Shown one piece after another: positions 1-64,000 of a stretch of 64,000 nucleotides of DNA. The DNA lies in contig NC_092575.1 in NCBI RefSeq assembly GCF_037975245.1, positions 19,859,841 through 19,923,840 of the forward strand, read 5' to 3'. Position 1 is the first letter of the stretch. Each line of letters begins with the position of its first letter. The translations under genes and the position numbers were made by a program. Source of the stretch: Apostichopus japonicus. Its lineage: Eukaryota > Echinodermata > Holothuroidea > Aspidochirotida > Stichopodidae. The notes beneath the pieces are model-generated. The model had not been told where the DNA came from and made no database searches. It saw only the letters and a list, made by a program, of their open reading frames with translations.

Positions 1-1040
1 ATGTAGTGCAGGGTTCACTTGCGCGAATTCAAATTATTCTGTTTATGTATATGTATATGCATCGATTCGTAGATTATGATGTTTTTTGACATTTATTTGT
101 AATTCAAGCATATCTGTTTAGTAGCAAAGTTTAAAGGTTAAGATTAATTAGTTTCTCTTTTTGATCCTAGATTGAATGAAACTCATTGACGTAAATAATA
201 GATCAGATGATACAGTTTAACGCTGTTGCTAAAACTCTGGGTATTCTCTAGTCTTCGCCGGTCCATTATGTACTTTAGTACTACTAGTAAGACTAAATCA
301 AAACGACCGAAAAACAAACCTAGTGTAAGAAAGTACTGATTCTCCTCTAGCCTAGGTCTAAACAGGCTTGTTATGTGAGCAAGCAAAATAACAACTAAAA
401 ACGATTAGGCCTATAAATAAGTTGGCTCAGTGCATTTCTGTTTCTAAAATTTTATATTTTTAAAGATCATAAAAACAAACAAAGATTTAGCCCATGTTTT
501 ATTATCTCTGTATTCTGGGCATTTGATTCTGGTTGCAATGGTGATGACACTCTCGTTCAAATTTTCAGCTTTATACAGTCTGCTTCAAACTTTGGGATTG
601 TTTTTTGAGACTATGGTGGAAGCAAATCTCACATAACTTTGTGGTGACAACTTTAATTTTTTTTTCAAATGATGAATACTTTGCTGTTTTTTTTCCAGCA
701 GGAATTGAAAAGCCAAATATCTAAGTCGAGGTTGAGGTTTCCTGTGATGTACGGCACCAGTGTGGCGGCAACAACAGAAGAGGAGAACTGTGTTATATAT
801 GGCTTAAAGACATGTTTTAAGATGATATATTGGTACCCTTCGCAGAACAAAAGAGTTTATCCAAGAGTCCAAAAAGCAAAGGAACAAGTACCATAGAGAA
901 AAAAGATGGAAGAGTGAGTTTAACTATTGTACCCAACTGTTTAATGATATTAAAGATACTTTTCATAACCTGTTTAAAAAAAAAAAAAACAGTCTAGTAT
1001 ATCATTTACGTGCAAGCTTCATCCTTACATATGAAGTGAT
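1..1040. other. No recognisable gene; one weak exon-like stretch
   Basis: AT-rich sequence with homopolymer runs. At about 702-893 (+) a polypyrimidine tract ending in an AG precedes about 60 open codons that end in a stop near 893. I do not recognise the peptide, and no partner exon with matching phase was found, so it is not annotated as coding. Another AG-preceded stretch at about 1789 (+) is equally weak. Confidence 0.3.
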
Positions 1041-1044
1041 ACCA

Positions 1045-1320
1045 TTTTCCAGTAGTTATCAACTGGTTACATCATGAGCTCATCTAGGTCAATGGGGATG
1101 GGCATTTTGGGGGTCTACTGGCAGGGGTACCCCACCAATAAAAATTACTGACAATGCCCATCCCTTGTATCTGAAGTCCTAACCAACATTTTCCAGTAGG
1201 TTTCAAGTGGTTACCTCATGAGCTGACCTAGGTCAGCCTTGAGGGGTCAATTATAGATCACTGGCAGGGGAACCCCACCACCAATAATTACTGGCAATGG
1301 CCATTTGTTTCTCTTGGGGC
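1045..1320. repeat. Two diverged tandem copies, ~140 bp unit
   Basis: The words CATTTTCCAGTAG, CATGAGCT and CTAGGTCA, then a GGCAGGGG...CCCCACCA block and AATTACTG, occur in the same order at about 1045-1165 and again at about 1186-1300. A shorter echo of the CTAGGT part lies near 1368. The copies are diverged. No terminal repeats or target duplication were seen. The flank to about 2160 holds nothing further I recognise. Confidence 0.5.
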
Positions 1321-2159
1321 TATACCTGACACATTGTACTTACTTTGATGTGTTACCATGAAAACTGATCTAGGTTAGCTATCAGGTGACTTTAAAATTG
1401 CTCTCCCAGCCACACCCACCACAGTCGGTTTGCCAGTCGTCTGGTTTCATATACAGGAATGCACTGTGAACATTGTGATGTACAAGGCAATTGGTTACCT
1501 TCCCAGCTAACCAAACCCTCTGGGCTCCCGGTCTATTGGGATCATTATTAACATGATTAACATAATTCTTAAGCTTTGAAAAATAACTTGGTGTTATGCT
1601 GTGCAAAGCTAATAATTATTTGGTAAAGCTGCTATTCCTGGCTTATAATTTGAAGGACCTAGATTTAAGTGTATACCTCCCAATATGTTATAAAATTTTA
1701 ATGTAAATGTATGTTTATGATAATGTGAGTTATCATGTGCTATATCTGTATCTGTGCTTACACGTATATCATATTTTCTGTTCACAGGTCAATAATGGTG
1801 CAGATTTTGGCTTCCTAAAGACAAGTGAGAGGCCATTTGTAGTTAAGAGAAACACTCTTTGTTCGTGAAGACTTAACTGGTGTCGATTTGGGGTACCACT
1901 TTAAAACGAAAGTCATGAGGAACCTTGCCCAAGATTCAACTTTGCATTATTGTGCAGTGCTATACTTTTGCGATTCATGTTTGATCTATTAACTTGTCTT
2001 AACCTCGTTGGAATAAAATCATATTTTCAAATTTTTGTTTACAGTGATTTCTTCTCTATCTGTCGAAAGTCAGCCTTTGTAGACATCAGAAGTTATATCA
2101 GAAATAAATACTGCCAACGTACACATTATTTGTGTTTCTTCTGCTCTCTTTTCTTTCAG

Positions 2160-2535
2160 TGATGCTAGTCAGTGAAACTAGTCGGGTTTAATTCTTTCAG
2201 TGATTCTAGTCAGTGCAACTAGTCAGTCGATACCGACTAAGAAAGGTTAGTCGGGAGAGGCACCATCCTGACTAATGTAAAACCTGCTATAAACTAGTCG
2301 GTGGCTCATATAAATTAGTCGGTAAAGACCGACTAATGTCACCAACTAATGTAACTGACTAATTACATTTACCGACTAAGAAATTGTTGACCGACTAAGC
2401 TGACGGACTAAGATGACCGACTAAGAAATCCAACTGACTAAGGAATAAATTAGTCGGTATAGCAACGAACTAAGGCTATGTTAGTCGGGAGAGGCACCAG
2501 ATGGACTAACGTTATGTTAGTCGGTGAACCAATTT
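2160..2535. repeat. Short-motif repeat, TTAGTCGG / CCGACTAA in both orientations
   Basis: The octamer TTAGTCGG and its reverse complement CCGACTAA, with one-base variants, recur well over a dozen times in under 400 bp in both orientations. The longer word GTTAGTCGGGAGAGGCACCA occurs near 2246 and again near 2480. Mixed orientation gives many possible hairpins, as in a degenerate foldback or MITE interior. No clear target duplication was identified. Confidence 0.6.
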
Positions 2536-3605
2536 AAGTTTTCAGTGCAGAGAACATGTCACGTTAAATGGAAAGTTTTATTTTGCACCTATACCTATGT
2601 CACTGACTGGCTAATGCATACATGTCTGAGACACGAGTGGACTAAATCGTAAGCCTATGATTTACTAAGGCAGCAATATGTTTTCAGTTCATAGAAGAAA
2701 AACAACCTCAAATCACCTAGTATATGGTACACATAGAGATATAACCTCCATTGAACACGAAGGGGCCATCTCCGGGACGTTGCTAGGGTCTTGTGATTGC
2801 TGAATAGGCGGGGGTTGGAAGGTAATATCAATATTAGAATCATAATTTTGGAACTGGGTGGATTCGTAAGGAGGGGTGCCGTACCGCAAGATCGAAATTT
2901 TCAGCAGTATAACACGAATGGGTTATCAATTCTTTGTACCTTTAATAAGGTTAACTGGTTACTTTATTATAGTAATATGATGAGATGCTAAAAGAAACGC
3001 CAATTGCCATATTCAGACAATTGTTAACTGCTCGTAGTATTTTCAACTTTACTATGGGTTGTGCAAGCAGTTATAGAAACAAGATTTGGGCTAATTGTAA
3101 GGTCGAATTTCGTCAATATTGCAATCATGTCAACCTAAAATTAGAAATATTAGCATCGCCTAATAGTATAGACTCAGAAATCAGAATTATCCTGTCAAGC
3201 TTAGAGTGCTATCATATTAAATTACTTTAAGAGATGTTGCAGAGATAAAATTTCCAATTATCATGTTTCTGACCATCTATTGTCCAACTATTGAAGATTT
3301 AAGCCAATTATTGGGTGAGAAAGCCCCACTCCCCCCCCCCCTCTATGTAGCTGTACGTCCCTGTGTCATCTGAACTAAGAACGTTCCGGCAGCTCGCCTC
3401 TCTCTCCCCACCTGCCTGTTTCATTCTCCACCTCTCTCCACCTCCACCTCTCTCTCTCTCCACATCCCGTTCATCGATACAAACATAAGTTCATAGTGTC
3501 GGGCTATATTTATGAAAACTTAAGTGTGATGAATGCTCTGCTGTTATAAGTAAGTTACGGGCCGTACGGCTCGACAGGAACGACATTGAAAAAAGTCAAT
3601 CTTAC
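2536..3605. other. No gene seen
   Basis: AT-rich sequence with a C run near 3330 and a CTCTCTCCACC-rich tract at about 3395-3465. Short ORFs here have no recognisable motif or splice support. Confidence 0.4.
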
Positions 3606-3740
3606 CTATCCTCACACAGGACCAGCCACAATTGTCGACGCACTGACATGTTCTACCGACTTTTCTACATGTCCGTGTATCTGCACAGCTTTTGTCGTTA
3701 CATGTTGCGGTTACATTTCGAGTAGGACATGATTCTTGCG
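3606..3740 (-). CDS. Isolated exon encoding a WAP-like eight-cysteine domain
   Basis: On the minus strand a TTTACAG acceptor (just above 3740) and a GTAAG donor (3605-3601) bound a 135-bp open stretch whose phase is 1-1, typical of shuffled extracellular domain exons. The peptide has eight cysteines. From the third on, spacing is C-x5-C-x6-C-x-C-x3-C-x3-C, close to the WAP four-disulfide core (C-x5-C-x5-CC-x3/5-C-x3-C), but with one residue between the usual adjacent pair. WAP modules are secreted, often protease-inhibitory or antimicrobial; function here is not established. No adjoining exon was found with confidence, so this may be one exon of a long-intron secreted protein or a stranded exon. 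Confidence 0.5.
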
Positions 3741-4668
3741 CTGTAAATAATTTTGGCGATGTTAGAGAGGAGGCACATACCATCCTAAGTCATATAAATT
3801 CAAATAATTATTGGCATATTTTCCCAGGGTACTTCCTCGACACTTCAAAGTTTACTCTAAATTCAATCTAAATTCATAATATAATAGTTTCGCCTCTCGT
3901 TGGTTAGTTTGATCTTGTAGTTTACTTGAGCTATACGCAGGGATTGCTGTCCAATTAGTAGCCTTTAATTTTAAGAGAGCCTTTAATTTTAGTTGGATTA
4001 AATTAAATTCATAATCCCGACAGAGTTATACCAGAGAGGTAACACCTGCCTGGTGGTACAGTAGTATGAATTTGATATCGCTACAAAAACAGGTCCTCCG
4101 TTAGGATTTGTTCTAAATATACACCTATATGGACTTCAGATGGTGCCACGCCAACATGTTTTCTTCAGGGGAAGGGAGGGGGAATAAATGTTTTGAAATC
4201 CTTCAGGTATATTTTTAGGAAAACTTGAACAATTTATTCAAAATCGGAAGAACGACTAACGAAAGGTTAATACTTACAAGCAATTCCAACGACTTATCTG
4301 TGGGCGCAGAGTTTCTGGTTGCAACTGACACTGATGGATTTGGTATGATAAAGCAAACCAAGTATGACTTGACTATCAATGGTGTATGTGTATAAAACAT
4401 TCCTTACCCATACTGCGTAAATATAACGCGAATCGAGACTACATGAGTTCCACATGATGCTCTTCATTAGTATACGTATAGGCTACAGGCTGACACGTGC
4501 CGTGACGAAGTTTTAAGGAGTAATCAACCATCTTAAATTATTCATAGAAACAAACTAACCATCGAAGACTGAATTCGAATTCGACAGGGCTGAAATCGAA
4601 GACTGAATTCCGAGGCATACTGACCCTTGATTTGCATATATGATATATACTGAATTACACATATTTAC
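3741..4668. other. No gene seen
   Basis: AT-rich sequence. A minus-strand stretch near 4270-4330 ends in a reasonable GTAAGT donor, but the frame that shows cysteines contains a stop, so it is not called. Confidence 0.35.
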
Positions 4669-4808
4669 CGTTGACAATTCGTAATCATGGATGTTAAATA
4701 TGAATGTAAGAGACTCACTTCGGTCAGCTTGCGGCTTTGATAAGCCACTGAGGATTCTTCACTAGTTCCTGCTTGCAGGAGGATCTAAAATACATACATA
4801 CATATATG
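4669..4808 (+). mobile_element. SINE family A, 5'-truncated copy
   Basis: Matches the 3' two-thirds of the full SINE copies at 41099 and 46006: TTGACAATTC..AATCATGG, ACTTCGGTCAGC, GGCTTTGATAAGCCA, TTCCTGCTTGCAGGAGGATC and a tail of (ATAC)n. The tRNA-like 5' head is missing, as expected for 5' truncation during LINE-mediated retroposition. Confidence 0.75.
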
Positions 4809-4892
4809 CTAGACTGCCCAGCGAAGGCACTGCGTTGACGTAGTGTATATGCTAGACTGTCTTGCAAAGGCAGACCGTTGACTTATTATATT

Positions 4893-7065
4893 CAGGTGCG
4901 TATCCAGGGGGGGGCGTTGGGGGCGCGCGCCCCCCGGGTAAGAAAAAGAGGAGAGAAAAAAAAGAGAAGAAAAAAGGAAAAAAAGAGGGGAAAAAGAGGA
5001 GGAGGAGAGGAAGGAAGGGAAAAGAAAAAGAAGAAAGAGAGAAGAAGGAGAAAAGGAGGGAGTAACAGAAAAACGCGAAGACACCGGGAAGAGAAAGAGG
5101 AACAGTAACATCATTACAGCGCTGAAGGGTAGCCAGTGACGGATCAAGGATTTCGTAAAAGTGTGTCTCACCCTACCCCTTACACCGACAACTCCATTTT
5201 TTGACGTTTCCATTTTCCTCTCTCACTAATGATCTATATATATACTATATATGGTCTATCATAACGCGTGTGTAGAATTGTGCTATGAAACCAACTGTGG
5301 CTGGTCTCGAACTCGACCGTGTCGTCGGGGAACATGACGCATTTTGGGATGGGGGCGACCGCCCCCCCTCCATTCAGCATTTTTTTTAAATGATATCGCT
5401 AAGTAATTTCAAAATAGAAAGTGCTTAGATGCAACTTACAAGGCTTGGGAAGTGTCATTTCCAGCGATCTGGGAGACATTTTCGGCCAAAATTTGCTTGT
5501 ACACTTCGCGCTAACAAATGGTCCTGGGTAGTGCCATTTCCAGCGATCTGGGAGGCATTTTCGGCCAAAATTTTCTTGTACGCTTCGCGCCAACCTATGG
5601 TGGCGCTACGCTTAGATAATTTGCCTACAGGCTTCGCCCCTACCTTGGCAAATTCCTCGCTACGCGCCTGTTCGAATTTGTAACGCAAACAGCAGATATC
5701 ACATCATATCAGTGAGCATGAAAATGGCGTTCCAGGATGAAAATCCTCAAAACTGTCCGACTTGCCTGAAAAAATAACCAAAAATTTTCGCGTTCAACGT
5801 GTCAATGTCCATATCATATAAGCAAGCATCGGTTATTACATCGCATGCCATCATGTACCGTACGGTCCGTTCAAATTGCGCAGTATACCGCGGGATGCTA
5901 ATGTAAACAACGACATGTCTCATGTAGATGTATAAAAAGCATGGAGGTCCAATTACGTCAAAAGTTTCTTTTACATTAGTAATGGCGAATTAGGGGCTGC
6001 ACCCCCGCCGCGCAGTGGCGGAGCGTCCATACGGTCAGGGGGCGGATGCGCCCCCTGACGGACTCAAATGGACTGCTGGCGCCTTTTTCAGCTCTTTACC
6101 ACTTTTTACTTATTCTAGATTATTGACTTTTTTATTGCGCTCTCATCTACTTATTGACATTTGTCACATTTTGTTGGTGTAATTTGGCGATGACACCCTA
6201 TTCTTCGCTAATCTGTAAATTAGCCAGGGCCTGAAAGGGTCATTTCCGGCGATCTAGGGAGTATCTTTACTCAAAATTTGTCTGTGCGCTACGCGCCAAC
6301 TAGTGGTGGCGCTCCGCTAAGATAGTGTCGAAAGCGCCCCTACAGACCATTCTCGCCCCTCCTGACCAATACCCCTAGCTCCGCCACTGCCGCCGCGCCT
6401 CCTACGCCTATGTGTGTAGTGTTCGGTTTCGGAAATATCTGCTATTTTTTCATTTCTTTCAACCAAGTTTTATAATAGCCGTTATAAGAGGTTTAATATT
6501 TGTACACCAATAAATTAACTGTGTCTGAATTTTCGAAAATTTCTGACCAACATTCTGCATCACACTTCCCTCTACTCGTGCAATTTTGACCGGTCTGTTA
6601 GGGGTTGAAGGTAGTTTTTCTATATTGGTTGTCCATAGATGAAATTTTGTACAACATTATGGGTATGTTTTGAAGTGAGTTTATTCATGAGAAATGTGAA
6701 TTTTCAAATTCTGAACAAATTAAAACCTTGAAAAGTGGGGCTGACGGGTATTGTGGGCCGCGACGTAGAATCACCTACAAAAGCAAAGACCCACAGGACA
6801 TGCGATCAGGTCGAACATGACGTGTGCCGGGTTTACAATCTTCAAAAAGGTTATGGATGGAAAAAACTATTAGGAAATACTTGGTTCTCAGGCCAAAAGT
6901 GTACATCTGGTTGGTCATTTCAAGCCCGAGAAGTGCCGTTTCCGGTGATCTGGGGGGGTATCAAAACCAGAAACTTTCTTGTACGCTGCGCGCCAACTGA
7001 TGGTGGCGCTCCGCTTAGATAGTAATTCGCGCCCCCCGGGTTAGAAAATCCTGGATACGCGCCTG
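4893..7065 (+). mobile_element. Composite hAT-like non-autonomous block, copy 1
   Basis: Begins CAGGTGCGTATCCAGG and ends CCTGGATACGCGCCTG, inverted termini of hAT style (CAGG...CCTG). Inside are a polypurine tract (about 4940-5100), a segment at 5350-5680 homologous to the MITE at 16810-17115, a truncated remnant of the CATAGGCGTAGG MITE (ending about 6412), a nested MITE (6013-6389), and a 3' segment at 6735-7065. The whole order recurs inverted at 60818-62778. The 8-bp flanks do not match, so this is probably a composite or rearranged element. No transposase ORF is present; the ORFs here are low-complexity. Confidence 0.7.
6013..6389. mobile_element. hAT-type MITE with perfect 8-bp target duplication CCGCCGCG
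   Basis: Termini CAGTGGCGGAGC and GCTCCGCCACTG are inverted repeats; CCGCCGCG lies immediately outside both ends (6005-6012 and 6390-6397). Eight-base duplications and CAG...CTG termini are characteristic of hAT elements. At 377 bp it has no coding capacity. It sits inside composite block copy 1 and is absent from copy 2, so it inserted after the two blocks separated. Confidence 0.88.
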
Positions 7066-8962
7066 ATATACGGTTGCAGAGAGTAAGCAAAGACTTTTGG
7101 ACTTTCGTAATGAGTTTTTTTTTTTTGGCATTACTGTAGTTAATAACAACGTATATACCTCTTTGTTCTCCAATCTTCCGATAGCCATGTGTGGTTCAAT
7201 ATGTCACGCATGCGTAGTCTCGTCAACAGTCTCTTACATCTTCCGTATAAGATCAGCACATTCTATTTGATAAAAGGATAACAGATGAGCATAACAGAAT
7301 TAAATTCTGATACATTTTCAAAACTACAATAATACGTTACCATTTGGCGATGTGTTAACCTCTCCTAGCCGTTACTCAGGGCTGTAAACACGGGAGGGGA
7401 GGGGGCAACGTTGCAAACCCTCTGTGCTAATCAGAAGTCGATCTCTAATCGGAACCGAAAGCAGCAAAAGGTATTTACCCCTTCCTCAAATTCTTGCCCC
7501 ACCCCAACCCCCCCCCCCAAAAAAAAAATAGTCATAACAATAATCATAATACATTTATGAGGAGAAGATACATCCCATTGTTTCTGCATTTCTCAGTATT
7601 ACCCTCATTCTGGCCTTTGACTTGAAAATGGATAAGAAAGAACATTAAATACATGAATATTTGTTAAGCTTTGGGGGCTACTCACCCCCCCCCCCCCGCT
7701 CCCGCAGCTCCTGCTATGACTCTGAAGTACATTTGCAATATTATTCAGAGTTTTGTTATTCTTCATCGCTATTTCGGTAAAATTTAGACCCGTCTTTTAA
7801 GAAATCCCCTAGATTCGCCACATGGATGTATGATTGTTCAATGTTATGAAGTACATAATGATTTGACCTACAATAGGGACTAAAATGAGTGTTTGCGCCC
7901 CCAGCCGCAGTACGACGCTCTGTTACACACTGAGTAAGCGTATCAATCTCTTAGACTATATACACACAATCCACAACGCAGTAAAATGTGTTCTGAATTT
8001 TATCAGTATTAAACTCAATGACAACTTTTAAAAGTAAAGGATTATTCAGCTCGATAGTCTGTCTTCAGTGTTCCACTTTAAAGACATACGTAATATATGA
8101 TGTTAATTCAATGAATTTAACAGACACTATCAAAGTAAAAATAGAATCACTTTAACGGAAATGGAAATAAAAGCAAATGCTGCAGTCATGTAATATAGAA
8201 AAGGTTAAATTGTGAGAGGCACAGGCGAACATTATGGTGAATATCCGCTTTAAAGATGTTATCATTTTTGTTTGTGGTACTTACGACGTGATTGAGTATT
8301 TCCTGTTACTGAAGGTACCGCACCACAATTAGAGTGTAGTGTTCATCCGCTCGAAAGGTTAACCATTGTCAGAGAAAAAAGGTAAAAGCACCTAAGGTAA
8401 AGCTTGTTTAAGCATGTTATCAGTTACTGTCATTGTTTGTTCTGCCTTTATATAAAAGAGCATAGTTTAAAGTACAGATGGTGTGAAAATAGGGAGGATC
8501 GAAGGTGATATAAACCATTTTATAAACTCTTTGGTTAAATGTTGATATTACTCCGAGCGAGCAGATGGAAGGGTGGGGTTCAGTATGCTGAACTTGCTCC
8601 TCTTCTAGCTCAAAATCTAAACGGTCATGATATGGAAGTTTAAAAGTGCCATAATAGGCCAATATCTCAGCTATCATGTGGTGGGTAGGATATACCAGTT
8701 GAAAACTTATATCTGTGCTTTGTCAGGTCTTGAAAGTGACGAGTTTAGAGTGTAAGTCAATGGAACAATTAATTGAGGTGCTAGACCTGAATTATAAATC
8801 AAACTATACCGTATGAAATTTTTCCCCCGAAAATAAGTGAGGGCGGTAATGAAAAACTTAACATGCATCGATTCCGGATATGTCATCATTAATCGTCATA
8901 GACTCTGAAGAGTCCGTGGACGCTGTCTCAAAGCGATGCGAGATGACCGGCGAAGTGGAGCT
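7066..8962. other. No gene seen
   Basis: AT-rich, with homopolymer runs of C and A near 7509-7530 and C near 7685. No ORF, splice-supported exon or repeat boundary that I can support. Confidence 0.4.
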
Positions 8963-8970
8963 GGTTGGTG

Positions 8971-9815
8971 GGTTACATCTCTATGTTCCGACGTCTCTAT
9001 ATTCCGACGTCTCTATGTTCCGACGTCTCTATGTTCCGACGTCTCTATATTCCGACGACTCTATGTTCCGACGTCTCTATGTTCCGACGTCTCTATGTTC
9101 CGACAAATTGTTTGGACTCTAATTTTTTTTGACCAAAATTTTTTCGGACCCATTTTTTTGTGACCCAATTTTTTTCGGACCCCATTCTTTTTGGACCCAA
9201 TTTTTTTGGACCAACATTTTTTCGGACCCAATTTTTTTTCGGGCCCAATTTTTGTTCACCCCAATTTTTTTATGGACCCAATTTTTTTGGACCTAAATTT
9301 TTTGGACCCGATTTTTGGGGACCCATTTTTTTATCGGACCTTATTTTTTGGGACCTAATTTTGGGTTACAAAAGAATGGGGTCCGAAAAAAGTTGGGTCC
9401 CAAAAAGTTTTGGTCCAAAAAGATATTGGGGTCCAAAAAAAATTTGGTCCAAAAGAATTGGGTACCCTAAAAATATTGGGTCCAAAAAAAATTTGGTCCA
9501 AAAAGATATTAGGTCCAAAAAATGGTGTCCGAAAAGATATTGGGTCAAAAAAATAGGGTCCGAAAAAAAATTGGGTCCCAAAAAATTTTGGTCCAAAGAA
9601 AAATTGGGTCCAAAAAAATTTTGGTACAAAAAAAATGGGGTCCGAAGACAAATTGGGTCACAAATGGGGTCAGAATAAAATTTGGTCAAAAAAAATTAGA
9701 GTCCAAACAATTTGTCGGAACATAGAGACGTCGGAACATAGAGACGTCGGAACATAGAGACGTCGGAACATAGAGACGTCGGAACATAGAGACGTCGGAA
9801 CATAGGGATGTCACC
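8971..9815. mobile_element. Foldback element made of nested tandem arrays, 8-bp duplication GGTTGGTG
   Basis: GGTTGGTG occurs at 8963-8970 and 9816-9823. Just inside, the ends are GGTTACATCTCTATG and its near reverse complement CATAGGGATGTCACC. The left arm has about 8 copies of a 16-mer (TCTCTATGTTCCGACG), then about 14 units of a T-rich ~18-mer (TTTGGACCCAATTTTTT type) to about 9366. The right arm mirrors it in reverse complement, ending with 6 copies of CGGAACATAGAGACGT. The architecture resembles Drosophila FB foldback elements, whose long inverted repeats are themselves tandem short repeats. The translated ORFs here are by-products of the repeat units. Confidence 0.88.
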
Positions 9816-9823
9816 GGTTGGTG

Positions 9824-11315
9824 ACCACGAATCCGCACGTATCCTATGACGATATGTGCCAAGATTAATTTACATTTGTCTTCGGTTTTGAGTACAACGT
9901 TTCTGTATGCTGCCGTGTTGTACGAACCTCATCGTAATAGTGATTGTGCGATCCACGTTACAGTCATTACCGACTTTGCAATCCGCCGTCCCCCTCACAA
10001 GTTCGCATATGGTCTGTAAGAGTGACTGTATAGTTTTCCCTTTCATTCGGGAAACCAAAAAGACAAAGAATTCGAACAAGTCAGTTTTGTGTCAATTTAT
10101 AGGTCACTCATGTAAAAGTTATATTCTATGCATTATTTAATCCTTGGTTTTAAACAGTATATTATAAAATCGTACTATTGCACAACGTTTTAATTTCTGG
10201 GTTTTCCCGAGAAACCTATCATTGTTGCTCTTCCTCAAGAACAGGATGTTTACAAGGTCACTTCTCAAACAGTAAATATTGTATAGAAAAGAAGAAGACC
10301 CCCCCCCCCTCACTGTTCCCATCTTGACTGCTATAACAATGTTTTTGCACGGTTTACAACTTATTTTAAGTAAGTTAATTTTGTGTCAAGCCATCCGTTA
10401 AACAGATATATGGGTAACAACACGGATGTTTCACCATATACTTCCACTCTTTTTTTCCATTGCAATCGCCAACTTAACGCACATGTTACGCGTGTTATAT
10501 ATGGTAGTGTACATGCGTTTTGTAGGAACGACTGTAAAATTCTCACCAATACGGACAAGCAAAAGCCATATCTGCTCACAAGGGAAAAAAGGTGATGTCG
10601 CTGTAACTATCCTATTTAATTCTTTTTCATGTATAATAACGGCACAATATAAACTTGGTTGGTTGGAGACTGTTACAAACCACTATTGCACTATATGTTT
10701 ATGTGTTCCTATTAAAGTGTCCAGTGGCATATTGGACCTGTCAGTGAAACACGCTTATCATATTTTATGCGGTGGTGTTAAACATTCGTTAAGTTACTTC
10801 AAATTGTTGGATGAGATTTTCGTCTTTATTAATAGCAACCCACATATCGTCATGCGCTGACCGTGTGTATAAAATAACGGTTAAAAGAATCTAAATCAGT
10901 ATTATCGATGTCAAGTGAGGACGTTTTGTACTTGGCATTACATCTTCTTATCACAGCTTGCAGTATTCCGCATAAGTCATATACCTGCAGCATAATAAAT
11001 TGATGATGATCGTCTATTGTTAGCGGTTTATCATATAGAAGAAGTTCCTACAACCATCATGGCAGTCAGCCATGCATTTATCCATTTGAATACCTTATAG
11101 TTGGCCTCCGTATTACCCTTATTCATGAAAATGGAAAATGAAAGAGATTTGCCATTATACCATCGAATATCAGTTGTGAAGTTCTACCAGCAATTATCCG
11201 CCAGTGGTGCATATATTAACATAAATACCACAATTTGTTTCGAGTAGAAACAGTAGGCTATCTGGTGTGGTAGCTGCCTATGTGTAATACTGTATGATTT
11301 ACTACACCATCTACA
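9824..11315. other. No confident gene
   Basis: The longest open stretch (10426-10860, +, 144 codons) has no recognisable domain and scattered hydrophobic residues of low-complexity type; I treat it as chance. A short C run lies at about 10301. This is the 5' flank of the transporter gene beginning at 11316. Confidence 0.4.
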
Positions 11316-12380
11316 GTGACTTTCGTAGAGATGGCCTGGGGTACTAGTTTGGCCAATTTTGGTCAAACGTGTTACGCGAGACGAGGATTAATTTTTGTGT
11401 TCATGTCAGCATTTTTGGCGGGCCTTATGGATCTTTGTATGAAAGTTGTGTTACCAAGGTTACACCCAATAGAAGTAACAGCGGTGCGATGTACGGTGAT
11501 GTTTTTATGTATTATCCCTGACACTGTCTATAACTCAGAACTCAGTTGTTTTGCATCTGAGCTACGCAAGGAGTACAGATTGATTGTGATTCGGTCGCTC
11601 TTTGCAACAGCAGGATCTACTTTAATAATATGCGCAATAAACTACACAGAAATAGGTGATGCGGTTTCAGTTTACCATACCATGCCTGTCTTTGCTGGAA
11701 TCCTTAGTACTTTGTTATTGAGAGAGAAATATACAGTTGTACAATTCGGTCTTTCAATTCTTAGTTTTACGGGTGTCATCTTAGTCTCAAGGCCGCCGTT
11801 AATTCATTTCCTGAAGGACTACGGTATCTCCCAATCCGTCCGCCATTTATATGGAACCATTTTGGCCTTAAGCTGCGCCATTGTCACAGCTGCTAGCTTC
11901 GTTTTGTCGAGGAAACTATCAAGTCGGAATATAAGCGCGAATACGATTTTGTTTTATTTCGGCTTTGTTTCTACGGTAACAACAATCCCATTGGTTAGTA
12001 TTTGTCGTGAATGGAAGGTTCCAGAGTGTGGGAGTGATCGAATGACTCTAATAATGTCGGGTATTCTCAACTTTCTTGTTCAAAAAACCTTAATTGCCGC
12101 ACTGGAATTAGAAAAAGCAGTTTATGTAACCGTCATGTTTACCTTGAATATTGTCTTTGTGTTTCTAATTCAATTTCTATTTTTGGGCGTGCCCTTTGAT
12201 CTGTTCTCGGTATGTGGTGCTGTGATAATAATCTTAGCAAGCGTAGGAATAATGTTCGAAAAGAACAGAGAGACGACAGAAGAACAATCACCATCTCTCC
12301 AACAACACCAACAACAACAACAACAAGAGGAACAATGGGAAATGAGTTCTCCCTACGAGAGACAGAAACTACTCCCATAG
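11316..12380 (+). CDS. SLC35G-like (EamA/DMT superfamily) multi-pass transporter, intronless
   Basis: A 354-residue single-exon ORF with about ten hydrophobic segments in two EamA-type halves (roughly residues 25-155 and 175-320). Family-like features are the RSLFATAGSTL segment and the helix around DAVSVYHTMPVFAGI, where SLC35G1 relatives carry ADA(S/T)VI...P. The reading is a membrane carrier of the drug/metabolite transporter superfamily. Most SLC35 members move nucleotide sugars in the ER or Golgi; the G subfamily's substrate is poorly defined. The C-terminal tail (about 320-354) is hydrophilic with a glutamine run coded by CAA/CAG. An alternative start five codons in (11331) fits the alignable core equally well. 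Lack of introns suggests either an ancestral single-exon gene, as is common in SLC35G, or a retrocopy; the frame is fully intact. Confidence 0.85.
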   Translation: MTFVEMAWGTSLANFGQTCYARRGLIFVFMSAFLAGLMDLCMKVVLPRLHPIEVTAVRCTVMFLCIIPDTVYNSELSCFASELRKEYRLIVIRSLFATAGSTLIICAINYTEIGDAVSVYHTMPVFAGILSTLLLREKYTVVQFGLSILSFTGVILVSRPPLIHFLKDYGISQSVRHLYGTILALSCAIVTAASFVLSRKLSSRNISANTILFYFGFVSTVTTIPLVSICREWKVPECGSDRMTLIMSGILNFLVQKTLIAALELEKAVYVTVMFTLNIVFVFLIQFLFLGVPFDLFSVCGAVIIILASVGIMFEKNRETTEEQSPSLQQHQQQQQQEEQWEMSSPYERQKLLP

Positions 12381-12412
12381 ATGAACGACGTTGCAAACTA
12401 ACAATAAACATT

Positions 12413-12418
12413 CTTATT
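12413..12418 (+). terminator. Candidate polyadenylation signal AATAAA
   Basis: The canonical hexamer lies 32 bases past the TAG stop of the transporter gene. The sequence is AT-rich, so chance occurrence is possible. A usable site would give a very short 3' UTR. Confidence 0.35.
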
Positions 12419-12956
12419 ACCCTGACCCGCACGCATAATTTTCTATGTCGGGGGTTACGTTTGCTAAAGATGGAGCTCATTTTCTTGAACCGCGTCTTAG
12501 AAGAGGGGTTAAATGTGGTATAATTAAGGGTGAACCATATCATTTTGTTTCACTGGCATTTAATACAATGTCAATCGTCATTCCACGAAGAAAGAAAGAC
12601 CATTCTCTACAACAATAATATGGATAATTGAAGACGGAGCCTGTGAGGTACCTATACTCACCAGTCGCATGTACACCTATAGCTCCAACCCCGTCTACCT
12701 ATAGGAGCCAGGTGTACTTTGAAAGTTTTATTTTCTTGGGTTTGCTGAATTTGCTTTACATTATGATATAATATATGAAATCGTCATATATTTCAGATAT
12801 ACAGCTGATGACGGGACAGTTTTTCGAACTTATCGGAATAAGTTAAACTATATAATTCACGTCATTGAGTATATTTAAATGAGAGTAGCAATCCATTAAC
12901 GTGTTTCTGACTCCAACAGATGATTATGAAATAATTGTTAAGATTTCCATGCCGTT

Positions 12957-13153
12957 TTTACAGCCCAACTAAGGCTGAAGGTTTTCATAGAATTAAGCCT
13001 GGTATTGTTGAAAAAGTTACTATACCTCTTATATCTATATTACCAACAGGTATAGCTTGTGATTGGTATATCATTGCTTATCATATTAAAGTAGCTAAAG
13101 TTATACCCTTTTTCAAGAAAGGTGATGCTATGAATTGTGAAAATTTTAAATAG
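12957..13153 (+). pseudogene. LINE reverse-transcriptase fragment (N-terminal RT region)
   Basis: The open stretch reads like the start of a non-LTR RT domain: SPTKAEGFHRIKPGI, then AKVIPFFKKGDAMNCENFK. These match the family pattern (S-K-A-x-G-x-D-x-I-x-P ... A-K-V-x-P-I-F-K-K-G-D-x-x-D-x-x-N-Y-R-P) with decay at key positions. It stops where NYRPIS would follow. Relationship to the RT copy at 13840 is unclear; it is probably a separate truncated insertion. Confidence 0.6.
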
Positions 13154-13839
13154 GCCCGTTGATTTAGAGTTTCAGATATCTAAAGCTCTCCTTGAGATAT
13201 CGGAAATCTTTTGTTCGCAAATTTCAGATATATAAAGTGAAATTTCTGCTCGTTGGCCTCCCTTAGTTAACGCTCTTCACACAGCAGTGATGTCACCTCT
13301 ATGTATGATGCCTTCAAGTTCCAGGCATGGAGTGCTTGGGGAAAACTTCTTGATGGCTTGGTGTTCTGTTCGTGCTTAAAATAGTCCCTCTTTCCACTTC
13401 TAGGTTGTCATGAATGTTATAATATTCCCAGATTTTGTGATCGAAATGAATCAGAGGATTCCATGTAAGTCAGGTGATGCCATTTAATTTATCAAAATAA
13501 TAGGTTCATGTTTTTGGGGCAATATATTAGTACCCTTATAGCCTATGCCTTGCCGGGAAGAGGAAGTGAATATATGTTCAGATAATGGTATCTACCGAGG
13601 ACTGCATGAGGGTGTGTTATGGTCTCTCGACTGGATTTTACTGGCCGACGCTGCTTCTTTTCTGTTTGTTTTTGAATAAAGGTCATATAATATTTTAGAA
13701 AGCTTCTCCTGTCATCATGTAAAAATGATTTTACAGTGGAAGATATATGATATATGAGTAGTATTCCAGACTTTCAAGGGGGGGGGGGGGTGGTCCTAAA
13801 CTGGATACGGTCTTATTTCGGATGAGGTTGTCTTAAAGG

Positions 13840-14850
13840 AGCTGCTTTTGTCTAAATGATTCTAAAGCATTTGGGCCTGATACAATCCATCCGTATTTGT
13901 TGAAGACTTTTGCACACCATTTCTGCGTTCCACACTCATTGGTTTTTAGTAAATTTATGAATTAAAGTTATATGTTCCTCAGGACTGGAGTGGTGCTAAT
14001 ATTACCCCAATTTTCAAGAAGGGTGATAAGTATAAGCCCTGTAATTACAGGCCCGTTAGTCTCACTAGTGTTGTTTGTAAGGTCATGGATTCTATTGTTA
14101 AAAACGTCTATGGTCAGTCAACTCAGTAGTCAGTCTTAGATCAGAGAGTCTCAACATGGATTTTGTCAAAAAAAGGTCTTGTCTCAATAATATTCTTGAG
14201 TTTATGGAAGATATAACAAGCTCACTAAATAGGCAGAAGTCTGTAGATGTTGTGTTCCTGGATTTCCAGAAGGCCTTTGATAAAGTTCCCCTTCAGCGTC
14301 TTTTACTTGGGCTGAACAGTATGGGTGTCAATGGGAATTTACTGTCTTGGATCGAGAATTCGCTTGGTAATAGGAAACAGAGGGTGGTAATTAAAGTGCT
14401 TCTTCTTGGCAAGACGTTACTAGTGGGGTTCCAAAAGGGTCTGTTTTGGGTCCCTTGTTGTTTTTTGCCGATATAAATGACATTGACGGAGATATTTTTT
14501 TGTGTACAAAGAAGTTTGCTGATGACACCAAACTGTATTCTGAGCTAGGTCTCTAATTAAGCCAAAAGCGATTCTGAGAAATTTGAAATGGATATGGATA
14601 AGGTTTTTTACTGGTCTCCGGGATGGCAAACGCTTTTTAACATTGATAAATGCAAAGTGATGCATATTGGTAGTAGCCTGTAACCGAAAGTATACCTACA
14701 ATCTTAATGGTGAGGAGTTACAGGAGGTCTTTGTTGAAAGAGACCTACATTGACTCATCTCTGCAACCTTCTAAACATTGTCTCGAAGCTGCTAAGGGTT
14801 TAAGGTATTATCAAGACGAGTTCAGATATCTGTAAGAGGACATAATACAC
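13840..14850 (+). pseudogene. CR1/L2-like LINE reverse transcriptase, decayed
   Basis: Read across several frames, this gives the canonical RT order: SKAFGPDTIHPYLLK, then ITPIFKKGDKYKPCNYRPVS (about 14010), RSCLNNILEFME and VFLDFQKAFDKVP (14156-14300), NRKQRVVI, a GSVLGPLLF-type block (about 14440), FADDTK (about 14515, the catalytic palm motif), and FNIDKCKVMHIG (about 14640). Frameshifts and stops separate these blocks, so no functional enzyme is made. No poly(A) or endonuclease domain was recognised here. Confidence 0.85.
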
Positions 14851-16190
14851 ACAATCGGTGACTCCGAGCAGCGGTGGCCACGTGAGGTATAGTGGGTACA
14901 GAATCATAACAAACCATCGCGCGACATGTGCGCAGTGTTTAAGAACGGAGGATTGTCGTATCAAACAATGAAAAGTGTAGCAACAAGAGGCAACTCAATT
15001 CCTTTCAGTTTGTCATGATTAATGTGTAATGTAGAAGAGAAAGTATCTCAAGTCATAAGGTGTTTATGAAAAAGTAACAGATGGTAGGTAAGTGTTCACA
15101 AGAAATCAGCAGCAACTTATGCAATCAAAGTCATTCTTTACACTTTTCTTTTTCTTTTGAAAACATTTGAACAATGTTGCTGGTTTAACTAACATATGGA
15201 ATTTTAAATTGAATAAGTTTCTGATCACCCTTCCAAGGAAAAACATAAGTCCAGTAGGTTTCATTATTGGGAAAATGATATAAACATATTACGTAGTTAT
15301 TATTGGCTGTACCTTAAAATGCAGTTTTCTTTTTTTTTTTAAATATCAGTATTAAAATCCAGGTGCTATGAACCAAAGTATAAGATTGTAGGACTAGGAG
15401 TAGGATTGTAAAGTAGGATTTTGAACTTTGCATGGTGGAAATACTATCCAGTAATTTTTGCGGTGAAACCATAATGATCTACCAATGAGTTGGGTGGTTT
15501 TAAACAAACAATGGTATTGAAGACGATCAGAGCTTACTAAATGAAACGTTGAGTTGCTAAAACCACCCCAACTCATTGAGAGATCATGGTGTTACCTCAA
15601 ACCAATTAATTAACTGCCATTCATTGCCTTAAAAGTTAAATGATTATGTTTCCATGTTGTATTTATTACCAGGGGCAGATCAAGGATTTTTTTTTTGGGG
15701 GGGGGGGGGTGGTCATGCGTACACTCATAAAGTTTACCATCACAGATAATAACCCCTGCATATTGTCATCTTTTTATTTGTCTTTGTCAGAGCAGCCCCC
15801 CCCCCCCCCCCCAGATTACACATGAAGAAATTCAGCCGGCTAGGCCAACATTTCTACATGTATTATTTAGTCAAATTATAGGATGTTTCCATGTAACTGC
15901 AATAATTTTCCCCTTGTCATGACAGCATCATACATTATTCTATCAACTCAAGGTAGTGTTGAAAAGAATTTGTTTTTGTAGATGACATACTGTAGATGTA
16001 TACTCTATTCAGTACATGATAGTTATTGTGTTGAATACATGAATTAAACTTACAATAATACTGTTTGTTCGGTGTCAACCTGGTTTTCATTTATTTATTT
16101 TGTCAAATAAATACAACTGTAGTAGACATATATACAGCTTTCTTTTTTTTTTAAAGCACATTTTCACATAGATCTGATAAATGGAATGGA
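14851..16190. other. Non-coding; hairpin and homopolymer tracts
   Basis: AT-rich stretch between the LINE and the YqaJ pseudogene. It contains a long hairpin (15462-15596), a CAGGGGCAGATCAAGGA start followed by T and G runs (about 15671-15710) and a C run (about 15797-15812), which together look like another degraded hAT-like MITE without a readable target duplication. Confidence 0.45.
15462..15596. repeat. Long imperfect hairpin, ~40-bp arms
   Basis: GGTGAAACCAT..GATCT..CAATGAGTTGGGTGGTTTTA (15462-15502) pairs with TAAAACCACCCCAACTCATTG..AGATCATGGTGTTACC (15558-15596) with few mismatches; the intervening loop is about 55 bases. It could be a small MITE or a transcribed hairpin. Confidence 0.65.
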
Positions 16191-16720
16191 TTAAACATAA
16201 AAATTGTTCAATTTACTTAACAAACTATTCCAATATTCTTCATCAAACAGTATCCTTATTACTGCCATCTCATGTGAATCACTTAAATATACAACAAAGT
16301 CACACCATGATAACCCTGAGATTGCTAATTGTCCTTGGACCTGATCGTAATACCCATGAGGATGATTTTTCATGAGGGAATACATGTTAGTGTGTCGTTC
16401 TTTAAATAGAAACCTTTAGAGGATACAGCTTCCTCGAGAGAAAGTTCTTTCTGAACAAGTGGACACTTTATCTCCAACAGTCCAAAGCACTCCTCCATGG
16501 ATGGATCATACACTTTGCCATTTGGTGGATTTTGTGCCACTGTTTTTAGGAGCTTTGCCAAACCATTCCGACAAAGTTTGGCCGTTGACACTGGGCACAC
16601 TAGTACTTCCGATGGATTTAGAATAGTTGAAATCGTGATGTAACCAACAAATGCAAAAAGAATCATGACCCTTACAACAGTGGCACTCGGCTGACGCCAT
16701 GTTGTTGCCATACACCGCAC
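16191..16720 (-). pseudogene. SWIM zinc finger + YqaJ-like nuclease gene fragment, frameshifted
   Basis: Three frame-shifted segments on the minus strand make up the order seen in SWIM/YqaJ proteins. Near 16700, MASAECHCCKGHDSFC resembles the CxC...C half of a SWIM finger. Around 16440-16520, GKVYDPSMEECFGLLEIKCP matches the nuclease signature (SPDG...G-L-L-E-I-K-C-P, the E-x-K being catalytic in lambda-exonuclease-type folds). At 16210-16365, YYDQVQGQLAISGLSWCDFVVYL matches the following Q-x-Q-x-Q-L block. The frame changes after the SWIM part and again before YYDQVQ, so no intact product. YqaJ nucleases are of phage/viral-recombinase type and are frequent in invertebrate repeats. An A-rich stretch just past the 3' end (about 16160-16140 on this strand) could mark a retrocopy. 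Confidence 0.7.
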
Positions 16721-16789
16721 TTGGTTTGTTTACATTGTATACCCACTATAGGTCACGTGACGCCGTTCGCCGATTGTGTCTATTGTTAG

Positions 16790-17585
16790 GCTTATAAGCA
16801 GTTGGTTAGCAGGCGCGTAGCCAAGGGGGGGGGGCGAGGGGGCAGCCGCCCCCCCCCCCATTGAGCATATTTTTTTGGTATGTTAGTCGCTAGTAATTTC
16901 AAAAGAGAAAATGCTAAGATGCAACTTACAAGGTCTGGGAAGTGCAATTTCCAGCGATCGGGGAGGCATTTTCAACCAAAATGTTCTTGTACGATTCGCG
17001 CCAACCTATGGTGGCGCTACGCTTAGATAGTTAGCAATGCCCTACAGTATCAACGGCTCTGATAGTTTGCCTACAGATTCGCCCCTCCACTGGCAAATTC
17101 CTCGATACGCGCCTGTTGGTTAGGCCTCATCTGGAGTATGCTGTGCATGCTTGGAACCCATATTTTGCTAAGGATAAGGAAACTTAGTACTCGAGAAGGA
17201 CGGATCCAGAGGAGGGCTACTAACAATTAAGATATGATGGGTGTTCCTTATTATAGGCGGTTACAGCTGTTGAATATCACTACATTGGTGCTTAGGGGGT
17301 TACGTGCACTGATTCAGATTTTCAAGATTGTGTATGGTTTTGACAATATATCCTTCCCTGACTTTTTCATAGGTTTGCTTAAAGTAGTTGTTACAGGTCA
17401 GGTCATGGTCTTAAACTCCAAAAGTCACAAATTAGGATTAATATTCGGCATAACGCTTTTTCTAATAGCGGTTGTGAATGAGTGGAACGGTTTGCCTGAT
17501 AAAGTTGTACTTGCAAAGTAGTGTGAATGGGTTTAAGAATGCATTTAAGAATGGGTTTAAGAATGCAAAGCATGCTTTGTAATCG
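16790..17585 (+). pseudogene. CR1-like LINE ORF2 3' end, split by a MITE
   Basis: Conceptual peptide in shifting frames: AYKQ, then (after the MITE) LVRPHLEYAVHAWNP, RLQLLNITTLV...IQIFKIVYGFD, GHGLKLQKSQIRI-like, and VVNEWNGLPDKVVLAK. These are the usual C-terminal blocks of CR1-group ORF2 (L-V-R-P-x-L-E-Y-A-x-x-x-W-N-P ... F-K-I ... V-x-x-W-N-x-L-P). Several frameshifts make it inactive. Removing the MITE and one 8-base duplicate restores a continuous LYKQLVRPHLEY-type reading frame. Confidence 0.82.
16810..17115. mobile_element. hAT-type MITE with perfect 8-bp duplication TTGGTTAG
   Basis: Starts CAGGCGCGTAGCC and ends GATACGCGCCTG. TTGGTTAG flanks it at 16802-16809 and 17116-17123. The body (GC-rich G/C runs, CAGCGATC, ..GTGGCGCTACGCTTAGATAGT..) is homologous to 5350-5680 and 62040-62270 of the composite blocks. 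It lies within a LINE coding segment and is therefore younger than that LINE copy. Confidence 0.9.
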
Positions 17586-17699
17586 GGTCTGAGTGTTTGT
17601 GTCTTCAGTTTTTTCCTCTCCTAGAGGGTCCTTGATGGGGACTTGAGTGTCTCTCCTGATCCCGTTTTTCTACTAAACTAAACTAATCATTTGGTTGGT

Positions 17700-19317
17700 G
17701 GGTCGATCCCTACAATCAGGTCGCTCCCAACGGGTCCTACTATACTACATCGGAAAATAACTTGGAATATGTGAAACGTCTTTCCATACGCAATGACCTG
17801 CACAATTAACTTTTTTGCTGACATCACGAAGGTCGAAGATAGGAACTTTTCAAATGACGTCACTCACAAATTGGTACGGTTGTTTACTGTATCGACTGAC
17901 TGTGTGAAATCGTAAAGTGCTGGCCAACTGTTAGTCAGCCACTGTATATTTCAAACGAATTTTCTAGAAAAAAAACATACCATATATTTTAACGTTTGGG
18001 AAACGACGAAGTTTTATACTGATTTAAAGCGATTACAGTGCCTGTTGAAATCATGACCTCTTTGATAGTATTTTACAAAACTATTCACAAACTTACGTAG
18101 CCTATTATGAGTAGGCTATGGGGCAAACATGATTGAGATTGATACTTTTGTACAGGAACTGTTGTTAGATACCGTGCAAAGCTAATGTTAGGCTAGTAAA
18201 GTACATTGAATTTGAAGACTAACGTTACATTGCAGACGTTTGTGGTCATAGCAGAAACAGTAAACATACGTTTCACCCGTCTTTGGCAATTGAGCTATAT
18301 TGTTCATTTCTGACGTGAAGTTTACATGGATTGATATGATAAAATTGGTAAATTTAAGTTAGGCTATACTATATATTATCAGTAATCAGTGCTTAGGCCT
18401 AACGTAAGGCCTTGGCTAGACCCAAAAATTAACCTACCCCTACGGTCTAACAGTTAGGCTATTGTTGTTGCAATTTGATTATGCTAAGTAACATTAAAGT
18501 TAGAATAGGCCTTTAGCCTAAGTTAGGCTAGTCGAAATTCATGAATTAACATTAAATTAGCCTGACTTAATTGGGCCTAATGCCTTTTATTAATCAAACA
18601 GTCTCAAATTGACTGATTTAGGCCGATTATCCCAATGTTACTTGTTAGGCCAGTAGTATGGCTAACAAAATAAGTAACATAACAAAATCTGAACAAAGGC
18701 TAGGCCCAGGTAGGCTAAGCCATACTTCAGCAAAATATAAGGATGTAACTGCATATGCCTAGTGGCAGATAATAATGTCTACATGCCATAGTAGGTTGCT
18801 TCAGAGCTCAATACACAATTTGAGAAGACAAAATAATGAAAGCCCTGTAGGGCAAATCAGTGTATTACTTCTGAATAAAAACTCATGTCCACACATTGGT
18901 TGGTCTCTGCAACTGCCCTGTGTTAATCTATGAATGCATGACGACATCAGTAACAGTGCTACAGTACCACCTACTGTATCCATAATTATAGCTTTGGTGC
19001 CATTACAATTCATCAACTTTTTGAGCAACTTACATTATCATGCAGTAGTATCCAAACTTGAAAAAGAAAATGCTCAGTTGTTGCAAGAGACATAATTTTG
19101 CCTTTTTGTTGCTTTTAGTGGACTAACAGTTTTGCTCATCGGTGTCAAAACATTTAATGAAAAACCAGGTTGTAACCAACAAAGCACAAATGTCTTTAAA
19201 CATTTACCCAGACGTTAAGTGTATTTTGCATATTGCCATGGTTACCAGGTTGTAGAACTTGTATGTAAAACCAAACCTCCTAACTCACATTTGACATAAT
19301 TTTGTCTTTTCCCTCAG
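17700..19317. other. 5' flank of the RNF34-like gene; TAGGCCTA-rich tract
   Basis: No gene was recognised. Between about 18100 and 18720 the words TAGGCT, TAGGCC and their complements recur more than fifteen times. A first non-coding exon and promoter of the downstream gene are expected somewhere here, since its first coding exon begins at a splice acceptor (CCCTCAG ending 19317), but I could not place them. Confidence 0.4.
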
Positions 19318-19330
19318 AGATCTCAAGTCC

Positions 19331-19573
19331 ATGGGCTCTTCACCAAGTTCTCAACCTGGTGCTAACTTTCAGAACCATTCAACTCATCCTAGCCATAGAG
19401 CTTCGAACAATTTGTCATCTAGGCAATCGCAAGCGTTTGTAGCTTGGAGTAGTCAGGCTCACCTAGGGTCAGAAGAAACATCAACAACAACATCAACACC
19501 AGCTGAAGGAAGAAATAATGACACAATGGTGTGCGAGGCATGCAAAGCCAACTTCAATCTACTAAGGAGGAAG
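19331..19573 (+). CDS. RNF34: RNF34-like coding exon 1: N-terminus and first FYVE cysteine pair
   Basis: Opened by the acceptor CCCTCAG at 19317; closed by AAG|GTACTG. Residues 1-81: a Ser/Gln/Thr-rich leader, then [16 protein letters not shown], the first cysteine pair of the FYVE-like finger. The exon break falls between the first and second cysteine pairs. Confidence 0.88.
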
Positions 19574-22500
19574 GTACTGTACAGTAGTTATAATAACAGT
19601 ATAATTTATTCTTTTCTTGTTTCAATCTCAAGTAATGTAAAGAAGGTGTAACAGCCTTTGATAACCCCCCCCACCCCACCCCACCCCTATCCCATCCATC
19701 CATCCATCCAGAACAAAGATCAAAAGATAGTTACTATTGTGCTACACAAGTTTGACATGACCTGATATTGTAAAGCAGATAGGAGAGAACAATTTGGTGG
19801 TCGCATTTTGTGTAGTAGTTATCAGGATTACAAATTTTATTATTCGTAAAATAGCCCAAAAAGGATACTTCTGCATAAAAAAAATGCTCTACTGCCTTGT
19901 TTGCATCTTCTAAACTACAAAAACCATAAAACTTGACTGAATTCTTTCAGAGCGTGTTGAACTATTGAAACACAAATATTGACTCTTGAAAGGAATCGAA
20001 AAGCAACACGTTTTTTTTTTCTTTCTTCAAAACTTAAATATTTTTCTGTGTTTTGCTTTCTCAGAATCTGTGTTGTGATTGCAAGAAGCAGTACTGCAGT
20101 TCATGCAGTGCCAAGGAGCACAGAAGATGCCATAACTGCCTTCTGTTTAAGTGCCCTATCACACGTGATAAACTGCACGAGTTGAAGATGAAGGACCTCC
20201 GCCAGTATCTCAGCGTACACGATATACCCACTGAACGATGTAAAGAGAAGGGCGACCTGGTGGAATTAATATACAACTTCTTGAATTCGAGAAGTACTAA
20301 CGGACCGACAGGGTTATATCAGGGATCTGCCAATATATCTCAGAACAGATCAGGGTCGGGGTCGGGGTTTGTGCGAGCGCCACCACTGCCCCCTAACCAT
20401 CCACCCAGTGGTCCTCAGACAGGGTTCACAAATCTACAGAACACTGCCGAAAGACTCTATAGCCAGGCCCATCAGCAGTTCTTCGGTGGGTCGGCCGGTG
20501 CGACAGAAGGAAGACCTTTTGGTAGCGTGACAGTGACAACGGACTTTGGAAGAAACCATCCGCACGGTCCGTTCGCTACCAGTCAGGAACAGTACTCATC
20601 TTCGGCTGCGAGAGAACAGCACCCGCAGCATTCCTCACAAGAAAGTAGAGTAAGTACAGTACATCATAGCTTTGTCTCGTTCCTTTCAAGGGATTTGATA
20701 TAAGAGTGTGTTGGTTGTTTTTGAGTTTGTGCCATTTGTGATGTACAGAGAGGGTCTTAACAAAAACTTGAATGCCATAGTTTGTGATTTCTCAGTCCAT
20801 TTTCTGGTGTGCACTTGCTTAAAATATTCTTACAGTATAAAAATTGTTACCTGCTCCAGGGAGAGTCCAATGTTTGCAGGGTTTTCAATGTAATATCTGT
20901 CTACATATCTTAAAGGCTGCATACAAACCATGACGACACCTGTTATTCACTTGTGTTCAAAATACAAGTGTATAATAAATCATATGTCAATTTATTCAAG
21001 CTGTTGTAATGTTTGTGCTAATTCTACCTTCCAAAGAACATCGTTGTCTTGTACAGTACTTGCTTTTGTGTGTGTGCTGTATGCACCTCTGTGAAATTGC
21101 TGCAGTACTTAAATTATGTAAATTGCGTACTTCATTTTTGATGAATGCAGAGGGATGGTTGAGGGAGGGGAGGGAGGAGCAGGGAGGGGCACTGTACTGG
21201 GGCAAATGATAATATCTAAGAACCGTAGGCATTATTGAAGATATTACAAAAGGTATTTGAGGACTTGTGTAATTAGTACGAGTTCCTATTCTAGAAAGTC
21301 ATGCAGTTGCCCTTTGTTGAAATGTTTTCTTTACAATGAGCTACCATGTTAGAAAGGGTATTGCAAGGTTTTCCAGTTCAAACTACTGTATCTGTCAAGA
21401 AGAAGCTCATGGCACAGTGAACCACATTGAAAAGGACAAAGCAAGTACCAGACAAAGAATAAGATTTTAAAGTCTCAATACGTGTTTGCTGATGAATTTC
21501 GGAAAACAAACTTCCGAAGCAGATTCAATGTTTCTTACTCTAAATGCACTCTGACCAGGTGGGTTTAATGGAGAAAAGCTGTCGCAATCGAAAGAAAGAA
21601 ATTTGTTTTCTGTTGCCCTTATGGTGCGAACGATTTACCGTAAAATCACTGCGACGGCCCATATTAGCCTATTCATTACACAAAATGTAAAATATATACT
21701 TGTATCGTCCACTCTTAAGTCCTATGCCTAACGGTCGTAAACAAAACAGAGAGATTTGATTGGTGCAAGATCTGTTAGCCGGGGCTTGCAAATTTGAGTG
21801 AAGTTTGTAGAATCTACGGACTCGTTAAAAAATCTGGCAAATTTCATTCAATTCAGCTTAAAAATGTTTAACGACAGATAACTCAATAAAAATAATGATT
21901 ATTATTATGAAAATTGCATAGAATGGTGTTATTTTCAGTGAGCAATTAGGCAGTAAGCTAGAAAGGTCGATTTTAAAATTGGGCAAACACACATTCAGAC
22001 TTTAAGGTTAAAGTCAAATAGAAGTCATTGAGTTCTAGAAACAGATGATTTGAAGTACACAAGAGAATCAGATAGTTTGATGGATTCAGGTAATTTGTTC
22101 CAAAGATGTGGGGCAGTAGAAGCAAACAGTGCTTTCCGCAGGATGTGTTAGTAGGCTTTATGGTGTCAAGACTTGAGAAATGATTTTGTAGACCATGTAA
22201 GGGAGTTACACATGTCCATGTGGGAAGTAATAAATTTCATGTACAGCTGTATCTTGAGTGAGATACTTTATAAATAAGTCCTGTGCTGCATAGATTGTAA
22301 GTGGAGCAGATGCACACAGGGGAGGAGATATGATCACCACAGTAAATGACATGCCAGACTCAAATATTCAGCCCAAATTGCAAACTCTTGATGCACGACG
22401 GTGGGTATATTTGAAGAGCCAACACCAAGACAGGGGACTTTGACTTTATCGCTGCGATCTTTTGAGCCAAACATAATAAATTCAGTGTCATTATCATTTA

Positions 22501-25500
22501 TTTTCAAATATATAGTTTTGAGATATCCAATAAACGTACTTCATCGACACAAGACTCAAGTCTGGATAAAGTAGCATCGGCTGCGACTTGATTGGCAGAA
22601 AAAGTTATATAAATCTGGGAGTCATCTGCATAGAAATGTATTGCAGACTATGTTTCTGGATTATTCCTCCAAGTGGATTTGTATATAGAGAAAACAGGAC
22701 AGAACGTAACATATAGCCTTGTGGTACACTGAAGGGTAGCCTAAATAGGCCTGGAAGTATGTTCATGTACAGTAACTTAACACATTGAGATCTGTCATGT
22801 AGATCAGACTATAACCATTTTAATACAGTACCAGCAAAACTAAAAGAGAGACATCTGTTCAACAAAATATGATGGTCGACTTTGTCAAATGCAGCTGAAA
22901 GATCCAAAAATAGCAACTGCAACAAGTTTCCCATTATCCATGGCACAATGCAAATGTAGCTACTGTCCTTAATAAATGCTGATAAAGTCCTGAATCCAGT
23001 GAACATGTGTAGACACTAGAGATCATTTATGTTTTGCTAAATTAGTCATATTTCATTCCACATATGTCATATTCCATCTCGTGAGTGGATTAGTAAACGT
23101 TTCAGAACTGTTTGACATCTGTCACTGATTTAATAATGTTACTCTTAATAACAAATAGTTGGAGAGCTATTAGTTTCATGATGGACCAAAGTTTGTTAGA
23201 ACCTATGTTCTGTTACCATTGCATGTTTTAATTGATTCAAGTACACATCAGGCCAACAATTTCACACTTTTAGCCAATTTGCTAACAAATACCAATGCAT
23301 GAAACTTCTACTTTGCTAAAATCAAATTCCCACTGGAACTTTCCTTAAAATAATAAAAAATGTGAAGTGTCATATACTGGCAGAGAAATGCCAGTGTTTT
23401 ATCTCTACCGGCACATAGCAAAATCCACAAGCATTTAGCCAGTAAAAGTCTTAAAATTTGAAGCCTGTACATGTATAGTCAGTATACAATTAGTTCAGCT
23501 CAACTGTTGAGATGTTGTTTCATTCAAGGTAAAGCCTCCAGGTTTTAAATTCTCAGCATGATATGTATCTTAGAATAGTATTAGTGAACCTTACCCTAAT
23601 CCTGTTTGTTTGCTTAAAAAAACAGGAACAACAGTAGCCAAACAAAATTTCACAAGTTGTGAAAGATTACAGGATTATGACATAGTTGTGAATCACAACT
23701 ATGTCGTATTAATTCCTGTAATCTTTGCTGTTTTTACTTTCTCTGTCATTGTGTGTGATGTCTGTAATTATATTCCACAAATAGGAGGCTGAAAGTCACT
23801 TGCTGTCTTACGTGCTCGTATATTTATTTCTTGTCCTGAAAAGTTCCATCCCAATTTTCAACTATTTAAAGAGGGACTCTGTTTTCATAGTATACATGGC
23901 CGCTTTGTTACAGAAATATGTCCTTTGCTACTCTTTATTGGTAGCCATCAGAGCAGTCGATATTGTGGAGTCCTGCTATGTATGGTGGTGGTCCCACTCC
24001 CTGCTGGCATTCAAATATATTTACTTGGTGACCCCAGATTCACCTTGATCTCCATGGTGATCCTCAAAGGGGGAATGTTTTGACCCAAAGAGATTTCTAC
24101 ATGGGGGAGGTATCCCCTTCCATTTGAGAGCTGTTTGTTGTATGATCAAGGATACTTAGTTGTAACATGGTGTTATATTCTGTACCTTTTGAAATAATCT
24201 ATACTGTGCAAGATTTTTCCAAATTTGTTCTCACAGAAATGACAATTTGTTTCCCAGTTTGAATAACCAATCGTGTAGGTTACCATTTGAATAAACAACT
24301 GCACAACACCTTCAACAGATGCAGTAAATATCAATAATATTGTCATGTACAGTAATGACACTAAAAGCATTATTAAATTCAACACTTCGGAAAAAAATCT
24401 GGATATGCGGTACAATACTGTAGTTGTCAGACACCTTTCCTTTTTCCACAATTTATGACCAGCTGTTTTTTTTTACCCCTCTCGTTTGCTCCTCCCCCCT
24501 TTCTTTTAACATTTACTGTATGCCCTGACATGTATACCCAAACTACAGTACCTTCAGTAGCGTGAGCATTGTGAGGATACATGTAAATTTATATGTCGGC
24601 ACTAGTTTTTGCATTATATATATATTTGCATACCTCTCGTCTCCATATCCAGCCGACACCTACGCCAGCAGCGGCCAGATCTAACACAAACACCACGACC
24701 TCGGGTGATCAGGGACAAGATCAGACGGAAGAAACCAGTAATCAGAATAATGAGGCTACAGACCAAAATAACCAAGGAGATGCAGTAAGATATATATTTT
24801 TACTGGAATGAATAAATAAATTTTGTCTTCTCTTGCATTTTGTGTCTGATTTTAGATTTGCACAATTGAGAGAATGGGGCATTGGGGAGGGGAGATTGGG
24901 GGTGATGGGCAAATTTCCTGTTTTCTTTAATTGAAAATATAAGGGACACGAACCTCAATGGATGGATCGTTGGTGGATAAAAAATGTTACAGAAGAGGGA
25001 CGTACTGTAGCAGCAGCTGTGGAGATCATTGCATGAACTCCTCCCATGTACAGTAATGTGGAGTGGGGTCCTTCCCCAGAAAGAAATCAAAGTTAAGATG
25101 TCAAGTAATGCAACCCCTTCCATTCCCCTCCCCTCCCCCCCTCCTTTGCTCATGAAACAAACTTGTCATCTCTTGTCACTTCTTATATTTCATCATTGTA
25201 CATTTGGTTTAACAGTTTTTATTCATAGTTTGTCATTCTTACATATTTTTTAAAAGTAGTTTGGTATATTGGTGTTTTGTTTTTAATCCTCATGCATCCA
25301 AGAAAGTCAATCAGAAGATACTATACATGCACATTAAGCAACTGACAATGTTCTATGTAAATACAAATAAGGGACGAGATTGCGACAACAAGCTCCCCCT
25401 GGTTGTTACTTTCCACCCAAATCTTCCTCCTCTTCAGCAAATCACCTCTAACAACCACAACATTCTCCTCACTTCAGATAGACTCCAATGAGCCGTCCCT

Positions 25501-28500
25501 GAAAAACCCATCATTGTCTACAGACGACCCTGCAACCTACGAGACCTTCTTGTGCGTGCTTCTGTTCCACCTCTTACTTCTAACCCTACATCCATTCAGC
25601 ATGGTACTTTCAAATGCGATTGTACTTCGAGATGCATCATCTGCAGCCACCACATTGTTGAATCCAATTCCATCACCAGCCACAGCATGCAACTCACACA
25701 CAAGACTACTGTAAGGGTCACATCACTTGCACAACTACTAATGTCATATATCTGATCTCTTGTAGGGTTTGCGGCATCCAGTATGTTGGCGAAACCAAAA
25801 TCACCCTCAAGAAGCGATTCTATGGTCACAGATCCACAGTCAACACCATGAAGACTGAGGCCCCAGTTGGAGAACACTTTAACCTTCCCAACCATATCAT
25901 TAACGACATGTCCCTACAAGGGATTGAATCCTTAGGTAGCCGTCCTGAGCTAATACGAATCAGCAGAGAGAGGCTGTGAATGCAACGCCTTCGCACCATT
26001 CAACCTCATGGGCTCAACATTCAGGAAGGACATGACTAACTTTTCTTCTTCCCCCCCCCCCACATCACTCCTGTTCTCATAGTTCTTTTCCACCCTTTTT
26101 TCTCCACACCTTTCTGTCTTTGACCTTCTCCATTTTATTCCCTACCCCCTTCCCTTAATCCTCTCTTTGTCCCCCGACTGTTTTACTCCTACCTCTCCTC
26201 TTCCCCCTGTTGGTTTCTTTCTTTCTTCTATCCATCCCTTGTCTACTAATCCCCTTACATATATCTCATTGTGTTCACCTTGCTCATTAAACCTGTCTGT
26301 ATTCTGTGCATGTTTTTATTCCGTCTGTTACTGTTACTTGTCATTTAGCCTTTGAAGAAGATTCTGCTAGGATCGCAACGTCAGGCCAACTTACTTTTAC
26401 ACATTCTCCTACACAGGCTCTCTAGTGGATAAACAGTTTGCTAACAGTTTTATTTTAATTTAAATACAAATAAAGCAGAACCCTGTGATAATACAGGGAG
26501 AACATTGTTTGCTTACCACCAAATAAACAGCATAATGTCACACTTTTGCACCCTCTGTGTATATACTGTACTTTCATAAGGGACTCACGTTAACGTACAG
26601 TTAACATGTTTGTACCGTTAGCGTAAACTCTGTGTGTACCAGAAAGATTGTCAATGGTGACAAGAGTTGCTGTGTAGTGGTATTTTATCATATGTATTGA
26701 TAGCATCCTAACTTTACCTTGGAAATGCACCTCATGTTTTCTAAGTGATGACAAGAGGGGAGGGAAGGAGAGATGGAGGGAGGAAGGGCAGGAGAGAGGG
26801 CAGGGAGGGAGGGCGGGGATGCAGGGACGGCAGGGAGGAGGGCGGGAGGGAGTGAGGGCAGGGGAGGGACGGCAGGGAGGGAGGGAGAGGAGGCACAGGA
26901 TATGTAGCCTAGTGCAGGGGACAGATGCTAGCTTTCTTCTCCACTGCCTACCACAGTTTGTTTTTTCCTCCAAATTTTACTGTTTTTACGCCGTTTCTGT
27001 TAGTTAATAACTATCACTGTCATTTTCAGTCACTTAATGACCTATTTCATCAATGAACCCACAACGGTGGTACATTGAAAAATAAGGAAAACATAAGATC
27101 AATCATTATATTCTGTCTTTCCCCTCTTCGGTCCGCACAAAATCACTTTAACGACTAGTAGGAAGCAAAACTGTTCAAAAACGATCTTCTTTTTTTTAAA
27201 CATGATCAATATCATCAACATTTTTAATCATTATTGCAGAAATTATCAATTTTGGGAACGCTGCAATTTTAGGCTTGACATTAATGTAGCTTTGTGTATG
27301 TATTTGGTAAGTTTGTTATACTTGTAATGAATACAAAATTAAATCTCATATAAAAAACTCATATAGTCTCAGGACTGACCTAAAGTCACATTACAATTCA
27401 AATGAGATAGAAAATAGATGAAATTTGTGTGAACACTTTCAATTTGCTGGTTGCATGTGACTGAGTATAATACTGATATCAAAATGTGTCCATTGACAAA
27501 ATGTTCAACTCAAATCAGAATTTTTTTTTTAAAACTTTTTCATGGTCAATGTTCATTTGGTGACATTATGCTGACAGAAATGTTCTAGTTTGATCAGTTA
27601 CATTCTAAATATGAGGAAAGAATCTTGCTTTGAGCAATATTTTACAGGTTCGACAAAGTTTAAGAAAAAGAATGAAGTCTTTCAGAAGTCTCTTTTTAGA
27701 ATCACTGTTTTCATTCGATTACGTAGGTTTGCCCAAAAAGTGATATGATTTACGTTGGATTGCTTTGTTACATGAACAGCACTAAAGGAAAACTGGTTGT
27801 TCATCATGCCAAGTGCATTTACCACATCTATACTACTGTATTTAGGCATAGAAAAAGGATTTCTAGCACTTGTACTGTTTTGTTGAAAATCACTTACAAG
27901 TGAATATAAAATATTCAGTACTCAACGCTGAAGACAGCCGTGTTATTAAATGTTTAGACAAGAATTGCTGTGCCAAGGTAATATGAAGTGGGATTGCCAA
28001 CACTTCAGAAAACTAATTTGTCATGCCATTGGTTTTCACACCTGATCTCAAATTCGAGTAGCCTTTCAAGGTGAAATATTAGCTACATACATCATTATAT
28101 TGCTTCAGAGGTCAAAACAAGCAACTTCTATTGTACCTGTTTGTTGATACAACAAAATGTAAAACAAATTCACAAGACTTTAATATGATTGGGGGAAGGT
28201 CGTTGATGTTTAAAATTTTGCTTATAATAATAAACCTTATGGTAACCAAAAATGAAAAGTTTAAATATTGAAAAAGCAAAGGATATGGACCTAGAACCAG
28301 CAGTCAATGTACAAAAAAACAAAAACAAACAAAAACAAAAAAACAAATTGCAATTATTAACCAAAAGTACAGATCTGCTTTGTCAGCTCTATTAAATTGC
28401 TTAAAATGCTGTATTTGTAATGATTTTTCATGACCCAATAAAATGATTTCTAAACATTGATATCAACAGAAGTTTCCTACAGAGAGGTTTCTGCTATTGG

Positions 28501-31435
28501 TATGGTGACACTCATAGCATGTGTGTGGATAGTATCATGAGATTATATGTTTACTACAATACTTATTAATGAATATATACTGTAGAAGTTGTGTGTGTTT
28601 ACATTAGTGTACAGAACTTTGGGTTCTATCTGAAGACTTAAACAATTCTTCCCGTATTTTTCTGACAAATTTATGAAATAATTATGGATTTTCCTCTTTG
28701 CTGTCTTTCTTTACAGGCGGAACAAACCTCTGAGCCACCGCCTAAGGTAAAGAGAAGGGCATCTCTGAAGGACATCGTGAAACCGGAGGACATAGAACAA
28801 TTATCCGTACGTCAGTTGAAGGAGATACTCCGGGCCAACTTTGTGGATTACAAAGGATGTGTGGAGCGCTACGAACTCTTGGATAGGGTCAAGAGGCTTT
28901 ATGACGATAGGGAAGAAATGAAAGCAAAAGGTGAAACATTTGATATTAATCTCCCTCTTTGTTTGATGATCTCACAGGTTGGGAGGGGAAGGGGGGAGGG
29001 GAGGCATATGGAGATGGAGGGGGGAGGGCAGGTTGATGAGATGACATTTTGTAGTTTGATGGTCCACTTGATTTTTGAGGTCAGATTTGACCAGGGCTCA
29101 AATTAACCAACGTCAGTTGCGGCCGCTGCCAATAGCATTTGCTATAACGCTCTTATCAACGGTTATCTGTTACAGACGGCAACAATTACCGTACCCTTCG
29201 ACAATTTACTGTAGATACCCTCCGTTTGTCTTGATTATTAACTCCTCATAATCAAGACAAAGTCAGGGAGTGTGAAATATGTCCGGTACTCCAGCAGTTA
29301 TGAAGCAGCTGTGAGAAACATGAAGATCTGTACGTTCAGTTTATGAATGCCAATCTCATAAATTGTTCAGTGATTGTCCTTATTTTATGTGCGTTTGCTT
29401 CTCGATTTGCCAAAACCAGTGCCTGTTTGTACTTTCAAATCTATGTTAAATTGTTGTAGTGCCCCTGTTATTTTGATTCAAAATTTAAAGCAATTTGAAA
29501 ATTGCCCTAAAAAGATTGCAATGCTCTCTACACCTACTTGCATGTACCTGCATATGATTATAATAAACCTTCTGGAGCAATGTTAAAGAAGCTGTTTGCA
29601 TCTATAGAGATGCATCTTATGTATTAAATACATATTTAAATAAATTGTTGATAACAATCACAAAAGATGTAATTCTAAGTCTGGTTTTCATGAGCACAAA
29701 ACTTTACTGGTAATTTGTTGTCATTGGGGCAACGTTTATGTTTCATCGTGAATATCGTTTTGCAGCTTTTCGAGCTTGATGTTGATAAACTCTTTGTTAC
29801 AATTCCCAACTTAAAACCCATGATATATGTGGATCTTTTCATTTGCCTAACTAGTAAACACTCTTTTTCATATAATAAGGCAGATAAACAGTGAAAATAT
29901 TTTGAAAAATTTTCTTGTATGTAACAGTAAATGTGGTGTTATGATAAATGTTTTATAGTTGAAATTTTTTGAAATTTTCCACCTTGAGCTTTAAATGTGA
30001 CTAATAATAACTGTGATAGAGGGTAATGGTGGCAAAGTGATGAAGATTGAATGATAACATTAATTATTTTATTCATTAGGCTTTAATTTGGTGATCATAA
30101 AACCCTGAGGGTGTGTCTTAGTACGATCAATTGCAATCTTATTTTTGGGGTAACACTCGTTGGGGTTGAAAAACGTGGCGACCAAATCCAAGCTGCTTCT
30201 TGAAATCACAGATATCAACAGTAAAATTAGTCCTCCTGCAAACACCTTGAACACATAACTGATGCACCCGAGGGAAGCCCAGTTTACCTTTGTAAAATTT
30301 TCTCAAAGATTGACCTCAGTATGAAGGGAATGCCAAGTGTATCTAATTATATGTGACATTCTTGTTTTGGTTTCGTTTTACAGAGGAAAAGGCAGCAACT
30401 GCACCAGATGGAGAACGTAAGTTAAATTTCGTAACCGTTTTAGAATGTTCATGGTTGTCTGTTTCATGGGTGGGGTGTGCTAGTTTTAGTTGTATGGTGA
30501 ATCCTGACAACTAAAACTAGCACACCCACTAAACAGACATCACATGCAAATATGCAGTTCAGATTATTAAAGCTTTTTTTTTTGGGGGGGGGGAGGTTTT
30601 CTTCATTAGTTAAGCTAATGTAGTGCACATTATTGTTGATTTTTGTAAACTCTTGTGTCATGAAAGTGTTGAGAAATTAAAAAAATAAAAGTGTAAATGA
30701 TGCTTTTCCGCAGAAAAACTGAAACTAGCTTTACCAACATACCATTGAGAAGGAAATAAGTCAAGTAATATGATGATTGGTAAAACATTTGAGCTGTTGT
30801 CTGACAGCAGGGACTAATATTTCAACTTTTGTAACTATGTTGGCCCTCAAGGGACATATACAGTAAGTTAGTTTGTAGGATTAGTGTGTTTTTCTTTAAC
30901 ACAACACCACAAAAATTTGCATGGTATTACTCGAGCTACCAGCCTTTGAGTGACTGATAAATCATGGCAATAATTTAAGCGAATTATTCAAGTAGCCGTC
31001 TGAGACTGAATTTGACAAAGTGTCAGGAATGCGAAATTTGTCGAGTTGTCGCGTTTACAATATTCTAAATCTTGCTTTTTGCTCTTTTCCATCGATAACC
31101 CTATCCCAGTCAGTTTTCCATTGTTCGTTTACGTGTATGTATTCCAAATCTTCACAAAAATTGTTTCAAAGTCTCAAGTCTTTGTTTTTCTCTTGTTGAG
31201 TTACACTATACGTCGTGATATCTCGACATAACTTTGCCTTTTTATCCCTTCCCCAGCTGCTAACCTGACATCTACAGAGGACGATCTCTGTCGAATCTGC
31301 ATGGACGCAACCATCGACTGTGTCCTGCTGGAGTGCGGCCACATGGTGACCTGTACCACCTGTGGTAAACAGATGAACGAGTGCCCCATCTGTAGACAGT
31401 ATGTTATACGATGTGTGCATATATTCAGGTCGTAA
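19331..31435 (+). CDS. RNF34: E3 ubiquitin ligase of the RNF34/RFFL (CARP) family, six coding exons
   Basis: Coding exons: 19331-19573, 20065-20649, 24653-24784, 28717-28930, 30384-30416, 31257-31435. GT-AG sites and phases (0,0,0,1,1) join to a 461-residue protein. Domain order: FYVE-like zinc finger (about 68-106; cysteine pairs C68/C71, C84/C87, C92/C95, C103/C106), SAP-like helix pair (about 118-155, [12 protein letters not shown]), low-complexity Q/N/S-rich linker, second SAP-like segment (about 349-385, [20 protein letters not shown]), and a C-terminal C3HC4 RING (C414 to C448, ending in a hydrophobic tail). Vertebrate RNF34/RFFL have this layout at about 360-380 residues and ubiquitinate caspases and other targets at endosomal or plasma membranes. 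The linker is longer here. The ATG at 19331 follows an acceptor, so a 5' exon exists; the frame is open back to the acceptor, so an upstream start is not excluded. Orthology to RNF34 versus RFFL is undecided (single-copy ancestor likely). Confidence 0.92.
20065..20649 (+). CDS. RNF34: RNF34-like coding exon 2: rest of FYVE finger and first SAP segment
   Basis: Acceptor TTTCTCAG, donor GTAAGTAC, 195 codons, phase 0 both sides. It starts [14 protein letters not shown], directly comparable to vertebrate RNF34. The SAP-like segment follows, then a Gly/Ser/Pro/Gln-rich disordered part (residues about 160-276). Confidence 0.9.
22020..23010 (-). pseudogene. L2-like LINE reverse transcriptase, 5'-truncated and decayed
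   Basis: Minus strand, inside the RNF34-like intron between 20649 and 24653. Blocks in order: [19 protein letters not shown] (about 22920-22850), [15 protein letters not shown] with intact catalytic YADD (about 22650), [18 protein letters not shown] (about 22500), and the C-terminal [20 protein letters not shown] (about 22110). Frameshifts occur between blocks. It is antisense to the host gene. Confidence 0.85.
23662..23726. repeat. 65-nt near-perfect hairpin in an RNF34-like intron
   Basis: AAAGATTACAGGA..GACATAGTTGTG folds onto CACAACTATGTC..TCCTGTAATCTTT with one small bulge and a 3-base loop. The tiny loop argues against a classical pre-miRNA; it may be a very short inverted-repeat element. 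Confidence 0.65.
24653..24784 (+). CDS. RNF34: RNF34-like coding exon 3: polar linker
   Basis: Acceptor ATATCCAG, donor GTAAGATA, 44 codons, phase 0. It is rich in Thr, Gln, Asn and Asp, so it is supported mainly by splice sites and phase. Possibly alternatively used. Confidence 0.75.
25372..26030 (+). pseudogene. Penelope-like element (PLE) C-terminal part with GIY-YIG nuclease
   Basis: In shifting frames: [53 protein letters not shown], then [20 protein letters not shown] followed by RFYGHRS and [10 protein letters not shown]. The last block is the GIY-YIG endonuclease (here C-G-I-Q-Y-V-G) fused to the C-terminus of most PLEs. One TGA replaces a Trp near 25978 and there are frameshifts upstream, so it is inactive. 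It lies in the RNF34-like intron in sense orientation. The RT core is missing. Confidence 0.82.
26349..26383 (+). ncRNA. Hammerhead-ribozyme-like motif at the PLE 3' end (degenerate)
   Basis: CCTTTGAAGAAGAT..ATCGCAACGTC resembles the minimal hammerhead order CUGANGA - short stem - GAAAC - GUC known from Penelope-like elements. Here the first box reads TTGAAGA, GAT/ATC can pair as a 3-bp stem II, and GAAAC has become GCAAC. With both core boxes altered, self-cleavage is unlikely in this copy. Confidence 0.4.
26755..26895 (+). repeat. G-rich GGGAGG simple repeat, G-quadruplex prone
   Basis: About 140 bases of GGGA/GGGC/GGAG repeats on the transcribed-sense strand of an RNF34-like intron. Similar shorter G tracts occur at about 24876-24930 and at 28979-29030, the latter starting about 50 bases after the exon 4 donor. 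Confidence 0.65.
26896..28716. other. Intron sequence, nothing recognised
   Basis: AT-rich, with an A-rich (AAAAAC)n tract near 28313-28345. No exon with matching phase, RNA gene or bounded repeat was seen. Confidence 0.4.
28717..28930 (+). CDS. RNF34: RNF34-like coding exon 4: second SAP-like segment
   Basis: Acceptor TCTTTACAG, donor GTGAAA, phase 0 to 1. It begins [25 protein letters not shown] resembles a basophilic kinase site. It continues through [20 protein letters not shown], the most conserved non-RING block of the family. Confidence 0.9.
30384..30416 (+). CDS. RNF34: RNF34-like coding micro-exon 5 (33 bp)
   Basis: Acceptor TTTTACAG and donor GTAAGTT frame 33 bases that keep phase 1-1 between the SAP and RING exons (peptide [10 protein letters not shown]). 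Skipping it would remove 11 residues and leave the frame intact. Confidence 0.75.
30457..30538. ncRNA. Candidate intronic pre-miRNA-like hairpin
   Basis: GGGTGTGCTAGTTTTAGTTG and following T (30473-30493) is perfectly complementary to 30507-30527 (21 bp), with a 13-base loop. After an 8/3 internal loop the stem continues with GTCTGTTT / AAACAGAC. Total 82 nt, of pre-miRNA proportions. It lies 40 bases after the donor of RNF34-like exon 5. It could equally be a palindromic repeat. Confidence 0.45.
31257..31435 (+). CDS. RNF34: RNF34-like terminal coding exon 6: RING domain
   Basis: Acceptor TCCCCAG; ends in TAA. It encodes a complete C3HC4 RING with all eight ligands (CRIC ... [13 protein letters not shown] ... 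CPIC), then [11 protein letters not shown], matching the family's extreme C-terminus. The RING recruits E2 enzymes for substrate ubiquitination. Confidence 0.95.
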
Positions 31436-32959
31436 TGATATCGCCTTGAATTACGGTTCTTTCTTCTCGTATGGCATTTCATTGGATGGCTCGAGAAATT
31501 GACCATTTTCTCTATTTTTTTAGGCTATTAAGAAATGGAAAATAATCGCAATATTTTATCATTCTTATTAGTTTATAAAAAAATTGGATCTTTTTCTCTT
31601 TTTTTACTCTTTTTGGTTGTTGTTGTTGTCATACATGTTAATAGAAAGTATAAAGCTGTGTACATTTACAAGTCATGCACTTTTTTTGATCTGCTTTAAC
31701 AGTGCTTGAGGTTGTATTTCCATAAATCATACAAAAGACATTCCCCTCCCCCATCCCCCGGGGTTTGATATATGAACACTTCTGAAGGCATCTGTTGTGG
31801 GTATCATAAAACTGTATTTTAAAAGCAATTGGTATATTACAGTACACATTGTATAATGCTGAAGAGGCACACTCTTGTAATACCTTGTATCCTAGCTCAC
31901 AGTTACACCCATCGGCGGCAGGTATGTAGCCAGACTTGTTTGTAGAGTGGGGGGCCGGGGTGGGGGCCCAGTACGTTTCGGGGGCAGGCAGGCATGACAT
32001 ATCTTTTCTTTTAAAAAAGTTTTTTGGGTGGCCTGTCAGATTTTTGGCCCCCTCCCCTAGCTTTTTCTGGCTCCAGATGAGGAATCCTTATTGTTCAAGC
32101 CCTGGTGGCATCGCTTACTTTAGTTGAAGTAAACTTAAAACAGAACTAAAATCACTTCCTTACAAATAATAGCTACCTGTATATTCAAACTAATGAAACT
32201 ATGAATTTTAAATTATACTTAACCAAGTTGTTTCATATGAGAAAGTCATGATTTTGGCTAGCACATTTTGAAATCATGATAAAACCCAGTATTTTCTTTT
32301 GCTCTAATTTTTATGCTTTATATTTATGATCATACTTGACCATTTTCTTTTGTTTTCCTGTCAAAATGTAAACGCCTTCTTTTATTGCGCAGCTATTGTC
32401 TCTATCAGCCAATAAATATGATGATTTATTACTCCTCCTAGTTTTAATGATCATATAATTTATTCACGAAAAGCTTGATGTACGGTTCTCACCACGTTTA
32501 TTCTTTATTCATCTATTTTTGCTGAATTAGATTTTGCCAATCAAAGCAAACTATTGTGTATGCTCATTATGTACCATTTTGTGCTTAGAGGTTATGCTTC
32601 TCGGAGGACAGGTATATGAATTTTTGTAATGCAATGTGATACATTTTCACTGCATCTACTCCAGAATGTTGAGGTGCTGTTTAATAATTTGTTCAAATAA
32701 ATCATCAAATTATAATCACAAACCCTGAAAATTTCAATGCAAGGTATGTGAAAGATTGTTCATGAAATGTTCAATTCAATTTGCTTGAATAATGCCGAAA
32801 TTTGGCTGTGTCAATGATGCTACTTAGATATAGAAGGATGAAGTTTATAAGGGGGTGAGGGCAAATTTGTTTTTTTATTTTACAACTGAACAAATGTCAT
32901 ATTTTTGTGTCATGATACAGTTGCTCTGGGTTTGATATTATAATGATAATAATAATCAG

Positions 32960-33246
32960 CAGTTATCTTTACGACTCTTAAGCGATCACAAATGTGGGAG
33001 AAACCCGCAAGGGCGTATGGATTATGACTTACACTTCGGGTGGCTCCCAATTCAACATCTTAATTCAGATTTGGAATCTAATCAATTTAGGTATCCATTT
33101 CAGATGGGAAACACTGTAGATTGCTCTTGGATGAAAAACCCACCTTACTATGACCCGGCTGGGTATTGAACCCTGTACCCTCTTGATTGCTAAGCCTCAT
33201 TGCTTCAATTGCCACTGCCTTTATCCACTTGGCCACAGCACCGGTC
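32960..33246 (-). mobile_element. tRNA-derived SINE (family B), long-variable-arm tRNA head
   Basis: On the minus strand the head (33246-33153) reads GACCGGTGCTGTGGCCAAGTGG...GGTTCAATACC. That gives a Pol III A-box-like TGGCCAAGTGG and a B-box-like GGTTCAATACC, with about 55 bases between them, as in class II (Leu/Ser-type) tRNAs. The body runs down to about 32960. Strong decay of the acceptor stem shows it is not a tRNA gene. Confidence 0.65.
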
Positions 33247-35531
33247 AGATGTTGATGCGGCATTTTAACTAAGTACAAGTAGTACAAAATAGAATGACTT
33301 GAAATGTTAGGTCAAAGCATCAGACTTGCATGGTAGGTCGCATTTTAATGTGATAGTATTCAGCAAAATATCATATTTAAATTATGGTCAATAAATTTTT
33401 AAAGGATAACAGTGACACTTCAACAATTGCTAAGCGACGAGATCTGGGCGTACCATGATGGCAAAAGTATTTTTCATGAGGGAAGATCAAAAGCTGGCAC
33501 AAACTTTTCCTGCTTTGACATTCTTCAAAATTCTCTTTTTCAGAGTAAAATTAATATCAAATTTTAAAAGGAGTCTTTTTAGTTTTAAAACTTCATTTAT
33601 ATATTTTATGGAGTTTATTATAAATTATTGTTTCATTAGCATACCATAAGAGAGAGTTGAGAAAAGTATGATAACTTTCTATGAGTTCAATGTGAGGAGG
33701 TTTATATGTGTGTCATGTGGTACTTTTAAGCAGTGAATAAATGAGAACTCAACTGCTACACAAGTTTCAACCTCTTGTGAAACAGTTCGGAGGATTTTGA
33801 ACTTGTATCTTATGTTAAAGAAATACACTTTAGTGCATCCTCAGCACTTGTAGAGCAGTTTGCTTATTTTTGCATGCTGTAGCATTTGCTATGTGTGATA
33901 CCTGGATAAAGTATACCATATGATGGACAGTTGTTTGATTTGGTCCTTCTGTGAAGTTTAATTATTAGTGAACAACAGAATTCAAGCTACTGTGCTCTAA
34001 TGCTATGGATCACTTCAGATTTTAAATTTTGAGTTTAACTTAATTTTCCTGTCTTGAATTTAAGTTAATTACTCAACACACAGTATTGTATTTATGTGAA
34101 AACCTAAAAAGAAAGCATTTTGTCAATAGTGGGTTGCTGAAAGGGGCTGCAGCCTCTTGCAGCCCAGGCTGTTATAAAATACTGAAATTTTATTTCTTTA
34201 GATCTTTTTTTAAAACAAGTGATTGGTCAGTAATTTGGTATGTCACAATGGTAACCCTTGATTATTACAGCAAACTTTTTTGATTTTGGTTAATTTTCAT
34301 TACTGTAGGTTAATACTAAAATGGTCCCATAACATTTTCTTTCATTAGCATCGCTTCAACATTGTTTCCATGAATGACAAAACTGTTGAAGAATTTTGAT
34401 TGGCTATTTGTGGGTGTGTGAATACTACACAAGTATGAAAATATCTCTCAGGCATAAAAAACCTTGTAGAGTCAAATGGTGTCACCAATCAATCGCTACT
34501 TTATAGGGTTAACCGGATGCAGGAGAATCTAGTTTGGTGACCCAGACTGATCAATTGCAATCTGTTATTTTCAGCATTGTTTGACATGTTTTGGTAAGCA
34601 CATTTTCATGACATCTCCAACTTTCTGTCATTATTAATTCATCAGATTGCAAGAAATGGCTCTTAAACACAAGACAAGAACCAAATGTTCCACGGTTCTC
34701 ATCCTTGACATATATGGTTTGTCACACTACATTTGTACAATCAACCGTATTCTTTGTGTGAAAATCATGCATATTAATCAGTGAACATAAAATTCTTCAT
34801 CAGATATCTTTTGAAATAATGTCTCATTAGCTTGATACATGTAGTTGGATAAAACAATAAAAGTATATAGATACTTGCTAGTGAGGTGATCAAATTTGAC
34901 CCTTTGGTATTCTTGCATGTATTTGTTTTAATGGCACAAAATAGACTGATAACTGATTCCAGGTACCTGCCTTTATATGTTGCTGCTTGAGTCATTAGAT
35001 AATCCTTCTTCATTTTGGTGTGCACAAAGTTCATGAATATTAACATGGGCATCGAAACCACTAAACGTTTTCATTTTCTACTTTCTAAAATGAGGTTTCT
35101 ATCTGCAATTTTATCCTGGGGAATTTCTTTTAAAATGATGCAGATCATGTCAAATAGTTTGCAGAGGCAGTGCAATTCATTTCAAAATTTGTGTTTGCTT
35201 TTGTGAATATATTTCAAATCAAGAATTTCAAAAAAGGAGAGTTTTTGTGTATAAACTTATTTGGATGTGAGTCGTTTCTCTTTTTGTTCTTTTCGATTAA
35301 AAGTGCACTTTTCCTGAAAATAACAATCCCAGTGTAGATCCCCTAAGTTACCTAAAATAAGTTTTGTATGTAAATTATGTCAATTCAAATTAATACACGT
35401 TGCCATCAACAACTCTGTGTCCGGCAGTAGTTTCCATGGACACGTTGAAAAGTGACTTCTCTTGTCGAGGGTGAAGGCTGCAAATCTTCAACCAATGATT
35501 CAGAAATAGTCAAGGATTTACATTCATATAC

Positions 35532-35640
35532 CCCATCCCCACCACTTCCAAACCCTCCCCTCCCCCTCCCTTTAACAGTGCAATGTCCCCATCCCCACCA
35601 CTTCCAAACCCTCCCCCTCCCCTTTTAACAGTGCAATGTC
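35532..35640. repeat. Direct tandem duplication, ~54 bp x 2
   Basis: CCCATCCCCACCACTTCCAA..TTAACAGTGCAATGTC occurs twice in immediate succession (35532-35587 and 35588-35640), differing mainly in the length of the C/T run. Confidence 0.8.
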
Positions 35641-36175
35641 TGGCACGACCGGAAGAATCGACAATGTGCATGCAAGTATGTTCTGGAAGAAAGAAACAAA
35701 AGTTGATGATAAAAATAAGCAAAATATAATCAACGTAATTTCAGATGAGTATATTGACCCCCAGAATGTTCTGCATAGATATAGAAAACAATATGTTATA
35801 ACGACAGACAAGATGACAAGAAGATAGAAAGATGACCTCTTAGTTGGTATGAAAGGCTGAATTATGTTCCCAGATCATTGGAAAGGACTGAGAGCTCTCA
35901 TATAACTAAACACAAGTTACTTACAAAATGGCAATGTTTTGTCATTTTAATATAAATTCACAAAGATCAACTTGTGGTTAATATAAATTAACAAATCTGA
36001 TATTATGGAAGTCATGCGCAATGTGTACATAGCACATCGATCTCTAGAGTAAGGCAAAATATGTCGGCAAAATATGTCACCAAAACGGAACTTGTAATGT
36101 TCGATACAGGTGGCAAAAGCCTACTGTGGATTGAGGACCTTCCTTACTGGTTTCAAACCTCTGGACATACAATCA

Positions 36176-36247
36176 GTGTCCATGGCCTAGTTGGTTAAGG
36201 TGTCCGCATATAAAGCAGGGGGCCCAGGTTCAAAGCCCAGTGGAGGC
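36176..36247 (+). tRNA. tRNA-like sequence (pseudo-tRNA or SINE head)
   Basis: 72 bases that can adopt a cloverleaf. Acceptor GTGTCCA/TGGAGGC pairs 6 of 7, D stem GCCT/AGGT is complete with loop AGTTGGTTA, the anticodon stem pairs 4 of 5 with loop ATATAAA, but the T stem has two mismatches around TTCAAAG. A T run (about 36254-36260) follows, as for Pol III termination. The weak T stem suggests a pseudogene. Confidence 0.45.
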
Positions 36248-38513
36248 TGAAAGTTTTTTTCACTATTCTGGATTTTCCAACTTCATTATTCACATATTTA
36301 AATTGGATTAAAGTATTCAGAACTTTACCAAATGACATTATTTCTGTATGTTAGATTTACAAAGAGTGATATTTCAGGTAATGATGGATGCATGACTTTC
36401 ATTCAGGCTAGCTTGTATAGGTACATTTCATTTTAATATTTTTAGACTTCCTTGGACTTTACAAAAATTCTTCCATTTCTATTTCATTAATTACAACATC
36501 AAAAACAACCAAAAAACAAAAAGTATAACAGATCTAAATACTACAAAAATAAAATTCTACAATGTTTCAATATTTTGAAATTCTTTTAAGTAAAATATGA
36601 GAGATGATGATAAGCATGACTAAAGGCAGCAAGTAACAGTTTGAAACAAAGAAAGAAAGAAAAAAAAAAAACCTAATATATTGTAGAACATCAGTCAACG
36701 ATTGTGTAATACTGCAGACAAGAGCATTAACTCAAGTCTCCAGACCACGAAACATGGTCTCTTATTTATGCTTACATATTGGCCCCAAATATGTACCTGG
36801 TAAAGTGATTCTGTTATTCATGGCCTATATTATACTTGCATCACCCTGATGACTTGACCATGGTAACTGACTATCAAATTTTTTGTTTCTTGAATCCTTA
36901 CCATCAGAGTTGTCACAATTACCTTAATTTTTAATATCGAGTCCAGTCAATTTCTTAGTACAGCTGTATTATCTCTACAGGAAAACAGTCGACAAATATG
37001 TTTGAGTCACTCCAATTCTGAAATTAAGTGACTCACAACAAGACTTGCAATTATCACTGTTTCCTCGACAACTGCATATGTCTAACTAGTAACATCTGAA
37101 ACCAGAAACTGCAACTTATAAAATACCTAAATACAAAACCTGACAAATATTCAGCTGTACATATTCAGCTCTACGAAAATTGTGCATAACTACGAATTGT
37201 AGGTGAAAGCAACCTGTGCATAATCCCACAAAGTTTTAACTTCACGCTTTTAGCTTCAAGACTATCAAAAAGAAATACCAAAGAATTTAGGAGAAAGTAT
37301 GAAGATAATAATGAAAGAGGACACATCACCACGGGCTGTTCGCTATCCAATCAGCTAGTTTATAAGGACTTATTGCTTCTACAGAAACAGGAAAAAACTT
37401 GCATTTCCCATGTGTGTTTGAGGAGAACTTCAATTCTGGTTTGTCTACAAATTGCAATATTTGTACAATGATGGTTGATACTAGAATTAGCCAGCGTAGC
37501 CAGGTTTGGTGTTGTCATTTTGGAAGTTTTGGAACATTGGAATTTCCCCCCATATTTCACTCCATAATGGTCATCTAAGAGACCCAATAAAGAAAATGCA
37601 AACCCACAAACTTCCTACACATACACAACGTCAAAAAATTACAACAAATTCATTTTTGGTTTTTTTCACTGCTTATTTAGGCCGCTTGCATCACAGAAAA
37701 ACTGGCAACCCTGAGATTAACTGAAAGACTACTAATTTGCTCAATTGTTTCACTATAATAATATGTTTCACTATAATAATACTATGATAAAAGTTGAGTT
37801 GTGGCAGTTAACATAACACTCACTCAAATGCAGTAGAGTACAAATACTAGTTTTTTTATTTTTATTTTTTGGTAGACATATTTTGGGTAATTTGTTAAGG
37901 AATTGTGGCCAGCTTAGCATATCTAGCAACACAGTCCCTCTAAATTTATGTTTTGCAGCATGCTAGCCTCCGAAAAAGCTTTATCAACAAGCTTTGAGCA
38001 TCTGTAATGCATCTTTCAACAGAATATCAAGGAAATTTCTTTAAAAGAAAAATACCCCAAATGTTATAGTAAACATGAAAATATGTTTGATGAGGGGGGG
38101 GGGGAGGGAATGGATGTGAGGGGTAGGCAAAGGGAAGGGTAGGGACAGTGGAAGAAAGACACACAAATTTCATATCATGCTGATTTCTTCAACTCCTGTC
38201 TAAGCAGAAATCCTGCGCACTATACCTCACACATGATACAGCTATTCATTTTGTGCAGTACCACCACCAACATAAGAAAAATATACAAATACAGGAACAG
38301 GTTTGTGGTATCTGAGAAGCACATCAGAGCTCACCAGTAATCTGGAAGGGCAACATCACCAAGATAGGAAGAGAGTTAGAGGAAAGAACAAGATATTTTT
38401 GACAAAATGTTATGAATAAAAGCTTATAATTTGAATTTAGAGATTTAGTTAATGTGATAAAGATGTGATAAAAATGGTGATAAATGATGGTTACTATGGT
38501 AATAAGATGAGCA

Positions 38514-41500
38514 TCATCCTTTAACCTGCTTATCCAGGCAGGCAGTTACGACAGCCGTCCATCCAGTTTGGTGACTGTGAGAGAAAAGAAATAATAGTTC
38601 AGATGTTAAAGGCATGTTCATCAGTAAACCACGAACTAAGGTCTTGGTGTTTGGAATGTCACAAATCCCAACACAAAGATATGAATGCATGCAGTTACAC
38701 TTTAGGGGCTACTTCATCTTATCTGAAGAAAGGAAGAACAAGTTGTCTCAGTCTGCAGGGGTCCCCCCAACCCCAACTCCCCTGTTGCGGGATTTTTTTT
38801 TCTATTGAGATGGGTGCCAATAAATACATGTTACCACATTTGAAGCAAACAAAAGTGATTTGTCATGTAAAATCTGAGCTGCTGAAATAATTTTTAATTA
38901 CATGTCCTTCATAAAAAATGTTCTATTGATTTTCATGTTTGATTAGGATAAAAAAAAAAGTGTCACACATTGGATATCTTACATAGAGATAGCAGTTATT
39001 ATTTTTTTCATAGCCTAATACACCTACTGTGTTATAGAGACCTTAGCATAAATTGACTATGAAAAGCTATTACAGATCAATGATGAATTATCTACTGTCT
39101 GTATCCTTTATACAGGGATAGAAGAGATAAGAACGAAGTACGAAGTATTAATTACGTGCATCTGTATCAAAGAAGTGGAAGTAACACATATGTGCATGAT
39201 ATAAACTGACCTTGCTCCAAGACCTCGACCATTGTCGCCGTGGAAATATTCATAGAAGAGCACCAGATCTTTGAAATGAGGATCATCTTTGTACAGGTCG
39301 TTGTCCCCATGGCAGGGCCGCCTGCCGTTCTCATCGGGAACAAAGAGCTTCACGATGCGGGATGAGATTTCCTTTGCACAATCCTGTAACCGCAACATGT
39401 TACCAGAGCCGGTAGGACACTCTACTTTAAGAGTTTCCCCGTAGAAGAAGTCATAGCGCTCGAGGGCTTCGATCAGAAGATAGTTGACTATTAAAAAAAA
39501 AAATAGGAGAGAGAGACGTAAGAATTGTATAAACAGAAGTACGAATATTCATGTTACTAATTATCAATACTTACTATTTAGACATCACTGCTTAGTGTCA
39601 CACTAAGCTATCACCTGACATATCACCTGACATATTTGCATTCAAGTGATCTGAATATTCACATAGATGAAAAGCATTAAAGGGTGAATACTATTTACAT
39701 GGAAGAGTAAAAAGAGTGGGGTAGTTGAACATACCTTTCATTTTAACATTTTGTGTTGCATAATAATTACCTCCATAGACACTCGTCCCACATAAATTGC
39801 TTTCCTATTATACATGTCCATGCAGGCCCATTTTCTGTCCTTACAGCTCCTACCAAGCATTCACCATTAACTTAAATGATAATTTAAGTATATTTGAGTT
39901 CGATGATTGCTTTCATCTGTAACTCACCACAAAGCCAAATTGGTCCTCTCCAGTTGCTGTTACCACCAAACAGATAAGTATTGGACTCCCCTGGTACATA
40001 CTTCACTCTGTACTCCTCTTCTTCGACGTTAAAGATAAATGGATTATCTTCATGGTACTGTAATACAATCAAGAAATAAAAAGAGGAAATATGTAAAGAC
40101 CAATGGATGGTTTCTATTGCTGCAGACTCTTTTAGTCCCAGGTATACATATGCTTACTCTGCAGATGTCATACCATTTACCTGACAAACTTCCTCCCTTT
40201 ACTCCCTTTATCTTGTCCCACAGAAACCCAACCTTTCACCCAACAAATAACCATCTATTACTTCCAGGCAGGTGTGGAGGCCTAGTTCTAACCCTTCACT
40301 TCACGAAGTTGAGCGGTTATTACTGTACCTTTGAGATTGAACGGATCCCGTAGGGTGACAAGAACTCGTTCTCATCCAGGACGTACGATAGGACCCGTTT
40401 TAGATTTTTACGAGATGGAATGCCTAGAAGATGACGGCCTCGACTTGTTTCTGGGTTGGTCATGTAGTTGACCTGAAAATAAAAACAACACAAAGACACT
40501 GGTAATTAAATATGCCAGAAGCAGGCATGTATTAATGATCGATGTTAAGTCAGTGATTAGATAAGAATCTTTCAATGAATCTCAAAATTCAGAGTGATCC
40601 ATAAAAGATTCAGAAGTCTGATGTGGTGTAAGTGTAAGTGTGTCGGCCAAATGCAATGGGAGTAATAGTTTCTTGATGGCACCTTGTCAGTGTACCTATA
40701 TTCACTTTGTTTGGATAGAGCAGAATGGACCACAAGTGTGTTGTTGCTATTGAACTAGGCTGTATACATGATAGTAAAAAGTACTCTTCAAGTGACTATA
40801 AATAAACTATTAATCCAATGACCTGTATTAATGCAATAACCTATTTCCCTGTTACACAGATGATGCACTCAACTGGTAATTAGCTTATTAAGTAATTAAT
40901 TAGTTAATTCATGAAAGTGACAACTTTAAATTCAGAGCTTCATATGCAAATTAGGGCAGACCTATGTATAAATTCTGTTATGAGATTATTTGCAGATCTA
41001 AGTTGAGTGCCAATGTTTATTTCATTCCTTTCAATATGCTACAAATACAGTTTCTCTGTAGGTGATTGCATAGAGGGAGAGATTATGTGCACAAATAAGG
41101 AGTGTTAGCTCAGTGGTTAACGCCAGTGCCTTCCAATCATAAGGTCCCCGGTTCGAGTCACTCCAAGACTAATGTATGTCATCCAGGTACAGTTGTTGAC
41201 AATTGACAATTCATAATCATGGATGTTAAATATGAATCTAAGAAACTGACTTCGGTCAGCGTGTGGCTTTGATAAGCTAACGAGGCTTCTTCGCCAGTTC
41301 CTGCTTGCAGGAGGATCTAAAATACATACAATAAATACAAATGGCCAGTTGCTATTACACCAAGCACCACAAATAGAACTGAAGGAATAGAATGCTAACA
41401 TGAGAGCTCAGGTCAGTTCTATACTTCATGAACCAATCGAGACGTTTCTTGAATCCTGGTAGTTTCTCGATGACCTCCTCCTCCAGACTGAGTGAGGCAA

Positions 41501-44500
41501 ACAGAGGTATCAGACCGACCATAGACCGGATACGTAGAGGTACCGTGCAGTGGTCCGTACGCAACACGTCGTAATAGAAACCATCGTTTTCATCCCAAAG
41601 ACCTAAGGAAGGGAACCAAAAACTTATCGATGCTTTCTTTGTTAATCACAAGTAAAAAACTATATGTTTAATTGGTATTACGAGACATTGATTCATGTAA
41701 TGAAGGCACCACACAACGGAAAAGGAGATTGCAGAACCTCATTAGAATCTGACTTAAGAGCGAGATATACAGCGGTTAGAAAAAGAGTCTCTAATAGAAA
41801 AAAAAAATGGTGACTGTAGACATTTTTTGATAAGGTGTAAAGGAAAATTATTTTTATGCATAGGATTACATGGATAGTACAGTTCGGACTTGTCTTTGCT
41901 TTGAATTTATTATTAGTGTAAATGTTTCATATTAAATACCAGAAGATGGTAATTTGATCGAGATTTGCCAAGGGTCTTCGTACAAGCTTATAATCGAAAA
42001 CAAGAATGGCTCAAGAATTGTCAACAAGTCCTGGACAGTCATTGAACTGGATTACTTTAACTCTTTTTCCTAATTCTTTGTAAGAAAGCAAACCAACCCG
42101 TGGAAATAAGTAGTATTTGATTAAACCAGTTAACTATAAAGAGATAATATTGCACTCACCACCACCACCTGCCATGTGGTTCATGGCATCGATAATTGAC
42201 ACAAAATGCTCAAAGAATTTACTGGCCATGTCCTCGTACGTAGGGTCCTGTAGGGCCAGCTCTAGGGCTATATCGAGCATGACCACACAGAAGAATGCTA
42301 CCCAGGCGGTGCCATCAGCCTGAAAGCAGAAACAACATAAAAGTTTAGAGAGATGACGTTTATGTCATGTTCCGCAAAGACCCGTGATCATTTTCATAAG
42401 ACGTTGTGTCAAAACGAAAAGTTTCAGCTGTGGGGGGGGGGGGGTAAACTCCTAGGATAAAAGGAAGCATCAAACAATAGGGACTACCCTTGCAGACCTG
42501 CTGAGTCTATTGTTTGAGACTGCAGAACACAAGAGATTTTGTGTTATGCAGTCTGGCTGCAGCCCCCTCAACATTCCTAATTTTGACAAAGTATTTGAAT
42601 TGAAGTTGTCCTCAATATGAATCATGAGTTAAAAGAAAATGAAATTGATCTGTGATTTTGAAATATCTCTACAATTTTCCATGAGCTCATGTGGAATGCT
42701 AGAATAAGTGAAACAAAAGCTACATCTGCGTGGATATGTGGGTTTCATGGCTTGACTACTTCAAGCTGCCTGTAACCTGCTTGTACTGCTATCAATTAAT
42801 TTGACATTCTCTCTACCTGTTCTAGATGTCCACCAGTGGGTAGAGGTCGTGACCTATCAAACACTCCGATGTTATCCAAACCAAGGAAGCCACCAGAGAA
42901 TATATTCTTCCCATCAGGATCCTTACGATTCACCCACCTTGAAAAGAATTCATTCAAATCATTTTATTCTTCAATAAAAGTTCCAGACCCATTTATTTTT
43001 AACATACCTCAGGATGTAACCATTTTGCACAGGGCAAGCGACCTCAAATTATAAGAATGTTTAATACTGCAAAAATCATAATTATCAACTGCGAAGGAAC
43101 TTTCAAAGACTTATAAATAAGTATGCATTTTCAACGTAAAATAGACGAAGAAAGCATCTCATTTAGTGATGCTAACATCAGACAGGATTTTAAACTACTC
43201 AGCTTAACAGAGACTCAGTGTGTGCAACAATTCTTGGATGTAACACCACTTGCTGGAATTAACTACCCTGGCATTATTAGACTCTGCTTTGTTGTTTTAA
43301 AAATACCAGTATTTCAATTGTAGATGAGTACAACTTTAAAGAGCACATTGAAGGAAAGACTCGTACATTGATGAAAAGTACATTGCACCGTTGGCTTTCT
43401 GTTCAGGACCTTAACTAATTTTAAAGTCATTTACTACACCCCATGACATTAATTACAAAGGGAGACACCTGTCCAACAATGTCACATAGGTTTTAAAAGT
43501 CTTCCGAATGCTAACAAATTAAACAGGCGGTATTTCCTAGAATGTAAGATACAGATAATTCAGTGTAGCAAAGTTCACACCATTAACAACTTTAACATTA
43601 TACCAAACATGGGAATTTCAGTGACCAGAAATTTTAACTTTAAACATATACTTTCTGAAGAGAACAGAGAAAACTGCAAACAAAACAAGAAACTCCAGTC
43701 TTCTCTACCTTTAATTTTATACTCTTTTTTTCTCAGAATGTAATTTGCTCCAATAAATCGTTCCTTTTAAATCTCTTTTCTATACCGAGGATGTTGCCTC
43801 TTTAATAATTCATTGCCTTCAATGTACACTTAAGAAGTCCTTGTCTTTTTTTCCCCTTTTTTTTCATTTCTTTATTCCAGTATAAATTTACAGAGAAATT
43901 TATAAATAGGATAAAAATATAACAATATACACAACATCAAAAATACAGGTTAAGACATATAAAAGTTGATGAGATTAAGATAATAATGAACGATAAAAAG
44001 CGTTACAAAAGTTATCAACGTTATCAAAAAGCTACAACAAAGGGTCTAAGAAGCTGTCCTTACCAGTTTACAAAAAGGGGCTGCTCTGTAAATAAAACCA
44101 GTTCTTAAAGAGTAAAAATTCTAAAACATTATCAAGAAGCTACAATAAAGGATCTAAGGAGCCGTTTTGTACAAAAAGTGCAGCTCTGTAAATAAGTTCT
44201 TAAACAGTATAATTCTAAAACATGGCGTGATATTTGGATTTCTCAAATTATAATTTGTTCTTTTCCTCACCATGTGAAGTTCAACATGAGTTTCTGGAAG
44301 CATCGTCCAAGGAAGACCCTGTCCCTGGATCCTCTCTTTCCGGTCATCTTAAAGACTCGGAATACTGCCCAGGCATGGACTGGAGGGTTCACATCACTAA
44401 AATTGAATTCATAGGCAGGAATCTGAAAATACACACAGATGAACACATATCATAATTTAACTTGATGGACTGGCTTTCAATGATAAAAAAATGATATTTG

Positions 44501-47500
44501 ATCTAATATTCCTAAATCTCCAAAAGGTAAGCAACCCCTAGGGATCATGAAAAGCTGTTTGCAAAGATATAGCAAATTAAAGTGGTGAATGTAATAGGAT
44601 AAGCATTGTGCAAATTGCAAACAGACCGGATAATTTAAAGTACTGGCGGATAAATGCACAAACAGAAAAAAGAATGAGTTGATTTATTAAGCTCAAAGCT
44701 ATTGTGATCTGAGTTGATTAAACTAAAATGAAAGTTAGAAAACTACAAATCTATTTTCCAAAAGGAATTACAGCCCTTTCATGAAGATTGAAATTATTCA
44801 CTTCAGTACATTGTGTCATAAAGATAACCACCAACTTTTATTTTTTTCCTAGCATTAATAAAAACAAATTCTATAGAAATATGAGGACTGCTGCAAGTCC
44901 ATTTTCATTCAAAAATATATTTCCTTTTTGTCCATAAATCTGATATTTTCATTGAAACTTTACCATCAACAGTTTCCAACAAGAAATCTCCTGTTTCCTG
45001 ATAGCCTATCTTAAGACTACAGTACTACTACGATCAGAAACAGTGGCAGGATCGAAATGATCACATAGCACCAAATTTGCTGCTTATAATCTTTAAACAG
45101 AGCAATATAAAACTATGTCAGGGGAATGGGAGAGGGAGAGAGAGGAATAAACTAATATTAAAGTGAGACAAAAGAAATATTGTTAAGAGGTGATTATACA
45201 CTTTACCAAATTAAGATGAATTTTTTTATTAGGTGATTATTTGTTTGTTTCTACACACCTGTCCACTTGGTGACATGTACCACTCTCTCAAGAAGAGAAT
45301 GAGTTGTTCCTTTGCAAAGTCTGGGTCCACCCTGGCAAACGGTATCATGTGAAATGCCAGATCCCAAGAGGCATACTGTGAAATCATGTACATGGAAATA
45401 ATGTCAAAGAATGTTTCTATCACATTAAGAGAATTTAAGTCAACAAATTACGTCAATTAAATATGCTGGGATAATATTTTTTATGATATGATTAAAAATT
45501 AACAAGTTCTGAGTCTTAAACCTTCCTCGACATCTGGGTTAAATGTGACAAGATATGCCTTCCAGATAAAAAGGTTTTGGAAACTTCAAGTAATATTTCA
45601 GCATTCTAAAATTGGACATGATACTAATAAGATTTTAAGCTATATCACATGATCTATGAACGTACCCATGGATATTCCCATTTATCTGGCATAGAAACCA
45701 CATCTCTATTGAACAGGTGCATCCAGTCAGTGTTACGTCCACCCAGACGTGATTCCGGGGGGTTGGGCTGGGTGTCGTCGCCGTGGAGCCAGCTCTTCAT
45801 GACGTAATGGTAGAACTGTTTGCTCCACAGCAAACCTGCATAACTCTGTCTGGCCATAGATCTCTCATCTTTAGAAGCTCTGCTGTCTATTATCTGAAAA
45901 TGTAAAAAATGTAGCACTACATCAGCAGGGAATCATTTGTCAGGCATCGTATCACGAAACACTATGGAAATGTGGAGTGTTAGCTCCTGTTTGCGGACTG
46001 TTTGCGGAGTGTTAGCTCAGTGGTTAACGCTGGTGCCTTTCAATCATAAGGTCCCCGGTTCGAGTCACTCCAAGATTAATGTATGTCGTCCAGTTACAGA
46101 GATGTTGACAATTGACAATATCATAATCATGGATGTTAAATATGGATGTACAAACTGACTTCGGTCAGCTTGCGGCTTTGATAAGCCAATGAGGCTTCTT
46201 CGGGAGTTCCTGCTTGCAGGAGGATCTAAAATACATACATACAAAATACATACAAATGAAAAGTTACAAAGCAGATTGAAGTATACAAAAGTACAATTCA
46301 AATGGCTAATAATTGCTTTTCAAAAGTATTTACACTAAAATCTTCACTGCATTTATATCCCAGCCAGTTGGGACAATTTTCTAACGACTTAACTGGGCGC
46401 TAAGCTTCTCATTTGCATGGGATCTCGCATGACATTACTTACGTTGTACCTGCAGCATGAGACCCTCGAGATAACGTCTGGGAACTCAGGAATTTAGAAA
46501 AGCCCAAAATTTTGAAAACCAAACAGAATCAATACATGGACAAGGTACAATTACACGGTCATCTTGTGGAAAATTAAACGAGAGTGTCTTTATAGTTTGA
46601 TTAATTTTTAATCTACCTATGGAGTTATACTCTGTATCTTTAGAAGAAAAGAATTCTTTCTAGAAATTTCATGACCAAACTCAAACCACTGCTAGTGATA
46701 TTTATATTACATAAAACAGCATGCAGACTTTGAAAATTTGAAATTGAATTTGAAAATGGAATCTGCAATGGTAAAATGTTAATTTTACAATTATGTTACA
46801 ACATTTTACCGTTATTATGATATCAAAACATGGGTGGCACCCAGGGGTGGAATGCCAAGGTCACTTTTAACATATCAGAGTGTCTCACTCACACTGTCAT
46901 AGAATTCATCTGTCTCTTTAATTCTGAGATCAAAAACAGCATCGAAAGCCTCCCCAAAATACTCCTTAGGATCCTCCTCCTCGGTAAAGAACCGAACCCT
47001 GACGGACCTCTCTTCACCAGCTGGTACCTCTAAGATGTAATGTGGAGCTACCTTAGTGCCCCTCTCTCTAGGGTCAACTGCATCCTCTTCTCCTGTTAAA
47101 ACAAGACAAAAATCGGATTCATAATATACCCAAATTTGACTGGTTTTATTGATTGTTATCTTTTTTAAGCAGTCTGTGATGAAGTTAACCTTAACAATAC
47201 CACATACTGTACAATTGAATTCTTCCGAGCGTGTGGCGATTCTTTAGAAATCACAACCGAGGACTTGAAATTCTTTTGTTCTAGTCCTCGGTCAGAACAC
47301 AAAACACACACACTTGTACTAGTGTAAATAGTAAAACCTGGATTATCCAGACAGGACAGGATGAGAGATCATCCAGATAAGAAAGAGATCTGGTTAATCT
47401 CGTTCTTCTACTGGGTGTAGTTTACCATTGCAATGGTCTGTTCTTAATGTAACATATTTTACAATGAGTGGAATAGTGCAAGAAAAAAACTTTTTTTTAC

Positions 47501-50500
47501 TGAATGGTTTCTTTAACTTGATAACTTTTCTCATGCAATTTTTTTTTATCTGCTAATACACAGCATATTAACCAATTGTTGAATGTAGATCCAGATAAAC
47601 CCAGAAATGTTCCTGGTTTGAAGTTTTACAAACAACACTTATTTCATCTCCAATAAAATCAGGCACTCTGATGTATCTAGTACACTGGCCCGGTTAAGGA
47701 TCGACGCCCATATTCTCTTCCCTCCAAATCTACCATTCTGAAGGCTTACAACTACAAATTCCAAACACATCCATCTTGCTAAACCAGGGTTCCTGATAGA
47801 AGAGGCCCCTATAATCCAGGCATTACTGCATGTCAATACAGAGGCAGTGGGTCATCATGTATATATTAAATCATTGAAGTACAATAAGTCTCCTCACCGT
47901 TGACGACGTATCTATGAAATGCGTCTCTGACGTATTTCGTGTACGTCTCAACTCCATACATGTGCTTCATGTTGGTCTCATTCTCAGTGAATATCTTCTT
48001 GGGTTCTTTACCTTCTGGATCTTTGTCACATACAAAATACATGGTGCCTAGATAGAATGAGGAAAAGAAAAATATTACACCTGCATACAGATCAGATGCG
48101 AGTCAAGATCTTAAAGGAGAATGCTTTATTCTTTGTCATATATGAGTTACCTTCACCCTCTGACCCCACGCCACCCCCCTCCTACCCCATTGAGTGGTCC
48201 AGCATTTGAGCATGGCTGCCACAATATGTGACAGCTTAGTCTGGTTCAATCATCACTACATCGCCATGACAACATGCAGGACAGTTGGTTAATGTCTGCT
48301 CTAAAAGATTGGGATATACTGTACATATAAAACACTGCATTCAGTACAGCATCATGCAATACCAGAATGGTAGTATATTTATAAGCATACTGCAAGTTAT
48401 ATACCATATGAATGTAATATGTAGATGCATGTTACCACTGGCAATCCATGGTTTTAGTTCATGTTATAGGCATGGTACCACTGAAGTGCTATGAGCGCAT
48501 GCATATTACCACTGGCATGCCATGGTTGTAGTTCATGTTATAGGCATACTACCACTGAAGTGCTATGAGCGCATGCATATTACCACTGGCATGCCATGGT
48601 TGTAGTTCATGTTATAGGCATACTACCACTGAAGTGCCATGAGCGCAATGCATGCATGTTACCACTGGCATGCCATGGTTGTAGTTCATGTTATAGGCAT
48701 ACTACCACTGAAGTGCCATGAGCGCAATGCATGTTACCACTGGCAATCCATGGTTGTAGTTCATGTTATAGGCATGGTACCACTGAAGTGCCATGAGCAC
48801 AATGCATGTTACCATTGGCAATCCGTGGTAGTAGTTCATGTTTTAGGCATACTACCACTGAAGTGCTATGAGCGTAATGCATGTTACCATTGGCATGCCA
48901 TGGTTGTAGTTCATGTTATAGGCATACTACCACTGAAGTGCCATGAGCACAACGCATGTTTGCTCTGGCTATGTATGGTTTTCATACCAAAGTACAGACA
49001 GACAAACACATGATTAACACCTAATAACTGATTCCTGCATTTCTCTTATATATTCATTTTTTTGAAATTTATTTTTGGCTTCCCTCTGATTCTTGTATCT
49101 TTACCAATACAGAAGAATCAATACTTCTTGACCGACACACAATATAATGATATAATAACATATAATAATAACAAATAACAATATAATAACACTGGCGCCA
49201 ATATGATAAAGATATCGCCATTCATACACAAAAGCCAAACAAAACAAAAACTCTACTTTCTTGTATGGGCAGAGCACGTTTCCCAGTATCCTTAATTTTA
49301 CGATTGACCCTTACCCAGGCTATCGTGGTGAAGATAAACCTTTCCATCCTTCTGTGATCTCAATTTTGGCTTGATGGTACAACCTTCATGAGAACATCCC
49401 CAGATCCATGTATTCCGGAACCATAGCTGCGGCAAGACGTGGATGGTGGCAGTCTCGGGACCTCTGTTGACTGCTGTTATCCTACAGAGTACATCGTTGG
49501 GTGTGTTCTTGGCATACTCAGCAAATACATCCCAATACTTGCCCTCGTTGAAAACACCTGGAATACAGACAAGATAGGAGATACTTTGGTATTTCAAAGG
49601 TTACCAGCGCCGGGCCCCAAATCTTACCATCCTAAAAATGGCTGGACAGTATAAAAAAGTACTTTCCTTGAGGCCCTGATCCTCCAAATTAATCCGAGTC
49701 ATTGAAGATTATAAAACAAGGTAATACGTTTTCTCAGTGATGGATAACTACTTTGATAGTGGCAGTAAAATGCTTGTTGAAATGTGAGCATGGGTGACCA
49801 TTATTGGACTATCTAGCATATTTAAGGAGCACAATACTGTTGAACTATAACTTGTAGCAGTTGTAAAGAAACATTAAATAAGAAGATTTACTAAGTACTA
49901 TATTAACGTTCACCAATCTCCGAAATTTATCCAAGCACTCAGTTTCTGAGACAAATTTGCACCCTTAGGCTAATTTCAAACCTACAGTGCTGTTCTCACA
50001 AGGTCAGAAAAGTTTCTTAAATTCTTTATCGGAGTGAAGTAAAAAAGTGTGAAATATTTAAATATATTTAAATATATAAAAGTACTGCTATTCAGGTAAT
50101 TGCATAGCAATTCCTCTACTAGGATGGATGGTCTGTACCTTGATGGGAGCAAGAGTAAAGCACAGTGTTAGATTTAATTTTTAATGAATGATTTCAAGGA
50201 ATGCATTATTCACTATGCACGATTCAACACCCGCAGTTCAACCAACAAGTCACCTTTTAAAAAAGCAAAAGAAAACTTATCAAGATTTGAGAAAAATAGC
50301 AAATTTCACTTGTTTCTTTCTATTCCAGGAAATTTTCCCATTAACATACAAACACACCAGTGGACCAACAGACTACATATATATAATTATTTCTCGACAT
50401 GAATAACCCAGATAAGTGAACCAAGAACTTACTAGAGAATACAGTATGTGGGAGACATTAACATAGATTTTCTTTAACCTATTTAAAAAACATGTCTTTT

Positions 50501-53500
50501 TTTTTTTTCATTTCAAAATCATTACCAGCATCTTCCAGTTCAAATTCTCTGTCCAAGACGGATCTTTCTCTTGCTTCTTGTTCTAGTCTCTCGTAAGGGT
50601 AAGCATCCTGGGGGTACTTGTAAAGACCCTTCATGTACGAATGAGTGGGCGAGGAGTCCAGGTAATAGTAATTCTCCTTACAATCCTCACCATGGTTACC
50701 TTGGGGGCCTGCAGACAGCAATGAATATCATATACAGATATCAGGATATATTCTTACAAATTTACAACATGAATGTACATTATACATAGTAGAAAGTTTC
50801 CCTGTACATACAATTTTTTCGAATGTGACACATGCAATTTGAACCTGTTAACCTCAGCTCCCCCACACCATCCTTCAATACTCTCAGACCTTCAGGGTCC
50901 TCCCCACTCCCCCTTGGGTACCATATTCCTTTTCAAAATCTTTTGGATATCTCTGGAGTACCTACTGTATGCTTTGTGTTGACATTACTACTCATCTTAT
51001 GTACAATTTTTTAGGACATAAGTTTCCAACATTTCGGTCACAATGAAAAAGTGCATTTTTGGTATGAAATAGATCAATCACAGCATGAAGACACAGACAT
51101 TTATTTAATACACTCCAGAATATTTACCATAAGTACCCCTACATATAAACTATAAAGATAAGTATTGACAACAACATGTGAGACATGTATGTCTTTCTGA
51201 CAACAAAAATTCTATTTTATGCCCACCACTGTACTTAAAATAACAAAAAAAACACTATGAAGCCCTGGACAGATGATGGGTTCAATACACTCACTGTTGG
51301 TTAAATTCCTCAATTCTTACATATCCACAGAAGCATTCACATTGTCATGTTAACAATATGCAAATCTATTTTCTTGAGTATTTTAAATTCATTTGATTAA
51401 ACTCTGTAGTTCTACTGTAACTTATCTTTGCTGGTACAATATTGTCATAGCATCGTTTCCATAGCCACAGTCTTATGATGCACACTACTTCAAAGAGGGG
51501 GTATGCATTTAAAATTCCCTCCAGTGTTCTCAAATGTGTTACAAATTACCATCCTTTGGTTTAATATAAATACACTAATACACACTACAACCATAGTATA
51601 AACTTAACTACAGAAAGAAAAGTCCAGAAGGCATCCTTATTTCTTCAATCATTACATGTAAACACAAAATATAATAACAATTCAAGCTGACATGAAAGCT
51701 AACTGAACTAAAACCAAGTTTAAGTGGATAGTGATGATTTGTATGGATCCCTAGCTTTGAATAATTGAAGTCATCCTTTGACTTCACTTTGGTGAAAAAA
51801 AAACAATCAAGTTTTCTCTCTGTCGCTATGGTAAAAACTTGTCTGGATCAACATTTGGTTTGTAATGTAATGAATACATTGGGAGAAATATAAGGCCAGA
51901 TTTAACCTAGAAGTAGACACTGAATCAACTCTATACAACACCCACATATCACTTTTAAAGGGTGTGAAGACTCGCGCAAAAAGAAAAGTCTAATGCCGGT
52001 AATCTGACCTAGTTTCGAATGAGGTGTAACAGAAGTGTTAGACACCACCATCGATCCCAGAAAATACACACACAGCTTGCTACCTTCTGTAACTAGACAC
52101 TAGTCAGTGACTAGTGTACAGTCAGTACATACAGCTGCGGTCAATACCCACAGCACAGTGTATAAATGATACAGAGAAGGACATCTCAGGTCCAGCTAAA
52201 GATGACAAGGTATCACGTTTCAGTACTGTCTGCATTTTGTAACGACACGAACAAAACGTCACTTGCAAGCAACAGAAAGTTAACTTTTTCAGATGGCCGC
52301 ACGCAGTTTGGGGCGAGTCTTCAATGCCTTTAAGTATAAACACTGTTAGTTCTCCCTCAAGACAACTGGTGTTTATGCCTTACCTGTCAATCCAAACAAG
52401 CGCTCTTTTAGAATGGGATCTTTGCCATTCCATAGACCCAAGCATAGGCATAGTCTGCACTCTCTGTCGGTGATTCCCAAAATGCCGTCTTCACCCCATC
52501 GGTAGGCACGCTCGCGGGCGTGGTCGTGTGGGAAATACTCCCAGCTGGTGATAGAAGAAACACAGTAAGTACTGTCAAACTTAGACGACAATACATTATT
52601 TTCTTTATAAAATTCAATTTCCTGAAAAAACAAAATTCATTGTACTGTACAGACAATTGACATACATGCATACACACATGTATCTGTAGTCTGTATATAT
52701 ACCTGTGAACAGGGTTATACAGGTAGCCACGCCGGCCGGCGGCGACCGGTGGTAACCGCCACTCACGCCTGCCAGCCGGCATTGGAAGTGAATAAACAGT
52801 CCACCGGCCGGCACAAAAAATAGTAAAATGCTTGTGAAATACAACAAAAGTAACAAATTTATCTTTCCCTTGCCGTAAAACATGATAATAACGTCACCTT
52901 TCTCTGTTATTTGCTCCTGGACCCCACCAGGGGCCCTTAAGCGGGCCCCTGGACCCCCGGCCGTGAGATGCGAGAGCTTCGCTCGCTACGCTCGCTACGC
53001 TTCTCAAATTTATTTAACCAGCACTCACAATCTCCTAGCTATAACCCTGCTTGTGAATATTAATTAAAAAGTAATTAGGAAATCAGTTCACTCAAATTTT
53101 ATGTCTCAAAGCACATAATGACAAAAGGTTTGTGTCTAGATCGTGCTACCAAAACTTTAGCAGATTATAGTATTATACTATAAAAAATAAAAACAGACCC
53201 AACCATTTCAGAGTTCTACTTTGAGTCGAGCAATAAAATTAATTTTTATATGTGAACTTTAAATTTGGGCTATCACAAATGGGAAAGGGCAGCTTTTAAT
53301 ATTGCATATAAACCATTTGGCATTTGATCAAGGCATACAATTTAAAAAATGTTGGTGGGGAATTAAAAGGTCTAAATGATGTATTTAACATTTTGGCATT
53401 GTATCCTCTCAAACCCACTTAAACTGGATAATCAAATGTACACTTCCTCTTCCTTCGTCAGAGTTTCCATAAACACCTACTTTGTCGCAGAGTTTTACAT

Positions 53501-56500
53501 ATTTGGAAAGGTCTGGTTGGTTTTAGTGTTAAAGACAGACTTTTCAATCGCATGTTCATCTGTGACCGATTAGTACTGAATATAAGAATATCATTGAAAG
53601 GTTAAGTATTAAAACCTACAGTATACTGTCCATCCACAATGTCTTTGAGTCCACACTGTGACATTGTCCGATATTAATTTGGAGGGTAATGACTTTAAAG
53701 AATGTTCTTTTGAACAAAAAAATTTATGTGTAAGTTTGATAAAAACATGTATGCTACCAAATTGAAGGAAGTACTGATGACCTTATACAGTTGTATAGTG
53801 AGGGTGACAGCTTGTTGTGATAATAACAGATCCCTTCTAGTCGGTTTCCTTCCTTGTTCATACTGTACAAACTCCCTGAGGTAATTATCGAAACATAGAT
53901 CTTCTACTGGAAGAGACCAAAGACCAGTTAAATGCATAGGCGTAGGAGGCTGGGGGTGGGTGGGGGTGGGGGTGGGTGGGGTCTGGGGCCCGCCAACCAA
54001 ATAATTGTGTGAAAATTCAGGCAAATGCTGAGAATTTTTCGGGCACCTACTGAAAGAAAATAATTTGCAATGTGTTTTTCAACATTGGTTAAACTTATAT
54101 TATTATTATCATTATTATTGTAAAGAATTCCCCAATATGGAATGAGTAATAAAACGGCAAATGATTGTATGTTATTGGCATGCGATGTAATAACCTTTGC
54201 ATGCATGCATGATATGCCTATGTATGATATGTACATTAACATGTTGAACGAGCACGGAGCGCACGGAAAATTTTGGTTATATTTTCCGGGCCCCCCCAAA
54301 TCAAATTGGGCTCCTATGCCTATGGTTAAATGGGAGGTTCACATACAGTAGTCTGATAGCAACAATTGGAATACAAAGTTGTCTGTAAAAATCAACTTCC
54401 TTCATGCAACAGCACATTTAATAGTATTTGATGCATTGTGAGATAATTTATCTTTTGACAATGTATTGTTTGCTGTTTCCCCTTTCAAATTATAGAGCTA
54501 AACTGTATAGAGACAGGTAGAATGCTTCAGTGGAAAAATTGAAAAGAGATTGTATAAGAGATCTACTGTATGCATTTTTAATAAAATTGAGCTATTTTAT
54601 CCAATTTCTCACGAGTCTTAATCATACAGGTTTTTACAAAAAATCCTATTTACATACTTACAGTAAGTGGTGCATAATATACTGTACTGTAAAGCCTTTA
54701 GCTCACCACAGGGATCACAGTTATTTTTCTACGAGGGTCAAATTGAAATATTGGAGACTTGAAACCAAAATGTCATTTTACATTGACGATATGCTGGGAA
54801 ATTATTTTCTCAATATTGATACTAAGTGTAAGATCATTGGCTGATATTTCTTTCCCAGTCCGGACTGATACAGGATCTGTTGCAGGCCGGATTTGGCCTT
54901 TGAGCTGCTGTTTTGAGAACGCCTCCTGTACAAGTAGATGTACAATTCTGTCAAGATTGTGGCAGTGCAAACACAGTCTTATAAATGTGATGATACTGGG
55001 GTACTATGCTTTAAGGCAACATTATGTAATGCCCACAATAAACATTGACTCAATATCGTAACTTTCACTTTGACAGAGACCTGCACCAGTGATGAAGTGA
55101 TCCAGCCATAATTTTACATCAAGTTGTATAGATAATGAAGATTAGAAACAGTAGACCATGTACTGTACATGTTGCACAGCACGCAGAACAGTAAGTGTAT
55201 TCCACACAACATAAATATACAGGAGCTATGGAATCACAGGACTCTGAATATTAAACTTCTTTGATTTTGCAGACTTTATCAAATGAACTATTACAATATT
55301 TAACCATAAATATTAATAAAATATTAAAAACACTTCATATTCAATTTCAGCGATCCAAATTCACTGAGAAATAATCAATTATAACAACAAAAGGATGTGA
55401 AATTTAGTTCCATAGTTTAAGTTAACCGGAACAACACACAAGACAGGTGCCATACACACTGAAGGACGTTTTCCTGTGAAACCGGTCAACATCTTTGAGT
55501 GATTTCCATTGGTTCAAAAAGAGTTATGTGTCACATGATTCAATGTGAGCCACAAAATAAAAGAAAAACCTTGGGCAATTTATCATAATATTATGGAAAT
55601 TTATCAGTAGTCCTTGTATTAAAACACTTTTTTCTTTGTCAAATAAAAAGTGATTATGCTGAAGGTAATTGCTTTCACCAGCTGGTACAATTTATGCTAA
55701 TTCTCAAATAAAATCATAACCGTACATCAGTCAGTGGTTGAGGAAGAATTGGTTTGATGTACAGTACAGTTGGTGTCCAAACTTTTAAAGTGGGTGTCCT
55801 ACCTTTTTGGGGCAATACTGTACAATGCCGAAGGCATCATTGCAATCACGAAGCGATCGCCGATCAGGAAGCGATCACCTCACTGCGGGGGTCAAGGGGC
55901 CCACCTGAGGGGCCCTTGTGGGGGTAAGGGGGAAAATGCCCAGTTAGAAACTTTGTATTTGTAGGTATCCAAGGCTAAAATGCAAGTGGTTAGTTAGCTC
56001 AATACAAGATTTGATTGGTAAATTAGGGAAAGTCCAGAAAAAACAATATTGACATTGTTGTATCATTTCTGTAACTCTGTGTATTTGCATAATCTGTACT
56101 GAAAAAATTTGCACTGCTTCATATACAATTTTGCAAGCTGTGCACAGAAAAATGTGGGCTGTCAGTTTGCAAAACTGGCCGTGCAAAAGACGGCTGACCT
56201 CTGGCTGCCTATAAACCCCTGTATACAGTAGATCTATAACTACTATATTCCCTCTAAGTTTTTAAACCACTGAAATTTTCAAATAACAAAAAATCATTCT
56301 TTAGCAGCTTCAATTGGTTGTTCATTCAACACCAGCATGGAATGCTGGGTTACGGGAAGAACTCCTGTACACATGCAAAGAAACAGATCATGAGTATGAT
56401 GCACATTGACACTGTACAAGTTTGATAAATTTAATCTGAAAGAGTGACTATGACTATCAAGAGAAAATTTGAGTGACCTTCAGTATCAGTACAGTATATA

Positions 56501-59500
56501 CTCTATAATTCATGAATATTCATTTCCTCAAGAAGCCTAGAACTGTACAATAGGATAATCTTTAAAAAACTTTATGTGAATACTGTTTGTTTGTTTACTG
56601 CTGCTAAATACATTGTTGTAAATACCAAAAAGTATGTTAGGCATTTAGTTTTTTTTTGGTCTCATTTTAATTTACTTTGGTTCCTGTTTTTAAAAAAACT
56701 TTAATGTGATTTATTTGCCCTAAATTAATTTTCCCTTTTCTTTGCGTCTTGCTTTGAACTACTCTGAAAAACCAAGAATTATAATCAGTCACAGTTAATT
56801 CCACTTGAGGCAAAAACCAAGAATTATTATCAGTCACAGTTAATTTTAACTCCAATAAGGCCACTTGAGGCAAACTTGCATTGGACAAATATTTTACAAG
56901 ACATAGCACTAAGTGTACCTCCTACAGTACTGTAGATATTGCAATGTACTGTACAGTATGCTTTACCGTGTAGTTAAAAGCACACTACTGACTGCGCTAA
57001 GTGTACCTTCTACAGTACTGTAGATATTGCAATGTATGCTTTACCGTGTAGTTAAAAGCACACTACTGATTGCACTAAGTGTACTCTCTACCTCATACAG
57101 TACTGTAGATACATTGAAATGTATGCTTTACCGTGCAGTTAACTGCATGCACACTACTGACTGCACACCGTGTACTCTCTAGCTCCTACAGTACTGTAGA
57201 TATTGCAATGTATGCTTTACCGTGTAGTTTAAGCACACTACTGTATACTGACTGCACTAAGTGTACTCTCTAGCTCCTACAGTACTGTAGATATTGCAAT
57301 GTACGCTTTACCGTGTAGTTTAGGCACATTATACTGACTGCACTAGGTGTACCTCCTACAGTACTGTAGATATTGCAATGTATGCTTTACCGTGTAGTTA
57401 AAAGCACACTACTGACTGCACTAAGTGTACTTCCTACAGTACAGTAGATACAGTATATTGAAATGAATGCTTTACCGTGTAGTTAAAAGCACACTACTGA
57501 CTGCACTAAGTGTACTCTCTACCTCCTACAGTACTGTAGATATTGCAATGTATGCTTTACCGTGTAGTTTAAGCACACTACTGTATACTGACTGCACTAA
57601 GTGTACTCTCTAGCTCCTACAGTACTGTAGATATTGCAATGTATGCTTTACCGTGTAGTTTAGGCACATTATACTGACTGCACTAGGTGTACCTCCTACA
57701 GTACTGTAGATATTGCAATGTATGCTTTACCGTGTAGTTAAAAGCACACTACTGACAGCACTAAGTGTACTTCCTACAGTACAGTAGATACAGTATATTG
57801 AAATGAATGCTTTACAGTGTAGTTAAAAGCACACTACTGACTGCACTAAGTGTACTCTCTACCTCCTACTGTACAGTACTGAAGATATATTGAAATGTAT
57901 GCTTTATCGTGTAGTTAACAGCAAACTACTGACTGCGCTAAGTGTACCTCATACAGTACTGTAGATATTGCAATGTATGCTTTACCGTGAAGTTAAAAGC
58001 ACACTACTGACTGCGCTAAGTGTACTCTCTACCTACAGTATATACTGAAGATATATTGAAATGTATGCTTTACCGTGTAGTTTAAGCACACTACTGACTG
58101 CGCTAAGTGTACTCTCTACCTCATACAGTACTGTACAGTAGGTATTGCAATGTATGCTTTACCGTGTAGTTTAGGCACACTACTGACTGCACTAGGTGTA
58201 CCTCCTACAGTACTGTAGATCTATATTGCAATGTATGCTTTACCGTGTAGTTAAAAGCACACATCTGACTGCACTAAGTGTACCCTGTACCTTCGACAGT
58301 ACTGAAGATATATTGAAATGTATGCATTATCGTGTAGTTTAAGCACACACTGTGGTTTTACAGTAACATACATACTGTACATCTCAAAAGTTCACACGTT
58401 TCTTTGCAAGATCAGAACAATGCAAACAGACATCGATGAGGTTGGCAAGATATATATACCACTATTTGACCTTCTATCTATTGGGTGAACAATACAAACT
58501 GCTAGGTTGACTACAGTTTATACAATATGGATTGAAATTACATAAGTAAAGATTTGATCATCATCAGCAAATTTTTGTAAATTTGCAACAATAGTACCAC
58601 AAAGGTACTGCATGTTTATTGTGCCAGATTTGAAGTGACAACAATATGAACTAAGTGTATGATACAGCTGCAAAACAATCAGTCAATATCTTTTTCAGCA
58701 ATTGATTAAAGTTTTTTCAATTGAAAAACCTAGAATACATGTTCAAACACTCACAAATTGTTTTAAGGCTACAAAACAAACTGCAAAACTAAATGAATTT
58801 TTTGGGACATACGATATATAGCAGATGCCTGTATACTGACTCCTGAGCACCAAAAACCTATAACTTTATAATACAGTTACCTACAAACCAAAGATCTCTA
58901 TTCCTACTGTGTAATTATTTAGTCCTACATCATGAAGAATATAAAGAGACAGTGTGTAGGGACTTGATGCTAAATCAATTGGCATAGTCTGTGTATCAAT
59001 AATCAATCAATTCTTTGATTAACAAGACATTGCATATATTTCTTATCCTGTCGACCTGACCTCAGTCCAATCCGAGTTTGACCAAATTCCCAATACAGCC
59101 AAAGCTCTATGGCCTAGCTGCTGCACAATAGAGATTGCAAGTGACTATACTGTACAGTAGGAATTCTTGCTCTCCCTCGACGGAGGTAATAAAGTGGACC
59201 CTGAATGTGTCAACGTCCAACGAAAGAGTGCGTGTTATGCATGAGAGAAAGGCCATTAGCTTGATTACATGGCAATCTGCTAGATTCATGCAAGTCTATC
59301 TTTATGGAAAAGTGATGATGGCAAGTAACCAGAGATCTATGGTTGTAACTTCTCACAAGTGTTCACAGTTCCAATTTGATAGCCACAGATTGGAGGACCA
59401 GGGTCCTCGAAAGAATGAGGCTCACCATTGCAGGGTCTCATCCTAGGTACACGAGCATTGACACTTTGATGATGATCACCCTTTCTGTATCAGATTTCTC

Positions 59501-60223
59501 TTTGGTATGTACAGCCCTGTACTTGCTCAAACTTTAAACCCCACTGCAACAATTATCATGTGTGTACCGTACATGCACTACAGCTTGTACGCTGTGTAAA
59601 ATTGATAACATACAACCACAAAACCTCAGATATTCACAACATATATTCACAACAGTCTAAGGCAGCTGCATAATTGGTACAAGCATGACATTTTTATTAA
59701 AGCAAGTGACTGTAATATGCGATTGTATTTCATCAATGCTATACAAATTTATATTCTGCGTTATATGTTCCATAATTGGATTGTAGCACTGAATCCCAAA
59801 TGTGATTTCGAATATTTAGACAGCCTGTTACTCGTCAATGTAAATAAAATCATTGAGCATACGTCTACACTTTCATAGTAAATACTAGCAAAGATCTTGA
59901 CCACGATGATCATAATTCCTACACCCGTTATGTATAGTATTTTTCGTTAGGATAATCTGCTAGTAGTACCTCGCCATTACTGTACATGTAGTTAACAGTA
60001 CTGTACAACCACATTTGCCTTTTATTTATATACTGCACTGGGCAAATATTAATATGACATTCCAATCATGAAGATGATGTAAAGTTAGAGAAACTTACCA
60101 GCTGCCGTCTGGTGAATAATCTTCTCTAACGGTTCCCCATTGCCTTTCAGACAGATATGGTCCCCATCGTTTCCAATTTTTATTCCTGTCCGCCGCTTCT
60201 GTCAATCGTGTTTTTTCCGCCAT
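38514..60223 (-). CDS. GH63-fold glycoside hydrolase, YMR196W-like, 16 coding exons, 884 aa
   Basis: Exons in coding order: 60223-60099, 52544-52384, 50708-50526, 49557-49315, 48047-47898, 47092-46893, 45893-45666, 45375-45259, 44422-44271, 42937-42817, 42319-42160, 41602-41400, 40472-40329, 40057-39928, 39487-39211, 38574-38514. All junctions are GT-AG and all phases agree, giving 2655 coding bases. It has no signal peptide (starts [20 protein letters not shown]), so it is probably cytosolic, unlike ER glucosidase I. An N-terminal beta-rich part (about 1-340) precedes an (alpha/alpha)6 barrel with GH63-type blocks: [10 protein letters not shown] (D435, candidate acid), LNFTWWVNRKD (about 516-526), NWRGPIW (764-770), [17 protein letters not shown] (E852, candidate base) and HQTGWTA (866-872). 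The yeast homologue YMR196W has no assigned substrate; bacterial relatives hydrolyse small alpha-glucosides such as glucosylglycerate. Substrate here is unknown. Confidence 0.93.
39211..39487 (-). CDS. GH63-like exon 15: candidate catalytic base
   Basis: Residues 774-864. It includes [17 protein letters not shown]852 is the candidate general base by analogy to GH63. The acceptor follows a long T tract; donor GTCAGT. The terminal exon adds [10 protein letters not shown] and the TGA stop at 38516-38514. Confidence 0.92.
39928..40057 (-). CDS. GH63-like exon 14: WRGPIW motif
   Basis: Residues 730-772, ending [11 protein letters not shown]. The W-R-G-P-I-W motif lines the glucose-binding site in GH63 and related (alpha/alpha)6 hydrolases. 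Phase 0 to 1. Confidence 0.93.
41099..41335 (+). mobile_element. SINE family A, full-length copy in GH63-like intron 12
   Basis: tRNA-like head GGAGTGTTAGCTCAGTGGTTAAC...GGTTCGAGTCACTCC with Pol III A box and B box, a body with ACTTCGGTCAGC and TTCCTGCTTGCAGGAGGATC, and an ATAC-rich tail. It is opposite in strand to the host gene. ACAAAT flanks both ends and may be a short target duplication. Confidence 0.85.
44021..44224. repeat. Tandem duplication, ~108 bp x 2, beside GH63-like exon 9
   Basis: TTATCAA(A/G)AAGCTACAA..AAAGG.TCTAAG.AGC..CTCTGTAAATAA...TTCTAAAACAT occurs at 44021-44128 and again at 44129-44224, diverged by substitutions and small indels. It ends about 45 bases from the exon 9 donor. 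Confidence 0.75.
45259..45375 (-). CDS. GH63-like exon 8: candidate catalytic acid
   Basis: Phase 0 on both sides, residues 431-469, starting [20 protein letters not shown]. By analogy with GH63 enzymes (for example the Asp of E. coli YgjK) D435 is the likely general acid. The exon could be skipped in frame, which would destroy the active site. Confidence 0.9.
45666..45893 (-). CDS. GH63-like exon 7: entry to the catalytic barrel
   Basis: Phase 0 on both sides, residues 355-430. It contains [40 protein letters not shown] and ends EYPW; the family-typical block leading into the catalytic Asp on the next exon. Confidence 0.92.
46006..46253 (+). mobile_element. SINE family A, full-length copy in GH63-like intron 6
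   Basis: Same family as 41099 in the same orientation, with high similarity through head, body and (ATAC)n tail. Just upstream, 45971-45986 carries an extra TGTGGAGTGTTAGCTC, a partial duplicate of the SINE start with part of its flank. Confidence 0.87.
48430..48965. repeat. Minisatellite, ~75 bp unit, about 7 copies
   Basis: Unit contains TTACCACTGGCATGCCATGG, TTGTAGTTCATGTTATAGGC and ACTACCACTGAAGTGCCATG. Unit starts fall near 48434, 48508, 48582, 48661, 48735, 48811 and 48886 (spacing 74-79). It lies in GH63-like intron 4. The open reading frame across it arises because the unit length is near a multiple of three. Confidence 0.92.
50709..52383. other. Intron sequence, nothing recognised
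   Basis: GH63-like intron 2 on the minus strand. AT-rich; no repeat boundary or RNA gene seen. Confidence 0.4.
52710..53049. mobile_element. hAT-type MITE, 8-bp duplication with one mismatch
   Basis: Termini CAGGGTTATA and TATAACCCTG are inverted. Flanks CCTGTGAA (52702-52709) and CTTGTGAA (53050-53057) match at 7 of 8. The 340-bp body is unusually GC-rich (GCCGGCCGGCGGCG; GGGGCCCTTAAGCGGGCCCC) with repeated CGCTCGCTACG. It sits at the start of GH63-like intron 1. Confidence 0.8.
53935..54324. mobile_element. hAT-type MITE with perfect 8-bp duplication GTTAAATG
   Basis: Termini CATAGGCGTAGGAGGC and GGGCTCCTATGCCTATG are inverted. GTTAAATG flanks at 53927-53934 and 54325-54332. Same family as the nested element at 61495-61938 (shared TTTTTCGGGCACCTACTGAA and internal words). 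390 bp, non-coding. Confidence 0.9.
56905..58350. repeat. Satellite-like tandem array, ~85 bp unit, about 16 copies
   Basis: Unit: CTGACTGCACTAAGTGTAC - CTCCTACAGTACTGTAGAT - ATTGCAATGTATGCTTTACC - GTGTAGTTAAAAGCACACTA. It varies in a short spacer (with or without TCTCTACC) and in TTAAAAGC versus TTTAAGC or TTTAGGC, and the variants alternate, suggesting a higher-order period of several units. Located in GH63-like intron 1. Confidence 0.93.
58351..60098. other. 5' part of GH63-like intron 1, nothing recognised
   Basis: AT-rich intron sequence. The open stretch at 59135-59446 (+) has no recognisable motif and no splice support. Confidence 0.4.
60099..60223 (-). CDS. GH63-like exon 1: start codon and N-terminus
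   Basis: ATG at 60223-60221, donor GTAAGT, phase 2. Residues 1-41 include [20 protein letters not shown], a strongly conserved opening of this family, which supports this ATG as the start. A 7.6-kb first intron follows. Confidence 0.92.
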
Positions 60224-60432
60224 CTCTCTGCACTAACAGTCTAGTAACACGTAAGCCCATACAGGATCTTGTGTTCTTGTACCAAAACAAAAGTGGTGTG
60301 TCATGTTCACTCCATTGCATGCGGAACAAGACCGTCACAGGATGTTCACTGCATTGTCAATCCAGGTACCGGTTGTTTATATTTAGCAGTCCACCTATCA
60401 GGGAGCTGCAGAGTATGGAACGCCAAAAAGGA

Positions 60433-60640
60433 CCACAGTTGGTGTTGCTACCCTAAACAGGAGGTGCTTCTACCGTAAACTCGAGGTGCTAGTACCCTGA
60501 ACAGGAGGTGCTACTACCCGAAACAGGAGGTGCTACTACTTTAAACAGAAGGTGTTACTACTCTCAACAGGCGGTGCTTCTACTCCTAAGTGACGATGCT
60601 GCTGTAAAAAAGCTGGAGTTACTACTCGAAATAGGCTATG
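60433..60640. repeat. Minisatellite, 22-bp unit, upstream of the GH63-like start
   Basis: GAGGTGCTACTACCCGAAACAG-type units recur at an exact 22-base spacing about six times, with decayed units out to about 60690. The array lies 210-470 bases upstream of the GH63-like ATG, within the likely promoter. Confidence 0.88.
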
Positions 60641-60817
60641 CTACTATACTAGTACAGGCGCCGGTGCTACTGTGAACTAGGACAACTGTATTTATACAAA
60701 TCCGTGTCATTGTAGTGCGCGGTGAAGGTGAAAGTTAGTTAGTTGTCGATATTCAATGGGGGGGGGGGGGTCTTTGTTACCGCATACCTTTTGTAGTTTT
60801 TTCGGTAAGTTTTATTT

Positions 60818-62778
60818 CAGGCGCGTATCCAGGATTTTCTAACCCGGGGGGCGCGAATTACTATCTAGGCGGAGCGCCACCATCGGTTGGCGCGGAGCGT
60901 ACAAGAAAATTTCTGGTTTTGATACCCCCCAGATCACCGGAAATGGCACTTCTCGGGCTTGAAAATGAACAACCAGATGTACACTTTTGCCTGAGAACCA
61001 AGTATTTCCAAGTTTTTTTTTTCCATCCATAACCTTTTTGAAGATTGTCATCAGTCACACATCATGTTCGACCTCATTGCATGTCCTATGGATCATTGCT
61101 TTTGTAGGTGATTCTACGTCACGGCCCACAATATCCGAAAGCCACACTTTTCAAGGTTTTAAGCCCATTATTTGTTGAGAATTTGAAAATTCACATTTCT
61201 CGTGAATAAAAATCACTTCAAAACATACCCATAATGTTGCACACAATTCTATCTATAGACAACCAATATAGAAAAACCTCCTTGAACCCCTAACAGACAG
61301 GTCAAAATTGCACGAGTAGAGGAAAGTATGATGAAGAATGTTGGTGAGGAAATTTTTGAAAATTCAGACACAGTTAATTTATTGGTGTAGAAATATTAAA
61401 ACCTCTTATAATGGCTATTATAAAACTTGGTTGAAGGAAATGACAAATAGCAGATATTTCCGATATCAGGTATATCGAAACCGAACACTACACACATAGG
61501 CGTAGGTCCCGTAGGAGGCGGGGCTGCAGCTCCCCCCCCCCTTCCCGCAACCAAATTTTTTCAAATTTTTTTCGGGCACCTACTGAAAGAAAAATAAATA
61601 GCAATGAATAGGTTAAAAATGATCTCCTTGGTAATTAAAATAAAGTTCTAAGCTTGGCCGACATTACTACTGTAAAAGAGAGTTTTGACATAAATGGATC
61701 TGTATGCTTTTTCTCCATCTACATAAGGCATTTGGTTGTTTACATTAGCATCCGGCGGTATACTGTGCAACTTTCACGGACCTTAAGGCACACGATGCCA
61801 TGCAATGTAATGACCGATGCTTGCTTATATGATATTGGCATCGACATGCCGAACGCGAGCTTCGCGCGCGAAAAATGTTGGCCTTTTTTTCCGGCAAGTC
61901 GTTACAGCCCCAAATCCAATTTGGCTCCTACGCCTTTGACTACACACATAGACAGTTTTTGAGGCTTTTCATCGTGGAACATGCATTTTAATGCTCACTG
62001 ATATGATGTTATACCTGCTCTTTGCTTTACAAATTCAAACAGGCGTGTAGCGAGTAATTGCCAAGGGAGGGGCGAAGCCTTTAGGCAAACTATCTAAGCG
62101 AAGCGCCACCATGAGTTGGCGCGAAGCGTACAAGAAAAAATTTGGCCGAAAATGCCTCCCAGATCGCTGGAAATGACGCTTCCGAGGCCTTGTAAGTTGC
62201 ATCTGAGCATTGTCTATTTTGAAATTACTAGCGATGTCGTAAAGAAAATTTGCTCGGGGGGGGGGGGCGGTCGCCCCCTTCCCGAAATGCGTCATGTTCC
62301 CCGACGACTCGGTCGAGTTCAAGACCAGCCACAGTTGGGTCCATATAGCACAATTGTACAATTGTTAAGGCGTCCATACACACACACGCGTTATGATAGA
62401 CCATATATAGTATTTATATAGATACATTAGTGAGAGAGGAAAAATGGAAACGTCAAAAATGGAGTTGTCGGCGTAATAGGTAGGGTGAGGCGCACACCCT
62501 CTCCGTAATCCTTGATCTGTTACTGGCTACCCTGTGTATATAATTGGGATCAGCGCTTTGACTATGACTGTTCCTCTTTCTCTTCCCGAGGTCTTGGCTA
62601 TCTTCTACTCCCTCCTTTTCTGCTTTTTCTTTCTTTTTTCTTTTTCTTTCCCTTCCTTTCTCTCCTCCTTTTCTTTTTTTCCCTCCTTTTCCCTTTTTTA
62701 TTCTCTTTTTTTCTCTCCTCTTTTCCTTACCCGGGGGGCGCGCGCCTGCAACGCCCCCCCCCCCACGATACGCACCTG
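60818..62778 (-). mobile_element. Composite hAT-like block, copy 2 (inverted relative to copy 1)
   Basis: Begins CAGGCGCGTATCCAGG and ends GGATACGCACCTG. Reversed, it follows 4893-7065 segment by segment: terminal GC-rich part and TTTGATACCCCCCAGATC, the CCACAGGACATGC / CCTATGGATCA part, the ATTTTGACC..CTAACAGAC part, the nested MITE, TCGCGCCAA..GTGGCGC, GTCGTCGGGGAACATGACGC, and the polypyrimidine tract (about 62600-62730). It lacks the 6013-6389 MITE. The 8-bp flanks do not match. Confidence 0.75.
61495..61938. mobile_element. Nested hAT-type MITE with perfect 8-bp duplication ACTACACA
   Basis: Starts CATAGGCGTAGG and ends CCTACGCCTTTG. ACTACACA flanks at 61487-61494 and 61939-61946. Same family as 53935-54324. 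Copy 1 of the block retains only the CCTACGCCTATG end and the adjacent TGTGTAGT (reverse complement of the duplication), so this insertion predates the two blocks' separation. Confidence 0.9.
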
Positions 62779-62819
62779 TATATTATCTCATTTAGTGTAT
62801 CTACTGTCATCCTGTTTGA

Positions 62820-63779
62820 ACAGGCCTATGGGTATACCTTCGATACGAGAAACACATGACGTAATCACTGCAATTGCGTATAGCCGATCGATAATCGGTA
62901 ATTCATGTGCTTACGGCGACTAGATAGCTTCGACACGATTACTAAATGGCTTATTCACTGTAATTGCCTATAGACGATCGGTGATAGCCATTTATTGACC
63001 GTGAAAACATCAAAACAAACTATACCGTTTTGGTAGTTAGAATGCAACACATTTAAATGCTGCATGATTGACACGATTGATGAACATGCAGCATTTGAAT
63101 GTGTTGCATTCTAACTACCAAAACCATAAGGAACGACATAGACGCTGATTTCGGGAATAATTTGTAAATATGTATCATGAGTTGCGAATAGATACACCAG
63201 GGTAACCATATCCACGGTCAATAAAAAGCTATAACCGATCGGCTATACGCAATTGCAGTGATTACGTCATCTGTTTCTCGTATCGAAGGTATACCCATAG
63301 CTATTACCAATTGACTGGACGACAACGTGTCGAAGTAACTTAGGCTATGCTACCATGTTAGCTTATGTACAAGCGGCCTGTTGGTTTATATGGATGGCTC
63401 TCGTCTTGTATGCGCGAGATCCCGGGTTCGATTCCCCGCCAACATTTTTTGTCCTTTTACATTTTGTCCTTTTATTTTGATTTGCACGATTGATGAACAT
63501 GCAGCATTTGAATGTGTTGCATTCTAACTACCAAAACGGTATAATATGTTTTCATGTTTTCACGGTCAATAAATGGCTATCCCCGATAGTATATAGGCAA
63601 TTACAGTGAATAAGCCATTTATTAATCGTGTCGAAGCTATCTAGTCGCCGTAAGCACACGAATTACCTATAGATGATGTCTCGAAGCTACGTGTTAGATG
63701 TAAAGGCCCCTTCGCGTCGCACTTTTATTGCTACAAGTCAAAACAGGCTCGAGTGAGCATTATTACGTGTAGATTACGT
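62820..63779. repeat. Nested inverted-repeat complex
   Basis: Arm 62899-63066 is inverted at 63493-63667 (shared GGCGACTAGATAGCTTCGAC, ATGGCTTATTCACTGTAATT). Within it 63027-63066 pairs with 63085-63124 as a 40-bp hairpin with one mismatch and an 18-base loop. A further pair, about 62829-62890 and 63230-63298, shares TTCGATACGAGAAACA and GATTACGTCAT in opposite orientation. No ORF. It may be a foldback or palindromic DNA element. Confidence 0.85.
63379..63444 (+). tRNA. tRNA-Thr(TGT)-like sequence with Pol III terminator
   Basis: Acceptor halves TGTTGGT and GCCAACA pair over 7 bp (one G-T). Anticodon arm TCTCG..CTTGTAT..CGAGA carries TGT; T arm CCCGGGTTCGATTCCC has a good B box. TTTTTT follows at 63445. 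The D arm is degenerate and the anticodon loop oversized, so this is a tRNA-derived sequence rather than a sound tRNA gene. It sits between the arms of the inverted-repeat complex. Confidence 0.5.
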
Positions 63780-64000
63780 CCATAAGGAACGACATAGACG
63801 CTGATTTCGGGAATAATTTGTAAATATGTATCATGAGTTGCGAATAGATACACCAGGGTAACCATATCCACGGTCAATAAAAAGCTATAACCGATCGGCT
63901 ATACGCAATTGCAGTGATTACGTCATCTGTTTCTCGTATCGAAGGTATACCCATAGCTATTACCAATTGACTGGACGACAACGTGTCGAAGTAACTTAGG
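63780..64000. repeat. Direct repeat of 63124-63344, runs off the window
   Basis: CCATAAGGAACGACATAGAC through to GTCGAAGTAACTTAGG is repeated over 221 bases with no difference that I could see. The second copy is cut by the window end, so the true length is unknown. Confidence 0.93.

Follow-up and report, generated by a model that had tools for sequence, protein, structure and literature searches.

A multicopy foldback element with arms of 16-bp tandem repeats and 8-bp target duplications in the holothuroid Apostichopus japonicus

The 64,000-nucleotide stretch of Apostichopus japonicus DNA analysed here (the window; assembly GCF_037975245.1, contig NC_092575.1, positions 19,859,841 to 19,923,840) contains an 845-bp foldback element at positions 8971–9815, flanked on both sides by a perfect 8-bp copy of GGTTGGTG. 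The element is a well-preserved new example of the long-established foldback class and not a new kind of thing. We propose that it is a non-autonomous foldback DNA transposon with several hundred termini in the genome, which would use a cut-and-paste mechanism, make target cuts staggered by 8 bp and depend in trans on a transposase that is probably of the hAT type. We give this reading, enzyme included, a probability of roughly 0.7. An earlier note, made from the letters of the window, had described a foldback element whose arms are tandem arrays, together with a clean 8-bp target duplication, and this description is supported by the analysis reported here.

Architecture of the copy in the window

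Read directly from the sequence, the element starts with GGTTACATCTCTATG and ends with CATAGGGATGTCACC. Its parts are as follows, in positions of the window and with the source of each assignment in brackets.

8963–8970, no strand: left target-site duplication GGTTGGTG (sequence; on contigs C1–C8, 38 of the 40 end pairs have 8-bp duplications with no or one mismatch)
8971–8993, plus strand: T-type terminus GGTTACATCTCTATGTTCCGACG, the final 16 bases being outer unit no. 1 (sequence, genome-wide pattern count)
8978–9104, plus strand: left outer array, eight copies of TCTCTATGTTCCGACG (TRF, script)
9105–9362, plus strand: T-rich inner array of the left arm, with a period of 16 and the core TTnGGACC (TRF, autocorrelation over the family, GAC spacing)
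9363–9369, no strand: foldback centre of a few bases, without a unique middle segment (gap between the TRF arrays, DNA fold)
9370–9713, minus strand: right inner array, mirrored and A-rich, period 16 (TRF)
9713–9808, minus strand: right outer array, six copies of the reverse complement (TRF, script)
9793–9815, minus strand: G-type terminus, GGTGACATCCCTATGTTCCGACG on the minus strand (sequence, pattern)
9816–9823, no strand: right target-site duplication GGTTGGTG (sequence)

TRF reports a 16-bp period for both outer arrays, with 7.9 copies and 94% matches on the left (8978–9104) and 5.8 copies and 100% matches on the right (9714–9805). The eight left and six right units counted in the earlier note were recovered by a script allowing two substitutions, which found none elsewhere in the window. 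The mirrored, T-rich inner array that the note had placed about a centre near 9370 was also found, with its mirror point at about 9366, but the unit is not the ~18-mer first reported. In 87 inner arms from 46 copies the autocorrelation is highest at 16 (0.548), compared with 0.513 at 15, 0.470 at 17 and 0.376 at 18, and the most frequent spacing of the GAC core is likewise 16. Outer and inner arrays thus share their period. The idea that the inner array is a diverged outer array was dropped, because beyond the common period the likeness of the two consensus units is at chance level, with 8 of 16 letters alike in the best rotation (P = 0.67 against shuffles).

Folded as a single strand, the element reaches −331.5 kcal/mol, compared with −111.0 ± 6.3 kcal/mol in 20 shuffles (z −35). 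Long pairable inverted arms with short tandem repeats, the structural hallmark of foldback elements, are present in the window copy and in other copies. The element has no coding capacity, in line with the earlier note, which had seen no transposase in it. Its two ends are not identical and read GGTT..TCT and GGTG..CCC, that is, they differ at positions 4 and 10.

Three further repeats were observed in the window. Positions 56906–58352 hold a tandem array of ~85 bp (for which periods of 170, 255 and 340 were called) with a TRF score of up to 1751, and positions 48425–48960 a 75-bp tandem array of 7.1 copies with 91% matches. Positions 36170–36282 match the flank of one foldback copy (L095) at 83%; this flank also matches L110 and belongs to an unrelated dispersed repeat.

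Copies and ends in the genome

A search of the host genome for the terminus, as recommended in the earlier note, covered 671,581,487 bases in 35 contigs and found the 23-base sequence 608 times within one mismatch, both end types together, while the reversed-pattern control gave 0 occurrences. In the same genome the Pfam model Bindin (PF02084) has a single match of 110.2 bits, compared with none in 14 control genomes, and the frame contains the conserved core of bindin. Exact ends number 409 (171 and 238 in two pattern searches), and the pairing analysis used all 148 of these 409 that lie on contigs C1–C8. Here, 40 end pairs were found within 2.5 kb. The flanking 8-mers, which the note had also asked to be tabulated, are perfect duplications in 34 of these pairs and duplications with one mismatch in four; the other two pairs have three mismatches. 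Target duplications of fixed length therefore accompany the element at many sites. The family is multicopy, with 8-bp duplications and with the empty sites described below, so that it is neither a single copy lacking an empty site nor a set of copies lacking such duplications, either of which would have spoken against the earlier note. All pairs but one combine a T-type with a G-type end (39 of 40), the remaining pair having two G-type ends. Among the first 20 pairs fetched, 16 have perfect duplications, three have one mismatch and one has three; two of these 20 (L012 and L013) share their flanks and represent a single insertion that was duplicated.

For copy statistics we started from 101 loci, of which 62 had both ends typed and a duplication with no or one mismatch and three were untyped. 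Seven duplicates among the 62, recognised by their duplication sequence, were dropped. The resulting 55 distinct insertions are 303 to 1,541 bp long, with a median of 689 bp. As a point against the proposed reading, a looser script gave duplications with at least two mismatches in 36 of 80 loci, most of which we read as internal units mistaken for ends and as truncated copies, as was shown for several of these loci. In some copies (for example L022, L026, L032, L033, L069, L097, L099 and L100) the inner domain is of another kind and the middle segments are longer and varied.

Two observations concern individual copies. In T-end orientation, L088 (G000:C7, near 15509857) stops abruptly in the left inner array. 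Its 8-bp duplication ACTCTGAT comes immediately after, as though everything in the right arm, as far as the target copy, had been lost. The duplications GTACATAC and GCAAAAAA recur in pairs 7.5–23 kb apart on several contigs (L036, L038, L039; C2, C8, C9, C15, C16); these pairs adjoin a ~245-bp tandem satellite and mark a large repeated unit bearing foldback copies.

The terminus is closely tied to the outer array. After the first unit, all but three of the 409 exact ends continue with T as the array requires. Ends without an array, in which the first 15 bases do not continue with T, were counted at four sites genome-wide, compared with about four expected by our own arithmetic and one in the reversed control. 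Due to this near-universal continuation and the chance-level number of array-less ends, the terminus seems to be a cap to the array's first unit and not a TIR in its own right. Within the 55 insertions, T arms have 2–10 outer units (median 5) and G arms 1–55 (median 3), and the two numbers do not covary (r 0.14). Arms of more than ten units are found among the G arms in five of 55 cases (L002, L005, L018, L046 and L047) and among the T arms in none of 55. The difference between T and G arms is not significant in these insertions (paired Wilcoxon P = 0.085, Levene P = 0.27), and the asymmetry in array length is suggestive only. An apparent inversion of the interior relative to the ends was seen when three substitutions were allowed, the two end types differing at two positions, and vanished with strict typing.

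A more far-reaching view, which we regard as a long shot, is that a separate TIR does not exist at all, that the end consists of nothing more than a short cap at the first unit of a 16-bp array bound by transposase, and that the two ends work differently, with at most ten units at the T end and up to 55 at the G end. If true, the element would offer a natural series of copy numbers in which to ask how many sites an asymmetric transpososome needs, and the enzyme of GGT-ended elements might belong to a lineage that is not yet described.

Target sites, candidate enzymes and recent movement

The duplicated 8-mers define a palindromic target, RTnnnnAY. In 96 distinct 8-mers from contigs C1–C8, T occupies position 2 in 64% and A position 7 in 61%; position 1 is G in 42% and A in 31%, and position 8 is C in 39% and T in 39%. 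After deduplication by flanks, T2 is present in 29 of 37 insertions, A7 in 24 and both in 20. Relative to the flanking composition (T frequency 0.32) the excess of T2 has P = 1e-8 and that of A7 P = 6e-5. Positions 3–6 carry little information.

This 8-bp target agrees with that of hAT transposons, for which excerpts of the literature give a preference for nTnnnnAn in Hermes, an element whose two 17-bp TIRs are mismatched at two base pairs (PMC10368747, excerpt), and GTNCGNAC as the target of hobo (PMC3276498, excerpt). It is also compatible with P elements, which target GTCCGGAC with 8-bp duplications and share the GT....AC frame (PMC3276498, excerpt); the family matches this frame and not the centre of GTCCGGAC. 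Since the P-element target fits the same frame, hAT cannot be told from P by the motif.

The earlier note had supposed a hAT-like enzyme acting in trans. The target motif fits this, and it is the one feature that makes hAT the likeliest enzyme in our view; a transposase bearing the family's ends did not emerge from the searches described in the next paragraph. The ends of hAT elements are C/TAGNG. The termini of the family, GGTKACATC, are unlike these and lack the terminal C/TA..G consensus of hAT elements, and for this reason we do not file the element as a member of hAT.

A coding copy with GGTKACATCYCTATGTTCCG ends was found neither by end pairing on contigs C1–C8, nor among the hAT, KDZ and Merlin matches, nor in a search with a middle segment of the longer subset (40 scored copies). 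Among the 148 of 409 exact ends on C1–C8, paired up to 40 kb, no pair with a duplication of no or one mismatch is wider than 1,541 bp. Genes of the hAT type are abundant, with 633 first-look candidates in the genome, 150 of which were scored. None of the 55 scored matches on C1–C8 is enclosed by any of the 148 exact ends; the nearest lies 1.7 kb from an exact end, outside that element, and the next 16.5 kb away. A candidate for an autonomous partner was provided by L072/L102, where a hAT dimerisation domain (PF05699, E 5e-8) lies 0.5–0.8 kb from a T end. It was ruled out, because eight of 11 other copies of the same hAT family continue without the foldback piece (L105, L106, L107, L109, L110, L112, L113 and L114, the copies that allowed placement of the probe, which fell elsewhere in L104, L108 and L111). 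The foldback of L072/L102 is a truncated insertion inside a hAT copy and not a partner.

Split copies on contig C17, two of which were fetched, are interrupted by another foldback-like insert and show no clear gene. This second element of ~4.4 kb (L125:1206-5615, G000:C17:6915106-6919515; also in L126) lies inside the middle segment of a family copy and has arms of the 15-bp repeat CGGACAATTCCCACT, a unit nearer in length to that of the sea urchin TU elements; flanking AATTTTT suggests a duplication of 7–8 bp. Downstream of a Merlin-like gene on C16 (L116:2259-3000, G000:C16) we observed dense inverted and direct repeats with an AT-rich unit of ~22 bp.

We propose that a transposase made elsewhere would bind the 16-bp sites arrayed along each arm, pair the T end with the G end, cut at GGT..ACC and insert the element with an 8-bp stagger at RTnnnnAY. 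The repeat arms might thereby gather transposase at each end, by analogy with the tandem repeats of Galileo, proposed as additional transposase sites (PMC4079207, excerpt), and with the subterminal-repeat array of Hermes, which recruits transposase, an effect seen for a few repeats of the left end (PMC10368747, excerpt).

Other enzymes could act on the same arms. Movement by a transposase of the P superfamily (THAP), to which the Drosophila foldback Galileo belongs, seems rather unlikely to us: the ends of P-family elements start with CA, and the little information at target positions 3–6 does not match the P-type GTCCGGAC. In favour of it are the 8-bp duplications that P elements produce at this target (PMC3276498, excerpt) and Galileo itself, a P-superfamily foldback whose TIR tandem repeats would carry the extra transposase sites (PMC4079207, excerpt). 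Equally improbable in our estimate is a Mutator-like, Merlin, KDZ or other transposase. Termini starting with GG are commoner in Mutator and Merlin than in hAT, but a palindromic RTnnnnAY target is not known for Mutator. Most foldbacks have been assigned to Mutator (PMC4079207, excerpt), Tetris has duplications of 8–10 bp and Zisupton has duplications of 8 bp (PMC12730594, excerpt). Against these enzymes, the family's ends were present in none of the two Merlin copies fetched out of 11 genome matches, and of the 41 KDZ matches in the genome the seven on C1–C8 all lie at least 589 kb from an exact end.

Movement of the family, by whichever enzyme, is directly visible. Two insertions, L015 on contig C3 (after GTTGTTAG) and L073 on C5 (after GTATTTAG), lie 32 bp apart in paralogous DNA whose flanks align at 97.7–99.3% identity. 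They form a reciprocal pair of empty sites, the one such pair found, in which each locus is uninterrupted and has a single target copy where the other carries its insertion. L036 and L038, which lie in the tandem satellite, also matched empty units, at only 85–89% identity. The window copy (C15, duplication GGTTGGTG) and L042 (C18, duplication ACATTAAC) are separated by a single difference in 829 aligned bases, and this near-identical sibling on another contig with another duplication shows that the family moved recently. Compared with the window copy, L043 has 14 differences in 797 bases and L044 has 18 in 780.

Left and right outer units number 8/6 in the window copy, 9/6 in L042, 8/4 in L043 and 7/3 in L044. 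As these numbers differ among four close siblings, the arrays change in length about as quickly as copies transpose. The ongoing slippage suggested in the earlier note thus stands as far as the change in copy number is concerned; as to the cause, outer copy number would drift by slippage or unequal exchange, shifting between successive transpositions. The least probable explanation, that the sequence is no transposon and that segmental duplication spread a minisatellite carrying an inverted copy, finds some agreement in copies with the same flanks and duplication (such as L012 and L013) and in changing array lengths, but it is refuted for the family by the reciprocal empty sites, and the exact ends and near-identical siblings with different 8-bp duplications also leave it with practically no weight.

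Comparison with known foldback and hAT systems

Foldback elements form an established class whose description goes back to the 1980s. The TU elements of Strongylocentrotus purpuratus, reportedly the subject of work by Liebermann in 1983 and Hoffman-Liebermann in 1985, are said to be foldback elements with long inverted repeats, an outer domain of short tandem repeats with a unit of ~15 bp, an inner domain and 8-bp duplications, and one subset is said to have varied longer middle segments in modular classes. Compared by this description, the family from the window has the same foldback form, an outer tandem-repeat domain together with an inner domain, and 8-bp duplications; the outer unit is 16 bp instead of ~15 bp. 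The subset of copies with longer middle segments resembles the modular classes reported for TU. That the family is TU itself is, in our judgement, close to an even bet. A text search of a collection of papers gave no match for 14-mers of the outer unit, and for sea urchin foldback or TU elements it gave passing mentions or unrelated work only. The proposal in the earlier note that the element is undescribed is doubtful, since sea urchin foldbacks were already known in 1983, for which 'Lieberman et al. 1983' is credited (PMC4079207, excerpt). The anatomy of TU is reportedly the same.

In Drosophila, several foldbacks invite comparison. FB and FB-NOF have tandem-repeat arms like the family described here, but their unit sequences differ and they reportedly have 9-bp duplications and a Mutator-type transposase; Mutator and FB duplications are 9 bp (8–10) compared with 8 bp here. 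Galileo, of the P superfamily, is foldback-like and has different termini, and its duplications are 7 bp long. Tetris of Drosophila virilis is a foldback with arms in domains with tandem repeats, of which an autonomous copy was not found by its authors; its complete copies have duplications of 8–9 bp, near the 8 bp of our family, whereas its repeat unit is ~220 bp instead of 16 bp and its authors placed it in Mutator (PMC4079207, excerpt).

Hermes and hobo are not foldbacks, carry a transposase gene and have termini different from those of the family. They resemble it in their 8-bp targets, nTnnnnAn or GTNCGNAC (PMC10368747, PMC3276498, excerpts), and the ends of Hermes, like those of the family, differ at two base pairs (PMC10368747, excerpt).

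In conclusion, the family leaves the known picture of foldback elements unchanged. It offers a genome-wide view of a kind of foldback that sea urchins first revealed forty years ago, and this view takes in exact ends, the motif of the target, empty sites and siblings that differ by one base. Because its arms vary in the copy number of a small unit, it constitutes a natural series for the role of repeats in transposition.
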